A DNA stretch of 64,000 nucleotides, taken from positions 1 through 64,000 of the forward strand of contig NZ_MUXF01000005.1 in NCBI RefSeq assembly GCF_003063295.1. The letters are read 5' to 3'. The DNA is from Arcobacter lacus. GTDB lineage: Bacteria > Campylobacterota > Campylobacteria > Campylobacterales > Arcobacteraceae. The position numbers and the translations under genes were made by a program. The notes beneath the pieces are model-generated. The model saw nothing but the letters and a program-made list of their open reading frames with translations, was not told the DNA's origin and did no database searches. This document shows, one piece after another, positions 1 through 64,000 of the stretch (position 1 is its first letter; every line of letters begins with the position of its first letter).

Positions 1-263
1 ATTCCTAATGCTGCACAAACTGAAGCTAGTGCTATTCCTGTATTTCCACTTGTTGGTTCGATTACTATTGTATCTTTATTGATTAATCCTTCTTTCAAAG
101 CTGTATTAATCATATTTGTTCCAATTCTATCTTTTACTGAATGTGTCGGGTTTAAAAATTCACATTTACCTAATACTATTGCTCCACTCTCATTACTTGC
201 TTGTTGTAATTGTACTAGTGGTGTATTCCCTATTAATTCTGTTATATTCTTTGCGTATCCCAT
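1..263 (-). CDS. cysK: Cysteine synthase A-type, partial (C-terminal part outside window)
   Basis: Only the first 87 residues lie in the window; the gene runs off position 1. The N-terminus starts MGYAKNITELIGNTPL and continues with HSVKDRI, which holds the PLP-binding lysine, and EPTSGNTGIA, the substrate loop of O-acetylserine sulfhydrylases. The start ATG at 261-263 follows an AAAAGGAAT ribosome-binding site. The enzyme would make cysteine from O-acetylserine and sulfide. It lies 61 bp downstream of cysE, which supplies O-acetylserine, and in the same direction, so co-transcription is likely. It is a second member of the family next to the CysM-like gene at 6567-7478. Assignment to the family is certain; CysK rather than CysM is inferred. 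Confidence 0.9.
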   Translation of the reverse strand, partial: MGYAKNITELIGNTPLVQLQQASNESGAIVLGKCEFLNPTHSVKDRIGTNMINTALKEGLINKDTIVIEPTSGNTGIALASVCAALG

Positions 264-324
264 CTTTTATTCCTTTTCTTTTTATTTTTGTTTTTAAATA
301 ACATTGTCTTTAACATTTAAGTTG

Positions 325-1062
325 TTAAATTCCTGCACCATCAATAAAATAGTCATCTATTAAATCAAATTTTTGATTTAAGTCATTAAGATTTTCACTA
401 CTTATAATTGCTTTATCTTCAAGTAATTTTTCTAATAATTCAATTTTTTTGTTTAAATACTTAAATGCCTCCTTATCAATATCAGGTAAATCACTATGAG
501 TAAATTTTCCTGCATTATCATATTTTTTTATAACTTTTGCAGGAATCCCAACTGCTGTTGAATAATCAGGGACATCACTTATTACAACTGAATTTGCCCC
601 AACTTTACTACTCACTCCAATAATAATATTTCCTAAAATTTTTGCACCACTGCCAATAACACTATTTGATTTAACTGTTGGATGTCTTTTCCCTTTAGTT
701 AAACTTACTCCACCTAGTGTTACACCTTGATAAATTAAAACATCATCTTCAATAATAGTAGTTTCACCAATAACCACACCAATTCCATGATCAATAAAAA
801 CTCTTCTTCCAATTGTTGCAGCGGGATGAATATCAGTATTTGTTAAAAATTGGCTAATTCCACTATAAACTCTTGCTAATTTTTTAAAACCATTTACATA
901 AAATTTATTTGCTATTCTATGATTTATTATTGCCCAAACACCTGGATAATTAAAAAAGATTTCTAATCGTGAATTTAATGCTGGGTCATTGTTTTTTGGA
1001 ACATTAAAATCTTCTTTTATTTGTTCAAATAATTTTATATTTTTATTATTACTTATTTGCAT
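325..1062 (-). CDS. cysE: Serine O-acetyltransferase (EpsC/CysE type)
   Basis: The protein (245 aa) would transfer acetyl from acetyl-CoA to serine, giving O-acetylserine for cysteine synthases. A helical N-terminal part (about residues 25-75, with PGVWAIINHRIAN) precedes a left-handed beta-helix of hexapeptide repeats containing DIHPAATIG, FIDHGIGVVIGET and VTLGG, the usual catalytic and CoA-binding region. About 55 residues follow that may form a helical tail. The gene overlaps the upstream GGDEF/EAL gene by 14 bp and precedes cysK. Serine acetyltransferase is a known neighbour of family 2A encapsulin loci, which fits the shell and desulfurase genes just upstream. Confidence 0.93.
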   Translation of the reverse strand: MQISNNKNIKLFEQIKEDFNVPKNNDPALNSRLEIFFNYPGVWAIINHRIANKFYVNGFKKLARVYSGISQFLTNTDIHPAATIGRRVFIDHGIGVVIGETTIIEDDVLIYQGVTLGGVSLTKGKRHPTVKSNSVIGSGAKILGNIIIGVSSKVGANSVVISDVPDYSTAVGIPAKVIKKYDNAGKFTHSDLPDIDKEAFKYLNKKIELLEKLLEDKAIISSENLNDLNQKFDLIDDYFIDGAGI

Positions 1063-2299
1063 TTAGGTACTCTTTACCTATTTTTAAATCTTTTACACTT
1101 TTTGGCTCATCGAACCAATAACCTTGAAAATAATCAATATTTAATTCTTTACAAGTTTCAAAAATTTCTTTTGAAGAAACAAACTCTGCAACAGTTTTAA
1201 TACCAATTTTTTGTGCGAAAAACACTATTGCTTCAACAACTGCTTTGGCTGTTTTTGTTTTATTTATTTCTTGAATAATAGAACCATCAAGTTTTATAAA
1301 ATCAGCTTGAAGTTTTACTAAATACGAAAAATTTGAATATCCTGTACCAAAATCATCTATTGCTATTTTCACACCTAAATTTTTTACAATTTTAATGAAA
1401 GAGATAACTTCTTCAATATTATCAATACCTTCGCTCTCTGTTATTTCAATTGTTAAAAAATAGCCTATATCAAATTCATAAATTTTTTGTATTAAAAAAT
1501 CTACAACATCTTTTTCTAAAATGTCACTAATTGATAAATTTATACTAAATTCAACTTTTTTATCTTCAAAAAACTCAAAAGATTTTTGAATTACTTTTTT
1601 TGTAATTTCACTATATAAATTTATTTTTTTTGCTCTATCAATAAAAAAATATGGACTTACAACCTCATCTTTTGAGTTTTTCATACGAATTAATATTTCA
1701 TATTTTTTCTCATTTTGACTATTTATTGATTGTGCAAAAATCTCAAATTTGTCTTTTTTTATAGCTTGAATTATTTGTGTTTCCCAATACAACTCTTGCT
1801 CTATTGATAAAGAAGAAGGATTACAAATGTGATGTTGTTCATTATCATATACAACTAAATTATGTTTTATCACTCTTGTTTGTTTTAAAGCATATTCTGC
1901 ACAAAACAAAAGTTCTGCATAGTTTATTGCAACTCCTGCTCTTAATGGAATATAAACTTTATATCCATCTAATTCAATAGGAGAATATCCAAAATACCAA
2001 ATAATAGATTTTACAGCTTGAACAAATCTATCTTTTGAAACAGTTTCATCTGAAGTAGCTGCAAAAATATCTGCTCCTAAATAGTAAATTTTTCCATTTA
2101 AAAACTTATTTTCCAACCTTAAAGATATGATTTTTAGAATCTTTTCTCCAAAATCATATCCATAATAATGATTTATATTTCCAAATCCACTTATATCAAA
2201 TATTGCTACTTTATTAAACTCTTTTGCAATATTATCTTTTATAAAATCTTTTCTATTTGGAAATAATATTTCACTATCTAAATCTTCAAACTTTTCCAC
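1049..2299 (-). CDS. Degenerate GGDEF plus EAL domain protein (c-di-GMP phosphodiesterase or sensor)
   Basis: The 416 aa protein has no membrane segment or signal peptide. Residues about 30-160 resemble a GGDEF domain, but the signature is replaced by LGADIF, so cyclase activity is not expected. Residues about 175-405 form an EAL domain that keeps most catalytic positions: YEILIR at the EAL position, EITESE, IDDFGTGYS, the lysine in DFIKLDG, VAEFV and QGYWFDEP. It may therefore hydrolyse c-di-GMP. It starts with GTG at 2297-2299, 11 bp after the desulfurase stop, and overlaps cysE by 14 bp. A c-di-GMP enzyme between encapsulin cargo and cysE is unexpected; its link with sulfur metabolism is unknown. 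Confidence 0.85.
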   Translation of the reverse strand: MEKFEDLDSEILFPNRKDFIKDNIAKEFNKVAIFDISGFGNINHYYGYDFGEKILKIISLRLENKFLNGKIYYLGADIFAATSDETVSKDRFVQAVKSIIWYFGYSPIELDGYKVYIPLRAGVAINYAELLFCAEYALKQTRVIKHNLVVYDNEQHHICNPSSLSIEQELYWETQIIQAIKKDKFEIFAQSINSQNEKKYEILIRMKNSKDEVVSPYFFIDRAKKINLYSEITKKVIQKSFEFFEDKKVEFSINLSISDILEKDVVDFLIQKIYEFDIGYFLTIEITESEGIDNIEEVISFIKIVKNLGVKIAIDDFGTGYSNFSYLVKLQADFIKLDGSIIQEINKTKTAKAVVEAIVFFAQKIGIKTVAEFVSSKEIFETCKELNIDYFQGYWFDEPKSVKDLKIGKEYLNANK

Positions 2300-2310
2300 T
2301 TTTACTTCTT

Positions 2311-3762
2311 TTATAAATAACTATTTTTAAACTCTTTGATAGTTTTAACTAAAAAATCTATCTCTTCTTTTGTATTGTAAAAAGCAATAGATGGACGAAC
2401 TGTTGTTTCAACTCCAAATCTTCTTAAAATTGGTTGTGCACAATGGTGTCCAAATCTTAAAGCTATTCCTTTACTTGTAAGATATTCTCCAACTTTTGTT
2501 GTATCATATCCATCAAGAACAAATGATAAAACACTTGTTTTTTCTTTTGCTGTTCCTATTAATCTAAGACCTGAAATTTCACTCATTTTAGATATTGCAT
2601 ACTCTAAAAGTTCATGTTCATATCTATAAATATTTTCAATTCCAATTTTAGTAACATAATCAATTGCTGCTCCAAGTCCTACTGCATCAGCAATATTTCC
2701 TGTACCTGCTTCAAATTTATTTGGTGCAGCTTGATAAATAGTTTTTTCAAAAGTAACATCAGCTATCATATTTCCACCACCTTGATATGGTTGCATAATA
2801 TCTAAAAGCTCTTTTTTAGCATATATTGCACCAATTCCTGTTGGAGCAAATACTTTATGCCCTGAAAAAACATAAAAATCACAATCAAGCTCTTGAACAT
2901 CAACTTTTATATGTGATATTGCTTGAGCACCATCAATTAAAACTTTTACTCCATATCTATGAGCAATTTCTACTACTTTTTTTATAGGAACAATCGTTCC
3001 TAAAGCATTTGATACATGAGCAATTGATACTATTTTTGTTTTAGGAGTTATTAATCTTTCAAACTCATTTAGTAAAATTTGTCCATCATTATCAACAGGT
3101 ATAACTTTTATTTTTGCACCTATTTCTTGGCTTAATATTTGCCAAGGAACAATATTTGCATGATGTTCTAAATTTGAAACTATTATCTCATCATCTTTTT
3201 GCAAGTTAAATTTACCAAAACTATGTGCAATCAAATTTATAGCTTCTGTTGCACCTCTCACAAAAATAATATTGTTCTGACTAGGTGCATTTACAAAACT
3301 TGCTACTTTTTGTCTAGCCTCTTCATAAGCATCAGTTGCCCTTGCTGCTAATGTGTGAGCACCTCGGTGAATATTTGAATTTTCATGTTCATAAAAGTAA
3401 CTTATTCTATCTATTACACTTTTTGGTTTTTGCGTTGTTGCTGCATTATCTAACCAAATAAGTGGATAATTACCACTTACTTTTTCATTTAAAACTGGAA
3501 AATCTTTTCTTATAGCTTCAACATTGAATATCTCATAAGAGTTATTTTGTGGAACTATTTGAATATTTGAAAAAGTTTCAAAATTTGACACATCTTTATC
3601 TTCATAAAAATTTGTTTGAATAACTTTTTCATAATCAAACCCATCATTAAAAGTTGTATGTGGATTTGAATTAAATTCAGGAAATGCCTGATTTGCCAAA
3701 ACTTCTATTTGATTTTTAAAAAACTCTTCATCAAAATTTGGTAAATTATTGTGCGTAATCAT
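2311..3762 (-). CDS. Cysteine desulfurase, probable encapsulin family 2A cargo (SufS-like)
   Basis: The 483 aa protein is a class V aminotransferase-fold desulfurase that takes sulfur from cysteine onto an active-site cysteine, leaving alanine. The catalytic core starts near residue 84 (IRKDFPVL, then WLDNAATTQKP and NSNIHRGAHTLA). PLP is bound by the lysine of FSGHKVF, and the catalytic cysteine is probably in RFGHHCAQPI. The first 80 or so residues are an acidic, low-complexity extension absent from ordinary SufS (about 400 aa). It carries EVLANQAFPEF, similar to the LA-N-F type motif of family 2A encapsulin cargo. The gene overlaps the shell gene by 17 bp, has an SD TAGGAAAC, and so is probably translationally coupled. 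Confidence 0.92.
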   Translation of the reverse strand: MITHNNLPNFDEEFFKNQIEVLANQAFPEFNSNPHTTFNDGFDYEKVIQTNFYEDKDVSNFETFSNIQIVPQNNSYEIFNVEAIRKDFPVLNEKVSGNYPLIWLDNAATTQKPKSVIDRISYFYEHENSNIHRGAHTLAARATDAYEEARQKVASFVNAPSQNNIIFVRGATEAINLIAHSFGKFNLQKDDEIIVSNLEHHANIVPWQILSQEIGAKIKVIPVDNDGQILLNEFERLITPKTKIVSIAHVSNALGTIVPIKKVVEIAHRYGVKVLIDGAQAISHIKVDVQELDCDFYVFSGHKVFAPTGIGAIYAKKELLDIMQPYQGGGNMIADVTFEKTIYQAAPNKFEAGTGNIADAVGLGAAIDYVTKIGIENIYRYEHELLEYAISKMSEISGLRLIGTAKEKTSVLSFVLDGYDTTKVGEYLTSKGIALRFGHHCAQPILRRFGVETTVRPSIAFYNTKEEIDFLVKTIKEFKNSYL

Positions 3763-4690
3763 AGTAGTTTCCTACATCAACATCTTCTAAAACTGCTATT
3801 GCATCTTTTGATAAAATTACTGCTGAACAATATAGTGATAAAAGGTATGAACCAACTCCATTATTATCTATTCCTCTAAATTTTACAGATAATCCTCGTG
3901 ATTGTTCATTTGGTAAATTATTTTGGAATAATCCAACAACACCTTGTTTTTCATAACCTGTTCTAACTAATAAAATATTAGTTTTTCCAGCTTTTGATTT
4001 TGGCTCTTTTAATCCATCAACAAATAGTTTATTTGTAGGAATAATAGGAACTCCTCTCCAAGTTAAAAATGATGTTCCAAATAAAGTTATAGTTGCTGGT
4101 GGAACTCCTCTTCTTGTAGCTTCTCTTCCAAATGCAGCTATTGCTCTTGGATGTGCTAAGAAAAATGATGGTTCTTTCCAAACTTTTGTTAATAACTCAT
4201 CTAAATCATCAGGTGTTGGACTTCCAGTTCTACTTTGAACTCTTTGAGATTCATCAATATTATTTAATAATCCATAATCATCATTATTAAATAATTCGCT
4301 TTCTTGTCTCTCTTTTAAACTCTCAATTGCAAGTTTTAATTGCTCTTGAATTTGTTGTGTTGGAGAGCTATATAAATCTGACACTTTTGTATTTACATTT
4401 ATAATTGTTTGAATTGAGTTTAATTGATATTCTCTAGGGTTTTCTTCATAATCTACAAATCCTTCAGGAATTTTATTATGAATTTTTTGTGAACATAAAG
4501 TATCAAGAGGTGTATCTCCTTCTTTTACTTTATTTAATCTAAAAATCCCACTATCTAAAGATTTCCAATCAAGTAATCTTGTAACCCATCTTGGAGTTAA
4601 CGAATCAAAAACAGGTGTTGTTTTTACAACATCTGCTAAATTATATGCAGATTTTGCACTTAAACTTACTATTTTATTTTCCTCTGCCAT
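3746..4690 (-). CDS. Family 2A encapsulin shell protein (SrpI-like)
   Basis: The 314 aa protein matches the family 2A encapsulin (SrpI) type: an N-terminal arm with LSAKSAYNLADVVKTTP, then PRWVTRLLDW, and a HK97-like core with SPTPDDLDELLTKVWKEP, FFLAHPRAIAAFGREATRRG and WRGVPIIPTNKL, near the usual 310-325 aa length. In characterised relatives (Synechococcus SrpI) the shell self-assembles into an icosahedral compartment around a cysteine desulfurase, and the system responds to sulfur starvation. The next gene is that desulfurase, with a cargo-like N-terminal extension. The start ATG follows AGAGGAAAATAAA. No CBD insertion typical of family 2B is visible. Recognition is by sequence pattern, not by a search, but is strong. 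Confidence 0.93.
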   Translation of the reverse strand: MAEENKIVSLSAKSAYNLADVVKTTPVFDSLTPRWVTRLLDWKSLDSGIFRLNKVKEGDTPLDTLCSQKIHNKIPEGFVDYEENPREYQLNSIQTIINVNTKVSDLYSSPTQQIQEQLKLAIESLKERQESELFNNDDYGLLNNIDESQRVQSRTGSPTPDDLDELLTKVWKEPSFFLAHPRAIAAFGREATRRGVPPATITLFGTSFLTWRGVPIIPTNKLFVDGLKEPKSKAGKTNILLVRTGYEKQGVVGLFQNNLPNEQSRGLSVKFRGIDNNGVGSYLLSLYCSAVILSKDAIAVLEDVDVGNYYDYAQ

Positions 4691-4709
4691 TTTATTTTCC
4701 TCTTTTAAT

Positions 4710-5870
4710 TTAATATCTTGCCATTGTGTAATCTATATCATTTGCCCAAGATGTAATACCACCTTTTAGGCTATATATTTCACCTGTATAACCTGATTGT
4801 TTCAACTGTCTAATAATTTCAGCACTCATAAGACCTATTTTACAAATTATCACAGCTTTCTTAGAACTATCAAGTTCATCTTTTCTTCTTAATAATTGAC
4901 CAAAAGGTATTCCCTTTGAACCTTCAATTTTTCCTATTTGTAACTCATGTGGTTGTCTAATATCTATCAATTGAACAGGTCTTTTTTCATTTATTAGATT
5001 TTTTAAATCTATTGCACTTATCTCTTCTACTTCTATTCTTTCATCAGGTTTTTTCAGACCACAAAACTCTTCATAATCAATAAGTTCTGTTATCACTGGA
5101 TGTTCACTACATACTGGACATTTTTCATCTTTTTTAAGCTTCAACTCTTTAAACTGCATTTTTAGACCATCAAAAGCTAAAAGTCTTCCTTTTAAAACCT
5201 CTCCTACTCCTAAAATAAGTTTTATTGTTTCATTTGCTTGTATTGTTCCTATAATACCAGGTAAAATTCCTACTACTCCACCTTCCGCACAAGATGGAAC
5301 AAGTCCAACTGGTGGTGGTTCAGGATATAAACATCTATAACAAGGACCATCATAAGCATTAAAAACACTTGCTTGTCCTTCAAATCTAAAAATTGACCCA
5401 TATACAAATGGTTTTTTTAAAATAACACAAGAATCATTTACTAAATATCTTGTTTGAAAATTATCTGTTCCATCAACAACAATATCAAAATCTTTAATAA
5501 TATTTATTGCATTTTGGCTTGTCAATTTATCATTATGAGCAACAACTTTAACATTAGGATTTATAGCTTTTATTCTATCAGTTGCTGAAGAAATCTTAGG
5601 ACGCCCAATATCTTTTGTTGTATGTATAATTTGTCTTTGCAAATTTGATTCATCAACAATATCAAAATCAATTAATCCAATTGTTCCAACTCCAGCAGCT
5701 GCTAGATATAAAATTACAGGAGCACCTAATCCTCCTGTTCCTACAACTAAAACTTTTGCATTTTTTAGTTTTAATTGTCCTTCAAGTCCCACTTCTGGCA
5801 ATATTAAATGACGACTATATCTACTTATTTCTTCTTGAGATAATTTATCATACTTATCATCTTTAGCCAT
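4710..5870 (-). CDS. moeZ: MoeB/ThiF-type sulfur-carrier adenylyltransferase with rhodanese domain (MoeZ-like)
   Basis: The 386 aa protein has an E1-like adenylyltransferase domain (about residues 10-250) with the nucleotide-binding GTGGLGAPVILYLAAAGVG, the conserved R in ESNLQRQIIH, the YRCLYPEPPP loop and the CPVC zinc pair. A C-terminal rhodanese domain (about 285-386) has its active-site cysteine in IICKIGLMS. Such proteins adenylate the C-terminal glycine of a sulfur carrier and transfer sulfur to form a thiocarboxylate. The start ATG overlaps the stop of the carrier gene (TAATG), so the two are translationally coupled. The partner is thus most likely the CysO-like carrier; a role in molybdopterin or thiamine sulfuration is possible but not favoured here. 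Confidence 0.92.
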   Translation of the reverse strand: MAKDDKYDKLSQEEISRYSRHLILPEVGLEGQLKLKNAKVLVVGTGGLGAPVILYLAAAGVGTIGLIDFDIVDESNLQRQIIHTTKDIGRPKISSATDRIKAINPNVKVVAHNDKLTSQNAINIIKDFDIVVDGTDNFQTRYLVNDSCVILKKPFVYGSIFRFEGQASVFNAYDGPCYRCLYPEPPPVGLVPSCAEGGVVGILPGIIGTIQANETIKLILGVGEVLKGRLLAFDGLKMQFKELKLKKDEKCPVCSEHPVITELIDYEEFCGLKKPDERIEVEEISAIDLKNLINEKRPVQLIDIRQPHELQIGKIEGSKGIPFGQLLRRKDELDSSKKAVIICKIGLMSAEIIRQLKQSGYTGEIYSLKGGITSWANDIDYTMARY

Positions 5871-6145
5871 TACAATCCACCTGCAATAGATGGAACTAAA
5901 AGTATTTTATCATCTTCATAAACTCTCGTTTGTAAATTATCTAATGCTCTAATATCTTCTTCATTTAGATAAATATTTACAAAACTTCTTAGTTTTCCTT
6001 CATTTGTAAATAGATGATTTTTTAAATCCTGATATTTATCAACTAAATTTGATACAACATCAGATATATTTTCTCCACCTAAAATTATCTCAAAATCTCC
6101 ATTTGTAAATAATCTTAGAGCTGTAGGTATATAAACTTTTGCCAT
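5870..6145 (-). CDS. cysO: CysO-like ubiquitin-fold sulfur carrier protein with GG-Leu C-terminus
   Basis: The 91 aa protein is of the ThiS/MoaD family and closest in appearance to mycobacterial CysO: IPTALR near the start, FVNIYLNEEDIR in the middle and PSIAGGL at the end. The carrier would be turned into a C-terminal thiocarboxylate and donate sulfur for cysteine synthesis. The protein ends in GGL rather than the functional GG, so the last leucine should have to be removed first. The adjacent JAMM protease is the obvious candidate; similar trimming is known for Wolinella HcyS and Pseudomonas QbsE. A good AAAGGAG site precedes the ATG. Its place between protease and E1-like genes supports the assignment. 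Confidence 0.9.
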   Translation of the reverse strand: MAKVYIPTALRLFTNGDFEIILGGENISDVVSNLVDKYQDLKNHLFTNEGKLRSFVNIYLNEEDIRALDNLQTRVYEDDKILLVPSIAGGL

Positions 6146-6147
6146 TA

Positions 6148-6570
6148 TTAAACTCCTTTTATCTCTTCTTTTTCAAATTTTAATCTATCGTTTGATAATA
6201 CTGAAACTGTATAATCAATCACTTTTGCATCATAAACTGACACAATCAAATATGTATAAACAGGAAGTGCATGATCAATATCAAACTGAGAAGGTATTGC
6301 ATTATGATTTGGATGTGAATGATAAAATCCAACTATATCCAAACCATTTTTTAGAGCATATAGTTCTGTTTCCAAAATCTTTTTTGATGGAATTAGATAT
6401 CTATTGTACTTATTTTCATCTTCTCTTTCATTTGATAGTTCTAAAACTTCACTTACAGTTTTTTTTTCTTTTTCAAATTTACCTAAAAGAATACCACAAC
6501 ACTCATTTGGATAATCTTTCTTTGCATGTTCATTTATTTGCTCCATAAGATTTTTATTTAGCTCTATCAT
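6148..6570 (-). CDS. mec: JAMM/MPN metalloprotease, Mec+/HcyD-like
   Basis: This 140 aa JAB1/MPN protein has the zinc motif intact: ECCGILLG near residue 24 and HSHPNHNAIPSQFD (HxH, S and D ligands). Family members either cut the cysteine adduct from CysO-cysteine (Mec+) or remove extra residues from the tail of a sulfur carrier (QbsD, HcyD). Both reactions are plausible here, because the neighbour carrier ends GGL and CysM is upstream. I chose the ATG at 6568-6570, which overlaps the cysM stop as ATGA and has GGAAGAAG upstream. An in-frame ATG five codons earlier (6585) would give a longer overlap and is less likely. The carrier gene follows after only 2 bp. Confidence 0.9.
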   Translation of the reverse strand: MIELNKNLMEQINEHAKKDYPNECCGILLGKFEKEKKTVSEVLELSNEREDENKYNRYLIPSKKILETELYALKNGLDIVGFYHSHPNHNAIPSQFDIDHALPVYTYLIVSVYDAKVIDYTVSVLSNDRLKFEKEEIKGV

Positions 6571-7478
6571 AAATCTTCTTCCCATAAGCTATCGCTTAAA
6601 TATTTAAAACCACTATCACATAAAATAGTAACTACAACACTCCCTTTTGGTAATGTTTTTGCTAACTGCAATGCTGCATAAACATTTGCCCCAGAAGATA
6701 TACCAACAAATAATCCTTCTTTTCTTATTAATTCCAAAGTTGTTCTTCTTGCATCTTCAGTATCTATCTCAATAGTTTCATCAATCAATGAACTATCGTA
6801 AATCTCAGGTACTATTGTTGTTGCCATATGCTTCATTCCTTCTAATCCATGAAATGGTGAAGATGGTTGCATTGCAACTGTTTTTATATTTGGGTTTAAC
6901 TCTTTTAATCTTCTTGAGGTTCCTACAAAAGTTCCAGAAGTTCCCATTCCTGCTATAAAATGAGTAACTTTTTTTTCACTTTGTTCCCAAATTTCCAAAG
7001 CTGTTGAGTTATAGTGTGCTTTCCAATTGTTTTCATTGTTATACTGATTTGTATAATAATAGATATCTGGATTTTCCTCTGCTAACTCTTTTGCTTTAAT
7101 TAATGATCCATCAGAACTTAAAAGAGGATCTGTTTCAATTATAGTTGCACCAAAAGCTTTTAAAATTCTTTTTCTTTCAAAATTTGCATTTTTAGGTAAA
7201 GTTACACTAACTTTATAACCTAAATTTGCACCAAACATTGCATAAGCAATTCCTGTATTTCCACTTGTACTATCTAATAAAATCTTATCTTTTGTAAGTT
7301 TATTACTATTTATTGCTTCTAATATTATTGCTTTTGCGGCTCTGTCTTTTACTGATCCACTAGGATTTAAATATTCACATTTAGCATAAATACTTACATC
7401 ATTTAAATCTTTTGTTATTTGATTTAATTTTATTAGTGGCGTATTCCCAACTAAATCTAAAATCGTCTTATTTGCCAC
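6567..7478 (-). CDS. cysM: Cysteine synthase, CysM-like (PLP-dependent)
   Basis: The 303 aa fold-type II PLP enzyme has IYAKCEYLNPSGSVKDRAA with the PLP lysine, LDSTSGNTGIAYA as substrate loop, GMGTSGTFVG as phosphate-binding loop and GISSGANVYA near the C-terminus. The general reaction is addition of sulfide or a thiocarboxylate to O-acetylserine or O-phosphoserine. The arrangement CysM, JAMM protease, CysO-like carrier mirrors the mycobacterial cysM-cysO-mec cluster, so the natural sulfur donor may be the carrier thiocarboxylate. The gene starts 21 bp after sbp. The acceptor (acetyl- or phosphoserine) cannot be read from sequence alone. Confidence 0.92.
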   Translation of the reverse strand: MANKTILDLVGNTPLIKLNQITKDLNDVSIYAKCEYLNPSGSVKDRAAKAIILEAINSNKLTKDKILLDSTSGNTGIAYAMFGANLGYKVSVTLPKNANFERKRILKAFGATIIETDPLLSSDGSLIKAKELAEENPDIYYYTNQYNNENNWKAHYNSTALEIWEQSEKKVTHFIAGMGTSGTFVGTSRRLKELNPNIKTVAMQPSSPFHGLEGMKHMATTIVPEIYDSSLIDETIEIDTEDARRTTLELIRKEGLFVGISSGANVYAALQLAKTLPKGSVVVTILCDSGFKYLSDSLWEEDL

Positions 7479-7499
7479 TTCTTTTCCTTTTAATTTATG

Positions 7500-8579
7500 T
7501 TATTTATAAATTAAATCGAATGTTCCACCATCATCAAAGTGTACTTTTTGTGCATTTGCCCAACTTCCAAAAACATCATCAATTTTAAATAATTCAAGTT
7601 TTGGGAATATTTTTAAATCTTCTTTATTTACTAATTCAGGAAGACTTGGTCTATAGTAGTTTTTAACAGCTATTTCTTGTCCCTCTTTTGAATAAAGATG
7701 ATTTAAATACTCAGTTGAAACAGTAAATGTTCCTCTTTTTTTAGCATTTACATCAACAACAGTAACAGGTGGTTCAGCTAATATTGAAATAGATGGAACA
7801 ACTATTTCAAATTCATCTTTTCCAAGCTCGTTTATTGCTAAAAATGCTTCATTTTCCCAAGCTAAAAGTACATCTCCAATTTTTCTTTGTACAAATGTGT
7901 TTGTAGCTCCTCTTGCACCTGAATCAAGAACTGGAACATGTTTTAAAAGTTTTGAAACATACTCTTTTGCTTTTTCATCAGCAACTTTATATTTTTGTGA
8001 GTTAAAATCAATTTTGTCTAAACTTCCAAGTTCTTGTTTTAAACCATAAGCATAAGCTGCTAAATAGTTCCATCTAGCACCTCCTGAAGTTTTTGGATTT
8101 GGAGTTATAACTTCAATACCATCTTTAATTAAATCATTCCAATCTTTAATCCCTTTTGGATTTCCTTTTCTAACTAAAAAAACAATAGTAGAAGTATAAG
8201 GCGATGAATTGAAATCTAATTTTTTTTGCCAATCTTTAGGAATTAAATGTCCTTTTTCACCAACTGCATCAATATCATAAGCAAGTGCCAAAGTTACAAC
8301 ATCTGCTTTTAATCCATCAATTACTGCTCGTGCTTGTTTTCCAGAACCACCATGTGATTGTTTAATTGTTACATCTTGTCCTGTTTTTTCTTTCCAGTAT
8401 TTTGAGAATGCTTTATTATATTCTTCATAAAGTTCTCTTGTTGGATCGTATGAAACATTTAAGATTTCAATTGATTTTTTTGAAGCTTCTGCTTTTTTAT
8501 CGTATGCAAAATCATCTGCAAAACCTAATGTTGAAATTAGCAATGATGCTAATGCAATGTTTTTTATATTTTTTATCAT
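7500..8579 (-). CDS. sbp: Periplasmic sulfate-binding protein
   Basis: The 359 aa protein has a signal peptide ([21 protein letters not shown]) and sulfate/thiosulfate-binding protein motifs: [62 protein letters not shown] and AWENEAFLA. It would capture sulfate in the periplasm for an ABC importer. It is the first long gene of the sulfur operon, preceded by a cysteine leader peptide (8649-8696) and the promoter/operator at 8740-8788. No cysT, cysW or cysA permease/ATPase genes follow, so its transporter must be encoded elsewhere or shared. Confidence 0.93.
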
Positions 8580-8604
8580 TTTATTTTCTCTTTCTTAGAT
8601 ATTA

Positions 8605-8650
8605 TATACACTAAATGTGTGATAATTAAAGATTTAAAAAAATCTCACCT
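8605..8650 (-). repeat. Leader element copy 1, upstream of sbp
   Basis: This 46-nt stretch lies between the leader peptide and sbp. As RNA it can form two small hairpins: AGATTT/AAATCT with a TTTT loop, then ACAC-ATTTA-GTGT. It differs from copy 4 at 23645-23690 at only two positions; shorter relatives lie at 11880-11925 and 19115-19152. All four sit immediately upstream of genes for periplasmic binding proteins. Whether it acts as RNA structure or as a protein-binding palindrome cannot be decided from sequence. Confidence 0.7.
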
Positions 8651-8696
8651 ATTTCTTCTTTTTATTTTCTATTTCTTTACACATGTCGCACATCAT
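8649..8696 (-). CDS. Cysteine-containing leader peptide, 15 aa (MMCDMCKEIENKKKK)
   Basis: A short reading frame starts with two ATG codons after the site AAAGGATAAAAA and ends with TAG at 8649-8651. Cysteine codons are at positions 3 and 6. An independent copy upstream of the sulfonate operon (23700-23747) has the same length, the same first six residues and the same ribosome-binding site, but a different second half. That pattern suggests selection on the MMCDMC start. I infer a regulatory leader peptide: slow translation of the Cys codons in cysteine shortage would change folding or translation of the downstream leader. No experiment supports this here. Confidence 0.72.
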   Translation of the reverse strand: MMCDMCKEIENKKKK

Positions 8697-8739
8697 TTTT
8701 TATCCTTTCCCTTTAGATGATATTTTTAAATTTAATCTA

Positions 8740-8758
8740 TCACCTACTAAATTGGTGA
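8740..8758 (-). promoter_or_regulatory. Predicted Rrf2-regulator operator of the sulfur/encapsulin operon
   Basis: The site TCACCTACTAAATTGGTGA is an inverted repeat TCACC-N9-GGTGA. It begins one base downstream of the -10 element, so it overlaps the expected transcription start. Near-identical sites occupy the same place in the sulfonate promoter (23790-23808) and in the Rrf2 gene's own promoter (24346-24364). A bound repressor would block transcription when sulfur is sufficient; that direction of control is inferred. Confidence 0.8.
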
Positions 8759-8759
8759 A

Positions 8760-8788
8760 ATTATAATAATAAAAAAAATATTTGTCAA
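8760..8788 (-). promoter_or_regulatory. Consensus sigma-70 promoter of the sulfur/encapsulin operon
   Basis: Read on the minus strand, TTGACA (8783-8788) and TATAAT (8760-8765) are both perfect consensus hexamers separated by 17 bp. The operator lies directly downstream. Such a strong promoter next to an operator is typical of a gene set kept off by a repressor. The remaining region 8789-8946 up to the next gene is AT-rich and I see no gene in it, only a short repeated AGAATTTATACTA motif near 8890 and 8938. Confidence 0.85.
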
Positions 8789-8946
8789 GAGGTTTTGAAA
8801 TAATTTTACAAATTTGTGCTAAAACAACTATATAATGGTATTTATTAGATTAATAAAAATGAATATTTTATTCTTTTTCTCAAGTTTCAATAGAATTTAT
8901 ACTATATCTAACAATTTTTATCAAGATTATAAAGTAAGAATTTATA

Positions 8947-9687
8947 CTAACTTTCATATTGAAAAATATTCAAAAACTCTTTGGCTCTTTGTGTTTTTGG
9001 ATTAGTAAAAAATTCTTTAGGTGTTGTCTCTTCACATATTTTTCCATTTTCCAAAAATACAATTCTATTTGCAACCAATTTAGCAAATCCCATTTCATGA
9101 GTAACAATCAACATAGTCATACCTGATTTTGCTAAATTCAATATTACATCTAAAACTTCTCTAACCATTTCAGGATCTAAAGAAGCTGTAACCTCATCAA
9201 AAAGCATAACTTCGGGATTCATACATAAAGCCCTTACAATTGCAATTCTTTGTTTTTGCCCACCTGATAACTCTCGTGGATAGGAAAACTTTCTATCTTC
9301 AAGCCCAACTCTTTTTAGAAGTTCTTCTGCTTGATTCATCACCTCTTCTTTAGTTCTTTTTTGAATTTTTAATGGTGCTAATAAAATATTATCTATTACA
9401 TTTAAATGAGGAAACAATTCATAATTTTGAAATACCATTCCTATTTTTTGTCTTATTTTTATCCAATCAGCATTTTTTGAATGAATATTTTTACCTTTAA
9501 ATAGAATTTCTCCACTTTGAATATCTTCTAGTCCATTTATTGTTCGTAACAATGTACTTTTCCCACAACCTGAAGGTCCTAAAAGTACAACAACTTCACC
9601 TTTTTTTATAGATAAATCAATTCCATTTATAACTGTTTTATCTGCATATTTTTTTAAAAGATTTTTTATTTCTATTAAATTATTCAT
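8947..9687 (-). CDS. Polar amino acid (cysteine) ABC transporter, ATP-binding protein
   Basis: This 246 aa ATPase has Walker [14 protein letters not shown]-loop [10 protein letters not shown], signature [15 protein letters not shown], Walker [16 protein letters not shown] and the H-loop THE, all typical of the GlnQ/HisP class. It energises uptake through the two permeases encoded directly upstream. The substrate is taken from the CjaA-like binding protein at 11017-11853, i.e. cysteine or cystine. It is the last gene of the four-gene unit; no clear terminator is seen after it. Confidence 0.92.
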
Positions 9688-9693
9688 ATTTTC

Positions 9694-10371
9694 CTACTTA
9701 TTCCATCTATTTTCTAAATTTTTTGCAAATCTTGACATTGGATAACAAATTATAAAATATATGAAAAAGATGAATCCATATGTCCAAAAAGCAGAATCTG
9801 GCACTTTTAAAACATTACTCTCTATAATTTGTTGCCCAACTTTAATAATATCAACTACTCCTATCATTACAACCAAGGATGTTGTTTTTATCATTCTTGT
9901 TGTTAGATTTATAACTCCTGGAATTACTCTTTTAAATGATAACGGAATTAAAATATATCTATAAACTTGAATTTTGTTAAATCCTAAAGCTAATGCCACA
10001 TCAATATTATGTCTTGGAATAGATTCTATTGCTCCTCTTGTAATATCACCAATTTCAGCAATTCCCCATAAAACAAATACAATAATAGCTACGAACTCTC
10101 CACTAATGTCAATATCAAAAAACTTTGGAACTACAAAATAAAAAATAAATAAAAGTACAAGAATAGGGATTATTCTAAAGATTTCTAAATAAACTCTACA
10201 AATAAATTTAATAACTCTATTTTTTGTTGAATAAATTATCCCAAATATTGAACCAAATAACAAAGCAAAAGAAATAGAACTAAAAGCAATTTGAATAGTA
10301 TTTAATGTTCCTTCTAATATTCTTAATAAATTATTTCCTTCAAATATCAATTCAATTCCCATGCTCTGCAT
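9694..10371 (-). CDS. Polar amino acid (cysteine) ABC transporter permease
   Basis: The 225 aa inner-membrane protein is of the HisMQ/GlnP type, with about five hydrophobic segments and the EAA loop region GAIESIPRHNIDVALALGFNKIQVYRYILIP (split by family consensus EAA---G). It would pair with the second permease to form the channel. It overlaps that gene by 20 bp; AAAGGA lies nine bases before the ATG at 10371, and a second ATG three codons in is possible. Confidence 0.9.
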   Translation of the reverse strand: MQSMGIELIFEGNNLLRILEGTLNTIQIAFSSISFALLFGSIFGIIYSTKNRVIKFICRVYLEIFRIIPILVLLFIFYFVVPKFFDIDISGEFVAIIVFVLWGIAEIGDITRGAIESIPRHNIDVALALGFNKIQVYRYILIPLSFKRVIPGVINLTTRMIKTTSLVVMIGVVDIIKVGQQIIESNVLKVPDSAFWTYGFIFFIYFIICYPMSRFAKNLENRWNK

Positions 10372-11011
10372 ATCGCATTTTCCTTTCTATATAAGATAAA
10401 ATCAATGATAATGGTAAAAGAATTATTAAATAAAATATTATTAATAAAAACATCGTTTCGTAAGTTTTATAATAAACACCAATTAAAGTTTTAGTCAAAT
10501 TCATCAACTCTTTAACTGCAATTATTCCAACAACTGAAGTTTCCTTAACTAAAAAAATTGCATTTGCTGCAATCAAAGGAATAGACACAGAAATTGCTTG
10601 TGGTAAAATCACATATTTAAACAGTTCAAATTTATTCATTCCTAAACTAAGTCCTGATTCAATTTGATTTTTATGTACAGCTTCAATTCCTGCTCTTAAA
10701 GCTTCACTCATATAACTTCCACCAAGAAAACTTAAACCTATAATTGCACAAATTTGTTCATCTAGTTTTATTCCAAATTTTGGTAATCCATAATATAAAA
10801 AGAAAAGCTGTATAAGTAAAGGTGTATTTCTAGATAATTCAATATAAGCATTGACTAAAGAGTTGAAAAATAAACTCTCTTTAGCCAATAATAAATTACA
10901 AACTAATCCTATTATTATTGAGAAAAATATTCCAATAAATGCAAGTTTTATAGTCAATAATAAAGCTTTTTGGAATAAAGGTAAAACCTCTATAATAAAA
11001 TTTATATCCAT
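10352..11011 (-). CDS. Polar amino acid (cysteine) ABC transporter permease
   Basis: This 219 aa membrane protein belongs to the same HisMQ family as its neighbour. Hydrophobic segments are seen near residues 15-40, 55-75, 85-105 and 180-205, and the family motif ELSRNTPLLIQLFFLYYGLP is clear, followed by the EAA-like loop EALRAGIEAVHKNQIESG. It begins five bases after the binding-protein stop and overlaps the next permease, so the transporter genes form one unit. Confidence 0.9.
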   Translation of the reverse strand: MDINFIIEVLPLFQKALLLTIKLAFIGIFFSIIIGLVCNLLLAKESLFFNSLVNAYIELSRNTPLLIQLFFLYYGLPKFGIKLDEQICAIIGLSFLGGSYMSEALRAGIEAVHKNQIESGLSLGMNKFELFKYVILPQAISVSIPLIAANAIFLVKETSVVGIIAVKELMNLTKTLIGVYYKTYETMFLLIIFYLIILLPLSLILSYIERKMRYAEHGN

Positions 11012-11016
11012 AATAA

Positions 11017-11853
11017 TTAAATTTTTCCACCTTCAATTACAACTGATTCAATATTAACTGAATCACCATATATAGGTTTTAACGTTTCATCATAAGCTTT
11101 ATGAATAAAATTTTCTTTTCCTAATTTTTCTAAAGTTTCATTTATCCAATTAAGTAATACTATATTCCCTTTTTTAACAGCTGGTGCAATAGTATCTTGT
11201 TCACCTAAAGAATCAATTCCTGTAACAAATCCAGGATTTTGTTTTGCCCATGCAAAAAGTAAAGTATTATCTTGAGAAAATGCCACTCCTCTTCCATCTT
11301 TTAATGCAGTAAATGATTCTGAAATATGATCAAAACTTAATAAATCAATTTCTGGATGTTTTTTTGTAAAGTAAACTTCTGCTGTTGTTCCTTTAGTAAC
11401 TATTAATTTTTTATCTTTTAAATCTGCAATAGATTTTATAGGTTTTGCCTCAGGAGAGACAACACCAATAGCAACTTTCATGTAAGGATTTGCAAAATCA
11501 ACTTTTTGTTTTCTTTCAGGTGTTACTGTAAAATTTGCTAAAACTATATCAACTTTATTTGTTTCTAAATATTCAACTCTATTTGCTGGTTCTAAAAGAA
11601 TAAAATCAACTTTATTTTCATCACCTAAAAGTTCTTTTGTTAATTTTTTAGCAATTACAATATCAAATCCTTGATTTTTCCCATTGCTATCAAGATATCC
11701 AAATGGTGCCTTATCACTGAATACTCCTATTCTAACTTTCCCTTTTTCTTTTATTATATCAATAGAATTTTTTCCATCTGCACTAAAAGATATTGCAGGA
11801 ATCAAAACTAAAGCAACTGCAAATTTTTTTAAAACTTTTACTATATTTTTCAT
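11017..11853 (-). CDS. cjaA: Cysteine-binding periplasmic protein, CjaA-like
   Basis: The 278 aa solute-binding protein (family 3) resembles Campylobacter CjaA (Cj0982c), a known cysteine-binding protein, along its full length: RIGVFSDKAPFGYLD, QGFDIVIAKKL, NKVDIVLANFTVTPERKQ, KGTTAEVYFTK and a C-terminus VVIEGGKI. A signal peptide (residues 1-25) ends near SFSA. I chose the ATG at 11851-11853 with GAGAG upstream. The frame stays open to 11916, but that part covers a palindromic leader element and is unlikely to be coding. The neighbouring sulfur genes support cysteine or cystine as substrate. Confidence 0.88.
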   Translation of the reverse strand: MKNIVKVLKKFAVALVLIPAISFSADGKNSIDIIKEKGKVRIGVFSDKAPFGYLDSNGKNQGFDIVIAKKLTKELLGDENKVDFILLEPANRVEYLETNKVDIVLANFTVTPERKQKVDFANPYMKVAIGVVSPEAKPIKSIADLKDKKLIVTKGTTAEVYFTKKHPEIDLLSFDHISESFTALKDGRGVAFSQDNTLLFAWAKQNPGFVTGIDSLGEQDTIAPAVKKGNIVLLNWINETLEKLGKENFIHKAYDETLKPIYGDSVNIESVVIEGGKI

Positions 11854-11879
11854 TTTAATCTCTCTTTTTTTAAATAATT

Positions 11880-11925
11880 TATACATTAAATGTATAATAG
11901 TTAAAGATTTTTTCAAATCTCACCT
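11880..11925 (-). repeat. Leader element copy 2, upstream of cjaA-like gene
   Basis: This is a more diverged copy of the leader element found before sbp and the first ssuA gene. It keeps AGGTGAGATTT, an AAATCT arm and the palindrome ATACATTTAATGTAT. Unlike copies 1 and 4 it is not preceded by an MMCDMC leader peptide or by the Rrf2 operator. The rest of the gap up to 12043 holds A/T-rich tracts and an imperfect hairpin (about 11966-11996) that might end the upstream operon; the hairpin lacks a GC stem. Confidence 0.6.
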
Positions 11926-12043
11926 TTATACTTAAAAATATGTAAATCCATATTTTCTTCCAATAGGAAAAGAAAAAGCTGTTTTTTCTTTCTTCCTTTT
12001 TTTCCTACTTCCAAAGATTTTAATCTTAATATAAATGAATCTT

Positions 12044-13261
12044 CTAAATATTTTTTTCAAGATTTATCTCCTCATCAACTTTTAAAATAATTGGATTTGA
12101 GTTAACTGTATTTGGATATTTTAGTCCACTTCCAGTATTTAATAAAACTACTTTTTCATCTTTTTTTATCCAACCATTTTTATATAACTCTTCAGTTGCA
12201 GCTAGAGTTGCAGCTCCTTCAGGACAGATAAATAATCCCTCTTCTTTTGCTATTAATTTTTGATACTTCAAAATATCTTCGTCGCTAATAGCAATTGCAC
12301 AACCATCTGTTTCATAAATTGCTTCTAAAACTAAAAAATCACCTATTGCTTTTGGTACAGTTATTCCAAATGCTACTGTATTTGCATTATCCCAAAATAT
12401 TGACTCTTTTTCTTTTCTTTCATAAGCTTTTACTATTGGAGCACAATTTGAAGCTTGAACAGCAACCAACCTTGGTAATTTTCCTTTTATAAAACCTATT
12501 TCTTTTAACTCTAAAAGTGCTTTATATATTCCTATTAATCCAACTCCACCACCAGTTGGATATAAAATAACATCAGGTAATTCCCAAGAAAATTGCTCTG
12601 CTATTTCAAATCCCATAGTCTTTTTACCTTCAATTCTATAAGGTTCTTTTAGTGTTGAAGCATCCATAAATTTATATTTATTTATTGCTTTTGCTACAAT
12701 CTTTCCTGCATCACTAATCAATCCATCAACCAAAAATAGTTCTGCTCCAGAAACAATACACTCATTTCTTGTTATAATTGGTGCATCTTGTGGCATCACA
12801 ATATAAGCTTTAATATTTGCCTTTGCAGCATAAATAGACCAAGCAGCTCCAGCATTTCCATTTGTAGGCATAGCAAATGCTTTTACATTTAACTCTTTTG
12901 CCTTTGAAATTCCAACTGCTGCACCTCTTGATTTAAAACTTCCACCAGGATTTAAACCTTCATCTTTCAAATATATATTTTCTAAACCTATCTTTTTTGA
13001 TAGTTTCTCTAGTTTTATCAAAGGTGTTATAACTTCACCCAAAGAGACAATATTTTTTTCATCTTCTATTGGTAAAAGTTCTTTATATCTCCATAAATTG
13101 GAACTTCTTGAAGATAAACTCTCTTTTTTAAAATTCTCTTTTACAGCTTTTAAATCATATTTTACTAAAAGTGGAGACTGACATGAAATACAAAGTTGAT
13201 TTAACTCCTTATGATTAAATTTTGTATTACATTTTGGACACTCTAAATGACTAACATACAT
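12044..13261 (-). CDS. Threonine synthase-like PLP enzyme in sulfonate operon
   Basis: The 405 aa protein has an N-terminal zinc ribbon (CPKC near residue 8, CISC near 28) and a fold-type II PLP core: NPGGSFKSRGAA with the PLP lysine, PTNGNAGAAWS, PTGGGVGLIG for phosphate binding and EGAATLAATEEL. This is the short ThrC class that converts O-phosphohomoserine to threonine. It is the last gene of the sulfonate operon, 12 bp after a permease gene. That context makes a sulfur-related reaction worth considering, because cysteate synthase of methanogens arose from this family. The housekeeping function remains the default reading. Confidence 0.8.
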   Translation of the reverse strand: MYVSHLECPKCNTKFNHKELNQLCISCQSPLLVKYDLKAVKENFKKESLSSRSSNLWRYKELLPIEDEKNIVSLGEVITPLIKLEKLSKKIGLENIYLKDEGLNPGGSFKSRGAAVGISKAKELNVKAFAMPTNGNAGAAWSIYAAKANIKAYIVMPQDAPIITRNECIVSGAELFLVDGLISDAGKIVAKAINKYKFMDASTLKEPYRIEGKKTMGFEIAEQFSWELPDVILYPTGGGVGLIGIYKALLELKEIGFIKGKLPRLVAVQASNCAPIVKAYERKEKESIFWDNANTVAFGITVPKAIGDFLVLEAIYETDGCAIAISDEDILKYQKLIAKEEGLFICPEGAATLAATEELYKNGWIKKDEKVVLLNTGSGLKYPNTVNSNPIILKVDEEINLEKNI

Positions 13262-13273
13262 ATATTATCCTTT

Positions 13274-14098
13274 TCATTTTGTTTTCATACCCCATCTTAT
13301 TACTGTTTTTTTCTCTATAAATTGGAAAATCAAATCTGTAATAATTCCAATGAAAATAATTGTTAATAAACCTGCAAAAACTAAATTTATATCCAATTGA
13401 TTTTTTTTCTCATAAATAAACCAACCTATTCCACCACTTCCTGAACTAACTCCAAAAACTAACTCAGCTGCAATTAATGAACGCCAAGAAAATGCCCAAC
13501 CAACTTTAAGTCCAGTTATAATACTAGGCAATGCAGCTGGAATTGCTATTTTAAATATATATGAGATTGTTGATAACTCATAATTTTTTGATACCATTCT
13601 TAAAGTATTACTAACACCCAAAAATCCGCTATAAATATTTATTGAAATTGGCCAAACAACTGCATGTACAATCACAAAAACAATACTTCCATAACCAAGT
13701 CCAAACCACAACAATGCTAAAGGTAACAATGCAATTGGAGGAAGTGGATTAAAAATAGCTGTTAATAGTTCTAATAAATAAGCACCAAATCTAGTAGAAA
13801 TTGCAAATATTGTTAAAACTCCAGCTATAAAAATTCCTATTAAATATCCACTAACTTGAACTTTTAATGAAGATAAAATCCTATTTATCAACTCTCCATT
13901 TTGAATAACTTCAAAAAAACCTTTTATTGTTTCACTAAATGTTGGAAACATCAAAGGATTATCTAAGTTCCTTGCATAAACTTCCCAAATAACCAATAAC
14001 AAAATAAAAAGAAAACTTTTTATCAAAAATGACTCTTTTTTATAATCAACATTTTTTATTTTATTTTTCAAAGGGCAATTAAATTTTTTATTTTTCAT
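13274..14098 (-). CDS. ssuC: Sulfonate/taurine-type ABC transporter permease (SsuC-like, second set)
   Basis: The 274 aa membrane protein matches the SsuC/TauC family: a first hydrophobic segment near residues 25-45, five further segments and the EAA loop GLKVGWAFSWRSLIAAELVFGVSSG. It would form the channel energised by the ATPase just upstream. I start at the ATG 14096-14098, preceded by AAGGAGAAAAAG; the frame is open to 14179, but that would overlap the ATPase gene by 68 bp. The extra 27 residues look unlike a membrane protein start. Confidence 0.9.
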   Translation of the reverse strand: MKNKKFNCPLKNKIKNVDYKKESFLIKSFLFILLLVIWEVYARNLDNPLMFPTFSETIKGFFEVIQNGELINRILSSLKVQVSGYLIGIFIAGVLTIFAISTRFGAYLLELLTAIFNPLPPIALLPLALLWFGLGYGSIVFVIVHAVVWPISINIYSGFLGVSNTLRMVSKNYELSTISYIFKIAIPAALPSIITGLKVGWAFSWRSLIAAELVFGVSSGSGGIGWFIYEKKNQLDINLVFAGLLTIIFIGIITDLIFQFIEKKTVIRWGMKTK

Positions 14099-14111
14099 CT
14101 TTTTCTCCTTC

Positions 14112-14873
14112 TTAAATAAAATACTCTGGTTGATTTTTGAACATAATATTTGCAATTTCATCTTTTGAAGTAAATTCATTTACATCTATTTGTTTTAAAA
14201 TTTGACTAGGATTTGTTCCAAAGATTATTATTTTAGAACCAAGTTTTATCGCTTCATCTATTGAATGAGTTACAAAAAGCATGGTGAAATTTGTATCTTC
14301 CCAAAGTTTTAGTAAATCATCTTGCATTTTTTTTCTTGTTATTGCATCTAAAGCAGCAAATGGTTCATCCATTAAAATCACTTCTGCACCTATTGCTAAA
14401 CATCTAGCAATTGCAACTCTCATCTTCATTCCACCTGAAAGTTGATGAGGATAGTTGTTTTCAAATTTTTCTAAATTTACTTTTTTTAAAAAATGTTTGG
14501 CAATGTCAATAGCCTCTTTTTTTTCAATAGTTCTTGTTTCTCGTATTGCAAAAACAACATTATCTAAAGCTGTTTTCCAAGGCAATAATTGATCAAACTC
14601 TTGAAATACAAAAGCTCTATTTATTGATGGTTTTAAAATCTCTTTTCCATCTTGATTAATCTTTCCTAATGAAGGTTTTAAAAAACCTCCAATAGCTTTT
14701 AAAATAGAAGATTTTCCACAACCTGAAGGTCCTAAAAGGATTAATCTTTCATATTTCTTTGTATGAAAACTTATATTCTCAACTGCATTTACTATTTTTT
14801 TATTAACTTCATATTGAATCGTTACATCTTTAATTTCTAAATAAGATTCACCTTGATTATTTAACTGTGTCAA
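14112..14873 (-). CDS. ssuB: Sulfonate/taurine-type ABC transporter ATPase (SsuB-like, second set)
   Basis: This 253 aa ATPase contains Walker [15 protein letters not shown]-loop FVFQEFDQLLPW, signature LSGGMKMRVAIARCL, Walker B EVILMDEPFAALD and the H-loop THS, as in NitT/TauT importers. It starts with TTG at 14871-14873 after a clear GGAAGGAG site and overlaps the upstream binding-protein gene by 17 bp. Together with the genes on both sides it forms a complete second importer. Confidence 0.92.
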   Translation of the reverse strand: MTQLNNQGESYLEIKDVTIQYEVNKKIVNAVENISFHTKKYERLILLGPSGCGKSSILKAIGGFLKPSLGKINQDGKEILKPSINRAFVFQEFDQLLPWKTALDNVVFAIRETRTIEKKEAIDIAKHFLKKVNLEKFENNYPHQLSGGMKMRVAIARCLAIGAEVILMDEPFAALDAITRKKMQDDLLKLWEDTNFTMLFVTHSIDEAIKLGSKIIIFGTNPSQILKQIDVNEFTSKDEIANIMFKNQPEYFI

Positions 14874-15834
14874 AAAATAACTCCTTCCAATCTGTAGGTT
14901 TTTGTTTTATTGCACCTATATCAAAAAGAAAATCTGAAAATTCTGTTATATTCTCTTTTGGTTTAGTACCATAAGAGATTGTTTTGTTATTTAATACTTT
15001 CGCGATAATCTCAGGTGATTCATTTGATTTAGTTGAAGTTAAATATAATTTTATTACCTCATCTTGATTCTCTTTTATTAATTTATTTGCCTCATCTAAA
15101 GCTTCAACTATAACTTTTGATAATTTTGGATTATTTTTATAAAAATCTTCGCTTGTCCAAACTAAATTTGAAGTATGTGAACCACCTAAAACATCATAAG
15201 AGTTAAATACTTCATGTACTTTTGGATTTTCTAATTCCAATGTTGTAAAAGGTTCTGCACCAATATGCCCATTTACTTCTGTTGTTCCAGTTGTTACAGC
15301 TAAATAAGCATCAGGATGTTTTAAAGATACTGTTAAACTATCAAATTTATCATAGTTTTTAATACCAAACTCTTTTGCTACTGCCATTTGAAGAATAGAA
15401 GATTGAATTGATACTTTTACTGAAGGAACAGCAATTTTATCTTTTGATGTTAAATCTTTAATACTTTTTACATTTGGATTATTTGACACAAATGAAATAG
15501 GAATTTCATTAAGTGCAGCTAAAGCTTTTACTTTTCCATTTGTTTTATCCCAAAGTCTAATAAATGGACTATTTCCTCCACTTACTAATTGTGCATTTCC
15601 AGATAATAAAGCATCATTTGCAACAGATCCTCCTCCAAAAGTTACCCAATTAACTTTTATATCACCTAACCCATCATTTTTTGCATATTTTTCAATCAAT
15701 TTTTTCTCTTCAAGTACAGTTAATGCTAAATATGACAATCCATACTGCTTACTAATTGTTATCTCTTTTAACTCTGCAAACAAACTTGTTGATAATAACA
15801 ATAGTATTGACGCTACTTTACTTACTTTTTTCAT
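14857..15834 (-). CDS. NitT/TauT-type periplasmic binding protein (third SsuA-like)
   Basis: The 325 aa protein has a signal peptide (MKKVSKVASILLLLSTSLFA) followed by a SsuA/TauA-like fold: ITISKQYGLSYLALTVLEEKKL, VTFGGGSVANDALLSGNAQLVSGG and KVSIQSSILQMAVA. It differs clearly from the two near-identical SsuA proteins further upstream, so it probably binds another sulfonate or an organic sulfur ester. It immediately precedes its ATPase and permease genes. No leader element is present before it, unlike the other binding-protein genes of this region. Confidence 0.85.
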   Translation of the reverse strand: MKKVSKVASILLLLSTSLFAELKEITISKQYGLSYLALTVLEEKKLIEKYAKNDGLGDIKVNWVTFGGGSVANDALLSGNAQLVSGGNSPFIRLWDKTNGKVKALAALNEIPISFVSNNPNVKSIKDLTSKDKIAVPSVKVSIQSSILQMAVAKEFGIKNYDKFDSLTVSLKHPDAYLAVTTGTTEVNGHIGAEPFTTLELENPKVHEVFNSYDVLGGSHTSNLVWTSEDFYKNNPKLSKVIVEALDEANKLIKENQDEVIKLYLTSTKSNESPEIIAKVLNNKTISYGTKPKENITEFSDFLFDIGAIKQKPTDWKELFFDTVK

Positions 15835-15862
15835 CTATTTTTCCTTTATTTTTATTTAATAT

Positions 15863-16969
15863 TTAAAATTTTGATAATTTTTCTTTTACTCTATTTGGTA
15901 ACAATGGAAATACAAGTTCTGCAAACTTATATGCCTCTTCTAAGTGTGGATAACCAGAGAATACAAAAGTATCTATTCCTAAATTGGCATACTCTTGTAT
16001 TCTAGTTGCTACAATTTCTGGACTTCCTACTAAAGCTATTGCACAACCACTTCTAGCTAATCCCACTCCTGCCCATAAATTTGGACTAATTTCTAACTCT
16101 TCTCTAGTTCTTGATTTTCCACCATTTGTTAAATCTGCCATTCTTTTTTGACCAATTGAGTCTTTTTTTCCTATTATTTCATGTGCTGATTTTATGGTTT
16201 CTTCATCAAGCCTACTTATAAGTTTTTCAGCTGCTTCCCAAGCTTCTTCTTCTGTTTCCCTAACGATTACATGAAATCTAATACCAAATCTTAAAGTTCT
16301 TCCATATTTTGAAGCTCTCTTTTTAAGATCTTCAATTTTTTCTTTAACATCTTCTAACTTTTCACCCCAAGTTATATATAAATCAACTTTTTGTGCTGCT
16401 AATTCATGAGCTTCATCTGATGAACCACCAAAAAAAAGTGGAGGAGTTGGTCTTTGAACTGGAGGATAGAGAAGTTTTGCATTTGTTGTTTTATAATATT
16501 TTCCATCAAAATTTACAAGTTCTTTTTCATAACTACTTTTCAAAATATCTTTCCAAATATCAACAAATTCAGATGCAGCTTCATATCTCTCTTTAGGCTT
16601 TTGATATAAACCATCACCTTCTAATTCATCCTTATCTCCACCTACAACTAAATTTAAAGCCACTCTTCCATTTGAAAATCTATCAAAAGTAGCACTCATT
16701 CTAGCAGCCAACGCTGGTTGCATTACTCCAGGTCTAAGTGCAACTAAAAACTTTAAATTTTTAGTTGCACCTATTAAACTAGAAGCAACAACCCATGGAT
16801 CTTCCCAAATTCTTCCAGTTGGAATTAAAACTCCATCAAATCCTAAATTATCAGCTGCAACTGCTATTTGTTTTGAATAATCAAAATCAACTACTCTTGA
16901 ACTTTTTTTATCTCCAAGATATTTAGTATCTTCTGATGTTGGTATAAACCAAAATATATTTAAACTCAT
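15863..16969 (-). CDS. ssuD: SsuD-like FMN-dependent alkanesulfonate monooxygenase, third paralogue (Cys-to-Trp variant)
   Basis: The 368 aa TIM-barrel luciferase-like enzyme would cleave the C-S bond of alkanesulfonates using reduced flavin and oxygen, releasing sulfite. It keeps [29 protein letters not shown] (the R and H of the active site) and [24 protein letters not shown]. However, the conserved cysteine after IPTGR (position 55, Cys54 in E. coli SsuD) is a tryptophan, in GRIWED. It is also about 17 residues shorter at the C-terminus than its two relatives. These changes suggest a different substrate or rate. It lies 10 bp after the second ssuD. Confidence 0.88.
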
Positions 16970-16979
16970 TTTTTAATTC

Positions 16980-18137
16980 CTAATTATTATCTCTATCTTC
17001 ACTTGTTACACCACCAAATGGTCCAGATTGAACAACTCCTGATAATTTTTCTTTTGTCTTATTTGGCAATAAAGGAAATACAAGTTCGGCAAATCTAAAA
17101 GACTCTTCAAGATGTGGATAACCAGAAAATACAAAAGTATCTATTCCTAAATCTACATATTCTTGTATTCTTTGGGCTACAATTTCAGGATTTCCTACAA
17201 GTGCAGTTGCACAACCACCACGAACTAAACCAATTCCAGCCCATAAATTTGGACTGATTTCAAGTTCTTCTCTTGTTCTTGCTTTTCCACCATTAGTCAA
17301 AGCTGTCATCAATCTTTGACCTTCGGAATCTAGTTTTTGTAAAGCATTTTGAGAAGCATTGATTTTTTCATCATCAAGTTTACTTATTAATTTTTCAGCA
17401 GCACTCCAGGCTTCTTCTTCTGTATCTCTTACTATTACATGAAGTCTAATTCCAAATTTTATACTTCTTCCATATTTTAAAGCTTTCTCTTTTACATCTT
17501 CAATTTTTGCTTTAACTGCTTTTGGAGTTTCACCCCAAGTTATATATAAATCAACTTTTTGTGCAGCTAACTCATGAGCTTTTTGTGAACTTCCACCAAA
17601 AAATAGTGGTGGATGTGGTCTTTGTACTGGTGGATATAAAAGTTTTGCATTTTTTGTTTTATAATGTTTTCCATCAAAATTCACAAGCTCTTTTTCATAA
17701 CTTGCTCTTAAAATCTCTTTCCATAAATCTACAAATTCAGCTGCCGTTTCATATCTCTCATCTGAATCTTGAAATAATCCATCACCTTCAAGTTCATCTT
17801 TATCACCACCTGCAACAAGATTAAAAGCAACTCTTCCATTTGAAAATCTATCTAATGTTGAAGCTATTCTTGCAGCTAAAGCTGGTTGTAAAAGTCCTGG
17901 TCTAAGTGCAACTAAAAATTTTAATTTTGAAGTTACTCCTATTAAGCTTGAAGCCACTACAAAAGGGTCTTCACAAGATCTTCCTGTAGGAATTAAAACT
18001 CCATCATATCCCAAAGTATCAGCTGCAACTGCAACTTGTTTTACATAATCAAAGTCAGATACTCTTGATTGATCTTTTGAACCTAAGTATCTGTTATCTC
18101 CAAATGTTGGTATAAACCAAAATATATCTAAAGCCAT
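16980..18137 (-). CDS. ssuD: SsuD-like FMN-dependent alkanesulfonate monooxygenase, second paralogue
   Basis: The 385 aa protein is the most SsuD-like of the three: [14 protein letters not shown] keeps the active-site cysteine, [12 protein letters not shown] holds the arginine and histidine, and [12 protein letters not shown] and [24 protein letters not shown] are as in the E. coli enzyme. It would release sulfite from alkanesulfonates with reduced FMN. No SsuE-type flavin reductase gene is seen in the operon. It starts two bases after the SsuA stop codon and is followed closely by the third paralogue. Confidence 0.92.
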
Positions 18138-18139
18138 TT

Positions 18140-19090
18140 TTATTTTCCTTTTTTAGTTTCAGGAATCCAAACAACACTTTTTATATCTAGTTTTTTTGGA
18201 ATTAATTTTAAATCATAAAATGTATCTGCAATTTTTTGTTGCTCTTTGATAACTTCATCATTTAGATAATTTATTCCATAACCACCTCTATCTAATGCTT
18301 TTTCTAGTGTAAGTAGATCTAATCCCGTAAGTGGAGATAAAGCTGCTGCTACTTCAGTTGGTTTTGAAATTGCCCAATCATTTACTTTTTTTAATTCATC
18401 AAAAATAATTGCAACAACATCTGGTCTTCTTGCTGCATAACTCTCTTCTGCTAGATAAAATTGATGATTATTTACTGTATTTGTTCCATCTTGTACAAGT
18501 TTTGCATCTAAAGTTGTTTGAGCTGCTGCATAAAATGGATCCCAAATTACCCAAGCATCAACACTTCCTTTTTCAAAGGCTGCTCTTGCATCTGCAGGGG
18601 CAAGAAATACTGTTTGTATATCACTATATTTTAATCCTGCATTTTCCAAAGCTCTAACTAATAAATAGTGAACATTTGAGCCTTTATTTAAAACAACTTT
18701 TTTACCTTTTAAATCTGTGACTGTATTGATAGCTGAATTTTTTGGCACAATAATAGCTTCACCTTTTGGAGCTGGAGGTTCATATCCTATATATTTGATT
18801 TTTGCATTTGCTGCTTGTGCAAAAATTGGAGGTGTTTCACCAACTGTTCCAAAATCAATACTTCCAACATTCAATCCCTCAAGTAATTGAGGCCCTGCTG
18901 CAAACTCATTCCAAGTTACTTTTACACCAAGTGGTTCTAATCTTTTTTCTAAATTACCACTTGCTTTTAATAAAATCAAAGTTCCATACTTTTGAAAGCC
19001 AATTCTTAAAACATCTTCTTTATTTGCAGAAAATCCTAAAATAGGAATAATTGCTAATAAAACTAAAATTTTTCTAACTAAATTTTTCAT
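18140..19090 (-). CDS. ssuA: Aliphatic sulfonate-binding periplasmic protein, second SsuA
   Basis: The 316 aa protein has a signal peptide ending near GFSA and the SsuA pattern: [69 protein letters not shown] and a C-terminus with SVVWIPE. It is closely similar to the first SsuA (22680-23624), which indicates duplication of an ssuA-ssuD unit. I start at the ATG 19088-19090 with AAGGAAAAAATA upstream; ten more in-frame codons to 19120 cover a leader element instead. Confidence 0.92.
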
Positions 19091-19114
19091 TATTTTTTCC
19101 TTGAATAATAAAAT

Positions 19115-19152
19115 ATACACTAAATGTATGAATATTAAATACTTAAAACTCG
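19115..19152 (-). repeat. Leader element copy 3, upstream of second ssuA
   Basis: A partial copy of the 46-nt leader element occupies the short gap between the amidohydrolase-like gene and ssuA, partly overlapping the upstream stop codon. It keeps the palindrome ATACACTAAATGTAT (plus-strand reading) exactly as in copy 4, while the AAATCT hairpin arm is decayed. It was probably carried along when the ssuA gene was duplicated. Confidence 0.6.
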
Positions 19153-19992
19153 TTTGGCATTTTTATAAAATAAATTGTCCAAAATTTCATCTTTAAAACC
19201 TAATTTTATAAAATCTTCAATTGTCTGTTTCATCGGTCTAAAAGGATATGATGTCCCAAATAAAAGTTGATCTTTAAAAAAACCATTTGCTGCTTCTACA
19301 AAAAGCTTACTTCCTGCTTGAAATATGTACATATCAGGTACTACAAAAACATTTTCATATCTAAATGCAACACCTATCATCTCATTTACATAAGGATAAC
19401 ATCCATGACAAACTACTATTTTCAAGTTTGGAAATTCTCTTGCAATTCTTCCAATTGCTGCAGGATTTGTATGTTCCAAATTTGGTGTTGTTGGTCCGGT
19501 CATTATAAATAATGGAATTTTTAAGCTCTGACATAAATCATATACTGGCAAAAAATCCTTATCATCAAAAGAAACTGCTGGTTTTCCAAATGTTGGTTCT
19601 ACATTTATTCCTTTTAAACCTAAAGTTTCGGTTGCTCTATATATCTCTTCAAACGTTTGAGCTATTCCTTTAGTTTGAGGATCAACTGATGCAATTCCTA
19701 TAAGTTCCTTATATGGAGCTGTTATATCTTTGATTACATCATTTGAGATTGATAAATCTGGTGTATCCCTACCAATTACAACAGCATTTGTTATACCACT
19801 ATCTCTAATTTCTTTTACGTAACCATCTAAAGTAAAAGATTTAGTAAAATGTTCATCATCTTTTGAACCAACTCTTCTATTTAACCATTTGGCAGTTTCA
19901 TACCCTTTTGTCCCTGGTGTTGAACCATAAAATTCACCCAACAATGCAGGCCTACTTCTAAAGTCTATAATTTTTCCATTATACTGACTCAA
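19135..19992 (-). CDS. Amidohydrolase-2 family protein with altered metal site
   Basis: The 285 aa TIM-barrel protein belongs to the amidohydrolase 2 (ACMSD-like) group: IIDFRSRP at the start, GLKGINVEP, PLFIMTGPT, NLKIVVCHGC and LLFGTSYPFRP near the end. The metal-binding HxH of strand 1 is replaced by RSR, and the final aspartate (usually GSDYP) by a serine in GTSYP. Only the histidine of CHG is clearly kept. It may have lost metal-dependent hydrolysis or use another mechanism. It sits between sulfonate transport genes in a tight operon, so a role in processing sulfonates or their carbon skeleton is plausible but not shown. Confidence 0.78.
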   Translation of the reverse strand: MSQYNGKIIDFRSRPALLGEFYGSTPGTKGYETAKWLNRRVGSKDDEHFTKSFTLDGYVKEIRDSGITNAVVIGRDTPDLSISNDVIKDITAPYKELIGIASVDPQTKGIAQTFEEIYRATETLGLKGINVEPTFGKPAVSFDDKDFLPVYDLCQSLKIPLFIMTGPTTPNLEHTNPAAIGRIAREFPNLKIVVCHGCYPYVNEMIGVAFRYENVFVVPDMYIFQAGSKLFVEAANGFFKDQLLFGTSYPFRPMKQTIEDFIKLGFKDEILDNLFYKNAKRVLSI

Positions 19993-20009
19993 CTTTTCCC
20001 TCCTTATTT

Positions 20010-20747
20010 TTAGATATAGTACATATTTCCAAGAACTCTTGATAATATATTTGCTTCTAATTTAGCAAACTCTTGAGTTCCACGTTCTCTTTGTCTTGGT
20101 AAATTTATTTTTAAATCAAGTGTGATTTTTCCACATTCGATTAAAACAACTCTATCACCTAAAATAACTGCTTCACTAACATCGTGAGTTACTAGTAAAA
20201 CTGTAAATTTATGCTCTTGCCAAATTTTTTCAATTAGCGTTTGCATTTCAATTCTTGTTAGTGCATCAAGTGCCCCTAAAGGTTCATCAAGAAGCAATAA
20301 TTTTGGTTTATGTACCAATGCTCTTGCTAATGCAACTCTTTGTTTTTGACCACCTGATAGATTTGCTGGCCACTCATTTGCTCTTGCACTAAGTCCTACT
20401 TCTCTTAAAGCTTCTAGTGCTAAATCATAAGATTCTTTTGGTAAACCTAAAGCTACATTTTCTATTACAGTTTTCCAAGGAAGTAATCTTGAATCTTGAA
20501 ACATTATTCTTGTATTTGGATTTACTCCTAAGGCTTCATCATCATCTAAAAATAGTTTTCCTGAACTTAATTTTTCAAGTCCACCAACTAATCTTAAAAA
20601 AGTACTTTTTCCACAACCACTTCTTCCTACAATTGATATAAATTCACCAGAATCAACTTTTAAATTAAAATCACTCAATACAACTCTATCACCAAAACTT
20701 TTCGTTAAGTTATTTGTTTTTATTTCTATTCCACTTAAATTACTCAT
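20010..20747 (-). CDS. ssuB: Aliphatic sulfonate ABC transporter ATPase (first set)
   Basis: The 245 aa ATPase shows Walker [14 protein letters not shown]-loop [10 protein letters not shown], signature [15 protein letters not shown], Walker [13 protein letters not shown] and H-loop THD, in the pattern of SsuB. It overlaps the permease stop by four bases (ATGA), so translation is coupled. With the permease and SsuA it forms the first sulfonate importer. Confidence 0.93.
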
Positions 20748-21529
20748 TTTTGATAACCTTTATGCCATTTTAAATATCTTTTTTCTAACACTGAAGCAAG
20801 AATATCTGAGATTTTTCCTAAGACTGCATATAATAAAATTCCTAAAACCATTATGTCAGTTTGTAAAAATTCTCTTGCATTCATTGTCATATAACCTATT
20901 CCTTCACTTGAAGCTATTGTTTCTGCTACTATTAAATAAAGCCACATAAAACCTAAAGACATTCTAAGTCCAACTAAAATCGATGGCATTGCTCCTGGTA
21001 AAATAATATTTTTAAACAATCCATAAGAACTTAATCCATACACTTTTCCCATTTCAATCAAATCCTTATCAACACTTCTTAATCCATGAAAAGTGTTTAA
21101 ATAAATTGGAAAAAATACTGCTAAAGCTAATAAAAAAATCTTACTAAACTCTCCAATACCAAACCAAAGAATAACTAATGGAACTAAAGCTAATAAGGGA
21201 ATTGTTCTAATCATTTGTATAGTTGAATCAAGTAAATTTTCTGCCAATTTTGATAAACCAGTAATAAATCCTAAAATAAATCCAATACTTCCTCCAATAA
21301 TTAATCCTAATAATGCTCTTTGTAAACTAACCAAAAAGTGATGAATTAACTCTCCATTTGCTGTAAGAGTGACTCCTGCACTTATCACATCAAGAGGTGC
21401 TGGCATAACTCTTGAAGAAACTAATCCACTTTGAACTACAATTTGCCAAACAACTAAAACTAAAACTGGAATTAACCAAACAATAAAATGGTCAATTAAA
21501 TTTACTTTTATTTTATTTATGAGTTTCAT
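20744..21529 (-). CDS. ssuC: Aliphatic sulfonate ABC transporter permease (first set)
   Basis: The 261 aa protein has six hydrophobic segments and the SsuC pattern: [12 protein letters not shown] near the start, [22 protein letters not shown] and the EAA loop [24 protein letters not shown]. It forms the membrane channel for sulfonates. It overlaps the first ssuD by 17 bp and the ATPase gene by four. Confidence 0.93.
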
Positions 21530-22667
21530 CGTTTAAAACCCCACCAAATGTTTCACCTTCTGTAATCCCTGATAATTTGTTTTTTACTCTATTAGGTAAC
21601 AAAGGGAATACTAATTCTGCAAATTTATATGCTTCTTCAAGATGAGGATAACCAGAAAATACAAATGTATCAACTCCCATATCTGCGTATTCAGTTATTC
21701 TTTCAACTACAATTTGTGGACTTCCAACAAGTGCAGTTGCACAACCTTCTCTTGCAAGTCCTATTCCTGCCCATAAGTTTGGACTAATTTCAAGTTCTTC
21801 TCTTGATCTAGCTTTTCCACCATTTGTTAAAGCTGTCATTCTTTTCTGTCCAATAGATTCTCTTTTTTCTAAAACTTTATGATGTTGTTGTATTGTTTCA
21901 TCATCAAGTTTACTTATTAATTTTTCAGCTACACTCCAAGCTTCTTCTTCAGTTTCTCTTACAATAACATGAAGTCTTACTCCAAATCTTAGTATTCTTC
22001 CATATTTTGAAGCCCTTTTTTTAAGATCTTCAATTTTTTCTTTAACATCTTGTGGACGTTCACCCCAAGTTATATATAAATCAACTTTTTGTGCAGCTAA
22101 TTCTCTTGCTTCATTTGATGAACCACCAAAAAACAAAGGAGGAGTTGTTTTTTGAACTGGTGGATATAGAAGTTTTGCATTTGTTGTTTTATAAAACTTT
22201 CCATCAAAATTTACAAGTTCTTTTTTATAACTTGATTTCAAAATATCTCTCCAAACATCTACAAACTCTGCTGCAGCTTCATATCTTTCTTCTGGGTTTT
22301 GATATAAACCATCACCTTCAAGTTCCGTTTTATCTCCTCCTGCAACTAAATTAATAGCAACTCTTCCATTTGAAAATCTATCAAGAGTTGCTGTCATTCT
22401 AGCTGCTAGTGAAGGTTGTAAAAGTCCTGGTCTAAGTGCTACTAAAAACTTTAAGTTTTGTGTAGCTCCTATTAAACTTGAAGCAACAACCCAAGGGTCT
22501 TCACATAATCTTCCTGTTGGAATCAAAACACCATCAAATCCCAAATTATCAGCTGCAACTGCAATTTGTTTTGAGTAATTAAAATCAATTATTCTTGAAC
22601 CACTTTTTTCACCTAAATATTGACTATCTCCAAAAGTAGGTATAAACCAAAATATATTTAAAGCCAT
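21513..22667 (-). CDS. ssuD: SsuD-like FMN-dependent alkanesulfonate monooxygenase, first paralogue
   Basis: The 384 aa enzyme keeps the active-site cysteine (GRLCEDP), [12 protein letters not shown] with the arginine and histidine, [12 protein letters not shown] and [24 protein letters not shown]. It would desulfonate alkanesulfonates with FMNH2 supplied by a reductase encoded elsewhere. It follows the first ssuA by 12 bp and has AAAGGTAATAA before its ATG. The three SsuD copies are alike enough to be recent relatives, but differ in the residues around position 55 and at the C-terminus. Confidence 0.92.
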
Positions 22668-22679
22668 TTATTACCTTTC

Positions 22680-23624
22680 TTATTTACTATTTTCAGGTAT
22701 CCAAACAACACTTTTTATATCTAGTTTTTTTGGAATTAATTTTAAATCATAAAATGTATCAGCTATTTCTTGTTGATCTTGTATGATTTTAGGTGTCAAA
22801 TATTGAGTTGTAAATACAGCTCTTTTATGTGCAAGTTCTAATGCTTCTACATCTAAACCATTTATAGTTGAAAGTGTTTTTGCTGTTCCAATTGGATCTT
22901 TTGTAAGTAATTCATCAACTTTTTTTATTTCATCAAAAACTATATCAATAACCTCTTTGTTTTTAATATAACTCTCTTCCACTAAATAAAACTGATAGTT
23001 ATTTACTAGATTTACACCATCTCTTAAATTCTTAGCACCAATTTTTAACTCCGCTGCTGCAAAAAATGGATCCCAAATTACCCAAGCATCAACACTTCCT
23101 TTTTCAAAAGCTGCTCTTGCATCTGCTGGAGGTAAAAATGTAGGTTGAATATCACTATATTTTAAACCAGCTTCTTCTAAAGCTTTTACTAATAAATAAT
23201 GAACATTTGAACCTTTATTTAAAGCAACTTTTTTACCTTTTAAATCAGCAACCGTTTTGATAGGAGAATCTTTTGGAACTATGATTGCTTCAGCTTTTGG
23301 AAAAGCCGATTTATATCCTATATATTTAATTTTTGCATTCACTGCTTGTGCAAAAATAGGTGGTGTTTCTCCAACTGTTCCTAAATCAACACTTCCAACA
23401 TTCAATCCTTCAAGTAATTGAGGACCAGCAGGAAATTCTATCCAAGTTACTTTAACACCAATTGTTTTTAATCTTTTTTCTAATGCACCAGAATCTTTTA
23501 ATAATATAAATCCTGGGTCTGATTTTTGATACCCAATTCTTAGTTCTTCAGTTTTTGAAGCTCCAAAACCTAATACTGGAATAATTGCTAATATCGCAAA
23601 TATTTTTTTAACTATTTTTTTCAT
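22680..23624 (-). CDS. ssuA: Aliphatic sulfonate-binding periplasmic protein, first SsuA
   Basis: The 314 aa protein has a signal peptide ending near GFGA and the SsuA signature stretches [50 protein letters not shown] and [15 protein letters not shown]. It is the first long gene of the sulfonate operon. AGGAAAAATTT precedes the ATG, and the leader element plus leader peptide lie upstream, as for sbp. It would deliver sulfonates to the SsuBC transporter. Confidence 0.93.
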   Translation of the reverse strand: MKKIVKKIFAILAIIPVLGFGASKTEELRIGYQKSDPGFILLKDSGALEKRLKTIGVKVTWIEFPAGPQLLEGLNVGSVDLGTVGETPPIFAQAVNAKIKYIGYKSAFPKAEAIIVPKDSPIKTVADLKGKKVALNKGSNVHYLLVKALEEAGLKYSDIQPTFLPPADARAAFEKGSVDAWVIWDPFFAAAELKIGAKNLRDGVNLVNNYQFYLVEESYIKNKEVIDIVFDEIKKVDELLTKDPIGTAKTLSTINGLDVEALELAHKRAVFTTQYLTPKIIQDQQEIADTFYDLKLIPKKLDIKSVVWIPENSK

Positions 23625-23644
23625 AAATTTTTCCTAAAATATAA

Positions 23645-23690
23645 TATACACTAAATGTATGATAATTAAAGACTTAAAAAAATCTCACCT
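23645..23690 (-). repeat. Leader element copy 4, upstream of first ssuA
   Basis: This copy matches the one before sbp (8605-8650) at 44 of 46 positions, although the coding sequences downstream are unrelated. It contains the same two potential hairpins (AGAYTT/AAATCT type and ATACATTTAGTGTAT). Conservation between two different operons suggests function or recent copying. Confidence 0.7.
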
Positions 23691-23699
23691 TATTGCTTA

Positions 23700-23747
23700 T
23701 TAAATTAATTCTACATTTTTAGAATATCTACACATATCGCACATCAT
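23700..23747 (-). CDS. Cysteine-containing leader peptide, 15 aa (MMCDMCRYSKNVELI)
   Basis: This short frame starts ATGATG after AAAGGATAAAAA and ends with TAA at 23700-23702. It shares the first six residues, length and ribosome-binding site with the peptide before sbp, while residues 7-15 differ completely. Cysteine codons stand at positions 3 (TGC) and 6 (TGT), as in the other copy. I infer a cysteine-sensing leader peptide for the sulfonate operon. Confidence 0.72.
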   Translation of the reverse strand: MMCDMCRYSKNVELI

Positions 23748-23789
23748 TTTTTATCCTTTCTTTTAAGGTGATTTATATCATAAAATCTA

Positions 23790-23808
23790 TCACCTACTTA
23801 ATTGGTGA
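23790..23808 (-). promoter_or_regulatory. Predicted Rrf2-regulator operator of the sulfonate operon
   Basis: TCACCTACTTAATTGGTGA differs from the sbp-operon site at one position and lies at the same distance from the -10 element. It should place the sulfonate operon under the same regulator, whose gene is located just upstream. Confidence 0.8.
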
Positions 23809-23809
23809 A

Positions 23810-23839
23810 TTTATATCACAAATTATATTTAAATGTCAA
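23810..23839 (-). promoter_or_regulatory. Sigma-70 promoter of the sulfonate operon
   Basis: On the minus strand TTGACA (23834-23839) is followed after 18 bp by TATAAA (23810-23815); with a 17-bp spacer the alternative -10 is ATATAA. The operator begins one base further downstream. The layout copies that of the sbp promoter. Confidence 0.8.
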
Positions 23840-23856
23840 GAACTTTACAATTAATA

Positions 23857-23890
23857 ATAAAAAAGGCATTTAAAATACTCTTTAAATACC
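23857..23890 (-). terminator. Rho-independent terminator of the Rrf2 gene
   Basis: On the minus strand a ten-pair stem, GGTATTTAAA with TTTAAATGCC, is followed by TTTTTTATTATT. It starts inside the last codons of the Rrf2 gene. It should separate the regulator transcript from the sulfonate operon just downstream. Confidence 0.75.
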
Positions 23891-24340
23891 CAATCCACCG
23901 ATAAATTCTTCTTTATAAACATCTTCTTTCGTAACAGGAGCTTGTCCTAAACAAGAAGCTATTGTTGTTTTATCAAGAATTTGTGCTGTTAAATTTCTAA
24001 TATTTAAAAATACTCTTCTAAAATAACACTTTCCTTCTTGGCTACATGGTTCATAATTTGATACCGAAACACAAGATATCATAGCAATCATACCTTCAAA
24101 ATATCTTATTACTTCACCTAAAGTTATTTCATCAGAACCTTTTGCTAAAACATAACCACCATAACGACCAGGAATACTCTTTACCCAACCTGCTCTATTC
24201 ATTTCAAGCATAATATTTTCTAAAAATCTTCTTGGAACATCAACTGATTCCGATAGTTCTCTTATAGAAATTAAATTGTCAGCTTCTGCTATTGCAAACA
24301 AAGCTCTTAACGCATAATCTGTCTTTTTTGAAACTTTCAT
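23882..24340 (-). CDS. Rrf2-family transcriptional regulator (IscR/CymR-like)
   Basis: The 152 aa protein starts with the Rrf2 pattern MKVSKKTDYALRALFAIAE, a winged helix with VPRRFLENIMLEMNRAGWVKSIPGRYGGY, and a linker with three cysteines, spaced C-x8-C-x5-C, where IscR has C-x5-C-x5-C. A fourth cysteine follows near residue 130. An Fe-S cluster or a thiol-based sensor is therefore possible. I chose the ATG at 24338-24340, preceded by AGGTGATAAAT; a GTG three codons earlier lies inside the operator. It is the obvious candidate to bind the three TCACC-N9-GGT sites, including its own promoter, and to control sulfur genes. Confidence 0.9.
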   Translation of the reverse strand: MKVSKKTDYALRALFAIAEADNLISIRELSESVDVPRRFLENIMLEMNRAGWVKSIPGRYGGYVLAKGSDEITLGEVIRYFEGMIAMISCVSVSNYEPCSQEGKCYFRRVFLNIRNLTAQILDKTTIASCLGQAPVTKEDVYKEEFIGGLGI

Positions 24341-24345
24341 ATTTA

Positions 24346-24364
24346 TCACCTACTTAATTGGTAG
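24346..24364 (-). promoter_or_regulatory. Predicted operator in the Rrf2 gene's own promoter
   Basis: TCACCTACTTAATTGGTAG matches the sulfonate-operon site except in the last two bases. The site also covers the AGGTGA ribosome-binding sequence of the regulator gene. This points to autoregulation. Confidence 0.78.
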
Positions 24365-24365
24365 A

Positions 24366-24394
24366 ACTATATTTTAATTTCGAAATATTGTCAA
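24366..24394 (-). promoter_or_regulatory. Sigma-70 promoter of the Rrf2 gene
   Basis: On the minus strand TTGACA (24389-24394) is followed after 17 bp by TATAGT (24366-24371). The transcript would have a very short leader, with the operator between -10 and start codon. Confidence 0.8.
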
Positions 24395-24431
24395 TAGTTT
24401 TTTTTGGAATTAGAAAAAATCAACTAAAATT

Positions 24432-25364
24432 TTAGCCAATTTTTGCAATTCTAAACGCAACTGCATTTTCAAAAATCAAAGAATTTGAGTAATAACAAGT
24501 AATCATTCCATTACATGGTGCTAAAAATTGATGAATAACATTGCCTTCTAAAGAGTGTACAACTTCACCAATTATTTGATTTTTCGATACATAATTCCCA
24601 GGTACTTCTGTTGGAATAAATATACCACTTTTAGGTGCTTTAACTACATTTATTATTTTTCTATCCATTACTGTTGATTCATATCCATTAAATATATGAT
24701 AATTCAAAATCTTTGTTTTATCCATAAATCTAATAATTGCTTGATTTATTTGATTTGCAGTTTTTTTATCTACTTGATTAATACTTGGACAAATAATAGA
24801 AAAAGCTTTTGTTCCCCAAAGTTGCCAATTATATTGCAAAGTAACACTATCAATTGATTTCATAACTCTATGGTGAATTAATTTAAAACCAAATTTTTTA
24901 GCTGCTTCCAAATCTTCATATCCACTTTTATATAATTTTATATAAGGTAAACAAACTGCTGTATCATGTCGTCTTTCTAAGATAATTCCATAATCATAAC
25001 CATTAAGAGCATCAAAAACTTTTTTTGCAATTCTTTGTGTTGTTTCTCCCTCTTCATATCCTGGAAACATCATATTTATATCTGTATTATCTAAAGGCCA
25101 ATATCTTTTCCCAATATTTAAAGCATAATGATTTATAGAAGGTATGATAAATATATCTCCTTTTATTTTCTCTTTTTTTACTTTATTATTAAAAAAATCA
25201 ACTAAAGTTGAAGCACAATATAAAGGAAGAATTGAATCTCCTCCCATTGCCCCAATTATTGCAATTTTTGGTGCTTTTGGATTTGTACCTTTAAATAAAT
25301 ACCCTTCTACAACTAAAGGTTCTCTACTTAATGATTCTATTCTTAGGATTTCAATTTTTTCCAC
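24432..25364 (-). CDS. M14/AstE-like protein lacking zinc ligands
   Basis: The 310 aa protein aligns by eye with its upstream neighbour: NTDINMMFPG corresponds to DVDLNRTFPG, and both end in a small C-terminal domain with APKSGIF-like and APCNGMI-like repeats. In place of the zinc motif HGDE it has MGGDS, in place of DIHSS it has LERRH, and the late catalytic glutamate is missing. It is probably non-enzymatic, perhaps a partner or substrate-binding subunit of the active copy. I start at GTG 25362-25364 with GGAG six bases upstream; a TTG four codons earlier is possible. It is the last gene of the ATP-grasp cassette. Confidence 0.75.
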   Translation of the reverse strand: MEKIEILRIESLSREPLVVEGYLFKGTNPKAPKIAIIGAMGGDSILPLYCASTLVDFFNNKVKKEKIKGDIFIIPSINHYALNIGKRYWPLDNTDINMMFPGYEEGETTQRIAKKVFDALNGYDYGIILERRHDTAVCLPYIKLYKSGYEDLEAAKKFGFKLIHHRVMKSIDSVTLQYNWQLWGTKAFSIICPSINQVDKKTANQINQAIIRFMDKTKILNYHIFNGYESTVMDRKIINVVKAPKSGIFIPTEVPGNYVSKNQIIGEVVHSLEGNVIHQFLAPCNGMITCYYSNSLIFENAVAFRIAKIG

Positions 25365-26310
25365 TATTAACTCCAAATATTCTAGCTATTAAAGATCCTT
25401 CATAAACAACAGGATATTCTCTTAATGTAAATAATATTCCATTATTTGGTGCAGTTAATGTCGCAAGTACAGTTCCAGTCAAAGGATCAACAATATCACC
25501 TATTTTAATACCTTTTTGAATAATTGCACAATGATCAAGAGCAGGTACAAACAAACCACTTTTAGGAGCATTTAAATAAAATACTCCTCCCACTTCAGAA
25601 CTAAATGGTTTTCTTACATCAAAATCTTCATCACACTCTATGATTTTTTCTTTTTTCATAAGATTCAAAATTCCTATTAAAAGTTGTTCACCATACTCTT
25701 TTGTAAGTCTCATACCAACGCCCATTTCAACAACAAGCGTTTTTGTTCCCATTGAATTCATAGTGTGAGAAAAAGTAGCTTCTAAAACAGTAACAGCATC
25801 ATGAATCCAAATAAAATCACAATTAAGTTCTTTTGCAAGAGGTAATGTATCTTTTGAAAACTCTTTATTTATTCTAATTTGAGGTATTTCTCTTAAAAAA
25901 ATATTACTTGAATGAATATCAATAGCTATATCACTTCCTTTTACATCTTGTGCTAAGGCATATACAACTTGTCCTGGAAGAAAGTCATTTACATCTCCAG
26001 GAAAAGTTCTATTTAAATCAACATCATATAAAGGAAATCCTCTTGTAATAGTATCAACTCCAAGGGAATTAACAGCAGGATAAATATCTACTATTCCTCT
26101 TAATTTATCACTATTATTATTTAACCATTGAGCTAAAAGAAAAATAACAAACTGCCCTTCTAGTTCATCTCCATGAATTCCACTAACAATAGAAATTCTT
26201 TTAAGTTTTTCACCATTTTTATAACTACCTTCTGGTTCAAATCTACTTCTTTTTATAGATAGTTTTTCTCCAACTGGTAAATTTGATTTAAAAATTTCTT
26301 TTGTAATCAT
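25351..26310 (-). CDS. M14/AstE-AspA family zinc carboxypeptidase or deacylase
   Basis: The 319 aa protein keeps the metal site of the succinylglutamate desuccinylase/aspartoacylase family: SGIHGDELEG (His and Glu ligands), DVDLNRTFPGD, AIDIHSSN (second His) and LVVEMGVG for the catalytic glutamate. A C-terminal all-beta part carries NAPKSGLFVP and APNNGILF repeats. It would cleave an amide or peptide bond. Its start overlaps the alpha-E gene stop by four bases. Together with the ATP-grasp ligase upstream it suggests both making and trimming of a small peptide or amide; the substrate is unknown. Confidence 0.82.
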   Translation of the reverse strand: MITKEIFKSNLPVGEKLSIKRSRFEPEGSYKNGEKLKRISIVSGIHGDELEGQFVIFLLAQWLNNNSDKLRGIVDIYPAVNSLGVDTITRGFPLYDVDLNRTFPGDVNDFLPGQVVYALAQDVKGSDIAIDIHSSNIFLREIPQIRINKEFSKDTLPLAKELNCDFIWIHDAVTVLEATFSHTMNSMGTKTLVVEMGVGMRLTKEYGEQLLIGILNLMKKEKIIECDEDFDVRKPFSSEVGGVFYLNAPKSGLFVPALDHCAIIQKGIKIGDIVDPLTGTVLATLTAPNNGILFTLREYPVVYEGSLIARIFGVNSGKN

Positions 26311-26975
26311 TCTTCTCCAACTATTATTTTATTTATTTTTGAATTAACTGAATTTAAAATTGCCTCATAAGTATCATTTTCATCATAAGTTTTAAACTTT
26401 GCATTTGGGGCAAGTATAGTAGCAATTTTATCTATTTCTTCTATTACAACTAAAGAAAATTCTTTATCATTTCCAACTCTTAGATGAAAATCTACTTTTT
26501 CAACAAACTTCCCTAATCTAATAAAATAATCACTAGTATCTCTTTTTTCTCTTCTTGTAAGTTCTCCCCAAATTTGGCTAATTAAAGATAAGATATATTC
26601 GATAAATCTACAATCAATACTAAACTTTGTATGACTTGAATGTTTTAATAATTCTGCTAGTTCAATAACAGAACCAAAGGCTTCTGTATCAATATTTGAA
26701 CGACTTATAATTGCATTTTCTTTTGCATAAGATATCAATTTATAGATATTTGCATCGTGTTCTCCAAAAATAGAAACTTTTAAAAAATCTTTTGCATCTT
26801 CATATTCTATGTCAATTCCCAATTTTTTATAAAAATCTTTTCCAGAATTTTTATCTATATCTATTATTTTATCAAAATGAAAAATTGTCTCTATCAAAGT
26901 AGCTTCAACTCTTTCTAAATATCTTCCAAACCAATAAAGATTATTTGCAACATTTGTTGTAAGCAATTGTTCCAT
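26307..26975 (-). CDS. Alpha-E domain protein (DUF403)
   Basis: The 222 aa all-helical protein starts LTTNVANNLYWFGRYLERVEATL, the typical opening of alpha-E (DUF403) proteins that always accompany circularly permuted ATP-grasp ligases. At 222 residues it is shorter than the usual 300 or so. It lies one base after the ATP-grasp gene and overlaps the peptidase gene. Its biochemical role is unknown; it is thought to work with the ligase. Confidence 0.85.
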   Translation of the reverse strand: MEQLLTTNVANNLYWFGRYLERVEATLIETIFHFDKIIDIDKNSGKDFYKKLGIDIEYEDAKDFLKVSIFGEHDANIYKLISYAKENAIISRSNIDTEAFGSVIELAELLKHSSHTKFSIDCRFIEYILSLISQIWGELTRREKRDTSDYFIRLGKFVEKVDFHLRVGNDKEFSLVVIEEIDKIATILAPNAKFKTYDENDTYEAILNSVNSKINKIIVGEE

Positions 26976-26976
26976 A

Positions 26977-28341
26977 TTAAGCCTCCATTACCCAAGTATC
27001 TTTAAATCCACCACCTTGAGATGAATTTACCAAATAATTTCCAGCTTCCATTGCATATCTTGTTAAGCCACATTGCCAAACTTTTGGTTCATCAGCCATC
27101 ACAACATAAGCTCTAAAATCTGCTTTTCTTGCAACTATTTCATCATTGATATAACACTCTTCATCATAGAACTCTATTAACTCTTGTGCAATAAATCTTC
27201 TTGGATTTGAAGCTATGATTGTTTTTAAATCATTTATTTGAATATCTGTCATTGTATGTCCAAACATTACTCCATAACCACCAGCTTCTGCAACATCTTT
27301 AATAACAAGTTTATGAATATTTTCAAAAATATATTTTTTATCTTTTTCAAAATATGGTAAATATGTTGGAGCATTATTTAAAATAGGTTCTTCTCCCAAA
27401 TAATATTTAATCATTTTTGGAACAAAATAATAGATTCCTTTATCATCAGCAACTCCATTTCCAGGAGCATTCATAATTGCTACATTTCCAGCTAAATATG
27501 CCTCCATGATGCCAGATACACCAATTAAACTCTCAGAATTGAAAAATTTTGGATCTAAAAACTCATCATCCAATCTTCTATAAACAGCTCCTACTTTTAC
27601 TAAATTTCCATCATAGTTTTTAAAGTATAAAACTTTATTTTTTACAATTAATTCATCATTTCTTACAAGTTGGGCACCTATTTTTTTTGCCAAATAAGCG
27701 TGTTCATAATATGCTGAATTAAATCTTCCTGGAGTTAAAACTACATTTATTCCTCCACAACTTACATAATTCATAGCATTTTCTAGAATTTGAGGGTACC
27801 CTTTTATTGGTTTTATTTTTAATTCTTCAAAAAAATCTGAATAAATTTTTCTATATGTATCTCTAATAGATAAAGGATAACTAGCACCACTTGGAACTCT
27901 TAAATTATCTTCTAAGATAACCCAATCATTTGTAATTGTATCTTTTACTAAATCTATACCATTTATGTGTGTTCTGATTTTTTTATTGGGAGAGAATCCA
28001 TTAAGTTCTTTCAAATAACCTTTGGCTTGAAAAATAAACTCTTCTGGAATTACTTTGTCTTTGATAATTTTTTTTTCAGTATATAAATCTTCTAAAAAAA
28101 GATTTAAAGCTTTTATTCTTTGAGATAAACCTTTGTCTATTTTATCAAACTCTTTTGAGTCAATAATTCGAGGAATAACATCAAAAGGAAGAGACCTCTC
28201 TATAAAATTTCCATCTTTATAAAGATTGAAATTTACAGCAAACTTATCCATATATTTTTGGAACTCGTCTATTAGTAATCTATTTTGTTTAAAAAATATT
28301 TTCCAAAATAGTTCTTTTTTTGCATTTTCTATTTCTAGCAT
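26977..28341 (-). CDS. Circularly permuted ATP-grasp ligase (DUF404/DUF407 type)
   Basis: The 454 aa protein matches the circularly permuted ATP-grasp type 2 family: RSLPFDVIPRII, GFSPNKKIRTHINGIDLV, ILEDNLRVPSGASYPL, VYRRLDDEFLDP, NAPGNGVADDKGIYYFVPKMI, EAGGYGVMFG and YDEECYINDEIVARKADFRAYV. Such enzymes are predicted peptide-bond ligases that act with alpha-E proteins and sometimes proteases. The start has the strongest ribosome-binding site in the region, AGGAGGTG. It heads a four-gene cassette with the alpha-E protein and two M14-like proteins. The product is not known. Confidence 0.9.
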   Translation of the reverse strand: MLEIENAKKELFWKIFFKQNRLLIDEFQKYMDKFAVNFNLYKDGNFIERSLPFDVIPRIIDSKEFDKIDKGLSQRIKALNLFLEDLYTEKKIIKDKVIPEEFIFQAKGYLKELNGFSPNKKIRTHINGIDLVKDTITNDWVILEDNLRVPSGASYPLSIRDTYRKIYSDFFEELKIKPIKGYPQILENAMNYVSCGGINVVLTPGRFNSAYYEHAYLAKKIGAQLVRNDELIVKNKVLYFKNYDGNLVKVGAVYRRLDDEFLDPKFFNSESLIGVSGIMEAYLAGNVAIMNAPGNGVADDKGIYYFVPKMIKYYLGEEPILNNAPTYLPYFEKDKKYIFENIHKLVIKDVAEAGGYGVMFGHTMTDIQINDLKTIIASNPRRFIAQELIEFYDEECYINDEIVARKADFRAYVVMADEPKVWQCGLTRYAMEAGNYLVNSSQGGGFKDTWVMEA

Positions 28342-28435
28342 CCCACACCTCCTACATAGTATAAATTTTAGTGCGATTTGTAAAAAATATTTACACTTTA
28401 TTGTACACTAAATATACAACTTAGTAGGAGATAGA

Positions 28436-28475
28436 CATAAAAAAAGGTAAGAAGATATAAATCTCCTTACCTTTC
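28436..28475 (-). terminator. Rho-independent terminator of typA
   Basis: The near-perfect stem GGTAAG-A-AGAT / ATCT-C-CTTACC (28446-28471) is followed on the minus strand by TTTTTTT. It lies 91 bp after the typA stop. The rest of 28342-28566 holds a TGTACACTAAATATACA-like palindrome near 28405 and a TTAGTAGGAGATAGA stretch similar to one arm of the Rrf2 operator, but no clear gene or consensus promoter. Confidence 0.8.
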
Positions 28476-28566
28476 TAAACAAAAATGATAATTTTTTGTA
28501 TTAATAATCTTTTTCTTTCTTTTTCAACATTTTACTTTTGTAAAAATTTTGCTTAAAAGAGAAGAA

Positions 28567-30381
28567 TTAAGCATTCTTTTCTTTTTTTGCTGTTCTTTTT
28601 CTTACTGTTGGATCAAGTTCTCTTTTTCTAACTCTTACAGAAAGAGGTGTAACTTCAACTAGTTCATCATCTTCAATCCACTCTAAAGCATTTTCTAAAG
28701 ACATAAGTCTTGGTGGAATTAATTTAATTGCTTCATCTGCACCACTAGATCTTACGTTTGATTGTTGTTTCCCTTTTATAGGATTTACATCTAAATCATT
28801 ATCTTTTGCATGTTGTCCAATTACCATTCCGATATATACTTTATCTTGAGGTTTTACGAACATTACTCCCCTATCTTGTAAGTTAAAGATTGAGTATGCA
28901 AGTGCTTCACCATTTTCCATAGAAACTAAAGCTCCATATTTTCTTGATTCAACTGTTCCAGAATATGGTCTAAACTCTAAGAATGAGTGATTCATAACAC
29001 CCTCACCTTTTGTTTCTGTTAAAAATTCTGTTCTAATACCAATTAATCCTCTTGCAGGAATTTCAAACTCTAATCTTGTATATCCTTGCCCCATTGGTAC
29101 CATATTTGTCATATTAGCTTTTCTTTTTCCAAGTTTTTCAATAATAGCACCTGAAAATTCATCTGGAGTATCAATAACTAAGTGCTCAAATGGTTCCATT
29201 TTTACACCATTTTCTTCTCTAATGATAACTTCAGGTCTTCCTATACAAAACTCAAAACCTTCTCTTCTCATATTCTCAGCTAAAATAGTAATTTGAAGCT
29301 CACCTCTTCCGTTTACTTTAAATTTACCTTCACCAATTTGCTCATAATTCATCGCAATATTAGTGTTCATTTCAGCTTTTAATCTTTCATCAATTTTATT
29401 TGAAGTTACAAATTTACCTTCAGTTCCTGCAAGTGGAGAATCATTTACAGCAAAAGTAACAGAAAGTGTTGGTTCTTCGATGTGCATTGGGTCAAGTGGC
29501 ATAGGATTTGTTGGATCACATAATGAATCACCAACATCAATTGTTTCAAATCCAGCAACTGCAACGATATCTCCTGCTCCTGCTGTTTTAATTTCAACTC
29601 TTTCTAAACCTTTAAATCCAATAAGTTTAGATACTCTTCCTTTTACTTTTTCACCATCTGCTTTACAAAGTAAAACTGTTTCACCTTGAGAAATTGTTCC
29701 ATTAAAAATTCTAGCAATACCAATTTTCCCAATGAAATTATCATAATCAAGTGTAAATACTTGAAGTTGTAAACCATTTTCATCAGCACCAATTGGTTTT
29801 GGAACTTCTTTTAAAATTGTTTCAAATAGTGGTTTTAAATCCATATTCCCATCATTTGCATCAAATCTTGCATATCCATCTCTTGCAGCTGCATAAATAA
29901 CTGGGAATTCTAATTGTTCTTCTGTTGCATCCATTTGAGCAAAAAGGTCAAATACCTCATCAACAACTCTATCAGGCTCTGCTGCTGGTTTATCAATTTT
30001 ATTTACAACAACGATTGGTCTATGTCCTAAAGATAGTGCTTTTTTAACAACGAATTTTGTTTGTGGCATTACTCCTTCTTGTGCATCAACAAGAAGTAAA
30101 ACTGAATCAACCATTTTTAAAACCCTCTCAACTTCTCCACCAAAATCGGCGTGTCCTGGAGTGTCAATGATGTTAATTCTTACACCTTCATAATCAACTG
30201 CTGTATTTTTTGAAAGAATTGTAATCCCTCTTTCTTTTTCGATAGCATTACTATCCATTACTCTTTCTTCTACATTTTGGTGAGATGAAAAAGTACCCGA
30301 TTGTTTTAATAATTCATCAACTAATGTTGTTTTACCGTGGTCAACGTGTGCGATTACGGCTATATTTCTAATGTCTCTCAT
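28567..30381 (-). CDS. typA: Ribosome-associated GTPase BipA/TypA
   Basis: The 604 aa translational GTPase has an intact G domain: HVDHGKTTL (G1), ERGITI (switch), [15 protein letters not shown] (G3) and NKIDKP (G4). EF-G-like domains follow, with GRGELQ and [11 protein letters not shown] of BipA, and a basic end [15 protein letters not shown]. It acts on the ribosome in stress and cold adaptation and in 50S assembly. The gene stands alone between a terminator and the siderophore genes. Length and motifs are normal. Confidence 0.97.
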
Positions 30382-30489
30382 TTTTCTTCTTTTATATAAA
30401 ATTTTCGCGGATTTTATCCAAAAAAAACTTAAGTCCTTATAATTGCTTAAAATATGGTTAAACGAATTTTTAAAACTTAAAAGAGAGTT

Positions 30490-30975
30490 TTAATTCTCTT
30501 TTAATTGTTGTAAGATTTTGTTTGTATTTTTATTACTAAAATAAATTGCCATTGCAAACAATATTAAACACATTATAAAAAATAGTATTGATATGATATT
30601 CCATTCACCTATAATTTCTTGTGATTTTGAAAGTTTTTTTGTATCAATTTTTGCTTTTAACTCTTCATTAAATCCTTCTAATGGAGCAATACCTTCTTTT
30701 ATTATTGTATGTCCTGGTCCTCCATCGAGTACTACTTGATAAGGCTCTTTTGGAATAGCAATAACTAATTCACTCGATTGTGGTAGTCTCTCTTTAAAAA
30801 GTATTTCTTCTGAAACTAATGACTCAATTTTTATTAATGCACCGGCTGCATCTTCTCCTGTGCTAAACTCACCTACTACTGTTATAGTATTATCTTTGTT
30901 ATCATATAAATTCATTACTAAACTATGAGCAAATAAATTGATACTCAAAAATATAAAAATAAATATTTTTTTCAT
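30490..30975 (-). CDS. Exported NikL/CbiL-like protein of siderophore operon, one C-terminal TM
   Basis: The 161 aa protein has a signal peptide with processing likely just before HSLVMNLYD, so a histidine would stand near the mature N-terminus. A beta-rich stretch (VVGEFSTGEDAAGALIKI) follows, then a charged linker and a membrane segment near residues 128-148. The layout resembles the small NikL/CbiL-like proteins of metal uptake operons. It is the last gene of the iron unit, 10 bp after the small membrane protein. A role in iron or another metal's transport is inferred from context only. AAAAGAGA/TCTCTTTT around the stop codon may act as a weak terminator. Confidence 0.6.
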   Translation of the reverse strand: MKKIFIFIFLSINLFAHSLVMNLYDNKDNTITVVGEFSTGEDAAGALIKIESLVSEEILFKERLPQSSELVIAIPKEPYQVVLDGGPGHTIIKEGIAPLEGFNEELKAKIDTKKLSKSQEIIGEWNIISILFFIMCLILFAMAIYFSNKNTNKILQQLKEN

Positions 30976-30985
30976 CTTTTTCCTT

Positions 30986-31291
30986 TTAAAAGTTATAAAG
31001 TATTATTAATGCTATTGCAAAAATTATACTTGGAATAACACTTCTCAAAAGTGCTATATATCTACTAGAACTCAAACTAATCCATAAAGAAAGAAATGCC
31101 CACAATAATGCACTCATTATTATAGAAAATAGTGCTAAATCATTTAATCTTAAAGGTATTATCATAGTAAAAATTGCCATCACCGAATAAGAGATAAATA
31201 GTCCACCAAATATTGAGCAAATTGTTCTAAATAAACCTATTTTTTTTCCACTAATTTCTGGTGTTTTTAATTTTTGAATTAACTCTTTCAT
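30986..31291 (-). CDS. Small membrane protein of siderophore operon (DUF3649-like)
   Basis: The 101 aa protein has three hydrophobic segments, near residues 22-46, 52-73 and 80-100. Small proteins of this kind commonly accompany PepSY membrane proteins in iron uptake operons. It overlaps the PepSY gene by four bases, so coupled translation is likely. No catalytic residues are visible. The family name is suggested by size and place, not by a search. Confidence 0.6.
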   Translation of the reverse strand: MKELIQKLKTPEISGKKIGLFRTICSIFGGLFISYSVMAIFTMIIPLRLNDLALFSIIMSALLWAFLSLWISLSSSRYIALLRSVIPSIIFAIALIILYNF

Positions 31292-32874
31292 TTAACACCT
31301 CTTGACGTCCAAAATTTTTGAATTTTTTCTCTTTGTGTTGGTAGTTTATAAGCTATTACTAATAAAATTAATCCAAAAATAAATAAACCAACATCAACTG
31401 CAAAAACAGTATAAAGCTCTTCTTTCCAAAGTTTAACTAAACTAAATCCACTATTTATAAAGTGGCTTATTGGACTTAAAGCGAATAAAATTCCACCAAG
31501 ATATAAAAACTCTTTAGCAGTTTGATAAGAGTTTAATTTATAAAATGAATAGGTAAATGTTGATACCCAAAGAGTTGCAAAAAATCCTTGTTGAATCAAA
31601 CTTCTATTTTCCATATCAAAAGGAAGTAACCATTGTAAAAAGAATAATAATCCAGTTGCAGGAATTGCTCCAATCATAACAGCAAGTGAGAGTTTCCCTA
31701 AACCTTGATAAGCAGGAATATTTAAAGGAAATTTTCTAGCTCTTTTTTCTAAATACAGTAAATTTCCAAAACCTATAGCCAAAAGTGTTACTATCATAAG
31801 AAATGCTATAAAAAGTCTTGTAAAATCATCTGCAATAAAAAGAAGATGAATATATACCATACTGTCATAAAATATTGAACCCCAATTTTTTTCTAAAACT
31901 TTTTGTTCATATATTAAACTACCATCAACTCCACTTAAAATTACATTTGGCTTATTTGAATAACCATTTAAAAATGGCATATAAGGATTATATCCCTCAA
32001 GCTTTGCCATAGCAGCTGAATCACCCCAATTAGTAAGTTTTATTCTATGAAAATCAATATTTGGGGCTATATTTTGAGCAATTTTAAGTAATTCATTCAT
32101 AGAAAGCATTTGTACACTATCATTTTGTTTCTTTTTTCTTGGTTCAGGTATATTATAAACTGGTCCAATCAATTTATAAGGTTCATAAATTTCACCTTTT
32201 GTAACTACATAAGCCATTGCTGGAGCAAATTTTTTACCAAGATTAAAAAAAGCCCCTGTTATTGTGATAATAAAAAATGGTAACACTGTCCAAAGTAAAA
32301 TTTTCCTATGCCATTTTGAAAATGTTCCTGTTTGACTTGTTGTACTATTTTTATATTTTAAAATTAGGATTTGATAAAGTCCTCCTATCATTAGAACAAT
32401 ACAGGCAACAGCCATAAATCCAAAAACATACCAACCAAATTCTCCAAATGGTTTTCCATAATGCATATAATTTAAAAATTTTGCAAGTTCAAAAACTTTT
32501 GTTTCTTCTTTTATCTCTAAAGAAGTATTTGGATCAAAAACTTTTGGTGCAACAAACTGTGTTGATATTTTTAAAGTTGGATCTTTCATATATCCTGGAA
32601 GAGTTATAGTTATTGGTTTAGCTTTTGGAAAATCAGAGTCATTTAAAACTCTATCTACCATTTTTGTATAATCAATAGTTGAAATATCAGTAATTTTTAT
32701 ATGTTTTGAAGAGTTTTCCCAATTTTGTATATATGGAAGCATTATTGCAAATATTCCAAAAAATAGTGCAATATACATAATAAAAGAAAAACTAATTCCA
32801 AGTGCAATATGCACTCTTTGAAGTCTTTGATTAAATAGTTTTTTTTCTTCTTGTTTTGTTAATTGTTTTATCAT
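31288..32874 (-). CDS. PepSY-associated membrane protein (siderophore-iron reductase type)
   Basis: The 528 aa inner-membrane protein begins with LFNQRLQRVHIALGISFSFIMYIALFFGIF, the typical first segment of PepSY_TM proteins, and contains FSKWHRKILLWTVLPFFIITITGAFFNLGK with conserved histidine. A large periplasmic loop follows before VYIHLLFIADDFTRLFIAFLM, with more segments to the end. Relatives include FoxB/PiuB-like proteins thought to help release iron from siderophores in the periplasm. It lies downstream of the TonB receptor behind an attenuator-like hairpin. Confidence 0.85.
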   Translation of the reverse strand: MIKQLTKQEEKKLFNQRLQRVHIALGISFSFIMYIALFFGIFAIMLPYIQNWENSSKHIKITDISTIDYTKMVDRVLNDSDFPKAKPITITLPGYMKDPTLKISTQFVAPKVFDPNTSLEIKEETKVFELAKFLNYMHYGKPFGEFGWYVFGFMAVACIVLMIGGLYQILILKYKNSTTSQTGTFSKWHRKILLWTVLPFFIITITGAFFNLGKKFAPAMAYVVTKGEIYEPYKLIGPVYNIPEPRKKKQNDSVQMLSMNELLKIAQNIAPNIDFHRIKLTNWGDSAAMAKLEGYNPYMPFLNGYSNKPNVILSGVDGSLIYEQKVLEKNWGSIFYDSMVYIHLLFIADDFTRLFIAFLMIVTLLAIGFGNLLYLEKRARKFPLNIPAYQGLGKLSLAVMIGAIPATGLLFFLQWLLPFDMENRSLIQQGFFATLWVSTFTYSFYKLNSYQTAKEFLYLGGILFALSPISHFINSGFSLVKLWKEELYTVFAVDVGLFIFGLILLVIAYKLPTQREKIQKFWTSRGVK

Positions 32875-32886
32875 TTTCTTTCCTAT

Positions 32887-32916
32887 AAAAAAGGATTAAA
32901 AAATCCTTTTTTATTT
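32887..32916 (-). terminator. Attenuator-like hairpin between TonB receptor and PepSY gene
   Basis: The repeat AAAAAAGGATT/AATCCTTTTTT with an AAAA/TTTT loop ends in a U-rich tract on the minus strand. It lies in the 48-bp gap between the two genes. It probably lets only part of the transcripts continue, giving more receptor than inner-membrane protein. Confidence 0.65.
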
Positions 32917-32922
32917 TATTTT

Positions 32923-35250
32923 TTAGAATTTATAGTTTAAAGATAAAGTATAATTTCTTTCAGCACCCCATGCTCCATTTGAAGTATTAAGTACGTATTC
33001 TTCATCAAAAATATTATTAGCATTTAAAGTAACACTAAAATCTTTTTTAATATCATATTTTGCCATAGCATTAACTACTGCATAAGCTTTTTGAGTACTT
33101 AAATCTTTTGCTAAACCTGTTGAAGAAGAATTATAAATTTTACTTTGCCAATTTACTCCTGCACCTAAAGTTAATTTATTTATTTGATAAGTGTTAAATA
33201 TTTTAAATGTATGTTTTGGAATATCTGTATTTAAAGGATTATTATCCTGATCTTTAGCGTTTGTATAAGTATACCCACCTGTAATATCCCAATTTGGTAA
33301 AATTTCTCCACCAATAGTTAAATCCCAACCTTTAATTTTTGCTCCATCAACACTTTTATAAGCTTGAGAACCTTCTGGTGTTAAATTTGAACCATCAGTA
33401 ACAGCTAAATTATCTTGTTTTGTTATAAAGTAAGCAATACTGCTATTTAGCTTTCCATCATAAAACTCCGATTTTAATCCAAATTCAACAGTATTTCCCT
33501 CTTCTGGATCAAGGTAATTACCACTTATATCTTTATTTGTAGATGTTGGATTAAATATAGATGTGTAACTTGCATAAGTAGCAAAATTTTCATTTATATC
33601 ATAAACTAAACCTAAATAAGGGATAACTTCAGCATTATATTTTTGTTCTTGCTCTGTCGAAGTTCCTTTATTATTTATTCTTTCAAAGTTAGTTATTCTA
33701 CTTCCAACTATAAGATGTAAAGGATCAGATAATTCTAAATTTAAAGCAGCAAAAGCTCCAATTTCTTTTATATCTACAACCGTTTTTCCATTTTTTACTA
33801 TTGGAGATGGATTATTTACATGTCCATTCCAACCACTAATTGATACATTATCAAATACTCTTTTATAAGAGGGGTCATCAGACTTTGTTTGATAACCATT
33901 TACACCAAAAGATAATTTATGTTCCTTTTCAAATGCTTTGATATTACCTGTTGTATATAAATCTATAGCATGAGTTTCTGGTGTGCTTTCAAATCTTCCA
34001 GAAGTTACCCTCATTAAACCAGTGTTATACCAAATTCCACCTGAACCAGCAACTCCATAAACTCTATCATTTTTAGCTTTTGTATATGAATAATTTACCA
34101 CCGATTTCCAATCATCATTAAAATAATGTTCTAAGCCTGCCGATAAATTTAATTTCTCAGTATCACTATATGTATAATCTGCAGCAGGATTATCATATCT
34201 ATCAAATGTTGTTTGTTTTTTACCATCCGTTGTTATAAAAGGAAATCCATGTGGTGTTGCATTATCAATATTTGTTTTTTGATAAGTTAAAGCGGTTGTT
34301 AAAAGAGTATTATCAGATAAATCAAAATCTAATGCACCATAAATTAAGCTATTTTCTTTATTATATCTATCTTGTTGATTTTCTCCATCACTATAAGTAG
34401 CTACAAATCTTCCTCTTATACTATCATCTTCATTTAATCCACCAGAAACATCTAACTGTCCTTTATATGTATCCCAACTTCCATAAGATATTTTTGCATC
34501 TCCCTGAAAATCTCTTGTTGGTTTTTTTCTTACATAATTTATACTTGCACTTGGATTTCCAGTTCCATTTGTAAGTCCTGTAGAGCCTCTTATTACTTCT
34601 ACTTTTTCATAAATAGCTGAATCTTCTAAACCTACAAAATCACCAAATCCTGTAGTGGGAATACCATCTCTTTGATAATTGCTTACTTTAAATCCTCTTG
34701 AATAATATGAAGTATATCCTGCTCCTGTTTGTCCATATTGAATTGTTGTTACACCTGGTGTTTGAAGTAAAATATCATTTATATCTTTTAAATTTTGGTC
34801 CTCGATTTGTTTTTGTGTAATTATCGAAATAGATTGTGGCGTTTCTTTTAGAGATAAATCAAGTTTTGTTGCACTACTTGTTTCTTTTACTGTATAAGAA
34901 TTTGTGCTACCTAAATAACCTTCATTGACTGAAATAGCATCTAATATAGTACCTTTTCCTTCAATTTTCTTGATAACAATTGTATTATCTTTGATTACTG
35001 CTTCAAGATTTGTACCTTTTAATACCTCTTTTAAAGCATTTTCAACACCTTCAATATTTTCTATTTTAGGAACTTTTTTCCCATCTAAAATTCGAGCATC
35101 AACCATATATGTCATATTTGATGTTTTTGAGATAGATTTTATAGCATTTTCAAGTGTTCCATTTTCTATATTAAACTCTGTTGCAAAAAGCGAAGAACTT
35201 AATAATAGAGATAAAGAAGTAGAAATTGCAATTTTTTTAGAAAATTTCAT
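32923..35250 (-). CDS. TonB-dependent ferric-siderophore receptor with STN signalling domain
   Basis: The 775 aa outer-membrane protein has a signal peptide ending near LFA, then an STN domain (about residues 25-90, FNIENGTLENAIKSISK) used for signalling to a FecR-type anti-sigma. A plug domain follows (TPQSISIITQKQIEDQNLKDINDILLQTPGV, YSRGFKVSNYQRDGIPT, VEVIRGSTGLTNGTGNPSASINYVRKKP), and a 22-strand barrel ends in LNYKF. The pattern fits receptors of the FoxA/FpvA/FhuE type. FecR and FecI-type genes directly upstream agree with surface signalling. Confidence 0.94.
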   Translation of the reverse strand: MKFSKKIAISTSLSLLLSSSLFATEFNIENGTLENAIKSISKTSNMTYMVDARILDGKKVPKIENIEGVENALKEVLKGTNLEAVIKDNTIVIKKIEGKGTILDAISVNEGYLGSTNSYTVKETSSATKLDLSLKETPQSISIITQKQIEDQNLKDINDILLQTPGVTTIQYGQTGAGYTSYYSRGFKVSNYQRDGIPTTGFGDFVGLEDSAIYEKVEVIRGSTGLTNGTGNPSASINYVRKKPTRDFQGDAKISYGSWDTYKGQLDVSGGLNEDDSIRGRFVATYSDGENQQDRYNKENSLIYGALDFDLSDNTLLTTALTYQKTNIDNATPHGFPFITTDGKKQTTFDRYDNPAADYTYSDTEKLNLSAGLEHYFNDDWKSVVNYSYTKAKNDRVYGVAGSGGIWYNTGLMRVTSGRFESTPETHAIDLYTTGNIKAFEKEHKLSFGVNGYQTKSDDPSYKRVFDNVSISGWNGHVNNPSPIVKNGKTVVDIKEIGAFAALNLELSDPLHLIVGSRITNFERINNKGTSTEQEQKYNAEVIPYLGLVYDINENFATYASYTSIFNPTSTNKDISGNYLDPEEGNTVEFGLKSEFYDGKLNSSIAYFITKQDNLAVTDGSNLTPEGSQAYKSVDGAKIKGWDLTIGGEILPNWDITGGYTYTNAKDQDNNPLNTDIPKHTFKIFNTYQINKLTLGAGVNWQSKIYNSSSTGLAKDLSTQKAYAVVNAMAKYDIKKDFSVTLNANNIFDEEYVLNTSNGAWGAERNYTLSLNYKF

Positions 35251-35272
35251 ATTTTCATCCTTATGTAGTTAT

Positions 35273-35296
35273 TAATTATGAGAATTAATCTCTATA
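35273..35296 (-). promoter_or_regulatory. Possible Fur box before the siderophore receptor gene
   Basis: The AT-rich palindrome TATGAGAATTAATCTCTATA, with arms GAGA/TCTC, lies upstream of the receptor start and resembles a Fur box. The gap 35251-35357 could also hold an ECF sigma promoter, but I cannot identify its elements with confidence. Confidence 0.4.
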
Positions 35297-35357
35297 AAGG
35301 AAGTCTTCAAAAACTAAAATAACTGACAAAATTTTTTAATAAATTTAATTATTTGGT

Positions 35358-36305
35358 TTAATTTTTTAAAATTACCCTATTTTGTTCTATTTGTTCAACT
35401 TTTATGGGATAAATATAAGGTAATAATTTTACAAATTTATCAAATTCATATATATTAAACTCTCCAGTTATCAAATATCTATCTATTTTTTTAAGATTTA
35501 TTTCTATATTTTTATTAGTATATTTTGAAAATTCATTTATTACTTCAAACAAAGGTGTTTGATGAAAAATCAATTTTTCATTTTCCCAAGAAGCCATTTT
35601 CTCAATAGAAGCTTTGCCCATCTTTTCAATTTTTCCATCATTTGTTATCTCTAAAGTATCACCTTTTTTTAACTGTGTTACTTTCAAATCATTATGATTT
35701 ATATCCACAATACCCTCTAATACAGAAATATTTACTCTATCTTGTTTTTTATTTACTTCAAATTTTGTTCCTACAACTTTTACTACAATGTCATTACTTT
35801 TTACAAAAAATGGTTTTTGTTTATTTGAACTTATTTCAAACAAAACTTTTCCTTTTTCTAAAAAAACTTCTCGTTTATTATTAGAATATGTAACTTTTAT
35901 ATTTGTTTTTGCATCTAGAGTTATTTTTGAATTATCTGGCATCAAAATATTTTGTATTATTTTATTTTGGCTACATATATTTTGAGTATATTTATCTTTA
36001 AAATGAAAAATATAAACAAATATAACTATCATAAAACAGGCTGCAAATGGAGTTATTATTTTAATTTTATTTAAAAATCTTTCTCTTTTTAACTCTTCTT
36101 TTACTTGATTTGATAGTTTTTCTTTATCTTCTTTTGGAAGATTTAAAAACATTTGTCTAAATAATTTTTCTTCTTCAAATATTTTTTTATGTTCTTCATT
36201 TTTTATCCAAGACAAAAACTCTTCATTTAAATAAATATTTTTCCCTTCTTGAGCACAGCTTAACCAATTTTGTGCTTCTTTTAAAATACAATTTTTATCT
36301 AACAT
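35358..36305 (-). CDS. fecR: FecR-family anti-sigma factor / signal transducer
   Basis: The 315 aa protein has a cytoplasmic N-terminal part with AQNWLSCAQEGKNIYLNEEFLSWIKNEEHKKIF, one membrane segment near residues 83-103 and a periplasmic FecR domain (ILMPDNSKITLDAKTNIKVTYSNNKREVFLEKGKV; VVGTKFEVNK; VLEGIVDI). It would hold the adjacent sigma factor inactive until the STN domain of the receptor signals siderophore binding. It overlaps the sigma gene by 11 bp. Confidence 0.93.
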   Translation of the reverse strand: MLDKNCILKEAQNWLSCAQEGKNIYLNEEFLSWIKNEEHKKIFEEEKLFRQMFLNLPKEDKEKLSNQVKEELKRERFLNKIKIITPFAACFMIVIFVYIFHFKDKYTQNICSQNKIIQNILMPDNSKITLDAKTNIKVTYSNNKREVFLEKGKVLFEISSNKQKPFFVKSNDIVVKVVGTKFEVNKKQDRVNISVLEGIVDINHNDLKVTQLKKGDTLEITNDGKIEKMGKASIEKMASWENEKLIFHQTPLFEVINEFSKYTNKNIEINLKKIDRYLITGEFNIYEFDKFVKLLPYIYPIKVEQIEQNRVILKN

Positions 36306-36774
36306 TTTTATCTTCTTTAATCAAATTTTCTTTTATTTGATTGCTTGCTCTACTTATGTGCTGTTCAACAGCATTTAAAGATATTCCCATAATATCTGCT
36401 ACTTCTTCTCTAGTATATCCATCAACTATATGTAAAGTAAATGCTTGTCTTCTTTTTTTAGGTAAATTATCTAAACTTTTCATTAATAAAGTTGTCTCTT
36501 CATCTTTTATTATTATTTCTTCAGTTGCATTACTATTATCTATATATTCTTCTTCATTAAAACTTATTCTATCAATCTTATTTTTTTCCTTGTATAAATC
36601 AAACATTACATTTTTAGCAATTCTATACAATAAAGCTCTTTCATTTTCTATCTCATTTGAATCAGCATTTTTTATTGCTCGGGCAAAAGTTTCTTGAGTC
36701 ACATCATGAGCTAAATCTTTATCAAAAATATTTTTTTTAATATATTGAAGAATTTCTTTATAATAATCTGTCAT
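36295..36774 (-). CDS. fecI: ECF sigma factor, FecI type
   Basis: The 159 aa protein has region 2 (DKDLAHDVTQETFARAIKN, RALLYRIAKNVMFDLYKEK) and region 4 (LPKKRRQAFTLHIVDGYTREEVADIMGISLNAVEQHISRA), the compact layout of FecI-like sigma factors. It would drive the TonB receptor genes on a signal passed by FecR. The gap of 165 bp upstream, shared with the plus-strand cyclase gene, is very AT-rich, with AATTATTATAATTATAA-like Fur-box candidates around 36803-36825. Confidence 0.93.
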   Translation of the reverse strand: MTDYYKEILQYIKKNIFDKDLAHDVTQETFARAIKNADSNEIENERALLYRIAKNVMFDLYKEKNKIDRISFNEEEYIDNSNATEEIIIKDEETTLLMKSLDNLPKKRRQAFTLHIVDGYTREEVADIMGISLNAVEQHISRASNQIKENLIKEDKNVR

Positions 36775-36939
36775 TTTTAGTTATTTCCTATTTTAATAGC
36801 AATTATTATAATTATAAAAGCTTAAATTATCTTAAATCTATAATAAATAATTATTAAGATATAATCTTTGGCTTTTTAACAAAAAATATCCGTAATATGC
36901 GATATTTTCAAATCATACTTGAAATTAGGAATTTATAAG

Positions 36940-39900
36940 TTGAAAAAAGAGATTAATACAAAAAATTTTACATATAACTGGTTTATACTTTCAATATTTA
37001 TTATTTTAACTATTATTTTATTGCAAGGATACATTGAATACAAAAGATCTGTTGAAAACGCAATAGTAAAAACAAATAATCTTACAATACTACTTACAAA
37101 AAAACTTGAAAATGACTTTGAGCAAATGGATAATATATTAAATTTTGCCCAAGATATTATACTTACACTCCCAAAAGAAAATAAACTATTTTTAGATGGA
37201 AATGAAAAAGTTAAAAGACAAATAGTTTCTCAAAAGTTTAACTCTTTAGTAAAAAATTTCAAAGATATTAGTGTTATGAATTTTGTTGATAAAAATGGAA
37301 ATATTATCTACTCTTCTAACCCTTTAAATTATAATATAAATATATCTGATAGAGCTCATTTTCAAATTTTTGTAGATAATAAAGATTTAAAAAAGAGTTT
37401 TTCTAATGTTATAATTTCTCGTACAACAGGCAAAAATTCACTCTCTCAGGCTCTTGCTATAAGAGATGAAAATAAAGAGTTAATAGGTGTTCTTACTGCT
37501 CTTATAGATATAGATACAATAAATAATACTCTATCTTCAATAAACACAAATAAAGGTGGTGTTGCTTTATTACGAAATTCTGAAAATACGGAATTAATAG
37601 CAAGATATCCTATGCATGATGAAACCGATATAAATAAACCTTTACCTTTAGATAATCCTATATCATTAAGAATAAAAGCTGGTGAAAAAGCTGGAAGTCT
37701 TGAATATGTAGCTTCAACAGATAATGAAAAAAGAGTTGGAAGTTTTGTTTTAATGGATAAATATCCATTTTATGTACAAGTTGCTCTATCAGAACAAGAG
37801 TATTTAGCTCAATGGAAAAAGAATTTAACAATAGTTACAATTTTACTAATATTATTTATTGTAATTTCTATTTTTATATTTTTACTTCTTAAAAGAAGTT
37901 ATGAAAAAGAGCAAATTGCAATTAATGAATTGAAAAAGAATAGAGATTTATTTTCATCTGGTCCAGTTATAACCATCGAATGGTTATTTGAAAATAATTG
38001 GCCAATGAAATACATTTCACACAATTGTGAAAATATTTTGGGGTATAAAAGAGCAGAAATTTTATCACCTAACTTTAATTATATAGATTTAATACATCCT
38101 GATGACATAAATAGAGTTCAAAATGAAGTTTATGGTTTCATAGAGAATGGAATAACTACTTACGAACAATCTTACAGAATTCGATTAAAAGATGGCACAT
38201 ACAAATATTTTTACGACTATACAAATTTAATAAGAGATAGTGAAAATAATGTTGTTAGAATAGTAGGTTATATATTTGATCAAACTAACTTAAAAGAAAA
38301 AGAAGAATCTCTAAGAAAAGAGAGAAATAGATTAGCGAATATTATAACAGGAACAAATGCAGGTACATGGGAATGGAATGTCCAAACAAATGAAGTAATA
38401 TTAAATGAAAAATGGGCAAAAATGATTGGTTATACTTTAGATGAGATTTCGCCTACAACTATAAATACTTGGATGAGATTTGTACAACCAGATGATTTAG
38501 AAAAAAGTAAACAGCTTTTACGAAAACACTTCAATAAAGAACTTGATTATTATGACTGTGAAATGAGAATGAAGCATAAAAATGGTTCTTGGATTTGGAT
38601 AGAAGCTAGAGGAAAAGTAATATCTTGGAATGAAAAAAATGAACCTATAATAATGATGGGAACTCATATTGATATAACTAAAGAAAAAATATTAATTGAA
38701 GAGATGGAAATCGTAAAAAATAGATTTGAAAATATGTTTAAAACTCACTCTTCAGTAATGCTTTTAATAAATCCTAATAATCAAAAAATAATTGATGCAA
38801 ATGAAAGTGCAGTTAGGTTTTATGGTTATTCTATCGATGAATTAAAAGGAATGGATATCTCTAAAATAAATATTTTAGCTCATCAAAATATAGAAGAAAA
38901 ACAACTAGAAGCAAAAAGTCATATAAAAAATTCTTTTATATTTTTTCATAGATTAAAAAGTGGAAGTATTAAAATGGTTGAAGTTCACTCTTCACCTATA
39001 GAAACAGAAGATGGAACTATTCTTTTTTCAATAATAAAAGATATTACAAAAGAACAAGAATTAAAAAATGAAATTTTAAAAGAAAAAATAAAATTTGAAA
39101 CATTTATCAACTTATCTTCAGATGCTATTTTTGTAATTGATATAAATACTGGTAAACTTTTAGAATATAGTAAACAAGCACAAAAATATCTAGGTTATTC
39201 AAATGAAGAGATGGAAAATCTTACTGTTTTAGATTTAGATAGAGATTTAAAAACAATTGAACAATATCAAGAGATTGTTTCTACTATAAAATATGATACA
39301 ACTTTTTTAGAAAGAGTTCATAAAAGAAAAGATGGTTCATTTTATGATGCAGCTATAAGTCTTGTAAAAATAAAACTTGATGGACAAGAATTTATATACT
39401 TTTCAGCAAGAGATGTTACAAATGAAAGAATCGTACAAAAGAAATTAGAAGAGTCTTATAAAAATCTTGAAAGACTAATTGAATCTCAACAAAATATAGT
39501 AATACTAACTGATGGCGAATATATAAAATTTGCAAATCAAAAGTTTTTTGATTTTTTAGGTTTTGAAAACCTTGAAAATTTTAGAAAATATCATAAATGT
39601 ATATGTGAATTCTTTTTAGAAAAAGATAAATTCTTTTATAAAAAAGATAATAGTTGGTTAAAAGAGATTAAAACTGTTGAAGAATCAAAAAGAATTGTTT
39701 CAATGATTGGTCAAGATTTTAAAGAACATGCATTTTCTGTTTCAGTAAATAGTTTTGATGATGAAACAATGATAGTTAGTTTTACTGATATTTCTCAAAC
39801 TATTTTGAAAAATATATCATTGGAAGAAAAAATCATCAGAGATAAACTAACAAATGCTTACAATAGAGAATTTTTTGATAAAAACTACAAAAGATTAATT

Positions 39901-40308
39901 CATGACTATAATACAAATCATTCTAAACTTGCTGTTGCAATGTTAGATATTGATCATTTTAAATTAGTAAATGATACTTATGGTCATGATGTTGGAGATG
40001 AAGTTTTAGTTCAATTCGTAGAAGTAATAAATAACTCATCTAGAAAAAATGATATTCTTATTCGTTGGGGAGGAGAAGAATTTATTTTAATTTTACAATT
40101 AAATTCAGAAAATGCTCTTCCTAAAATACTTGAAAATCTAAGAAAAGCAATTGAACAATATAATTTTCCAAAAATTGGTAAAAAAACTTGTTCTATTGGA
40201 GGAACAATATATGAAGAGAATGAAGATATTCTTAAAACTATAAAAAGAGCAGATGAAGCTGTTTATGATGCAAAAGCTGCTGGAAGAAATAAAGTAATAA
40301 TAGTTTAA
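36940..40308 (+). CDS. Membrane diguanylate cyclase with Cache and multiple PAS domains
   Basis: The 1122 aa protein has a membrane segment near residues 10-33, a periplasmic Cache-type sensor to about 285, a second segment near 295-318, then about five PAS units (for example ILGYKRAEILSPNFNYIDLIHPDD and TWEWNVQTNEVILNEKWAKMIGYT). A GGDEF domain ends the protein, with an intact GGEEF. RKND stands five residues before GGEEF, the usual inhibitory I-site. It should make c-di-GMP in response to an external ligand and internal cues. I start at TTG 36940 because AGGA lies nine bases upstream; a TTG at 36919 has no such site. Confidence 0.93.
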   Translation: MKKEINTKNFTYNWFILSIFIILTIILLQGYIEYKRSVENAIVKTNNLTILLTKKLENDFEQMDNILNFAQDIILTLPKENKLFLDGNEKVKRQIVSQKFNSLVKNFKDISVMNFVDKNGNIIYSSNPLNYNINISDRAHFQIFVDNKDLKKSFSNVIISRTTGKNSLSQALAIRDENKELIGVLTALIDIDTINNTLSSINTNKGGVALLRNSENTELIARYPMHDETDINKPLPLDNPISLRIKAGEKAGSLEYVASTDNEKRVGSFVLMDKYPFYVQVALSEQEYLAQWKKNLTIVTILLILFIVISIFIFLLLKRSYEKEQIAINELKKNRDLFSSGPVITIEWLFENNWPMKYISHNCENILGYKRAEILSPNFNYIDLIHPDDINRVQNEVYGFIENGITTYEQSYRIRLKDGTYKYFYDYTNLIRDSENNVVRIVGYIFDQTNLKEKEESLRKERNRLANIITGTNAGTWEWNVQTNEVILNEKWAKMIGYTLDEISPTTINTWMRFVQPDDLEKSKQLLRKHFNKELDYYDCEMRMKHKNGSWIWIEARGKVISWNEKNEPIIMMGTHIDITKEKILIEEMEIVKNRFENMFKTHSSVMLLINPNNQKIIDANESAVRFYGYSIDELKGMDISKINILAHQNIEEKQLEAKSHIKNSFIFFHRLKSGSIKMVEVHSSPIETEDGTILFSIIKDITKEQELKNEILKEKIKFETFINLSSDAIFVIDINTGKLLEYSKQAQKYLGYSNEEMENLTVLDLDRDLKTIEQYQEIVSTIKYDTTFLERVHKRKDGSFYDAAISLVKIKLDGQEFIYFSARDVTNERIVQKKLEESYKNLERLIESQQNIVILTDGEYIKFANQKFFDFLGFENLENFRKYHKCICEFFLEKDKFFYKKDNSWLKEIKTVEESKRIVSMIGQDFKEHAFSVSVNSFDDETMIVSFTDISQTILKNISLEEKIIRDKLTNAYNREFFDKNYKRLIHDYNTNHSKLAVAMLDIDHFKLVNDTYGHDVGDEVLVQFVEVINNSSRKNDILIRWGGEEFILILQLNSENALPKILENLRKAIEQYNFPKIGKKTCSIGGTIYEENEDILKTIKRADEAVYDAKAAGRNKVIIV

Positions 40309-40406
40309 AATTTGTTAATTAAATTCAGAAATTTATTTATTATTTATTAATTATTTATTAATTATTAAAACTTAAAATTCGTAAATATTAAACGCAAAGG
40401 CAATTT

Positions 40407-42017
40407 TTGAAGCATTTATCTCAACAAAAACTAATATTATTTAGTTCTATCTTTTTTACTCTTTTTTATAATTTTTCGTTTTTCAAGAATACTATAAATA
40501 CTTATGGTTTTCATGGACTAAATATAATTTATATTTTATCAACAGCAATTTTATTGGTAAGTTTGTTAACTCTTATTTTTACAATTTTTAGTTCAAAATA
40601 TACAACTAAACCTATTTTGATTACTCTATTTGTAATCTCGGCATTTACTGCTTATTTTATGGATAGTTATGGTGTTGTTATTGATACAGAAATGATTCGA
40701 AATAGTTTACAAACAAATCTAAATGAATCTAAAGATTTATTTAGTTTCAAACTTGTTTTATATGTAATCTTTTTAGCAATCCTTCCAGCATATTTTATAT
40801 ATAAAACAGAAATCAAATATAAGTCTTTTAAAGGTGAACTATTTTCAAAACTAAAAACTATACTTTTATCTTTAGTTTTAATTTTAGTAATAATCTTTAG
40901 TTTTAGTAAATTTTATACTTCATTTTTTAGAGAACATAAACCTCTAAGATATAATATAAATCCAATATTTTGGATGTATAGTATAGGAAATTATATAAAT
41001 AAGTCTATGGATGTAGCTCCAACAACTCTTGAAGAGATTGGAAAAGATTCAAAAATAGTAGAACCAATAGAAGAACAAAAAGAACTAATTATTTTAGTAG
41101 TTGGAGAAACAGCAAGAGCCGATAGATTTTCTATGAATGGTTATGAAAAAGAGACAAATCCTCTTTTAAAACAAGAAAAGATTATAAATTTTCCAAATAT
41201 GTACTCTTGTGGAACTTCAACTGCACATTCAATTCCTTGTATGTTCTCAATTTTTGGAAAAGATAATTATAGTTATAAAAAAGGTATTTCAACTGAAAAT
41301 GTTTTAGATGTTTTAAATGATACAAAAGATATTGCGGTATTATGGAGAGATAATAATTCAGATTCAAAAGGTGTTGCTTTAAGAGTTGATTATGAAGATT
41401 TTAAAACACCTACTACGAATACAATCTGTAATGAAGAAGAGTGTAGAGATGAAGGTATGCTTGTTGGACTTGAAAATTATATTGAAAAAAATAAAGATAG
41501 AGATATTTTAATAGTACTTCATCAAATGGGAAATCATGGACCAGCTTACTATAAAAGATATCCAAAAGAGTTTGAAAAATTCACTCCCGTTTGTAAAACA
41601 AATCAACTAGAAGAATGTACTCAAGAAGAGATAGGAAATGCTTATGATAATGCTGTTTTATATACAGATTATTTTTTATCAAAAGCAATAAACTTTTTAA
41701 AACCTTATTCTAAAACAAAAAAAACTGCACTTGTTTACATAAGTGATCATGGTGAAAGTTTAGGAGAAAATGGTATATATTTACATGGTATGCCTTATGC
41801 AATAGCTCCAAAAGAGCAAATAAATGTAGCATCATTTATTTGGTTAGGTGATGGAGAAATGTCTAAAGATTATGATATAAATAAATTAATTTCATATAAA
41901 GATAAAAATTTCTCTCAAGATAATCTATTTCATACTCTTTTAGGGCTATTTGAAGTTGAAACAAAAATTTATAAAAAAGATATGGATATTTTAAATGACG
42001 CAAGAAAACCTCAATAA
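40407..42017 (+). CDS. eptA: Lipid A phosphoethanolamine transferase, EptA-like
   Basis: The 536 aa protein has five hydrophobic segments within the first 180 residues and a periplasmic sulfatase-fold domain with GETARADRFSMNGY (threonine nucleophile), CGTSTAHSIPCMFS, LHQMGNHGPAYYKRYP and SDHGESLGENGIYLHG as zinc-binding pieces. It would transfer phosphoethanolamine to lipid A, and in Campylobacterota relatives also to other targets. It starts with TTG after AAAGG. The PAP2 phosphatase gene overlaps its end by 23 bp, as in lipid A modification pairs. The name rests on family resemblance; the acceptor is inferred. Confidence 0.9.
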   Translation: MKHLSQQKLILFSSIFFTLFYNFSFFKNTINTYGFHGLNIIYILSTAILLVSLLTLIFTIFSSKYTTKPILITLFVISAFTAYFMDSYGVVIDTEMIRNSLQTNLNESKDLFSFKLVLYVIFLAILPAYFIYKTEIKYKSFKGELFSKLKTILLSLVLILVIIFSFSKFYTSFFREHKPLRYNINPIFWMYSIGNYINKSMDVAPTTLEEIGKDSKIVEPIEEQKELIILVVGETARADRFSMNGYEKETNPLLKQEKIINFPNMYSCGTSTAHSIPCMFSIFGKDNYSYKKGISTENVLDVLNDTKDIAVLWRDNNSDSKGVALRVDYEDFKTPTTNTICNEEECRDEGMLVGLENYIEKNKDRDILIVLHQMGNHGPAYYKRYPKEFEKFTPVCKTNQLEECTQEEIGNAYDNAVLYTDYFLSKAINFLKPYSKTKKTALVYISDHGESLGENGIYLHGMPYAIAPKEQINVASFIWLGDGEMSKDYDINKLISYKDKNFSQDNLFHTLLGLFEVETKIYKKDMDILNDARKPQ

Positions 42018-42708
42018 ACAAATAATAATCACAGCTATTTTATTAATAGCTGTGATTTTACTTTTTGATTTTTCAAATATTGATATGTTTGTTCAAAATC
42101 ATTTTTATAATTTTGAAAATAAACTTTGGCTAGTATCAGGAGATGACAAAGTTTTAAAATTTATTTTTTATGATGGCTTTAAAAAATTATTTAAGATTTT
42201 TTCTGTTTTAGTTCTGATTCTAACTATTTTATCTTTTTTCAAAAGATTTAATATATTACATACTTATAAAAAAGGTTTACTTATTCTTTTATTATCTATG
42301 ATGTTTGTTCCATCTTTAGCTGGGTTAAAAAGTGTTACAAATATGCCTTGTCCTTTTAATGTCATTGATTATGGTGGTAAATATCCTGAAGTTAAACTTT
42401 TTAGTTCATATCCAAAAGATAATACTCCACCTAAAATATTAAAATGTTATCCTGCTGGTCATGCTACAATAGGATTTTCTTTAATGGCTATATATTTTTT
42501 ATTTAAAGCAAAAAGAAATAGAAATATTGCCTTAAGTATTGGAGTAAGTATTGGTGTTCTAACTGGTGGTTATAAAATGTTAATTGGTCACCATTTTTTA
42601 AGCCATACTTTAGTAACTATGATTTCAGCTTGGCTCATTATTTTACTCATCGTAAAATTCATTTCATTTTTAGACAAAACAAAATTTAAAAAATCAACCA
42701 CAATCTAA
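41995..42708 (+). CDS. PAP2-family lipid phosphatase (LpxE-like)
   Basis: The 237 aa protein has six hydrophobic segments and the PAP2 motifs in altered form: K-x6-MPCPF for the first, PAGHATIGF for the second and the GHHFLSHTL histidine for the third. It may remove a lipid A 1-phosphate before EptA adds phosphoethanolamine, as Helicobacter LpxE does for EptA. The gene overlaps eptA. Undecaprenyl-pyrophosphate phosphatase activity is the main alternative. Confidence 0.83.
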   Translation: MTQENLNKQIIITAILLIAVILLFDFSNIDMFVQNHFYNFENKLWLVSGDDKVLKFIFYDGFKKLFKIFSVLVLILTILSFFKRFNILHTYKKGLLILLLSMMFVPSLAGLKSVTNMPCPFNVIDYGGKYPEVKLFSSYPKDNTPPKILKCYPAGHATIGFSLMAIYFLFKAKRNRNIALSIGVSIGVLTGGYKMLIGHHFLSHTLVTMISAWLIILLIVKFISFLDKTKFKKSTTI

Positions 42709-42715
42709 ATATATA

Positions 42716-42734
42716 TTGTCAAGAAATTGTCAAG
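42716..42734 (+). promoter_or_regulatory. Direct repeat TTGTCAAG x2 upstream of cytochrome operon
   Basis: TTGTCAAG occurs at 42716-42723 and again at 42727-42734, exactly 11 bp apart. OmpR-type regulators bind direct repeats of about one helical turn. The operon downstream encodes such a regulator, so this is a candidate autoregulatory site. Confidence 0.45.
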
Positions 42735-42802
42735 TAAATTCAGAATAAAACTTTAAACTATTATTCTAAACTTCTAAATATAAAAATATTTAGGAGTATT
42801 TT

Positions 42803-43204
42803 ATGAAAATTCTAATTTTTGCTGCTTTACTGATAAGCTTTAGTTTTAGTTCGACTATTGATGAATATTTGAACTCTTTAAAACAAGAAGCTTTAAAAGA
42901 AGATCCAAACTTTAAAAATTTTGATGCAAAAAGAGGTGAAGAAATTTTCACTTCAAAACATATAGGAAAAAAAGGTAAAGAGATTTCATGTACATCATGT
43001 CACGGTACCGATTTGACGAAATCACATGAAAATTTCTTTACAGGTAAAACTATAGAACCACTTTCACCAAAAACAAATCAAAAAAGATTAACCGATATCA
43101 ATGAAATTGAAAAATGGTTAAAAAGAAATTTCAATGATGTTTATAACAAAGAAGGAACAGCTATTCAAAAAGGTGATGTTATAACATATATCATAAATAA
43201 ATAA
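42803..43204 (+). CDS. Monohaem c-type cytochrome (DUF1924/SHP-like)
   Basis: The 133 aa protein has a signal peptide (ending near SFSS), one CTSCH haem c site at about residue 71 and the sequence GTDLTKSHENFFTGKTIEPLSPKTN, as in DUF1924 / SHP-type cytochromes. It acts in the periplasm. It stands first in an operon with a di-haem cytochrome and a cytochrome b561, the set known from SHP-DHC loci of other proteobacteria. Its electron acceptor or ligand is not known. Confidence 0.88.
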   Translation: MKILIFAALLISFSFSSTIDEYLNSLKQEALKEDPNFKNFDAKRGEEIFTSKHIGKKGKEISCTSCHGTDLTKSHENFFTGKTIEPLSPKTNQKRLTDINEIEKWLKRNFNDVYNKEGTAIQKGDVITYIINK

Positions 43205-43214
43205 AGAGGAAAAT

Positions 43215-43721
43215 ATGAAAAAGTTAATTTTTTTAAGTATCATTAGTTGTTGTTTATACGCTGAAAATTTGAAAATAAGCGTAGCACCTGTAAATAATGA
43301 AGTTTACAAAAAAGAGTGTGGAAGTTGCCATTTTGCATATCCAGCTGGGCTTTTACCAAGTAACGCATGGAATAAAATGATGGAAAATCTAAGTAATCAT
43401 TTTGGTGATGATGCTTCAGTTGATGAAGAAACTTTCAGGACTTTATCAAAATATTTAAATGATAATAGTGCTGAAAAAAATATGAATTTCAAAAGAAGTA
43501 AAAAAATAGTTGAGAGTTTAGCACCAAATGAAATTCCAGATGCTATTTCAACTATGCCTTATATAAAAAGAAAACATAAAGAAATCAGAAAAGATTTAAT
43601 CTCACAAAAAGAAGTAAAAGGATTATTTAACTGTACTGCTTGTCATAAAAATGCACAAAAAGGTGTTTTTAGTGATGAAGATGTAGATATCCCAAATTAT
43701 GGGAAATGGGATAAAAAGTAG
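43215..43721 (+). CDS. Di-haem c-type cytochrome (DHC-like)
   Basis: The 168 aa exported protein has two haem c sites, CGSCH near residue 35 and CTACH near 138, and between them LLPSNAWNKMMENLSNHFGDDASVDEE, the DHC family pattern. It is probably the electron donor of the monohaem cytochrome before it. It lies 10 bp after that gene and is paralogous to the C-terminal domain of the frameshifted b561 gene that follows. Confidence 0.9.
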   Translation: MKKLIFLSIISCCLYAENLKISVAPVNNEVYKKECGSCHFAYPAGLLPSNAWNKMMENLSNHFGDDASVDEETFRTLSKYLNDNSAEKNMNFKRSKKIVESLAPNEIPDAISTMPYIKRKHKEIRKDLISQKEVKGLFNCTACHKNAQKGVFSDEDVDIPNYGKWDKK

Positions 43722-43730
43722 GAGGAAATT

Positions 43731-44814
43731 GTGGAGAAATCATATATCTGGTCATTGCCAACAAGAGTTTTCCACTCTTTGTTTGCAGTTTTTATACTAT
43801 TAGCATTTTTAACTGATGATGATAAATTATTAAATTATCATGCGGTTGCTGGTTATGCTATATTAATTCTTTTAGCTTTTAGATTGTTTTGGGGATTTTT
43901 TGGACCTAAATATTCAAAATTTAAAGACTTTCCAAGAGGCAAAAAGAATATAAAAGAGTTTTTAAATAATATTTTTGAAGAAAACCAAAAATATATTGGT
44001 CATAATCCTTTAGCATCTTATGTAATGATAGCTATGTTAATAGTAACTTTTTTAGTAATTGTTACTGGTATTTTAGCTTTTGGGATACAAGAAGGAAAAG
44101 GTATTTTAGCTTTTTTAAATGACTCTTATTTCAAAAATATGAAACTATTCAAAGAGATTCACGAAATTTTAGCAAATATTCTTATAGCACTGATTGTTGC
44201 TCATATAAGTGGTGTAATATTAGATAGATTTTTACATAAAAAACATCAAACTTTAAACTCAATTGTTACAGGTTATAAAATGACAAATGAGAGTGAAAAT
44301 ATAAAATTAAATATTTTCCAAAAGATATTTGCTCTTTTTATGTTTATACTTTTTATTGGATTTTTGGTATTTAATTTAATAGAACCAAAAAATATATTTA
44401 TTGCTTCAAAATTTGAACCAATAGATTACAAAGTACAAAATGAAGTTTTTGTAACCGAGTGTGGAAGTTGCCATACTCTTTATCCCACCAAATCTTTTAC
44501 CTAAAAAATCATGGGAACTAATTATGGCAGATTTAGAGAATCATTTTGGAGATGATGCTTCTCTTGATGTGCAAACAAATAAAAATATTTTAGATTTTTT
44601 GATAAAAAATAGTGCAGAAAACTCTTCTTATAAAGCAAGTTGGAATTTTTTGAATTCAATTAATAATCAAGATATAATAGCTCTAAGCCAAACGAGTTAC
44701 TGGAAGAAAAAACATAAAAAGATTCCAGAAAAAGTTTTTGAAAATCCACAAGTTAAAAGTAAAGCAAACTGTAAAGCTTGTCATAGTGATATTGAAAAAG
44801 GATTAATAATATGA
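43731..44814 (+). pseudogene. Cytochrome b561 fused to di-haem c domain, interrupted by a +1 frameshift
   Basis: Frame 1 (43731-44504, GTG start after GGAGGAAATT) encodes a four-helix cytochrome b561 (YIWSLPTRVFHSLF; NYHAVAGYAILILLAFRLFWGFFG; EIHEILANILIALIVAHISGVI) and then CGSCHTLYP. It stops soon after because of one extra base near 44487 (TATCCC-A-CCAAAT). Frame 2 (to 44814) continues PPNLLPKKSWELIMADLENHFGDDAS and ends with CKACH, a perfect continuation of a DHC domain. Without the base the protein would be 360 aa. Either the gene is inactivated or phase-variable in its haem c part, or the base is an assembly error. The b-type domain alone could still be made. Confidence 0.85.
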
Positions 44815-45191
44815 AAATATTAAAGATATTTCTACTTTTAATTAGTTTTGTTTTAATTTTAAATGCAGATAATAAGCATAAGTATTCATACAAAGATTTA
44901 GACTATTTAGATTTAAATGAAGATCAAGTAAAGGTTATAAAAAAAGCTTTACTTGATTTAAAAAAAGATTATAAAGAGTTTTATGAATATAAAGATGAAC
45001 AAGAAGATATTTTAGAAGATATAATTGAATCTGATAATTTTAATGAAGAGTTATATTATAAAATAGTTATGGATTTAAAAACTAAAGCTACAAAACTTGA
45101 AGTAAAACGAATAAAAAAAATACATGAAGTTTTAAATAAAAAACAAAGAGAAGAGTTTGCAGATTATTTAGAGGAATGGGAAATTGAATAA
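44811..45191 (+). CDS. Small exported coiled-coil protein (Spy/CpxP-like)
   Basis: The 126 aa protein has a signal peptide ending near NA and is otherwise highly charged and helical (LDLNEDQVKVIKKALLDLKKDYKEFYEYKDEQEDIL). The pattern LNEDQ and LNKKQREEF recalls LTxxQ motifs of Spy/CpxP proteins, periplasmic chaperone or metal sensors. It overlaps the previous frame by four bases and the response regulator gene by eight. It may serve as sensor accessory of the two-component system. Confidence 0.7.
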   Translation: MKILKIFLLLISFVLILNADNKHKYSYKDLDYLDLNEDQVKVIKKALLDLKKDYKEFYEYKDEQEDILEDIIESDNFNEELYYKIVMDLKTKATKLEVKRIKKIHEVLNKKQREEFADYLEEWEIE

Positions 45192-45849
45192 AAGAGTTTT
45201 ATTAATTGAAGATGATAAAGATATGCAAAAACTAATAGTTGAATATCTAAAAGAATACGACTTTGATTGTGTTGCATTTGACCAACCAAAAGATGTATTA
45301 GAACATTTTAAAATAGATAATAACTACTCTATAATCATTCTTGATTTGATGCTTCCTGAAATGGATGGATTTGATTTATTTAAGAAATTAAAACAGATAA
45401 AAGATATTCCTATTGTTATCTCAAGTGCACGAGGAGATATTGGAAATAAAATCCATGGATTTGAACTTGGAGCAGATGATTATTTAGCAAAACCTTATGA
45501 ACCAAGAGAGCTAGTTTTACGAATAGAACATATTTTAAAAAAAGATTTTAATAAAACAATAAATATTGGTAATTTTATCATTGATAAAGAAAATCGTACA
45601 GTTTTAGTAGATAATTATCCAGTAGATTTAACAAAAATTGAGTTTGAGATTTTTCTATTTTTAGTTGAAAATCAAAATAAAATCTCTTCAAGAGAGCAAA
45701 TTCTAAATGCAAGCTCTTTAGATATAAATACAAAAAATAGAACTATTGATATGCATATATCAAATATTAGATTTAAAATTGGTGATGATTCTAAAAACCC
45801 TAAATATATAAAATCCGTTTGGGGTATTGGTTATAAGTTTGTAGGTTAA
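45184..45849 (+). CDS. OmpR-family response regulator
   Basis: The 221 aa protein has a receiver domain with the acidic pair in IEDDKD, phosphorylatable aspartate in IILDLMLPEMDG and the lysine in LAKPYEPREL. A winged-helix domain follows (LTKIEFEIFLFLVENQ, TIDMHISNIRFKIG, VWGIGYKFVG). It starts with TTG after GAGGAATGGGAAA. It is encoded with the kinase after it and probably controls the cytochrome operon. Confidence 0.93.
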   Translation: MNKRVLLIEDDKDMQKLIVEYLKEYDFDCVAFDQPKDVLEHFKIDNNYSIIILDLMLPEMDGFDLFKKLKQIKDIPIVISSARGDIGNKIHGFELGADDYLAKPYEPRELVLRIEHILKKDFNKTINIGNFIIDKENRTVLVDNYPVDLTKIEFEIFLFLVENQNKISSREQILNASSLDINTKNRTIDMHISNIRFKIGDDSKNPKYIKSVWGIGYKFVG

Positions 45850-45850
45850 A

Positions 45851-47041
45851 ATGTCAATTTTTAAAAAAATTTCTTTTTTATTCATAATAAGTCTAATTCT
45901 AATGACAATCATTGGTTTATGGGTTGATAATATAAATTCTAAAAGAATGGACAATCTAATAAAAGACAAATATTTAAAAGTAATAGAAGAAGTTTTTAGA
46001 AATATTGAAAATAAAAACCATATAAATTACCTATTTCATAAAAACAATCTAAAAATAATGAAAGATTTTAAAATTTCCGATGCAAAGATTATTTATGAAC
46101 AAAATTATACTTTTGGAAATATTACTATTTTGAAAAAACATTTTGAAGATGAATTTATTATAAAAATAAACTATTTAGATGAAGAATATATCTTAAAAAC
46201 ACCAGATGAACAAAACCTCAACGATAAAATAATTTTAAATTTCCTTGTATTTTTAGATATTTTTGCACTTTTTCTAATTTTTTTATATCTTTTAAAACTC
46301 CTTTCTCCTTTAAAAACAATAACAAAAGAGATAAAAAATTTTGCAAATGGTGATTTATCAACAAGAATAAATATAAACTCAAAAGATGAAATAGGAACTT
46401 TAGCAAAAACTTTTAATAGTATGGCAAGTTCACTTGAAAACTCTATAAAAACAAGAGAAGAACTTTTAAGAGATATAGGACATGAACTACGAACTCCAAT
46501 AGCAAAAGGAAAATTTGCGATTGAAAAAATAGATGATTTTTCACAAAAAGAGTTACTAAAAAAGATTTTTTCAGATTTAGAAAGTTTAACAAATGAACTA
46601 ATAGAACTTGAAAAACTAAATCTTGCAAAATTAAATATATCAACATTTAGTGCAGAAACTTTAGTTTTAGAATCTTTAGGAAAACTCTATTTAGAAGATG
46701 AATCAAAAATCCAAATAGATATAAATGAAGATTTTAAAATAAATGCCGATTTATATTATCTTTCAATAGCTTTCAAAAATTTGATTGATAACGCTTTAAA
46801 ATATGCTATTTCATTTCCAATAATCATAAAAGTAGATAAAAATCAAATCTCTATTTCAAATAAAGGGAAACAACTCTCAAAAGAGTTTGAATACTATCTA
46901 AAACCTTTTACACAAGAACTATCTCAAAGAGATGGCTTTGGATTAGGACTTAGTATCGTAAAAAAAATCCTTGATAGACACAATTTTCAGCTACTTTACT
47001 CTTATGAAAATGACTATAATATTTTTAAAATTGTTTTATAA
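45851..47041 (+). CDS. Sensor histidine kinase
   Basis: The 396 aa protein has two membrane segments (near residues 7-25 and 128-150) around a sensor of about 100 residues, a HAMP domain (LLSPLKTITKEIKNFANGDLSTRI), the phosphoacceptor H-box RDIGHELRTPIAKGK and an ATPase domain (NLIDNALKYA; FGLGLSIVKKIL). The catalytic parts look complete. The gene begins two bases after the regulator stop. The signal may concern redox or envelope conditions, judged by the operon only. Its 3' end overlaps the convergent methyltransferase gene by six bases. Confidence 0.93.
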   Translation: MSIFKKISFLFIISLILMTIIGLWVDNINSKRMDNLIKDKYLKVIEEVFRNIENKNHINYLFHKNNLKIMKDFKISDAKIIYEQNYTFGNITILKKHFEDEFIIKINYLDEEYILKTPDEQNLNDKIILNFLVFLDIFALFLIFLYLLKLLSPLKTITKEIKNFANGDLSTRININSKDEIGTLAKTFNSMASSLENSIKTREELLRDIGHELRTPIAKGKFAIEKIDDFSQKELLKKIFSDLESLTNELIELEKLNLAKLNISTFSAETLVLESLGKLYLEDESKIQIDINEDFKINADLYYLSIAFKNLIDNALKYAISFPIIIKVDKNQISISNKGKQLSKEFEYYLKPFTQELSQRDGFGLGLSIVKKILDRHNFQLLYSYENDYNIFKIVL

Positions 47042-47785
47042 TTTATTTGCAACAACTCTTAATCTTACATAATCAGCAAGCCAACCAAACTCTTCTGAGT
47101 AGATTTTATTTTTTAAAATCTTTTCAACCTCTTCTTTAAAAATCTCTTTTTGTTTTGTTGTTAAATCTTTAGTGATTCCATTTGCAAAAATATCCAACCA
47201 AACTTTTATATCTTCAATTTTTGTTGGTCTATCTATCAACTCTATTGATTCAACTTCAAAAGCATTTTTTTCTAATATTTTTTTATATTCGATATCACTT
47301 ATAAAATTCCAAGGATTATTAAACTCTCCAAAATCTTTATGCGTTAAAAAAACTTCATCCATCGCTTCGCATAAAAATTTTATATTTCCATAACCACCAA
47401 ATTCAGCTACAAACTTTCCATCTTTTTTCAAAACTCTAGCTATTTCTTTTGCACTTTTATCCAAATCTTTAACCCAATGTAATACAGCATTTGAAAAAAC
47501 TTTATCAAAACTCACATCTTCAAATTTTAAATCCGTAACACTCATAACAAAAGTTTCTATACCTTTTTCTTTTGCTTTTAAAACCATCTCTTCGCTTAAA
47601 TCAATTCCAATTACATTTGCACCTTGATTTTGTATTTTTATTGCTAAAGTTCCCTCACCACAACCTAAGTCCAAAATCTTTTCATCTTTTTTCACATCTA
47701 AAATATTAACTAAAGAAAAAGCCAAATTTGAAACAAAACTTGCTTTTTGTGAATAATCATCTGCATTCCAACTATTTTCATTCAT
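47036..47785 (-). CDS. Class I SAM-dependent methyltransferase
   Basis: The 249 aa protein has the Rossmann pattern of small-molecule methyltransferases: ILDLGCGEGTLAIKI (motif I), VIGIDLSEEMV, FDKVFSNAVLHWVKD (as in trans-aconitate methyltransferase Tam and BioC relatives), and VLKKDGKFVAEFGGYG. The substrate cannot be told from the sequence. It stands alone, convergent to the kinase gene and downstream of an AraC-type regulator in the same direction. Confidence 0.88.
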   Translation of the reverse strand: MNENSWNADDYSQKASFVSNLAFSLVNILDVKKDEKILDLGCGEGTLAIKIQNQGANVIGIDLSEEMVLKAKEKGIETFVMSVTDLKFEDVSFDKVFSNAVLHWVKDLDKSAKEIARVLKKDGKFVAEFGGYGNIKFLCEAMDEVFLTHKDFGEFNNPWNFISDIEYKKILEKNAFEVESIELIDRPTKIEDIKVWLDIFANGITKDLTTKQKEIFKEEVEKILKNKIYSEEFGWLADYVRLRVVANKL

Positions 47786-47848
47786 ATAAAATTCCTTTTT
47801 ATTTTAGAAGATTTTATATTTTTTAAAAAATTAAAAGTATAAGAAAAG

Positions 47849-48700
47849 TTATATTTTATATCTGTAATCTTTTGGTGTTAAGTTATATCTTTTTTTAAAC
47901 TCTAAAATAAACCAAGATACACTTGAATATCCACATGAAGTTGCAATTTGAGAGATTGTTTCATCTGTTGTTTTCAATAACAAAGTTGCTTTTTCCAATC
48001 TTTTTTCATTTATCCAAAGTTTTGGCGTTGTGTTAAATTCATCTTTAAAATATTTTCTAATTTTTGAAGGAGTTTGTCTAGTCAAAAAACAGATATCTTC
48101 AAAACTATTTACAAAATCAAGATTTGATTCTAAAATATATCTGATTCTATCTTTTGTAGTATTTAAAATTTTATTGAAAAACTGTATCAAACTCTTTTCA
48201 TCTTTTTGTAAAACTAAAAGAAATAACTCTTCTATTTTTAGTTTTAAAAGCTCTTTAGAAAAATCCTTTTCCAAATAGTTTTCAAAAGATTTTATAGCTA
48301 TTTTTAACTCTTCAAACTTTGAATAATCAAAATTAAAAAGTTCTATTTCAGATTTTTTATCAATCTTTATTTTATATTTTTTTATAAAATCCAATACAAA
48401 CTTATCACTAAAAAACAAAACTATTGATTTGTATTTTAGATTTTCATTTACTCTTTTACTTAAAAAATAGTTGTTTTGATACAAAAAACAGATATTTGAA
48501 GAGTTAATATCTAATTTTTCTTCCTTTGTAGTTATAACTTTTTGACCAATTAAAGGAATCATAACTGCGTGCATTGTATTTCTAATGGATAAAAAATCTT
48601 CTCGATATTTTGTAATATAATTTACGCAATAAATCTCTTCTAAATCAATAATTCTACTATCATTTTTTTCTATAAAATAGTTTGGAACAATATAAGTCAT
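47849..48700 (-). CDS. AraC-family transcriptional regulator
   Basis: The 283 aa protein has an N-terminal region resembling no enzyme and a C-terminal pair of helix-turn-helix motifs (RQTPSKIRKYFKDEFNTTPKLWINEKRLEKATLLL and TISQIATSCGYSSVSWFILEFKKRYNLTPKDYR), the AraC signature. It may respond to a small ligand. It lies 11 bp after the HD-GYP gene in the same direction. Targets are unknown; the divergent gene pair is not close. Confidence 0.88.
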   Translation of the reverse strand: MTYIVPNYFIEKNDSRIIDLEEIYCVNYITKYREDFLSIRNTMHAVMIPLIGQKVITTKEEKLDINSSNICFLYQNNYFLSKRVNENLKYKSIVLFFSDKFVLDFIKKYKIKIDKKSEIELFNFDYSKFEELKIAIKSFENYLEKDFSKELLKLKIEELFLLVLQKDEKSLIQFFNKILNTTKDRIRYILESNLDFVNSFEDICFLTRQTPSKIRKYFKDEFNTTPKLWINEKRLEKATLLLKTTDETISQIATSCGYSSVSWFILEFKKRYNLTPKDYRYKI

Positions 48701-48711
48701 AATAAATCTTT

Positions 48712-50046
48712 TTAAAACTTATCTTTAAAAGTTTCTCTAATTTTTAAAAACTCATCTAAATGTTCAAAGAAAATATCCACAAGTTTTGGATCAAAATGTT
48801 TTCCTCTCTCTTCTTTGAAAAGATTAAAAATTTTTCCATCATCCCAAGCTTGTTTATAAACTCTATGGCTTCCTAAAGCATCGAAAACATCAGCAAGTGC
48901 AGTTATTCTTCCATAAATATGAATATTTTCACCTTTTAACCCTTTTGGATATCCACTTCCATCCCATTTTTCATGGTGTTCATTTGCTACAATTGCAGCC
49001 ATTTTTAGTAAAGGTCTATTTGAATGTTTTAACATTTCATAACCTAAAGCTGCATGAGTATTCATAATTTCTCTCTCATCTTCATCAAAACGACCAGGTT
49101 TATTTAAAATTGCATCAGGAATTGCAACTTTTCCTATATCGTGCATCGGACTTGCTTGTTTTAGCATCTCTGCTTCTTTTTCATTTAAACCATAATAAAG
49201 TGCTAAAAGCTTTGAATATTCTGCAACTCTTTTTACGTGATTTCCTGTCTCTTTACTTCTACTTTCTCCAATTGCACCCATAGTAAAAACTACTTCTTTT
49301 TGAGTATTTTCTATTTCATGATTTAGATTTCTTATCTCTTCTAAACCTTCTTGTACTTTTGTCTCAATTTCATCAACAGATAAACCTATATTTTTGTAAA
49401 CTTTATAACCTAAAATTATTATAAAAGAACCAATTATTAAAAGTAAAAATAAAATACTAAAATATGTATAATTAATAAAATCAGCGGATAATTGTGCTAT
49501 CTTTTTTTCAATATCAGAACTATAAACTTTATTTTGATTAATTACATTATAAATTTTATTTTTCAATTCTTCAATTTTTATATCGAGTTCTTTTATAATT
49601 TGGTTTTCAATATTTTCTTTTAAATCTAACTTTTTATTTTCTAAATCATAAATAATATAAAAGGCATCTTCTATTTCTTTTTCATTTTCATATAAGAAAT
49701 TCAATTTTGTTGAAATAAGTTCATTTTTATGAATATCTGAGATAAAAATATCCACAAAATCATTTTCATCTTTTGCTTCAAAATTTTTTTCAATTGCTTC
49801 GAATTCAAGTTCATATTTTAAAAACTTTTCTTTTTTTAGTTCTAATTCTTTTAATGAATTTATATTAGTCACATCTTTTAGTAATTCATTCATATTTTCT
49901 TGCATTGATACTAAGTTAGCAATCAATTCTTTTGTAGAATCATTCTCTCTAATTTGATAAATAATTATTGTATTTATAAATCCTATTATAAAAACTATAA
50001 ATAACATCATTGCAAAACTAATTTTCAGGATTCTTTTTATACTCAT
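48712..50046 (-). CDS. HD-GYP domain protein with N-terminal sensor (c-di-GMP phosphodiesterase)
   Basis: The 444 aa protein has two membrane segments (about residues 8-28 and 190-212) around a helical periplasmic sensor, a short coiled coil and an HD-GYP domain from about residue 255: ETGNHVKRVAEYSKLLA, PMHDIGKVAIPDAILNKPGRF, NTHAALGYEML, ANEHHEKWDGSGYPKGLKGE, RITALADVFDALGSHR. The metal ligands and GYP are all present, so it probably degrades c-di-GMP. It is the third c-di-GMP-related protein in this window. Confidence 0.92.
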   Translation of the reverse strand: MSIKRILKISFAMMLFIVFIIGFINTIIIYQIRENDSTKELIANLVSMQENMNELLKDVTNINSLKELELKKEKFLKYELEFEAIEKNFEAKDENDFVDIFISDIHKNELISTKLNFLYENEKEIEDAFYIIYDLENKKLDLKENIENQIIKELDIKIEELKNKIYNVINQNKVYSSDIEKKIAQLSADFINYTYFSILFLLLIIGSFIIILGYKVYKNIGLSVDEIETKVQEGLEEIRNLNHEIENTQKEVVFTMGAIGESRSKETGNHVKRVAEYSKLLALYYGLNEKEAEMLKQASPMHDIGKVAIPDAILNKPGRFDEDEREIMNTHAALGYEMLKHSNRPLLKMAAIVANEHHEKWDGSGYPKGLKGENIHIYGRITALADVFDALGSHRVYKQAWDDGKIFNLFKEERGKHFDPKLVDIFFEHLDEFLKIRETFKDKF

Positions 50047-50172
50047 TTTTGTACCAACTCAATGATAAAATAATTTTAATATAATATCAAAACTAATATT
50101 TATAACTTCATACTTAATGAATTCAAATAGTTTTTTTTGTATAATTCACGCAATTAAGAAAAAGGGTATAAA

Positions 50173-50994
50173 ATGATTCAATTGATAAATAAAAAAGAGA
50201 ATATTTTTGGAGATAATATTGCATTTGTGGAAAATTGGGATTTTTCAAAAGCAAACTTAAATGAAGAAAATAGAATCTTAGCTATTACTCAAGTTGCTTC
50301 AATTTGTTATCAAAATCCAAATGCTTTAGGAAGTGAATCATTATACAATAGACTTGCAGCTGAAAGTAAAGGACTTCCAAGTTCAAGTTTTGAGTTTGTA
50401 CCAGTATTACTTGACCCAACAAATGAAAAACATAAAGAGATATTAGCTTTAGAATACTCAAATGTAAAAAAATTTGGTGAACTTATTTGTGATGGAAAAT
50501 ATCTTCTTACAAATTATAGAGCTTTGGTTTATGATTTTGAAAACAATGAAAATGCCTATAGTTTTGATATTAGAACTATCTACAATACAGAAATTGAGTG
50601 TGAAATTATAAAACAATACTTCAAAGTATTTTTATATAAAGTTGATTTTCCAACACGAAGTCAAATGGTAAGACATAGAGTAAACTGGCAAGAATTAAGT
50701 AGAAGATATGTAAGTGGAAAAAGAGTTCCTTTTGAGTTTTATATTAGTGAAAAACTACAAAATAATCCAAAAGTTGAAGCTTTGATAAAACAAAGTGAAG
50801 AGTTATATTTTGAACTACTAGAAAATGGTGTTAAACCTCAAGAAGCTAGAAGAATAATCCCACAAGCTGGTTATTCACAAATTTGGGGAGCTTTTCAACC
50901 AACTCAACTTGCAAACTATTTTAGATTAAGAGATGATTCACACGCACAATGGGAGATTAGACAAACTGCACTTGCTATGAAAGAACTTTTATGA
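50173..50994 (+). CDS. thyX: Flavin-dependent thymidylate synthase
   Basis: The 273 aa protein has a ThyX motif RHRVNWQELSRRY and a C-terminal part PQAGYSQIWGAFQPTQLANYFRLRDDSHAQWEIRQTALAM, matching the FAD- and dUMP-binding regions of ThyX. The enzyme makes dTMP from dUMP with FAD and methylene-tetrahydrofolate. ThyX is the usual form in Campylobacterota. AAAAAGGG stands before the ATG. The next gene overlaps by four bases. Confidence 0.9.
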   Translation: MIQLINKKENIFGDNIAFVENWDFSKANLNEENRILAITQVASICYQNPNALGSESLYNRLAAESKGLPSSSFEFVPVLLDPTNEKHKEILALEYSNVKKFGELICDGKYLLTNYRALVYDFENNENAYSFDIRTIYNTEIECEIIKQYFKVFLYKVDFPTRSQMVRHRVNWQELSRRYVSGKRVPFEFYISEKLQNNPKVEALIKQSEELYFELLENGVKPQEARRIIPQAGYSQIWGAFQPTQLANYFRLRDDSHAQWEIRQTALAMKELL

Positions 50995-51608
50995 GTGCAT
51001 TTGAGATTGCAGATATTATAGGAATTATTTGCTTTGCTCTTAGTGGATTTCTAATGGGAGTCTATAATAAACTTGATATTTTGGGAGTTTTTATTGCTGC
51101 TTTTTTAACTGCTTTTGGTGGTGGTATGATAAGAGATGTTCTTGCAGATAGAACACCTTATGTTTTTACTTCAAATCTTCCTTTAATTTTAGTTATTTCG
51201 ACAGTTTTAATAGCTATGTTATTCAAACTTCATAAAATCGATGACTTAGAAGGAAAATGGGCATTTGTTATTTCTGATGCTATTGGTTTGGTATCTTTTT
51301 CTATTGCTGGAGCAATTATTGCAATAAATAGTGGTTTTAATTTTTTAAGTGTATTAATTCTTGCTTTTATAACTGCTGTTGGTGGTGGAACGATAAGAGA
51401 CATTTTAATCAATAAAGTTCCATTTATATTAGTTTCAGAATTTTATGCAAGTGTAGCATTGATTGTAGGTATTGCTGTTTATATTTTAGAACTTTTAGAA
51501 ATAAGAAACTTATTTACTTTATCAATAGTTTTTATTTTGGGTGTAGCGTTGAGAATTGTTGCTTATTATAGAAAATGGCATCTTCCAACTTTATCAAAAG
51601 AAAATTAA
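50991..51608 (+). CDS. TRIC-like/UPF0126 membrane protein (YadS type)
   Basis: The 205 aa protein has seven hydrophobic segments in two repeated halves, each with the hallmark GGGMIRDVLADRTPYVF and GGGTIRDILINKVPFIL. Bacterial members are trimeric cation channels related to TRIC. It is translationally coupled to thyX (ATGA). Another proposed role in the family is glycine transport. No functional link with thymidylate synthesis is known. Confidence 0.9.
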   Translation: MSAFEIADIIGIICFALSGFLMGVYNKLDILGVFIAAFLTAFGGGMIRDVLADRTPYVFTSNLPLILVISTVLIAMLFKLHKIDDLEGKWAFVISDAIGLVSFSIAGAIIAINSGFNFLSVLILAFITAVGGGTIRDILINKVPFILVSEFYASVALIVGIAVYILELLEIRNLFTLSIVFILGVALRIVAYYRKWHLPTLSKEN

Positions 51609-51666
51609 CTTTTCATTTACTTTTTATAGATAAACTTTTGATATTTTTAATTAAAGGAAAAAATTT

Positions 51667-52122
51667 ATGATTAAAAAATTGCTACTTACAATTTTTTTAG
51701 GTGTTGTTGCATTTGCTAACCCTTTGACTGTTAATAACTCTGTTCCAGAACTAAAAATCAAAGATCAATTTGAAAAAGAACATACTCTTGACTCAAATGT
51801 AAAAACTATCATTTTTAGTGCAACAAAAGATGAAAGTAATACTATTAAAGAATTTTTAAATTCTAAAGGAAATGATTTTTTAACAACTAATCATATAGTT
51901 TATGTTGCAGATATTACTGGTATGCCTAGTTTAATTACAAAATTTATTGCATTACCAAAAATGAAAAATTATTCTTTTCCAATTTTATTGATTGATGAAG
52001 AAAATAAAGTTTTATTTCCTGTAGAAAAAGACAAAATTACTATTATTACTTTAGATAATTCAAAAATTACTGATGTAAAATATATCAAAACAACTGAAGA
52101 TTTAGCTGCTACTTTTAAATAA
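51667..52122 (+). CDS. Exported protein of unknown function (thioredoxin-fold-like)
   Basis: The 151 aa protein has a signal peptide ending near FANP and a mature part with a possible thioredoxin-like beta-alpha order (VKTIIFSATKDESNTIKEFLNSKG; FPILLIDEENKV). It has no cysteine, so it is not a redox thioredoxin. I recognise no specific family with confidence. AAAGGAAAAAATTT precedes the ATG, and a terminator hairpin follows directly. Confidence 0.6.
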   Translation: MIKKLLLTIFLGVVAFANPLTVNNSVPELKIKDQFEKEHTLDSNVKTIIFSATKDESNTIKEFLNSKGNDFLTTNHIVYVADITGMPSLITKFIALPKMKNYSFPILLIDEENKVLFPVEKDKITIITLDNSKITDVKYIKTTEDLAATFK

Positions 52123-52155
52123 AAAAACTATTAGCTTTTAAGCTAATAGTTTTTC
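52123..52155. terminator. Bidirectional terminator between exported-protein gene and purN
   Basis: AACTATTAGCTT and AAGCTAATAGTT form a perfect stem with a TT loop, flanked by A and T runs on both sides. It serves the two convergent genes; the purN stop codon lies inside it. Confidence 0.85.
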
Positions 52156-52716
52156 AAATGCTTCTACAATTGCCTCTTTTTCTAAGTTTTTTATTTTTTC
52201 TTCAAGAGTGTCAACTGTTTCATTTTCTTCTAATTTTAGTTTTTTTACTAAAATCTTTTCACCTTCATCATAAACCTCATTTACAAAATGTATTGTAACT
52301 CCAGATTCTTTTTCACCATTTTTAATAACTGCTTCATGAACAAATCTTCCATACATTCCAACTCCTCCATAAATTGAAGGTAAAATTGCGGGATGAGTAT
52401 TTATTATCTTGTTAGGATATGCTTTTAAAAGTTTTGATTCTATTTTTTTCATATATCCTGATAAAAATATATAATCACAACCAAACTCTAAAAGTAATCT
52501 TGTGATTTTGTCATCAATATCTTGTTCAGGATATCTTTTATCATTTATTATAAAATATGGAATATTGTAAGATTCTGCTTTTTCTAAAACTCCTGCATTT
52601 GTATTATTTGTAATAACAACTACAACTTTTGCATCAAGTATTTTATTTTCAATAGCCTTTTGAATAGTCTCAAATCCACTACCATTATATGAAGCTAATA
52701 TTCCTATTTTTGTCAT
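52138..52716 (-). CDS. purN: Phosphoribosylglycinamide formyltransferase
   Basis: The 192 aa protein has LASYNGSGFETI for substrate phosphate binding, then NTHPAILPSIYGG with the catalytic Asn and His, and HFVNEVYDEGEKI with the catalytic Asp. It transfers formyl from 10-formyl-tetrahydrofolate in purine synthesis. I start at the ATG 52714-52716 with AGGA eight bases upstream; the ATG three codons earlier is too close to that site. The ends lie in a shared terminator. Confidence 0.93.
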   Translation of the reverse strand: MTKIGILASYNGSGFETIQKAIENKILDAKVVVVITNNTNAGVLEKAESYNIPYFIINDKRYPEQDIDDKITRLLLEFGCDYIFLSGYMKKIESKLLKAYPNKIINTHPAILPSIYGGVGMYGRFVHEAVIKNGEKESGVTIHFVNEVYDEGEKILVKKLKLEENETVDTLEEKIKNLEKEAIVEAFEKLLA

Positions 52717-52763
52717 TAAAATCATCCTAATTTTTTAAAGTTTTGATTATATCTAAAGTTTAA

Positions 52764-53228
52764 TTACAATCTTTGAGCGTGAGTTAATGCAATTGCGATT
52801 GCATCAGTAATATCAAGTGGCTTTATCTCTTTTTTCACATTTAAAAGTCTTTTTACCATAAAAGCAACTTGTTCTTTTGTTGCTTTTCCATTTCCTGTAA
52901 CTGCTTGTTTTACTTGAAGTGGAGTATATTCACTAAAATTTCCAAACTCTTGTAAAATCTTCAAACTAATTGCTCCTCTAAATTGAGCTAGTTTTATAAC
53001 CGTTTTTGGATTAAAAGCATAAAACATATCTTCTATAGAAACTTGATCTATTTTATGGTTTTTAAAAAGTAAATCTAAGCCTTCTGTCATCTCTACAATT
53101 TGCTCTTGTAAAATTTTTGTTTTTATTTTGATTAGACCTGCTTCAATAAGTTTTAAATCTCTTCCATTTTTTTCAACAATCGCATATCCACAATTTCTAG
53201 TTCCTGGGTCTATTCCTAATATTTTCAA
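52764..53228 (-). CDS. ruvC: Holliday junction resolvase RuvC
   Basis: The 154 aa nuclease has the acidic residues in [19 protein letters not shown] and [13 protein letters not shown]. It cuts Holliday junctions together with RuvAB. It starts with TTG at 53226-53228 after GAGTGA. It reads away from dnaA, with the origin region between the two. Confidence 0.95.
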
Positions 53229-53457
53229 CTTTTCACTCTTTATTAATAATTTTTATTCACATAATTTAAAATTCGATTATATCGTATTTGTATAAAAATA
53301 TTTTATCTAAAAGAAAAAAATTATTCACAGTTTATTCACTACGTGTACAACTCTTAGATTTAGATAAATTTTACTATTTGTATTTCATTGAAGTTCTTTT
53401 ATAAAAAATTTCGATATAATATCTACAATTACGATTAAATAAAGAGTTTACAAATAA
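53229..53457. other. Candidate replication origin, ruvC-dnaA part
   Basis: This 229-bp gap is very AT-rich and has three plus-strand sites close to the E. coli DnaA box TTATNCACA: TTATTCACA at 53253-53261 and 53321-53329, and TTATTCACT at 53332-53340. A/T tracts on both sides (53262-53320 and 53360-53420) could unwind. Its place upstream of dnaA is typical of Campylobacterota origins. Confidence 0.75.
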
Positions 53458-54774
53458 ATGACAACTAAAGAGTTTTTAACAATTATTCAAAAAGAAGCAA
53501 ATCAAATCGATTACGAAAGATACTTAAAACAATTAGTTTATAAAAAAGTATCATCAGATAATAAAATTGCCATTTTCGAAGTAAATAATAAATATATAGC
53601 TTCTTGGATAAAAAGTAAATTTACAAACTTAATACAGCATTGTTTCGAAATTTACGATGGTTCAAAGCCAACTATTGAAATAAAACTATCAAATGAAAAA
53701 AAATCTAAAAAAGAGATTTTAAAAGAACAAATACAAAATGAATCAACAGAAAGTACAATACTAAATCCATCTTATACATTCGATTCATTCGTTGTAGGAC
53801 CATCAAACCAAATGGCTTATAATGCCTCACTTGCCGTAGCAAATAAACCAGGTGTTCAATACAATCCTTTATTTATTTATGGTGGAACGGGACTTGGAAA
53901 AACTCACCTTTTACAAGCTGTTGGAAATCATGCTATTGAAAAAGGAAATACTGTTATTTATGTAACTATTGAACAGTTTATGAATGATTTTACTTTTTCA
54001 ATTAAAAATAAAAATATGGAACATTTTAGAAATAAATATAGAAAATGTGATGTTTTACTAATAGATGATATTCAATTTTTAAGTGGAAAAGAACAAACTC
54101 AAGAAGAATTTTTTCACACTTTCAACGAACTTCATAATGCAAAAAAACAAATTGTAATGACAAGTGATAGACTGCCATCACAAATAGCTGGACTTGTTGA
54201 TAGATTAAAATCAAGATTTGAATGGGGATTAACAGCTGATGTACAAATTCCTGGACTTGAGACAAAAATAGCTATTATTGAAAAAAAATCAGAATTAAAT
54301 GGTATTTGTTTAAGTAGAGAAATAATCAATTTTATTGCTACAAACCTTGATAATTCAATTAGAGAGATTGAAGGTGTTTTGATCAGAATTAATGCAAGTG
54401 CATCTTTATTAAATCAAGAAATTACTCTTCCAATGGTTCAAGGTTTATTAAAAGAACAGATTAAAGAAACAAAAGAGAATGTAAAACTTCCAGATATCAT
54501 AAATATTGTTGCAAATCAGCTAAATATCAAACCAAGTGATATTAAGTCTAAAAAAAGAACAGCAACAGTTGCAAATGCAAGAAGAATTGTAATTTATCTA
54601 GTAAGAGAGTTAACTCACAACTCTATGCCTGATATTGCAAAGTTTTTAGGTATGAAAGATCATAGTGCAATTTCGCACAATATTAAAAAAGCAAATGAGT
54701 TAATTGAAAAAGATGAAAATTTCAAATTAATCATTGAAAATTTAAAAAATAAAATCATCAATAGTAGGGAGTAG
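53458..54774 (+). CDS. dnaA: Chromosomal replication initiator DnaA
   Basis: The 438 aa protein has the AAA+ domain with GGTGLGKTH (Walker A), LLIDDIQFLSGKEQTQEEFFHTFN (Walker B), sensor RLKSRFEWG and the DNA-binding domain IV with the signature KFLGMKDHSAISHNIKKA. It binds the boxes in the neighbouring gaps and opens the origin. It starts with ATG at 53458. dnaN follows after a 157-bp gap that also has boxes. Confidence 0.98.
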   Translation: MTTKEFLTIIQKEANQIDYERYLKQLVYKKVSSDNKIAIFEVNNKYIASWIKSKFTNLIQHCFEIYDGSKPTIEIKLSNEKKSKKEILKEQIQNESTESTILNPSYTFDSFVVGPSNQMAYNASLAVANKPGVQYNPLFIYGGTGLGKTHLLQAVGNHAIEKGNTVIYVTIEQFMNDFTFSIKNKNMEHFRNKYRKCDVLLIDDIQFLSGKEQTQEEFFHTFNELHNAKKQIVMTSDRLPSQIAGLVDRLKSRFEWGLTADVQIPGLETKIAIIEKKSELNGICLSREIINFIATNLDNSIREIEGVLIRINASASLLNQEITLPMVQGLLKEQIKETKENVKLPDIINIVANQLNIKPSDIKSKKRTATVANARRIVIYLVRELTHNSMPDIAKFLGMKDHSAISHNIKKANELIEKDENFKLIIENLKNKIINSRE

Positions 54775-54931
54775 TAAAAAAGTTTTAATGCTTTGTGTGA
54801 AAAGATGTGAATATAAAAGAGTTTTTAATCACTTGGTTAAATACCCATTTTATAGACTCTAAGAATGTATTTTCATCTTTTCACATAGACTACTGCTTTT
54901 ACTAATTTAAATATAAAATATAGGAGAAAAA
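54775..54931. other. Candidate second DnaA-box cluster between dnaA and dnaN
   Basis: The gap holds two minus-strand boxes (TGTGAAAAG at 54796-54804 and TGTGAATAT at 54806-54814) and one plus-strand box (TTTTCACAT at 54878-54886). Together with the ruvC-dnaA gap this gives a possible bipartite origin like that of Helicobacter pylori. It also contains the dnaN ribosome-binding site TAGGAG. Confidence 0.6.
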
Positions 54932-56002
54932 ATGAAGTTTGTAATCACAAAAAATATTCTTGAAAATGTAATAGCATCAATGCAACCTTTTTTAGAAAAA
55001 AAAGATTCTAGTGCAATTACATCACATATATATTTAGAAATTAATAACTCTAACTTAATTATAAAAGCTACTGATTATGAAATAGGATTAGAATCTTTTA
55101 TAGATAATCTTACAAATACAGTAGATGGGAAAACAACAGTAAATGGTTCTAATTTATTAGGAATAATCAAAAGATTAAAAAATGAAGATATTATTTTAGA
55201 AGCTATAAATAACAACTTAGTTATTAAACAAAATAAATCAACATTTAAATTACCAACTTATGATGCAAATGAATTTCCTGTATTAAATAAATCTGAAAAT
55301 CTAAAAGAGTTATCAATATCTACAATAAACTTTATAAATTCTATTAGAAAAATTACTCCAGCTATTGATAACAATAATCCAAAGTTTGAATTAAATGGTG
55401 CATTACTTGATATAAAAAGTCAAAAAATAAATTTTGTTTCAACTGATACAAGAAGATTAGCTTTATCTTTTTTAGAAAATATAAATAATGACGAAGCACA
55501 ATTAATTATTCCTAAAAAAGCAATTATTGAAATTCAAAAACTTTTTTTAGATGAAGCAAAAATTTCTTTTGATAATACAAATTTAGTTATTTCAAATCAA
55601 CATACTAAATTTTTTACAAAATTAATAAATGGTAAATTTCCAGATTATGAAAGAATCATTCCTTCAAATTTAAAACATAATTTCTTTTTGCCAAAAAATG
55701 TTTTAGTTGAATCAATCAAACTTGTAACTTCGCTTTTCTCAAATATAAAAATTACATTTAACTCAAAATCTATAATTTTTGAATCACTTGATGAAGATAG
55801 TGAAGCAAAAACTCAAATTGATATAGATTTAAATATCCCAAGTGAATTTTTCTTAGCTGTAAATGCTAAATATTTATTAGACTTTTTAAGTATGACAAAT
55901 AATGAAAAAGTAAAAATTGGATTTAATGAATCAAATTTACCATTTTATTTAGAAGATGATAAATTCATTACAATAGTAATGCCAATAGTTTTAGAAAAAT
56001 AA
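54932..56002 (+). CDS. dnaN: DNA polymerase III beta subunit (sliding clamp)
   Basis: The 356 aa protein has the three-domain clamp layout, with DTRRLALSF near residue 175 in the middle domain and a C-terminal end ITIVMPIVLEK resembling the usual MPMRL-type tail. It forms the ring that holds polymerase on DNA. It lies between dnaA and gyrB in the classical order. Length is normal. Confidence 0.96.
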   Translation: MKFVITKNILENVIASMQPFLEKKDSSAITSHIYLEINNSNLIIKATDYEIGLESFIDNLTNTVDGKTTVNGSNLLGIIKRLKNEDIILEAINNNLVIKQNKSTFKLPTYDANEFPVLNKSENLKELSISTINFINSIRKITPAIDNNNPKFELNGALLDIKSQKINFVSTDTRRLALSFLENINNDEAQLIIPKKAIIEIQKLFLDEAKISFDNTNLVISNQHTKFFTKLINGKFPDYERIIPSNLKHNFFLPKNVLVESIKLVTSLFSNIKITFNSKSIIFESLDEDSEAKTQIDIDLNIPSEFFLAVNAKYLLDFLSMTNNEKVKIGFNESNLPFYLEDDKFITIVMPIVLEK

Positions 56003-56020
56003 TATAAATTAAGGAAGTAA

Positions 56021-58352
<2,332 letters not shown>

Positions 58353-58365
<13 letters not shown>

Positions 58366-59321
58366 TTCGAAATATTATTTATTATATGATAACCATGATT
58401 TAAAGCAATAGCAATAGATCCTTCACCTTTAGAAGCTATATCACCTGCAATATAGATACCTTTTGTAGTTGATTCGAAATTTTCATCACAAATAGGATGA
58501 GAGTTTTTATCTATTTTTACACCACAGGATTTCAGAAAATCAATTGGTGTAGTTCCTCCAATAGCGTATATTATTCTATCAAAAACTTCACTACTTTCAT
58601 CAGTGTATATAACTTTTACTTTTTCATTTTCATCTTCTAATTCTTTTATCTCTTTATTCATTTTTATAGTTAATTTTTTATCATTTTGATATTGCATAAC
58701 AAATTCTTCATTTATAGAATTTAATCTTGTAAAAACTGGTTTTCTACATGCTAAAGTTACATTATTTTTTTCATCGGATAAAAAACAGGCATATTCAGCT
58801 GCACTATTTCCTCCACCAACAATTAAGATTTTTTCATTTGTTGTACAATCATCTAAGTTGAAATTGATATATTTTTTTATATTTGTTGGAATTTTATAAT
58901 CAGGTTTATTTGGTTTTCCCATTTTGCCTATACAAATAATGGCATATTTTGTTTGATAAATTTTATTTAAAGTATGAACTTCAAAAAGATTTGTATTTTC
59001 ATTTTTTATGATTTTTTCAACTTCAGTATCATAAATGGGTGAAATATTATATTCATTTAATAATTCATCAAAATAGTTAAGTGTTGATTCTTTTGTTCCA
59101 TCAATAAAATCAATATTTCCTTCTAGATTAGTTATTTGATTTTTCCAATCTTTATCTACTCTTTTACCATCTTTATAAAATTTTCTAATAGTTTCTGAAT
59201 GATTTGAAGTTTTTTCAATAAGCAAAGTATTTTCAATATTTTTAAGTTTTGCTTCAATAATACAGGCTATTCCTGCACTTCCAGCTCCAATAACTATAAT
59301 ATCATAAATTTTTTCATTCAT
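58353..59321 (-). CDS. Thioredoxin reductase-like FAD/NAD(P) oxidoreductase without CxxC
   Basis: The 322 aa flavoprotein has the FAD site IVIGAGSAGIACIIEAK, an NAD(P) site ILIVGGGNSAAEYACFLS and the C-terminal FAD motif KGIYIAGDIASKGEGSIAIALNHGY. The CxxC of true thioredoxin reductases is missing, so it is closer to YpdA- or ferredoxin-NADP reductase-like proteins. Its electron acceptor is not known. It is convergent to gyrB and divergent to queF. Confidence 0.85.
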
Positions 59322-59436
59322 TTAGAATCCTTAACCATTTAAAACTATCTTACAATTATATCTGATAAAGCTTAGTAATCTTTATAAGTGAGTTTTGGGT
59401 AAAATAGCCACTTAAGACAAAAAATAAGGTTGTAAG

Positions 59437-59820
59437 ATGGAAATAAAATATGGTGAAAAAGAGATATTAGAGTTTGATATTAATAATGAAGAAAATTTTT
59501 GGCCAAATGAAAACTCAAAAAATTATATTATAGATATTGAATTACCAGAATTTATGGCAAAATGTCCAAGAAGTGGTTATCCAGATTTTGCAACAATAAA
59601 AATACAATATACTCCAAATAAAAAAGTTATAGAGCTAAAAGCACTAAAAATTTATATTAACTCTTTTATGAATAGATATATTTCTCATGAAAATTCTGCA
59701 AATGAAATATTTGATACTCTTTATACTAAATTAGAACCAAAATGGCTTAAAGTAATTGCTGATTTTAAACCAAGAGGAAATGTTCATACAGTTATTGAAA
59801 TAGATAGCGCAAAGTTATAG
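59437..59820 (+). CDS. queF: NADPH-dependent 7-cyano-7-deazaguanine reductase
   Basis: The 127 aa protein has the catalytic cysteine in KCPRSGYPDFATI, the conserved ELKALKIYINSFMNRYISHE (with the substrate-binding His-Glu) and FKPRGNVHTVIEID. It reduces preQ0 to preQ1 in queuosine synthesis. Length suits the short unimodular QueF. The helix-turn-helix gene follows after 9 bp. Confidence 0.95.
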   Translation: MEIKYGEKEILEFDINNEENFWPNENSKNYIIDIELPEFMAKCPRSGYPDFATIKIQYTPNKKVIELKALKIYINSFMNRYISHENSANEIFDTLYTKLEPKWLKVIADFKPRGNVHTVIEIDSAKL

Positions 59821-59829
59821 GAAATAGTT

Positions 59830-60417
59830 TTGGAAAGATTAGTTACAACAGCACAAGCAGCTGAAATCTTGGGCTTATCTTTACAAGGAATACACTATCG
59901 TATAAAAAAAAATCAACTAAAATCTTTGAAAAAAGATGGAAAAGTGTATGTTTATGTTGATGATACACAAAAATATAATTTTGAAGAAAAAACAGAAAAT
60001 CATAAACAACAAAATAATATAAATGAGATAATTGAAGTTAAAAATGAACAAATAGAACTTCTAAAAAAATCTATAAAATGGATGAAAAAACAATATATTT
60101 CAGAAATTTATAGACTTGAAAAAAATCAAAAAAGGATTATTGAAGTTTTTAATAGTGAAATAAAATTACTTCAAAGTGCTTTTAATGAAATGAAAGGTAT
60201 TTATAAACCAAAATTAGAAAATAAAAATCAAACTAATAGTAGTGATTTTTTACCTTTAAAAGAGTTTTTTGTTATTATGAAAAGAGCAAATAAAACAGAT
60301 GCTGAAATAAAAAATATTATATTTAAATCTATAAAAAATGGTGATAAAAGATTTATTTATAACAAAAAAGAAAAAAAACTTTTGATTTTAAATGAAGATT
60401 TTAGTGATTTGATATAA
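59830..60417 (+). CDS. Helix-turn-helix protein with coiled coil
   Basis: The 195 aa protein starts with an excisionase/MerR-like helix-turn-helix (VTTAQAAEILGLSLQGIHYRIKKNQLKSLKKDGKVYVY), then a charged coiled coil (about residues 60-130) and a basic C-terminal part. It starts with TTG after TAGGAAATAG. It probably binds DNA, but the partners are unknown. It forms a unit with queF; a function in queuosine synthesis is not implied. Confidence 0.75.
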   Translation: MERLVTTAQAAEILGLSLQGIHYRIKKNQLKSLKKDGKVYVYVDDTQKYNFEEKTENHKQQNNINEIIEVKNEQIELLKKSIKWMKKQYISEIYRLEKNQKRIIEVFNSEIKLLQSAFNEMKGIYKPKLENKNQTNSSDFLPLKEFFVIMKRANKTDAEIKNIIFKSIKNGDKRFIYNKKEKKLLILNEDFSDLI

Positions 60418-60418
60418 A

Positions 60419-60435
60419 GAGTACTAAAAGTACTC
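60419..60435 (-). terminator. Hairpin at the 3' end of SRP RNA
   Basis: GAGTACT/AGTACTC with an AAA/TTT loop is a perfect seven-pair stem. On the minus strand it is followed by TTTATATC and could end the SRP RNA; on the plus strand it lies just behind the helix-turn-helix gene. Confidence 0.6.
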
Positions 60436-60536
60436 CTCTCCAGATACCCAAACACAACACTAAAAAAGGTGCCTTGCTATGTTCCCATCCTGGGGCGGTG
60501 TCTTTAGAAATGCTTGAAAGGGTCTAAAGAAGAGCA
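60431..60536 (-). ncRNA. ffs: Signal recognition particle RNA (small bacterial type)
   Basis: On the minus strand the segment CAGG-ATG-GGAA-CAT-AGCA matches the universal SRP domain IV hairpin: GGAA tetraloop, closing pairs, and the symmetric loop CAGG/AGCA that binds Ffh (E. coli CAGG-TCC-GGAA-GGA-AGCA). The ends also pair: CTCTTCTTTAGA with TCTGGAGAGGAG, allowing G-U. It is the only GC-richer spot in this area. The boundaries are approximate; a -10 TATAAT at 60582-60587 would put the transcription start upstream of the mature 5' end. Confidence 0.88.
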
Positions 60537-60572
60537 TTCAAAATATCAAGATATTCTCAATGTTCTTCTTTA
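60526..60572 (-). repeat. Long inverted repeat at the SRP RNA 5' region
   Basis: AAAGAAGAGCATT and AATGTTCTTCTTT (12 of 13 pairs) enclose a second small palindrome, AATATC/GATATT. The right arm as RNA includes CTCTTCTTT, which also forms the 5' strand of the SRP closing helix. The hairpin could be part of a precursor that is processed, or it could compete with SRP folding. Confidence 0.7.
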
Positions 60573-60626
60573 AAGGCTCGAATTATAACTTAGCAATGTT
60601 TAATCTATTATAAAAGAAGTATATTT

Positions 60627-61034
60627 ATGGTCTATTTAACACTATTTTTCGTAAGTTTTATATCTGCAACTTTGTTTCCACTTGGAAGTGAAGCTTTATT
60701 AATTTATGATATAAAAGAAGGTTACAATATTTATTTATTGCTATTTTTTGCTACATTAGGAAATAGTTTAGGTTCTATTGTAAATTATTATTTAGGTTTA
60801 AAAGGTGAAGAATATTTAATAGAAAAAAATCTTATAAAAGAGAAATATATAAATATTTGTAAAAACTACTTTGATAAATATGGATTTATAACTATTCTTT
60901 TTTCATGGTTACCAATAATTGGCGACCCAATCACTTTTGTTGCTGGTATTTTAAAATATGATTTTAAAAAATTTGTAATTTTAGTTACTATTGCAAAGTT
61001 ATCAAGATATATATTTATAGTTGCAATTATTTAA
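60627..61034 (+). CDS. Small YqaA/DedA-like membrane protein
   Basis: The 135 aa protein has four hydrophobic segments and the pattern LGNSLGSIVNYYLG and FDKYGFITILFSWLPIIGDPITFVAGIL of the YqaA branch of the DedA/SNARE-associated family. It probably acts in membrane lipid or envelope homeostasis. Nothing else in the context gives its function. Confidence 0.82.
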   Translation: MVYLTLFFVSFISATLFPLGSEALLIYDIKEGYNIYLLLFFATLGNSLGSIVNYYLGLKGEEYLIEKNLIKEKYINICKNYFDKYGFITILFSWLPIIGDPITFVAGILKYDFKKFVILVTIAKLSRYIFIVAII

Positions 61035-61109
61035 ATTTAATAATTGATTTTAAAAAAAGTTATTAAATAAATGGTATTATTTTAAGATTTTAGAAAGGAA
61101 CCTAAATAT

Positions 61110-62354
61110 ATGGATATAAATTTACTTTTAACGTATTTTATTTTAACAACAGTTTTTAGTTTTTTAATAGGTTTGGAATTAAAAGCGTATAAAATGAAGT
61201 TTCATGCCAATGATTCAAAAATATTTTTAGGAACAACAAGAACTTATACTTTTATAGGAATTATTGGATTTATATTTTATAAAATTGAGCCAAATAATTT
61301 TTCAGTATATATTGCTGGATTTTTAGCTATTACACTACTTTATTCAATGCTTTATTATAGACTTTTAGCAGAAAAAAATAGCATCGTGTTATATCTTGTT
61401 GCTGTTGTTGTTTATAGTTTTGGACCTTTAACAAATCTTTTTCCTTTTTGGCTTAGTTCATTAATCTTTGTGGTTACTATATTTTTATTAAATGCCAAAA
61501 AGAGATTATTAAATTTTAATTTGAAAATAAATATTTATGAAATAGAGACTTTAGGTAAAATGATACTTCTTTCAGCTGTTGTTTTACCACTTCTTCCTGA
61601 AGAAAAAATCATTCCTTATTTAGGGATATCTTTATATAAAATTTGGCTTACTGTTGTTGTAATTTCTGCTATTTCTTATGCAGGATATATTGTACAAAAG
61701 TATCTTTTCCCTTCAAAAGGTATTTTTTTAACAGGAATTATAGGTGGTATTTATTCATCAACTGCAACAACTGTTGTTTTATCAAAAAAAGCACAAGGTT
61801 TAGAAAAAAATCATCTAATAACAGCTTCAGTTATTGCTGCAACTTTGATGATGTATTTAAGACTTATAATAATTTCATATATTTTTAATGTTGAAGTTGT
61901 AAAAACAATATTAGTACCTTTTTTAGTTTTGTCTTTTATTTGTTTAATAATTACTTTTATATATTATAAAAAGGCTTCAAGTGGTGTAAGTACAATTGAA
62001 GTTGAAGATTCAAATCCTTTAGAGTTAGGAACGGCATTTATTTTTGCATTTTTATTTATTATTACTATGTTAATTACAAATTTTGTTGTAGATAGTTATG
62101 GTTCAACTGGATTAAAATTTTTATCAATAATTATTGGATTTACAGATATTGACCCTTTCATTTTGTCTTTATTAACAGGAAAATATTCTATTGATTCATC
62201 AGTTATTGCTTCAGCTATAATAATTGCTGCAGGAAGTAATAATATTTTAAAAGCCGTATATACAATTTGGTTTGGGAAAGATAAAACAATTTCTAGCTTT
62301 GTTTGGCTCTCAATTTTAGGTATTTTGACAATTTTAGTAGGCTTTTTTATATAA
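61110..62354 (+). CDS. MgtC/SapB-like membrane protein with DUF4010
   Basis: The 414 aa protein begins with a MgtC-like part (FSFLIGLELKAYKM, TRTYTFIGIIGFI) followed by a DUF4010 region (LLSAVVLPLLPEE, GGIYSSTATTVVLSKKAQG, FTDIDPFILSLLTG). About eleven hydrophobic segments are seen. Function of the family is unknown; a transport role is likely. AGGAACC precedes the ATG. No operon partner is seen. Confidence 0.85.
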   Translation: MDINLLLTYFILTTVFSFLIGLELKAYKMKFHANDSKIFLGTTRTYTFIGIIGFIFYKIEPNNFSVYIAGFLAITLLYSMLYYRLLAEKNSIVLYLVAVVVYSFGPLTNLFPFWLSSLIFVVTIFLLNAKKRLLNFNLKINIYEIETLGKMILLSAVVLPLLPEEKIIPYLGISLYKIWLTVVVISAISYAGYIVQKYLFPSKGIFLTGIIGGIYSSTATTVVLSKKAQGLEKNHLITASVIAATLMMYLRLIIISYIFNVEVVKTILVPFLVLSFICLIITFIYYKKASSGVSTIEVEDSNPLELGTAFIFAFLFIITMLITNFVVDSYGSTGLKFLSIIIGFTDIDPFILSLLTGKYSIDSSVIASAIIIAAGSNNILKAVYTIWFGKDKTISSFVWLSILGILTILVGFFI

Positions 62355-62462
62355 TTCCTTACTAAAGTGTTACCATTTGATAAAATTTTTAAATTAAACT
62401 TGAAAACTAATCAAAAATAAATGAAAAATAGATATAATCACTCATACAAAAATATTGATAAT

Positions 62463-62515
62463 CGATGAGTATAAAACTTACAGCAGAAGTTTAACTAAAA
62501 CACCTATACTCATCG
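62463..62515. repeat. Nested inverted repeat between convergent genes
   Basis: CGATGAGTATA and TATACTCATCG form a perfect 11-bp stem around 31 bp, in which AAACTT and AAGTTT form a second stem with the loop ACAGCAG. There is no T-run, so a simple Rho-independent terminator is unlikely. It may be a structured RNA or protein site; I do not recognise it. Confidence 0.7.
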
Positions 62516-62526
62516 CTTATTGATTA

Positions 62527-63057
62527 CTATTTAGATAATTCTTTTATATATTTTACATAATCTTCTTCATATTTATTTAATACTTCATCACTTAGTTTAT
62601 ATTCTGTTCCATAAGTTATAAATGGTTTTTTATAATCCATTTTTATATAATTTGCTGTGCCAAAGAATGGAAAAAGATACTCTTCAACACTTTTTTTATC
62701 TTTTCCTGTTTCACTAAATGCTTTTTCATCTCCTCCACAACTAACAGCAACAGCAAAAGCTTTATTTTCTAATTTATAATTAGCTCCATAAGCAAAATCA
62801 TATTCAAGAACAAAATCAAACCACTCTTTTAAAAGTGCAGGCGAACTAAACCAATACATTGGAAATTGAAAAACAATAACATCATGATTCAACAATAACT
62901 CTTGCTCTTTTTTTACATCTATTTTAAAGTTTGGATAGTTTGTATATAAATTGTTTATAGTTACATTTTCTAATTTACTAATTGCATTTATAAGTTTTTT
63001 ATTTACAACTGAATTCTCAATATTTGGGTGAACTAAATTTACCAATATTTTTTTCAT
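62527..63057 (-). CDS. Flavodoxin-fold NAD(P)H oxidoreductase (KefF/NQO1-like)
   Basis: The 176 aa protein has ILVNLVHPNIENSVVNKKLI for FMN phosphate, VFQFPMYWFSSPALLKEWFDFVLEYDFAYG and AVSCGGDEKAFSETG, as in KefF/MdaB-type quinone reductases. It would reduce quinones with two electrons. The HxlR-type regulator is encoded divergently, a frequent pair for such oxidoreductases, and is likely to control it. Confidence 0.88.
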   Translation of the reverse strand: MKKILVNLVHPNIENSVVNKKLINAISKLENVTINNLYTNYPNFKIDVKKEQELLLNHDVIVFQFPMYWFSSPALLKEWFDFVLEYDFAYGANYKLENKAFAVAVSCGGDEKAFSETGKDKKSVEEYLFPFFGTANYIKMDYKKPFITYGTEYKLSDEVLNKYEEDYVKYIKELSK

Positions 63058-63160
63058 TTTAAAGCCTTTTTTTATAAATTTTGATAGGATTATATATAAA
63101 TATAAAATAAAATGTAAGTATGTACTTTTGTGTAATATACTATCAATTAGGAAAGTATCT

Positions 63161-63508
63161 ATGAAAAAAAATGAAGAAAATAATATTACAGAAACGCCAT
63201 TTGGTTATACTTTATCTTTAATCTCTGGAAAATGGAAAATGATAATTTTATACTTATTATCAGAGTATGAAGTTATAAGATACAATGAACTACAAAGAAA
63301 AATAGGAAGCATCACTTATAAGATGTTAAGCTCCCAATTAAAAGAATTAGAAGCAGATAAATTAATCACAAGAAAAGAGTATCCAATGATTCCTCCAAAA
63401 GTTGAATATAGTTTAACACAAAGAGGAAAATCTCTTATTCCTATTTTAGATGCGATGTGTTATTGGGGTTCAAAGGAAAGACCTGAATTAAATCTTTGTG
63501 TAAAGTAG
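63161..63508 (+). CDS. HxlR-family transcriptional regulator
   Basis: The 115 aa winged-helix protein has TPFGYTLSLISGKWKMIILYLLSEYEVIRYNELQRKIGSITYKMLSSQLKELEADKLITRKEYPMIPPKVEYSLTQRG, the full HxlR pattern. I start at the ATG 63161 after AGGAAAG; the frame is open 11 codons further, without a site. Divergent placement to the oxidoreductase suggests that it senses electrophiles or redox state and controls that gene. Confidence 0.9.
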   Translation: MKKNEENNITETPFGYTLSLISGKWKMIILYLLSEYEVIRYNELQRKIGSITYKMLSSQLKELEADKLITRKEYPMIPPKVEYSLTQRGKSLIPILDAMCYWGSKERPELNLCVK

Positions 63509-63514
63509 GATATT

Positions 63515-64000
63515 TTATAATTCCAAATTCTTTAAATAGTCACTAATTTTTGGAATATAATCTTTTCTACAAACTAAACAAGTAGGTATGTAAGCCTCTT
63601 TTTTAGGTAAAACAGTGATTTTTATATCTTTATCATAACCCATCTTTTTTACAATACTTGTAGGAAGTAAACTTTTTCCCATTCCTACTTTTATACAAGA
63701 AAGAATTGTTTCTAAACTTCCAAAAGATAGAGATTTTTCTACATAAATATTTTTTTGTTTGTAATAATCTTTCAAGAATTCATCATAAATACAGCCTTCT
63801 TTAAAAGTTAAAGTTACATTTGGAGTATTATCTCCTTGTGGTTCAAGTATCGCTATTTCTTCTTCATATTTTTTTAAAACCATTAAAGAATCATTTTTTG
63901 GTTCACCACTAATAAATGCAATATCAACTTTATAATCTAAAATAAGTTGAGTAACACTTTTTGTAGTTCCTGTAAAAAGTTCAAGTTGCATTTGAGGAAA
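63515..64000 (-). CDS. LysR-family regulator, partial (C-terminal effector domain)
   Basis: The visible 161 codons lack the N-terminal helix-turn-helix, which lies beyond the window end. They match the LysR substrate-binding domain: FPQMQLELFTGTTKSVTQLILDYKVDIAFISGEP, GCIYDEFLKDYY and SLETILSCIKVGMGKSLLPTSIV. It is convergent to the HxlR gene. Its target is probably the gene divergent from its start, outside the window. Confidence 0.85.
   Translation of the reverse strand, partial: FPQMQLELFTGTTKSVTQLILDYKVDIAFISGEPKNDSLMVLKKYEEEIAILEPQGDNTPNVTLTFKEGCIYDEFLKDYYKQKNIYVEKSLSFGSLETILSCIKVGMGKSLLPTSIVKKMGYDKDIKITVLPKKEAYIPTCLVCRKDYIPKISDYLKNLEL

Follow-up and report, generated by a model that had tools for sequence, protein, structure and literature searches.

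Attenuators of the classical trpL and leuL type have a short frame with regulatory codons, placed between the promoter and the operon in a leader RNA that can form alternative helices. Translated leaders of this general kind are described in Campylobacter jejuni, where LeuL, TrpL and MetL are translated and where ribosome profiling also shows translation of CJsORF19, a leader with the sequence MMYQMR that lies 5' of Cj0772c, the gene for the binding protein of a D-methionine transporter (PMC11955535). In mycobacteria, cys leaders have been predicted that have runs of Cys codons close to the stop and lack an evident terminator (PMC1262725), and leaderless poly-Cys short ORFs are reported to be attenuators that respond to cysteine (Canestrari et al., 2020, as cited in PMC13236596). 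Our literature search returned no publication describing a cysteine leader from Arcobacter.

The window, which is the 64,000-nucleotide stretch of Arcobacter lacus DNA analysed here, contains two short frames that begin with the residues MMCDMC, each followed by an operon of sulfur genes (Table 1). We suggest, on the basis of sequence comparison, that this leader probably makes the ribosome a sensor of sulfur starvation, through which expression of the sulfur-uptake operon is adjusted. The arrangement has in common with the trpL and leuL type a short frame with a ribosome-binding site 5' of an operon, regulatory codons within it for the amino acid that is supplied, and the possibility of alternative helices. 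It differs in that the frame lies not in segment 1 of the leader but between segments 3 and 4, and in that no canonical terminator was detected. With the CymR regulon it shares an Rrf2-family regulator beside sulfur genes; we know of no leader peptide that forms part of the CymR system.

The preliminary description compared the first of these frames with the mycobacterial leaders, and the likeness holds to the extent that both are short frames with Cys codons before cysteine or sulfur genes. The nearest described counterpart, however, is the Met-rich MMYQMR leader of C. jejuni, which comes from the same phylum, has Met at positions 1, 2 and 5 and precedes the binding-protein gene of a sulfur-compound transporter. 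That leader differs from the Arcobacter one in having no Cys, only six codons, a strong hairpin without a U-tract and no comparable operator. The MMYQMR leader occurs in two genomes from a single genus, which belongs to another family of the order, and there it precedes a strong hairpin that has no T-run; by inspection this hairpin and the flanks differ from those of the MMCDMC leaders, and no homology between the two was found. Together, the two leaders suggest a recurring M-M-x-x-M design in the phylum. The leaderless mycobacterial ORFs have their Cys runs close to the stop, whereas the Arcobacter leader starts from a Shine-Dalgarno sequence and mixes Cys3 and Cys6 with Met. Given these differences in start type and Cys placement, and with no relationship found between the two, the earlier proposal that the Arcobacter device is an invention separate from the mycobacterial one is plausible.

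Table 1. Features of the two leader regions and related elements in the window.
Feature	Position	Strand	Remarks
Sulfur/encapsulin operon	325-8579	-	3' of leader copy 1
Putative promoter P2	8601-8622	-	operator-like TCACACATTTAGTGTA, 8607-8622; -10 TATAAT, 8601-8606
Inverted repeat AGATTTTTTTAAATCT	8630-8645	-	kept with a G-U pair in copy 2
Segment 4 and T-run, GGTGAGATTTTTT	8637-8649	-	near-invariant 3' of the leader ORF in relatives
Leader ORF MMCDMCKEIENKKKK, copy 1	8649-8696	-	ATG to TAG, 15 codons and stop
Shine-Dalgarno AAAGGA of MMCDMCKEIENKKKK	8703-8708	-	6 nt 5' of ATG
Segment 3, ATCATCT	8715-8721	-	complements segments 2 and 4
Segment 2, AGGTGAT	8739-8745		right half of operator TTCACCAATTTAGTAGGTGAT
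Putative Rrf2 operator TTCACCAATTTAGTAGGTGAT	8739-8759	-	over likely start site; motif recurs at rrf2 start, other P1 sites and cysT leaders
Promoter P1, TTGACA-17-TATAAT	8760-8788	-	12/12 match to sigma-70 consensus
Third P2-type motif	19116-19131		before another sulfonate-binding-protein gene, without a leader peptide
Sulfonate operon	20010-23624	-	SsuA, alkanesulfonate monooxygenase, permease, ATPase; 3' of leader copy 2
P2 operator-like motif, copy 2	23647-23662	-	motif match
Segment 4 and T-run, copy 2	23677-23689	-	
Leader ORF MMCDMCRYSKNVELI, copy 2	23700-23747	-	15 codons; sulfonate operon
Segment 3 of copy 2, ATCACCT	23766-23772	-	
Putative Rrf2 operator, copy 2	23789-23809	-	motif match
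Rrf2-family regulator	23882-24349	-	Pfam Rrf2
Putative autoregulatory operator of rrf2	24346-24365		
Bacterial small SRP RNA	60434-60530	-	RF00169

The two frames are as the preliminary description gave them: a 15-codon frame with a ribosome-binding site and Cys codons 3 and 6, and a second, similar peptide before the sulfonate operon. Their presence and position, the ribosome-binding site, the conservation of Met and Cys and the linkage to a regulator gene are read directly from the sequence. MMCDMCKEIENKKKK has no Cys codons other than these two, Met or Cys occupies five of the first six codons, and its TAG stop overlaps the GGTGAG element. Residues 1-6 of MMCDMCRYSKNVELI are identical and its tail differs; the two leaders align with 84% identity over about 260 bases. 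The operons are also of the kinds named earlier, sulfur/encapsulin and sulfonate; the one behind copy 1 encodes a sulfate-binding protein, cysteine synthase, JAB, ThiS, ThiF-rhodanese, a type 2A encapsulin shell, a cysteine desulfurase-type aminotransferase and CysE. When up to three mismatches are allowed, the 18-nt MMCDMC pattern has two sites in the window, each an exact match, where 0.08 would be expected; a search of the whole genome at up to two mismatches yields these two and no others. Four or more Met or Cys among codons 2-6 are found in no further ATG frame of the window, and in none from 60 Markov-shuffled windows.

Leaders in relatives were sought without using the peptide, by searching 104 genomes of the family for the GGTGAGATTTTTT pattern plus the operator and then reading the matches. 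Every leader recovered through the 3' motif alone contains an MMCDMC-type frame. Such frames before sulfur genes, which the preliminary description had proposed to look for in other Arcobacter genomes, are present in 24 of the 31 genomes from the genus and, outside it, in G060, which belongs to another genus, and a phylum-wide pattern scan added one more (G290). Apart from G060, matches to GGTGAGATTTTTT outside the genus were mostly coding or chance; apart from G290, other phylum matches of the shape AGGA-ATGTGYNNNATGTGY lay in apparent gene interiors or at unrelated sites. MMSHMC matches in other genera fall in the interior of a longer protein and were not counted as leaders. Across 84,980 named genomes, the pattern scan returned Aliarcobacter and Arcobacter names and one Sulfurospirillum MAG, with further matches in Planctomycetales, Paenarthrobacter and Anaerolineales; by a rough estimate, one or a few chance matches are expected at this scale. 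The frame is conserved over about two dozen species, with variable tails.

We compiled a codon table of 30 leaders; these sequences are related, so the counts are of copies and not of independent events. All 30 have ATG at codons 2 and 5, invariant at all three bases. Codon 3 encodes Cys in 27 (TGC in 21, TGT in 6; AGT in two of the others and TAC in one), and codon 6 is TGT in 26, with four other codons in one leader each. Seven leaders have lost one of the two Cys, and all 30 keep at least one. The preliminary description had staked its reading on conservation of the Cys codons among relatives, and conserved they are. Met2 and Met5 are more constant still, however, so that sensing of both sulfur amino acids is the more fitting reading of the peptide. 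The leader peptide proposed earlier is well supported by its conserved frame, variable tails and constant position before sulfur-transport genes. The first gene 3' of the leader encodes a sulfate-binding protein in most cases or a sulfonate-binding protein, and one or the other is found behind all 30. One variant (L085, in G005) reads ATA-ATG-TGT-AAT-ATG-TGT; the first ATG is lost and the frame continues as MCNMC.

Mean pairwise identity between leaders is 0.89 over codons 1-6 and 0.49 over codons 7-12. It is 0.61 in the Shine-Dalgarno stretch, where all listed leaders have an AAGG or AGGA core 5' of the ORF, 0.38 further 5', and 0.90 in the GGTGAGATTTTTT-AAATC block. The spacing from ATG to GGTGAG is 42-58 nt, and the stop falls between -16 and +17 relative to GGTGAG; where the stop overlaps this element, the spacing is 44, 47 or 50, in steps of whole codons. 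We considered whether the 18 bases might be conserved as DNA or RNA, with the frame incidental. This would fit the full invariance of codons 2 and 5, but it sits poorly with the synonymous changes at codons 3 (TGC/TGT) and 4 (GAC/GAT), with amino-acid changes that always leave at least one Cys, with the retained Shine-Dalgarno sequence and with length changes that stay in frame, and we regard it as very improbable. The peptide might instead act as a product, a CxxC metal- or thiol-binding micropeptide, rather than through its translation. Although C-D-M-C has the form of a CxxC motif in most copies, the seven leaders without one Cys still keep Met2, Met5 and the other Cys, the tails, of 2-14 residues, have little in common, and the frame always lies in cis before sulfur-transport genes; a role of this kind would be highly surprising.

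The leaders fall into two classes. In those with P1, segment 2 (AGGTGAT or AGATGAT) complements segment 3 (ATCACCT or ATCATCT), 5' of the Shine-Dalgarno sequence. In the second class the frame lies directly behind rrf2 with its own P2-like promoter, and segments 2 and 3 are missing while GGTGAGATTTTTT is kept. The energy of the 2:3 duplex beats that of shuffled linkers (p<0.05) in 14 of 19 P1-class leaders, and one of its pairs is A-U, G-C or G-U in 4, 3 and 1 of the eight distinct rows of an alignment that was cut to fit; the pairing statistic, reached by 39 of 500 shuffles, gives modest support overall. For pairing between segment 3 and segment 4 (GGTGAG), the statistic is no better than shuffles (183 of 500). 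The loop of a 3:4 helix would be about 70 nt long, and this helix is the minimum-energy fold in only four of the 19 leaders folded. We therefore describe the alternative helices 2:3 and 3:4 as weakly supported. Alignment folding picked a pairing of TTCACC (segment 1) with GGTGAG, which we discarded, given that segment 1 is located at or 5' of the likely start site. A local hairpin inside the frame, ATGT-GCG-ACAT, is broken by the synonymous GAT variants. The inverted repeat AGATTTTTTTAAATCT is kept in one leader (L062) that is missing the long T-run. An Rfam scan of the window gave only the SRP RNA above gathering score, and a known riboswitch was rejected because there was no Rfam match.

Neither window leader contains a canonical intrinsic terminator; there is only the T-run behind GGTGAG. 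It may be, then, that the leader is translated and senses Met and Cys, and that ribosome occupancy alters mRNA stability, Rho access or readthrough of the T-run with no intrinsic terminator involved. The rrf2-linked leaders, which have the frame and GGTGAG but neither segment 2 nor segment 3, are in keeping with this, as are the hairpin without a U-tract 3' of the C. jejuni-type MMYQMR leader and the mycobacterial cys leaders, which likewise lack evident terminators (PMC1262725) and for which control of this sort has been suggested. The near-invariance of the T-run behind GGTGAG, together with a clear terminator in the related cysT leaders, suggests termination instead, and we find this version of translational control rather doubtful.

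The cysT (sulfate permease) leaders, seen in G000:C17 (L103) and at loci L084, L086, L087, L088 and L104, share this P1 and operator; next, between P1 and P2, segment 2, segment 3 and T7 form an evident terminator. This intrinsic terminator, TAGATGATTATTTTAATCATCTATTTTTTT, lies a few tens of bases past the likely start and is followed by a second operator-bearing promoter; a strong P1 thus ends at once in a terminator. The layout is conserved, and the G005 variant contains a G-U pair.

At copy 1, P1 lies about 65 bases 5' of the leader frame, and MMCDMCKEIENKKKK is followed by GGTGAGATTTTTTTAAATCTTTAATTA and then by TCACACATTTAGTGTATATAAT, in which an operator-like motif and a -10 hexamer make up the putative P2. 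The P2 form of the motif occurs at 8607, 19116 and 23647 and, allowing one mismatch, nowhere else in the genome. A relative of the sulfonate-binding-protein gene at 19116, in G005 (L050), does have an MMCDMC leader. Because the T-run lies about 24 nt 5' of the P2-like operator in three different contexts, the conserved T-run may be part of the downstream promoter P2. The sites of the shared motif, among them the start of rrf2, the two leaders and the cysT leader, argue that it is the operator of the neighbouring Rrf2 protein. For this protein, which satisfies the Rrf2 superfamily model, the best equivalog is CymR, with a score of 70.6, below the cut-off of 195.

The conserved 3' block could accordingly be read as P2 plus an Rrf2 operator, with control exerted mostly by Rrf2 at P1 and P2 and with the leader frame minor at most. 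The P2 motif does occur without GGTGAG at 19116, 5' of the sulfonate gene, and in the rrf2-linked class 5' of the leader ORF, and the operator motif is found at rrf2, P1 and cysT. Such a scheme leaves unexplained, however, the 89% identity in codons 1-6, the invariant Met2 and Met5, the kept Cys, the Shine-Dalgarno sequence and the narrow range of distances from ATG to GGTGAG, and we consider it unlikely.

The reading that we prefer, and to which we give about an even chance, is that the ribosome translates the MMCDMC frame as a cis-acting leader peptide, through which the supply of sulfur amino acids is sensed and starvation-dependent antitermination at the T-run is controlled. In RNA made from P1, under the putative Rrf2/CymR-like operator, the frame would lie between segment 3 and segment 4 with its T-run. 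When charged Cys-tRNA, and Met-tRNA, is scarce, the ribosome would be held at codons 2-6, where it would block 3:4 pairing; the local 2:3 hairpin would then stay, and RNA polymerase would continue beyond the T-run and enter the sulfur operon. With Cys and Met both in good supply, the ribosome would complete the frame and leave, and P1 transcripts would end more often at the T-run. In this scheme we infer translation, stalling and the action of the T-run as a terminator, as well as the direction of control, which we take from operon biology. If translation does control the operon, this would be a Campylobacterota sulfur-amino-acid leader that reads Met and Cys in six codons and works with a CymR-like regulator, and control of the encapsulin/cysteine-desulfurase operon would be testable by reporters with changed codons.

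A more elaborate form of this proposal, which we offer tentatively as a possibility, is a dual Met and Cys leader that would report the total supply of sulfur amino acids from inside a long-range terminator loop, with an operator half-site doubling as a hairpin arm, in a module that would move between genera with its own Rrf2. The Rrf2 gene is present in all 24 leader genomes of the genus. Among 70 other genomes, it occurs in three: G060, whose leader reads MMCHMC, G290, whose leader reads MMCDMC, and G017, a genome 54% complete with no leader within the stretch read. In Sulfurospirillum sp. Kmv13 (L124/L136), which belongs to another family, rrf2, an MMCDMC leader and a sulfate-binding-protein gene are found together, and the regulator is 82% identical; judged from these sequences, the occurrence of the rrf2-leader module in this organism looks like transfer.
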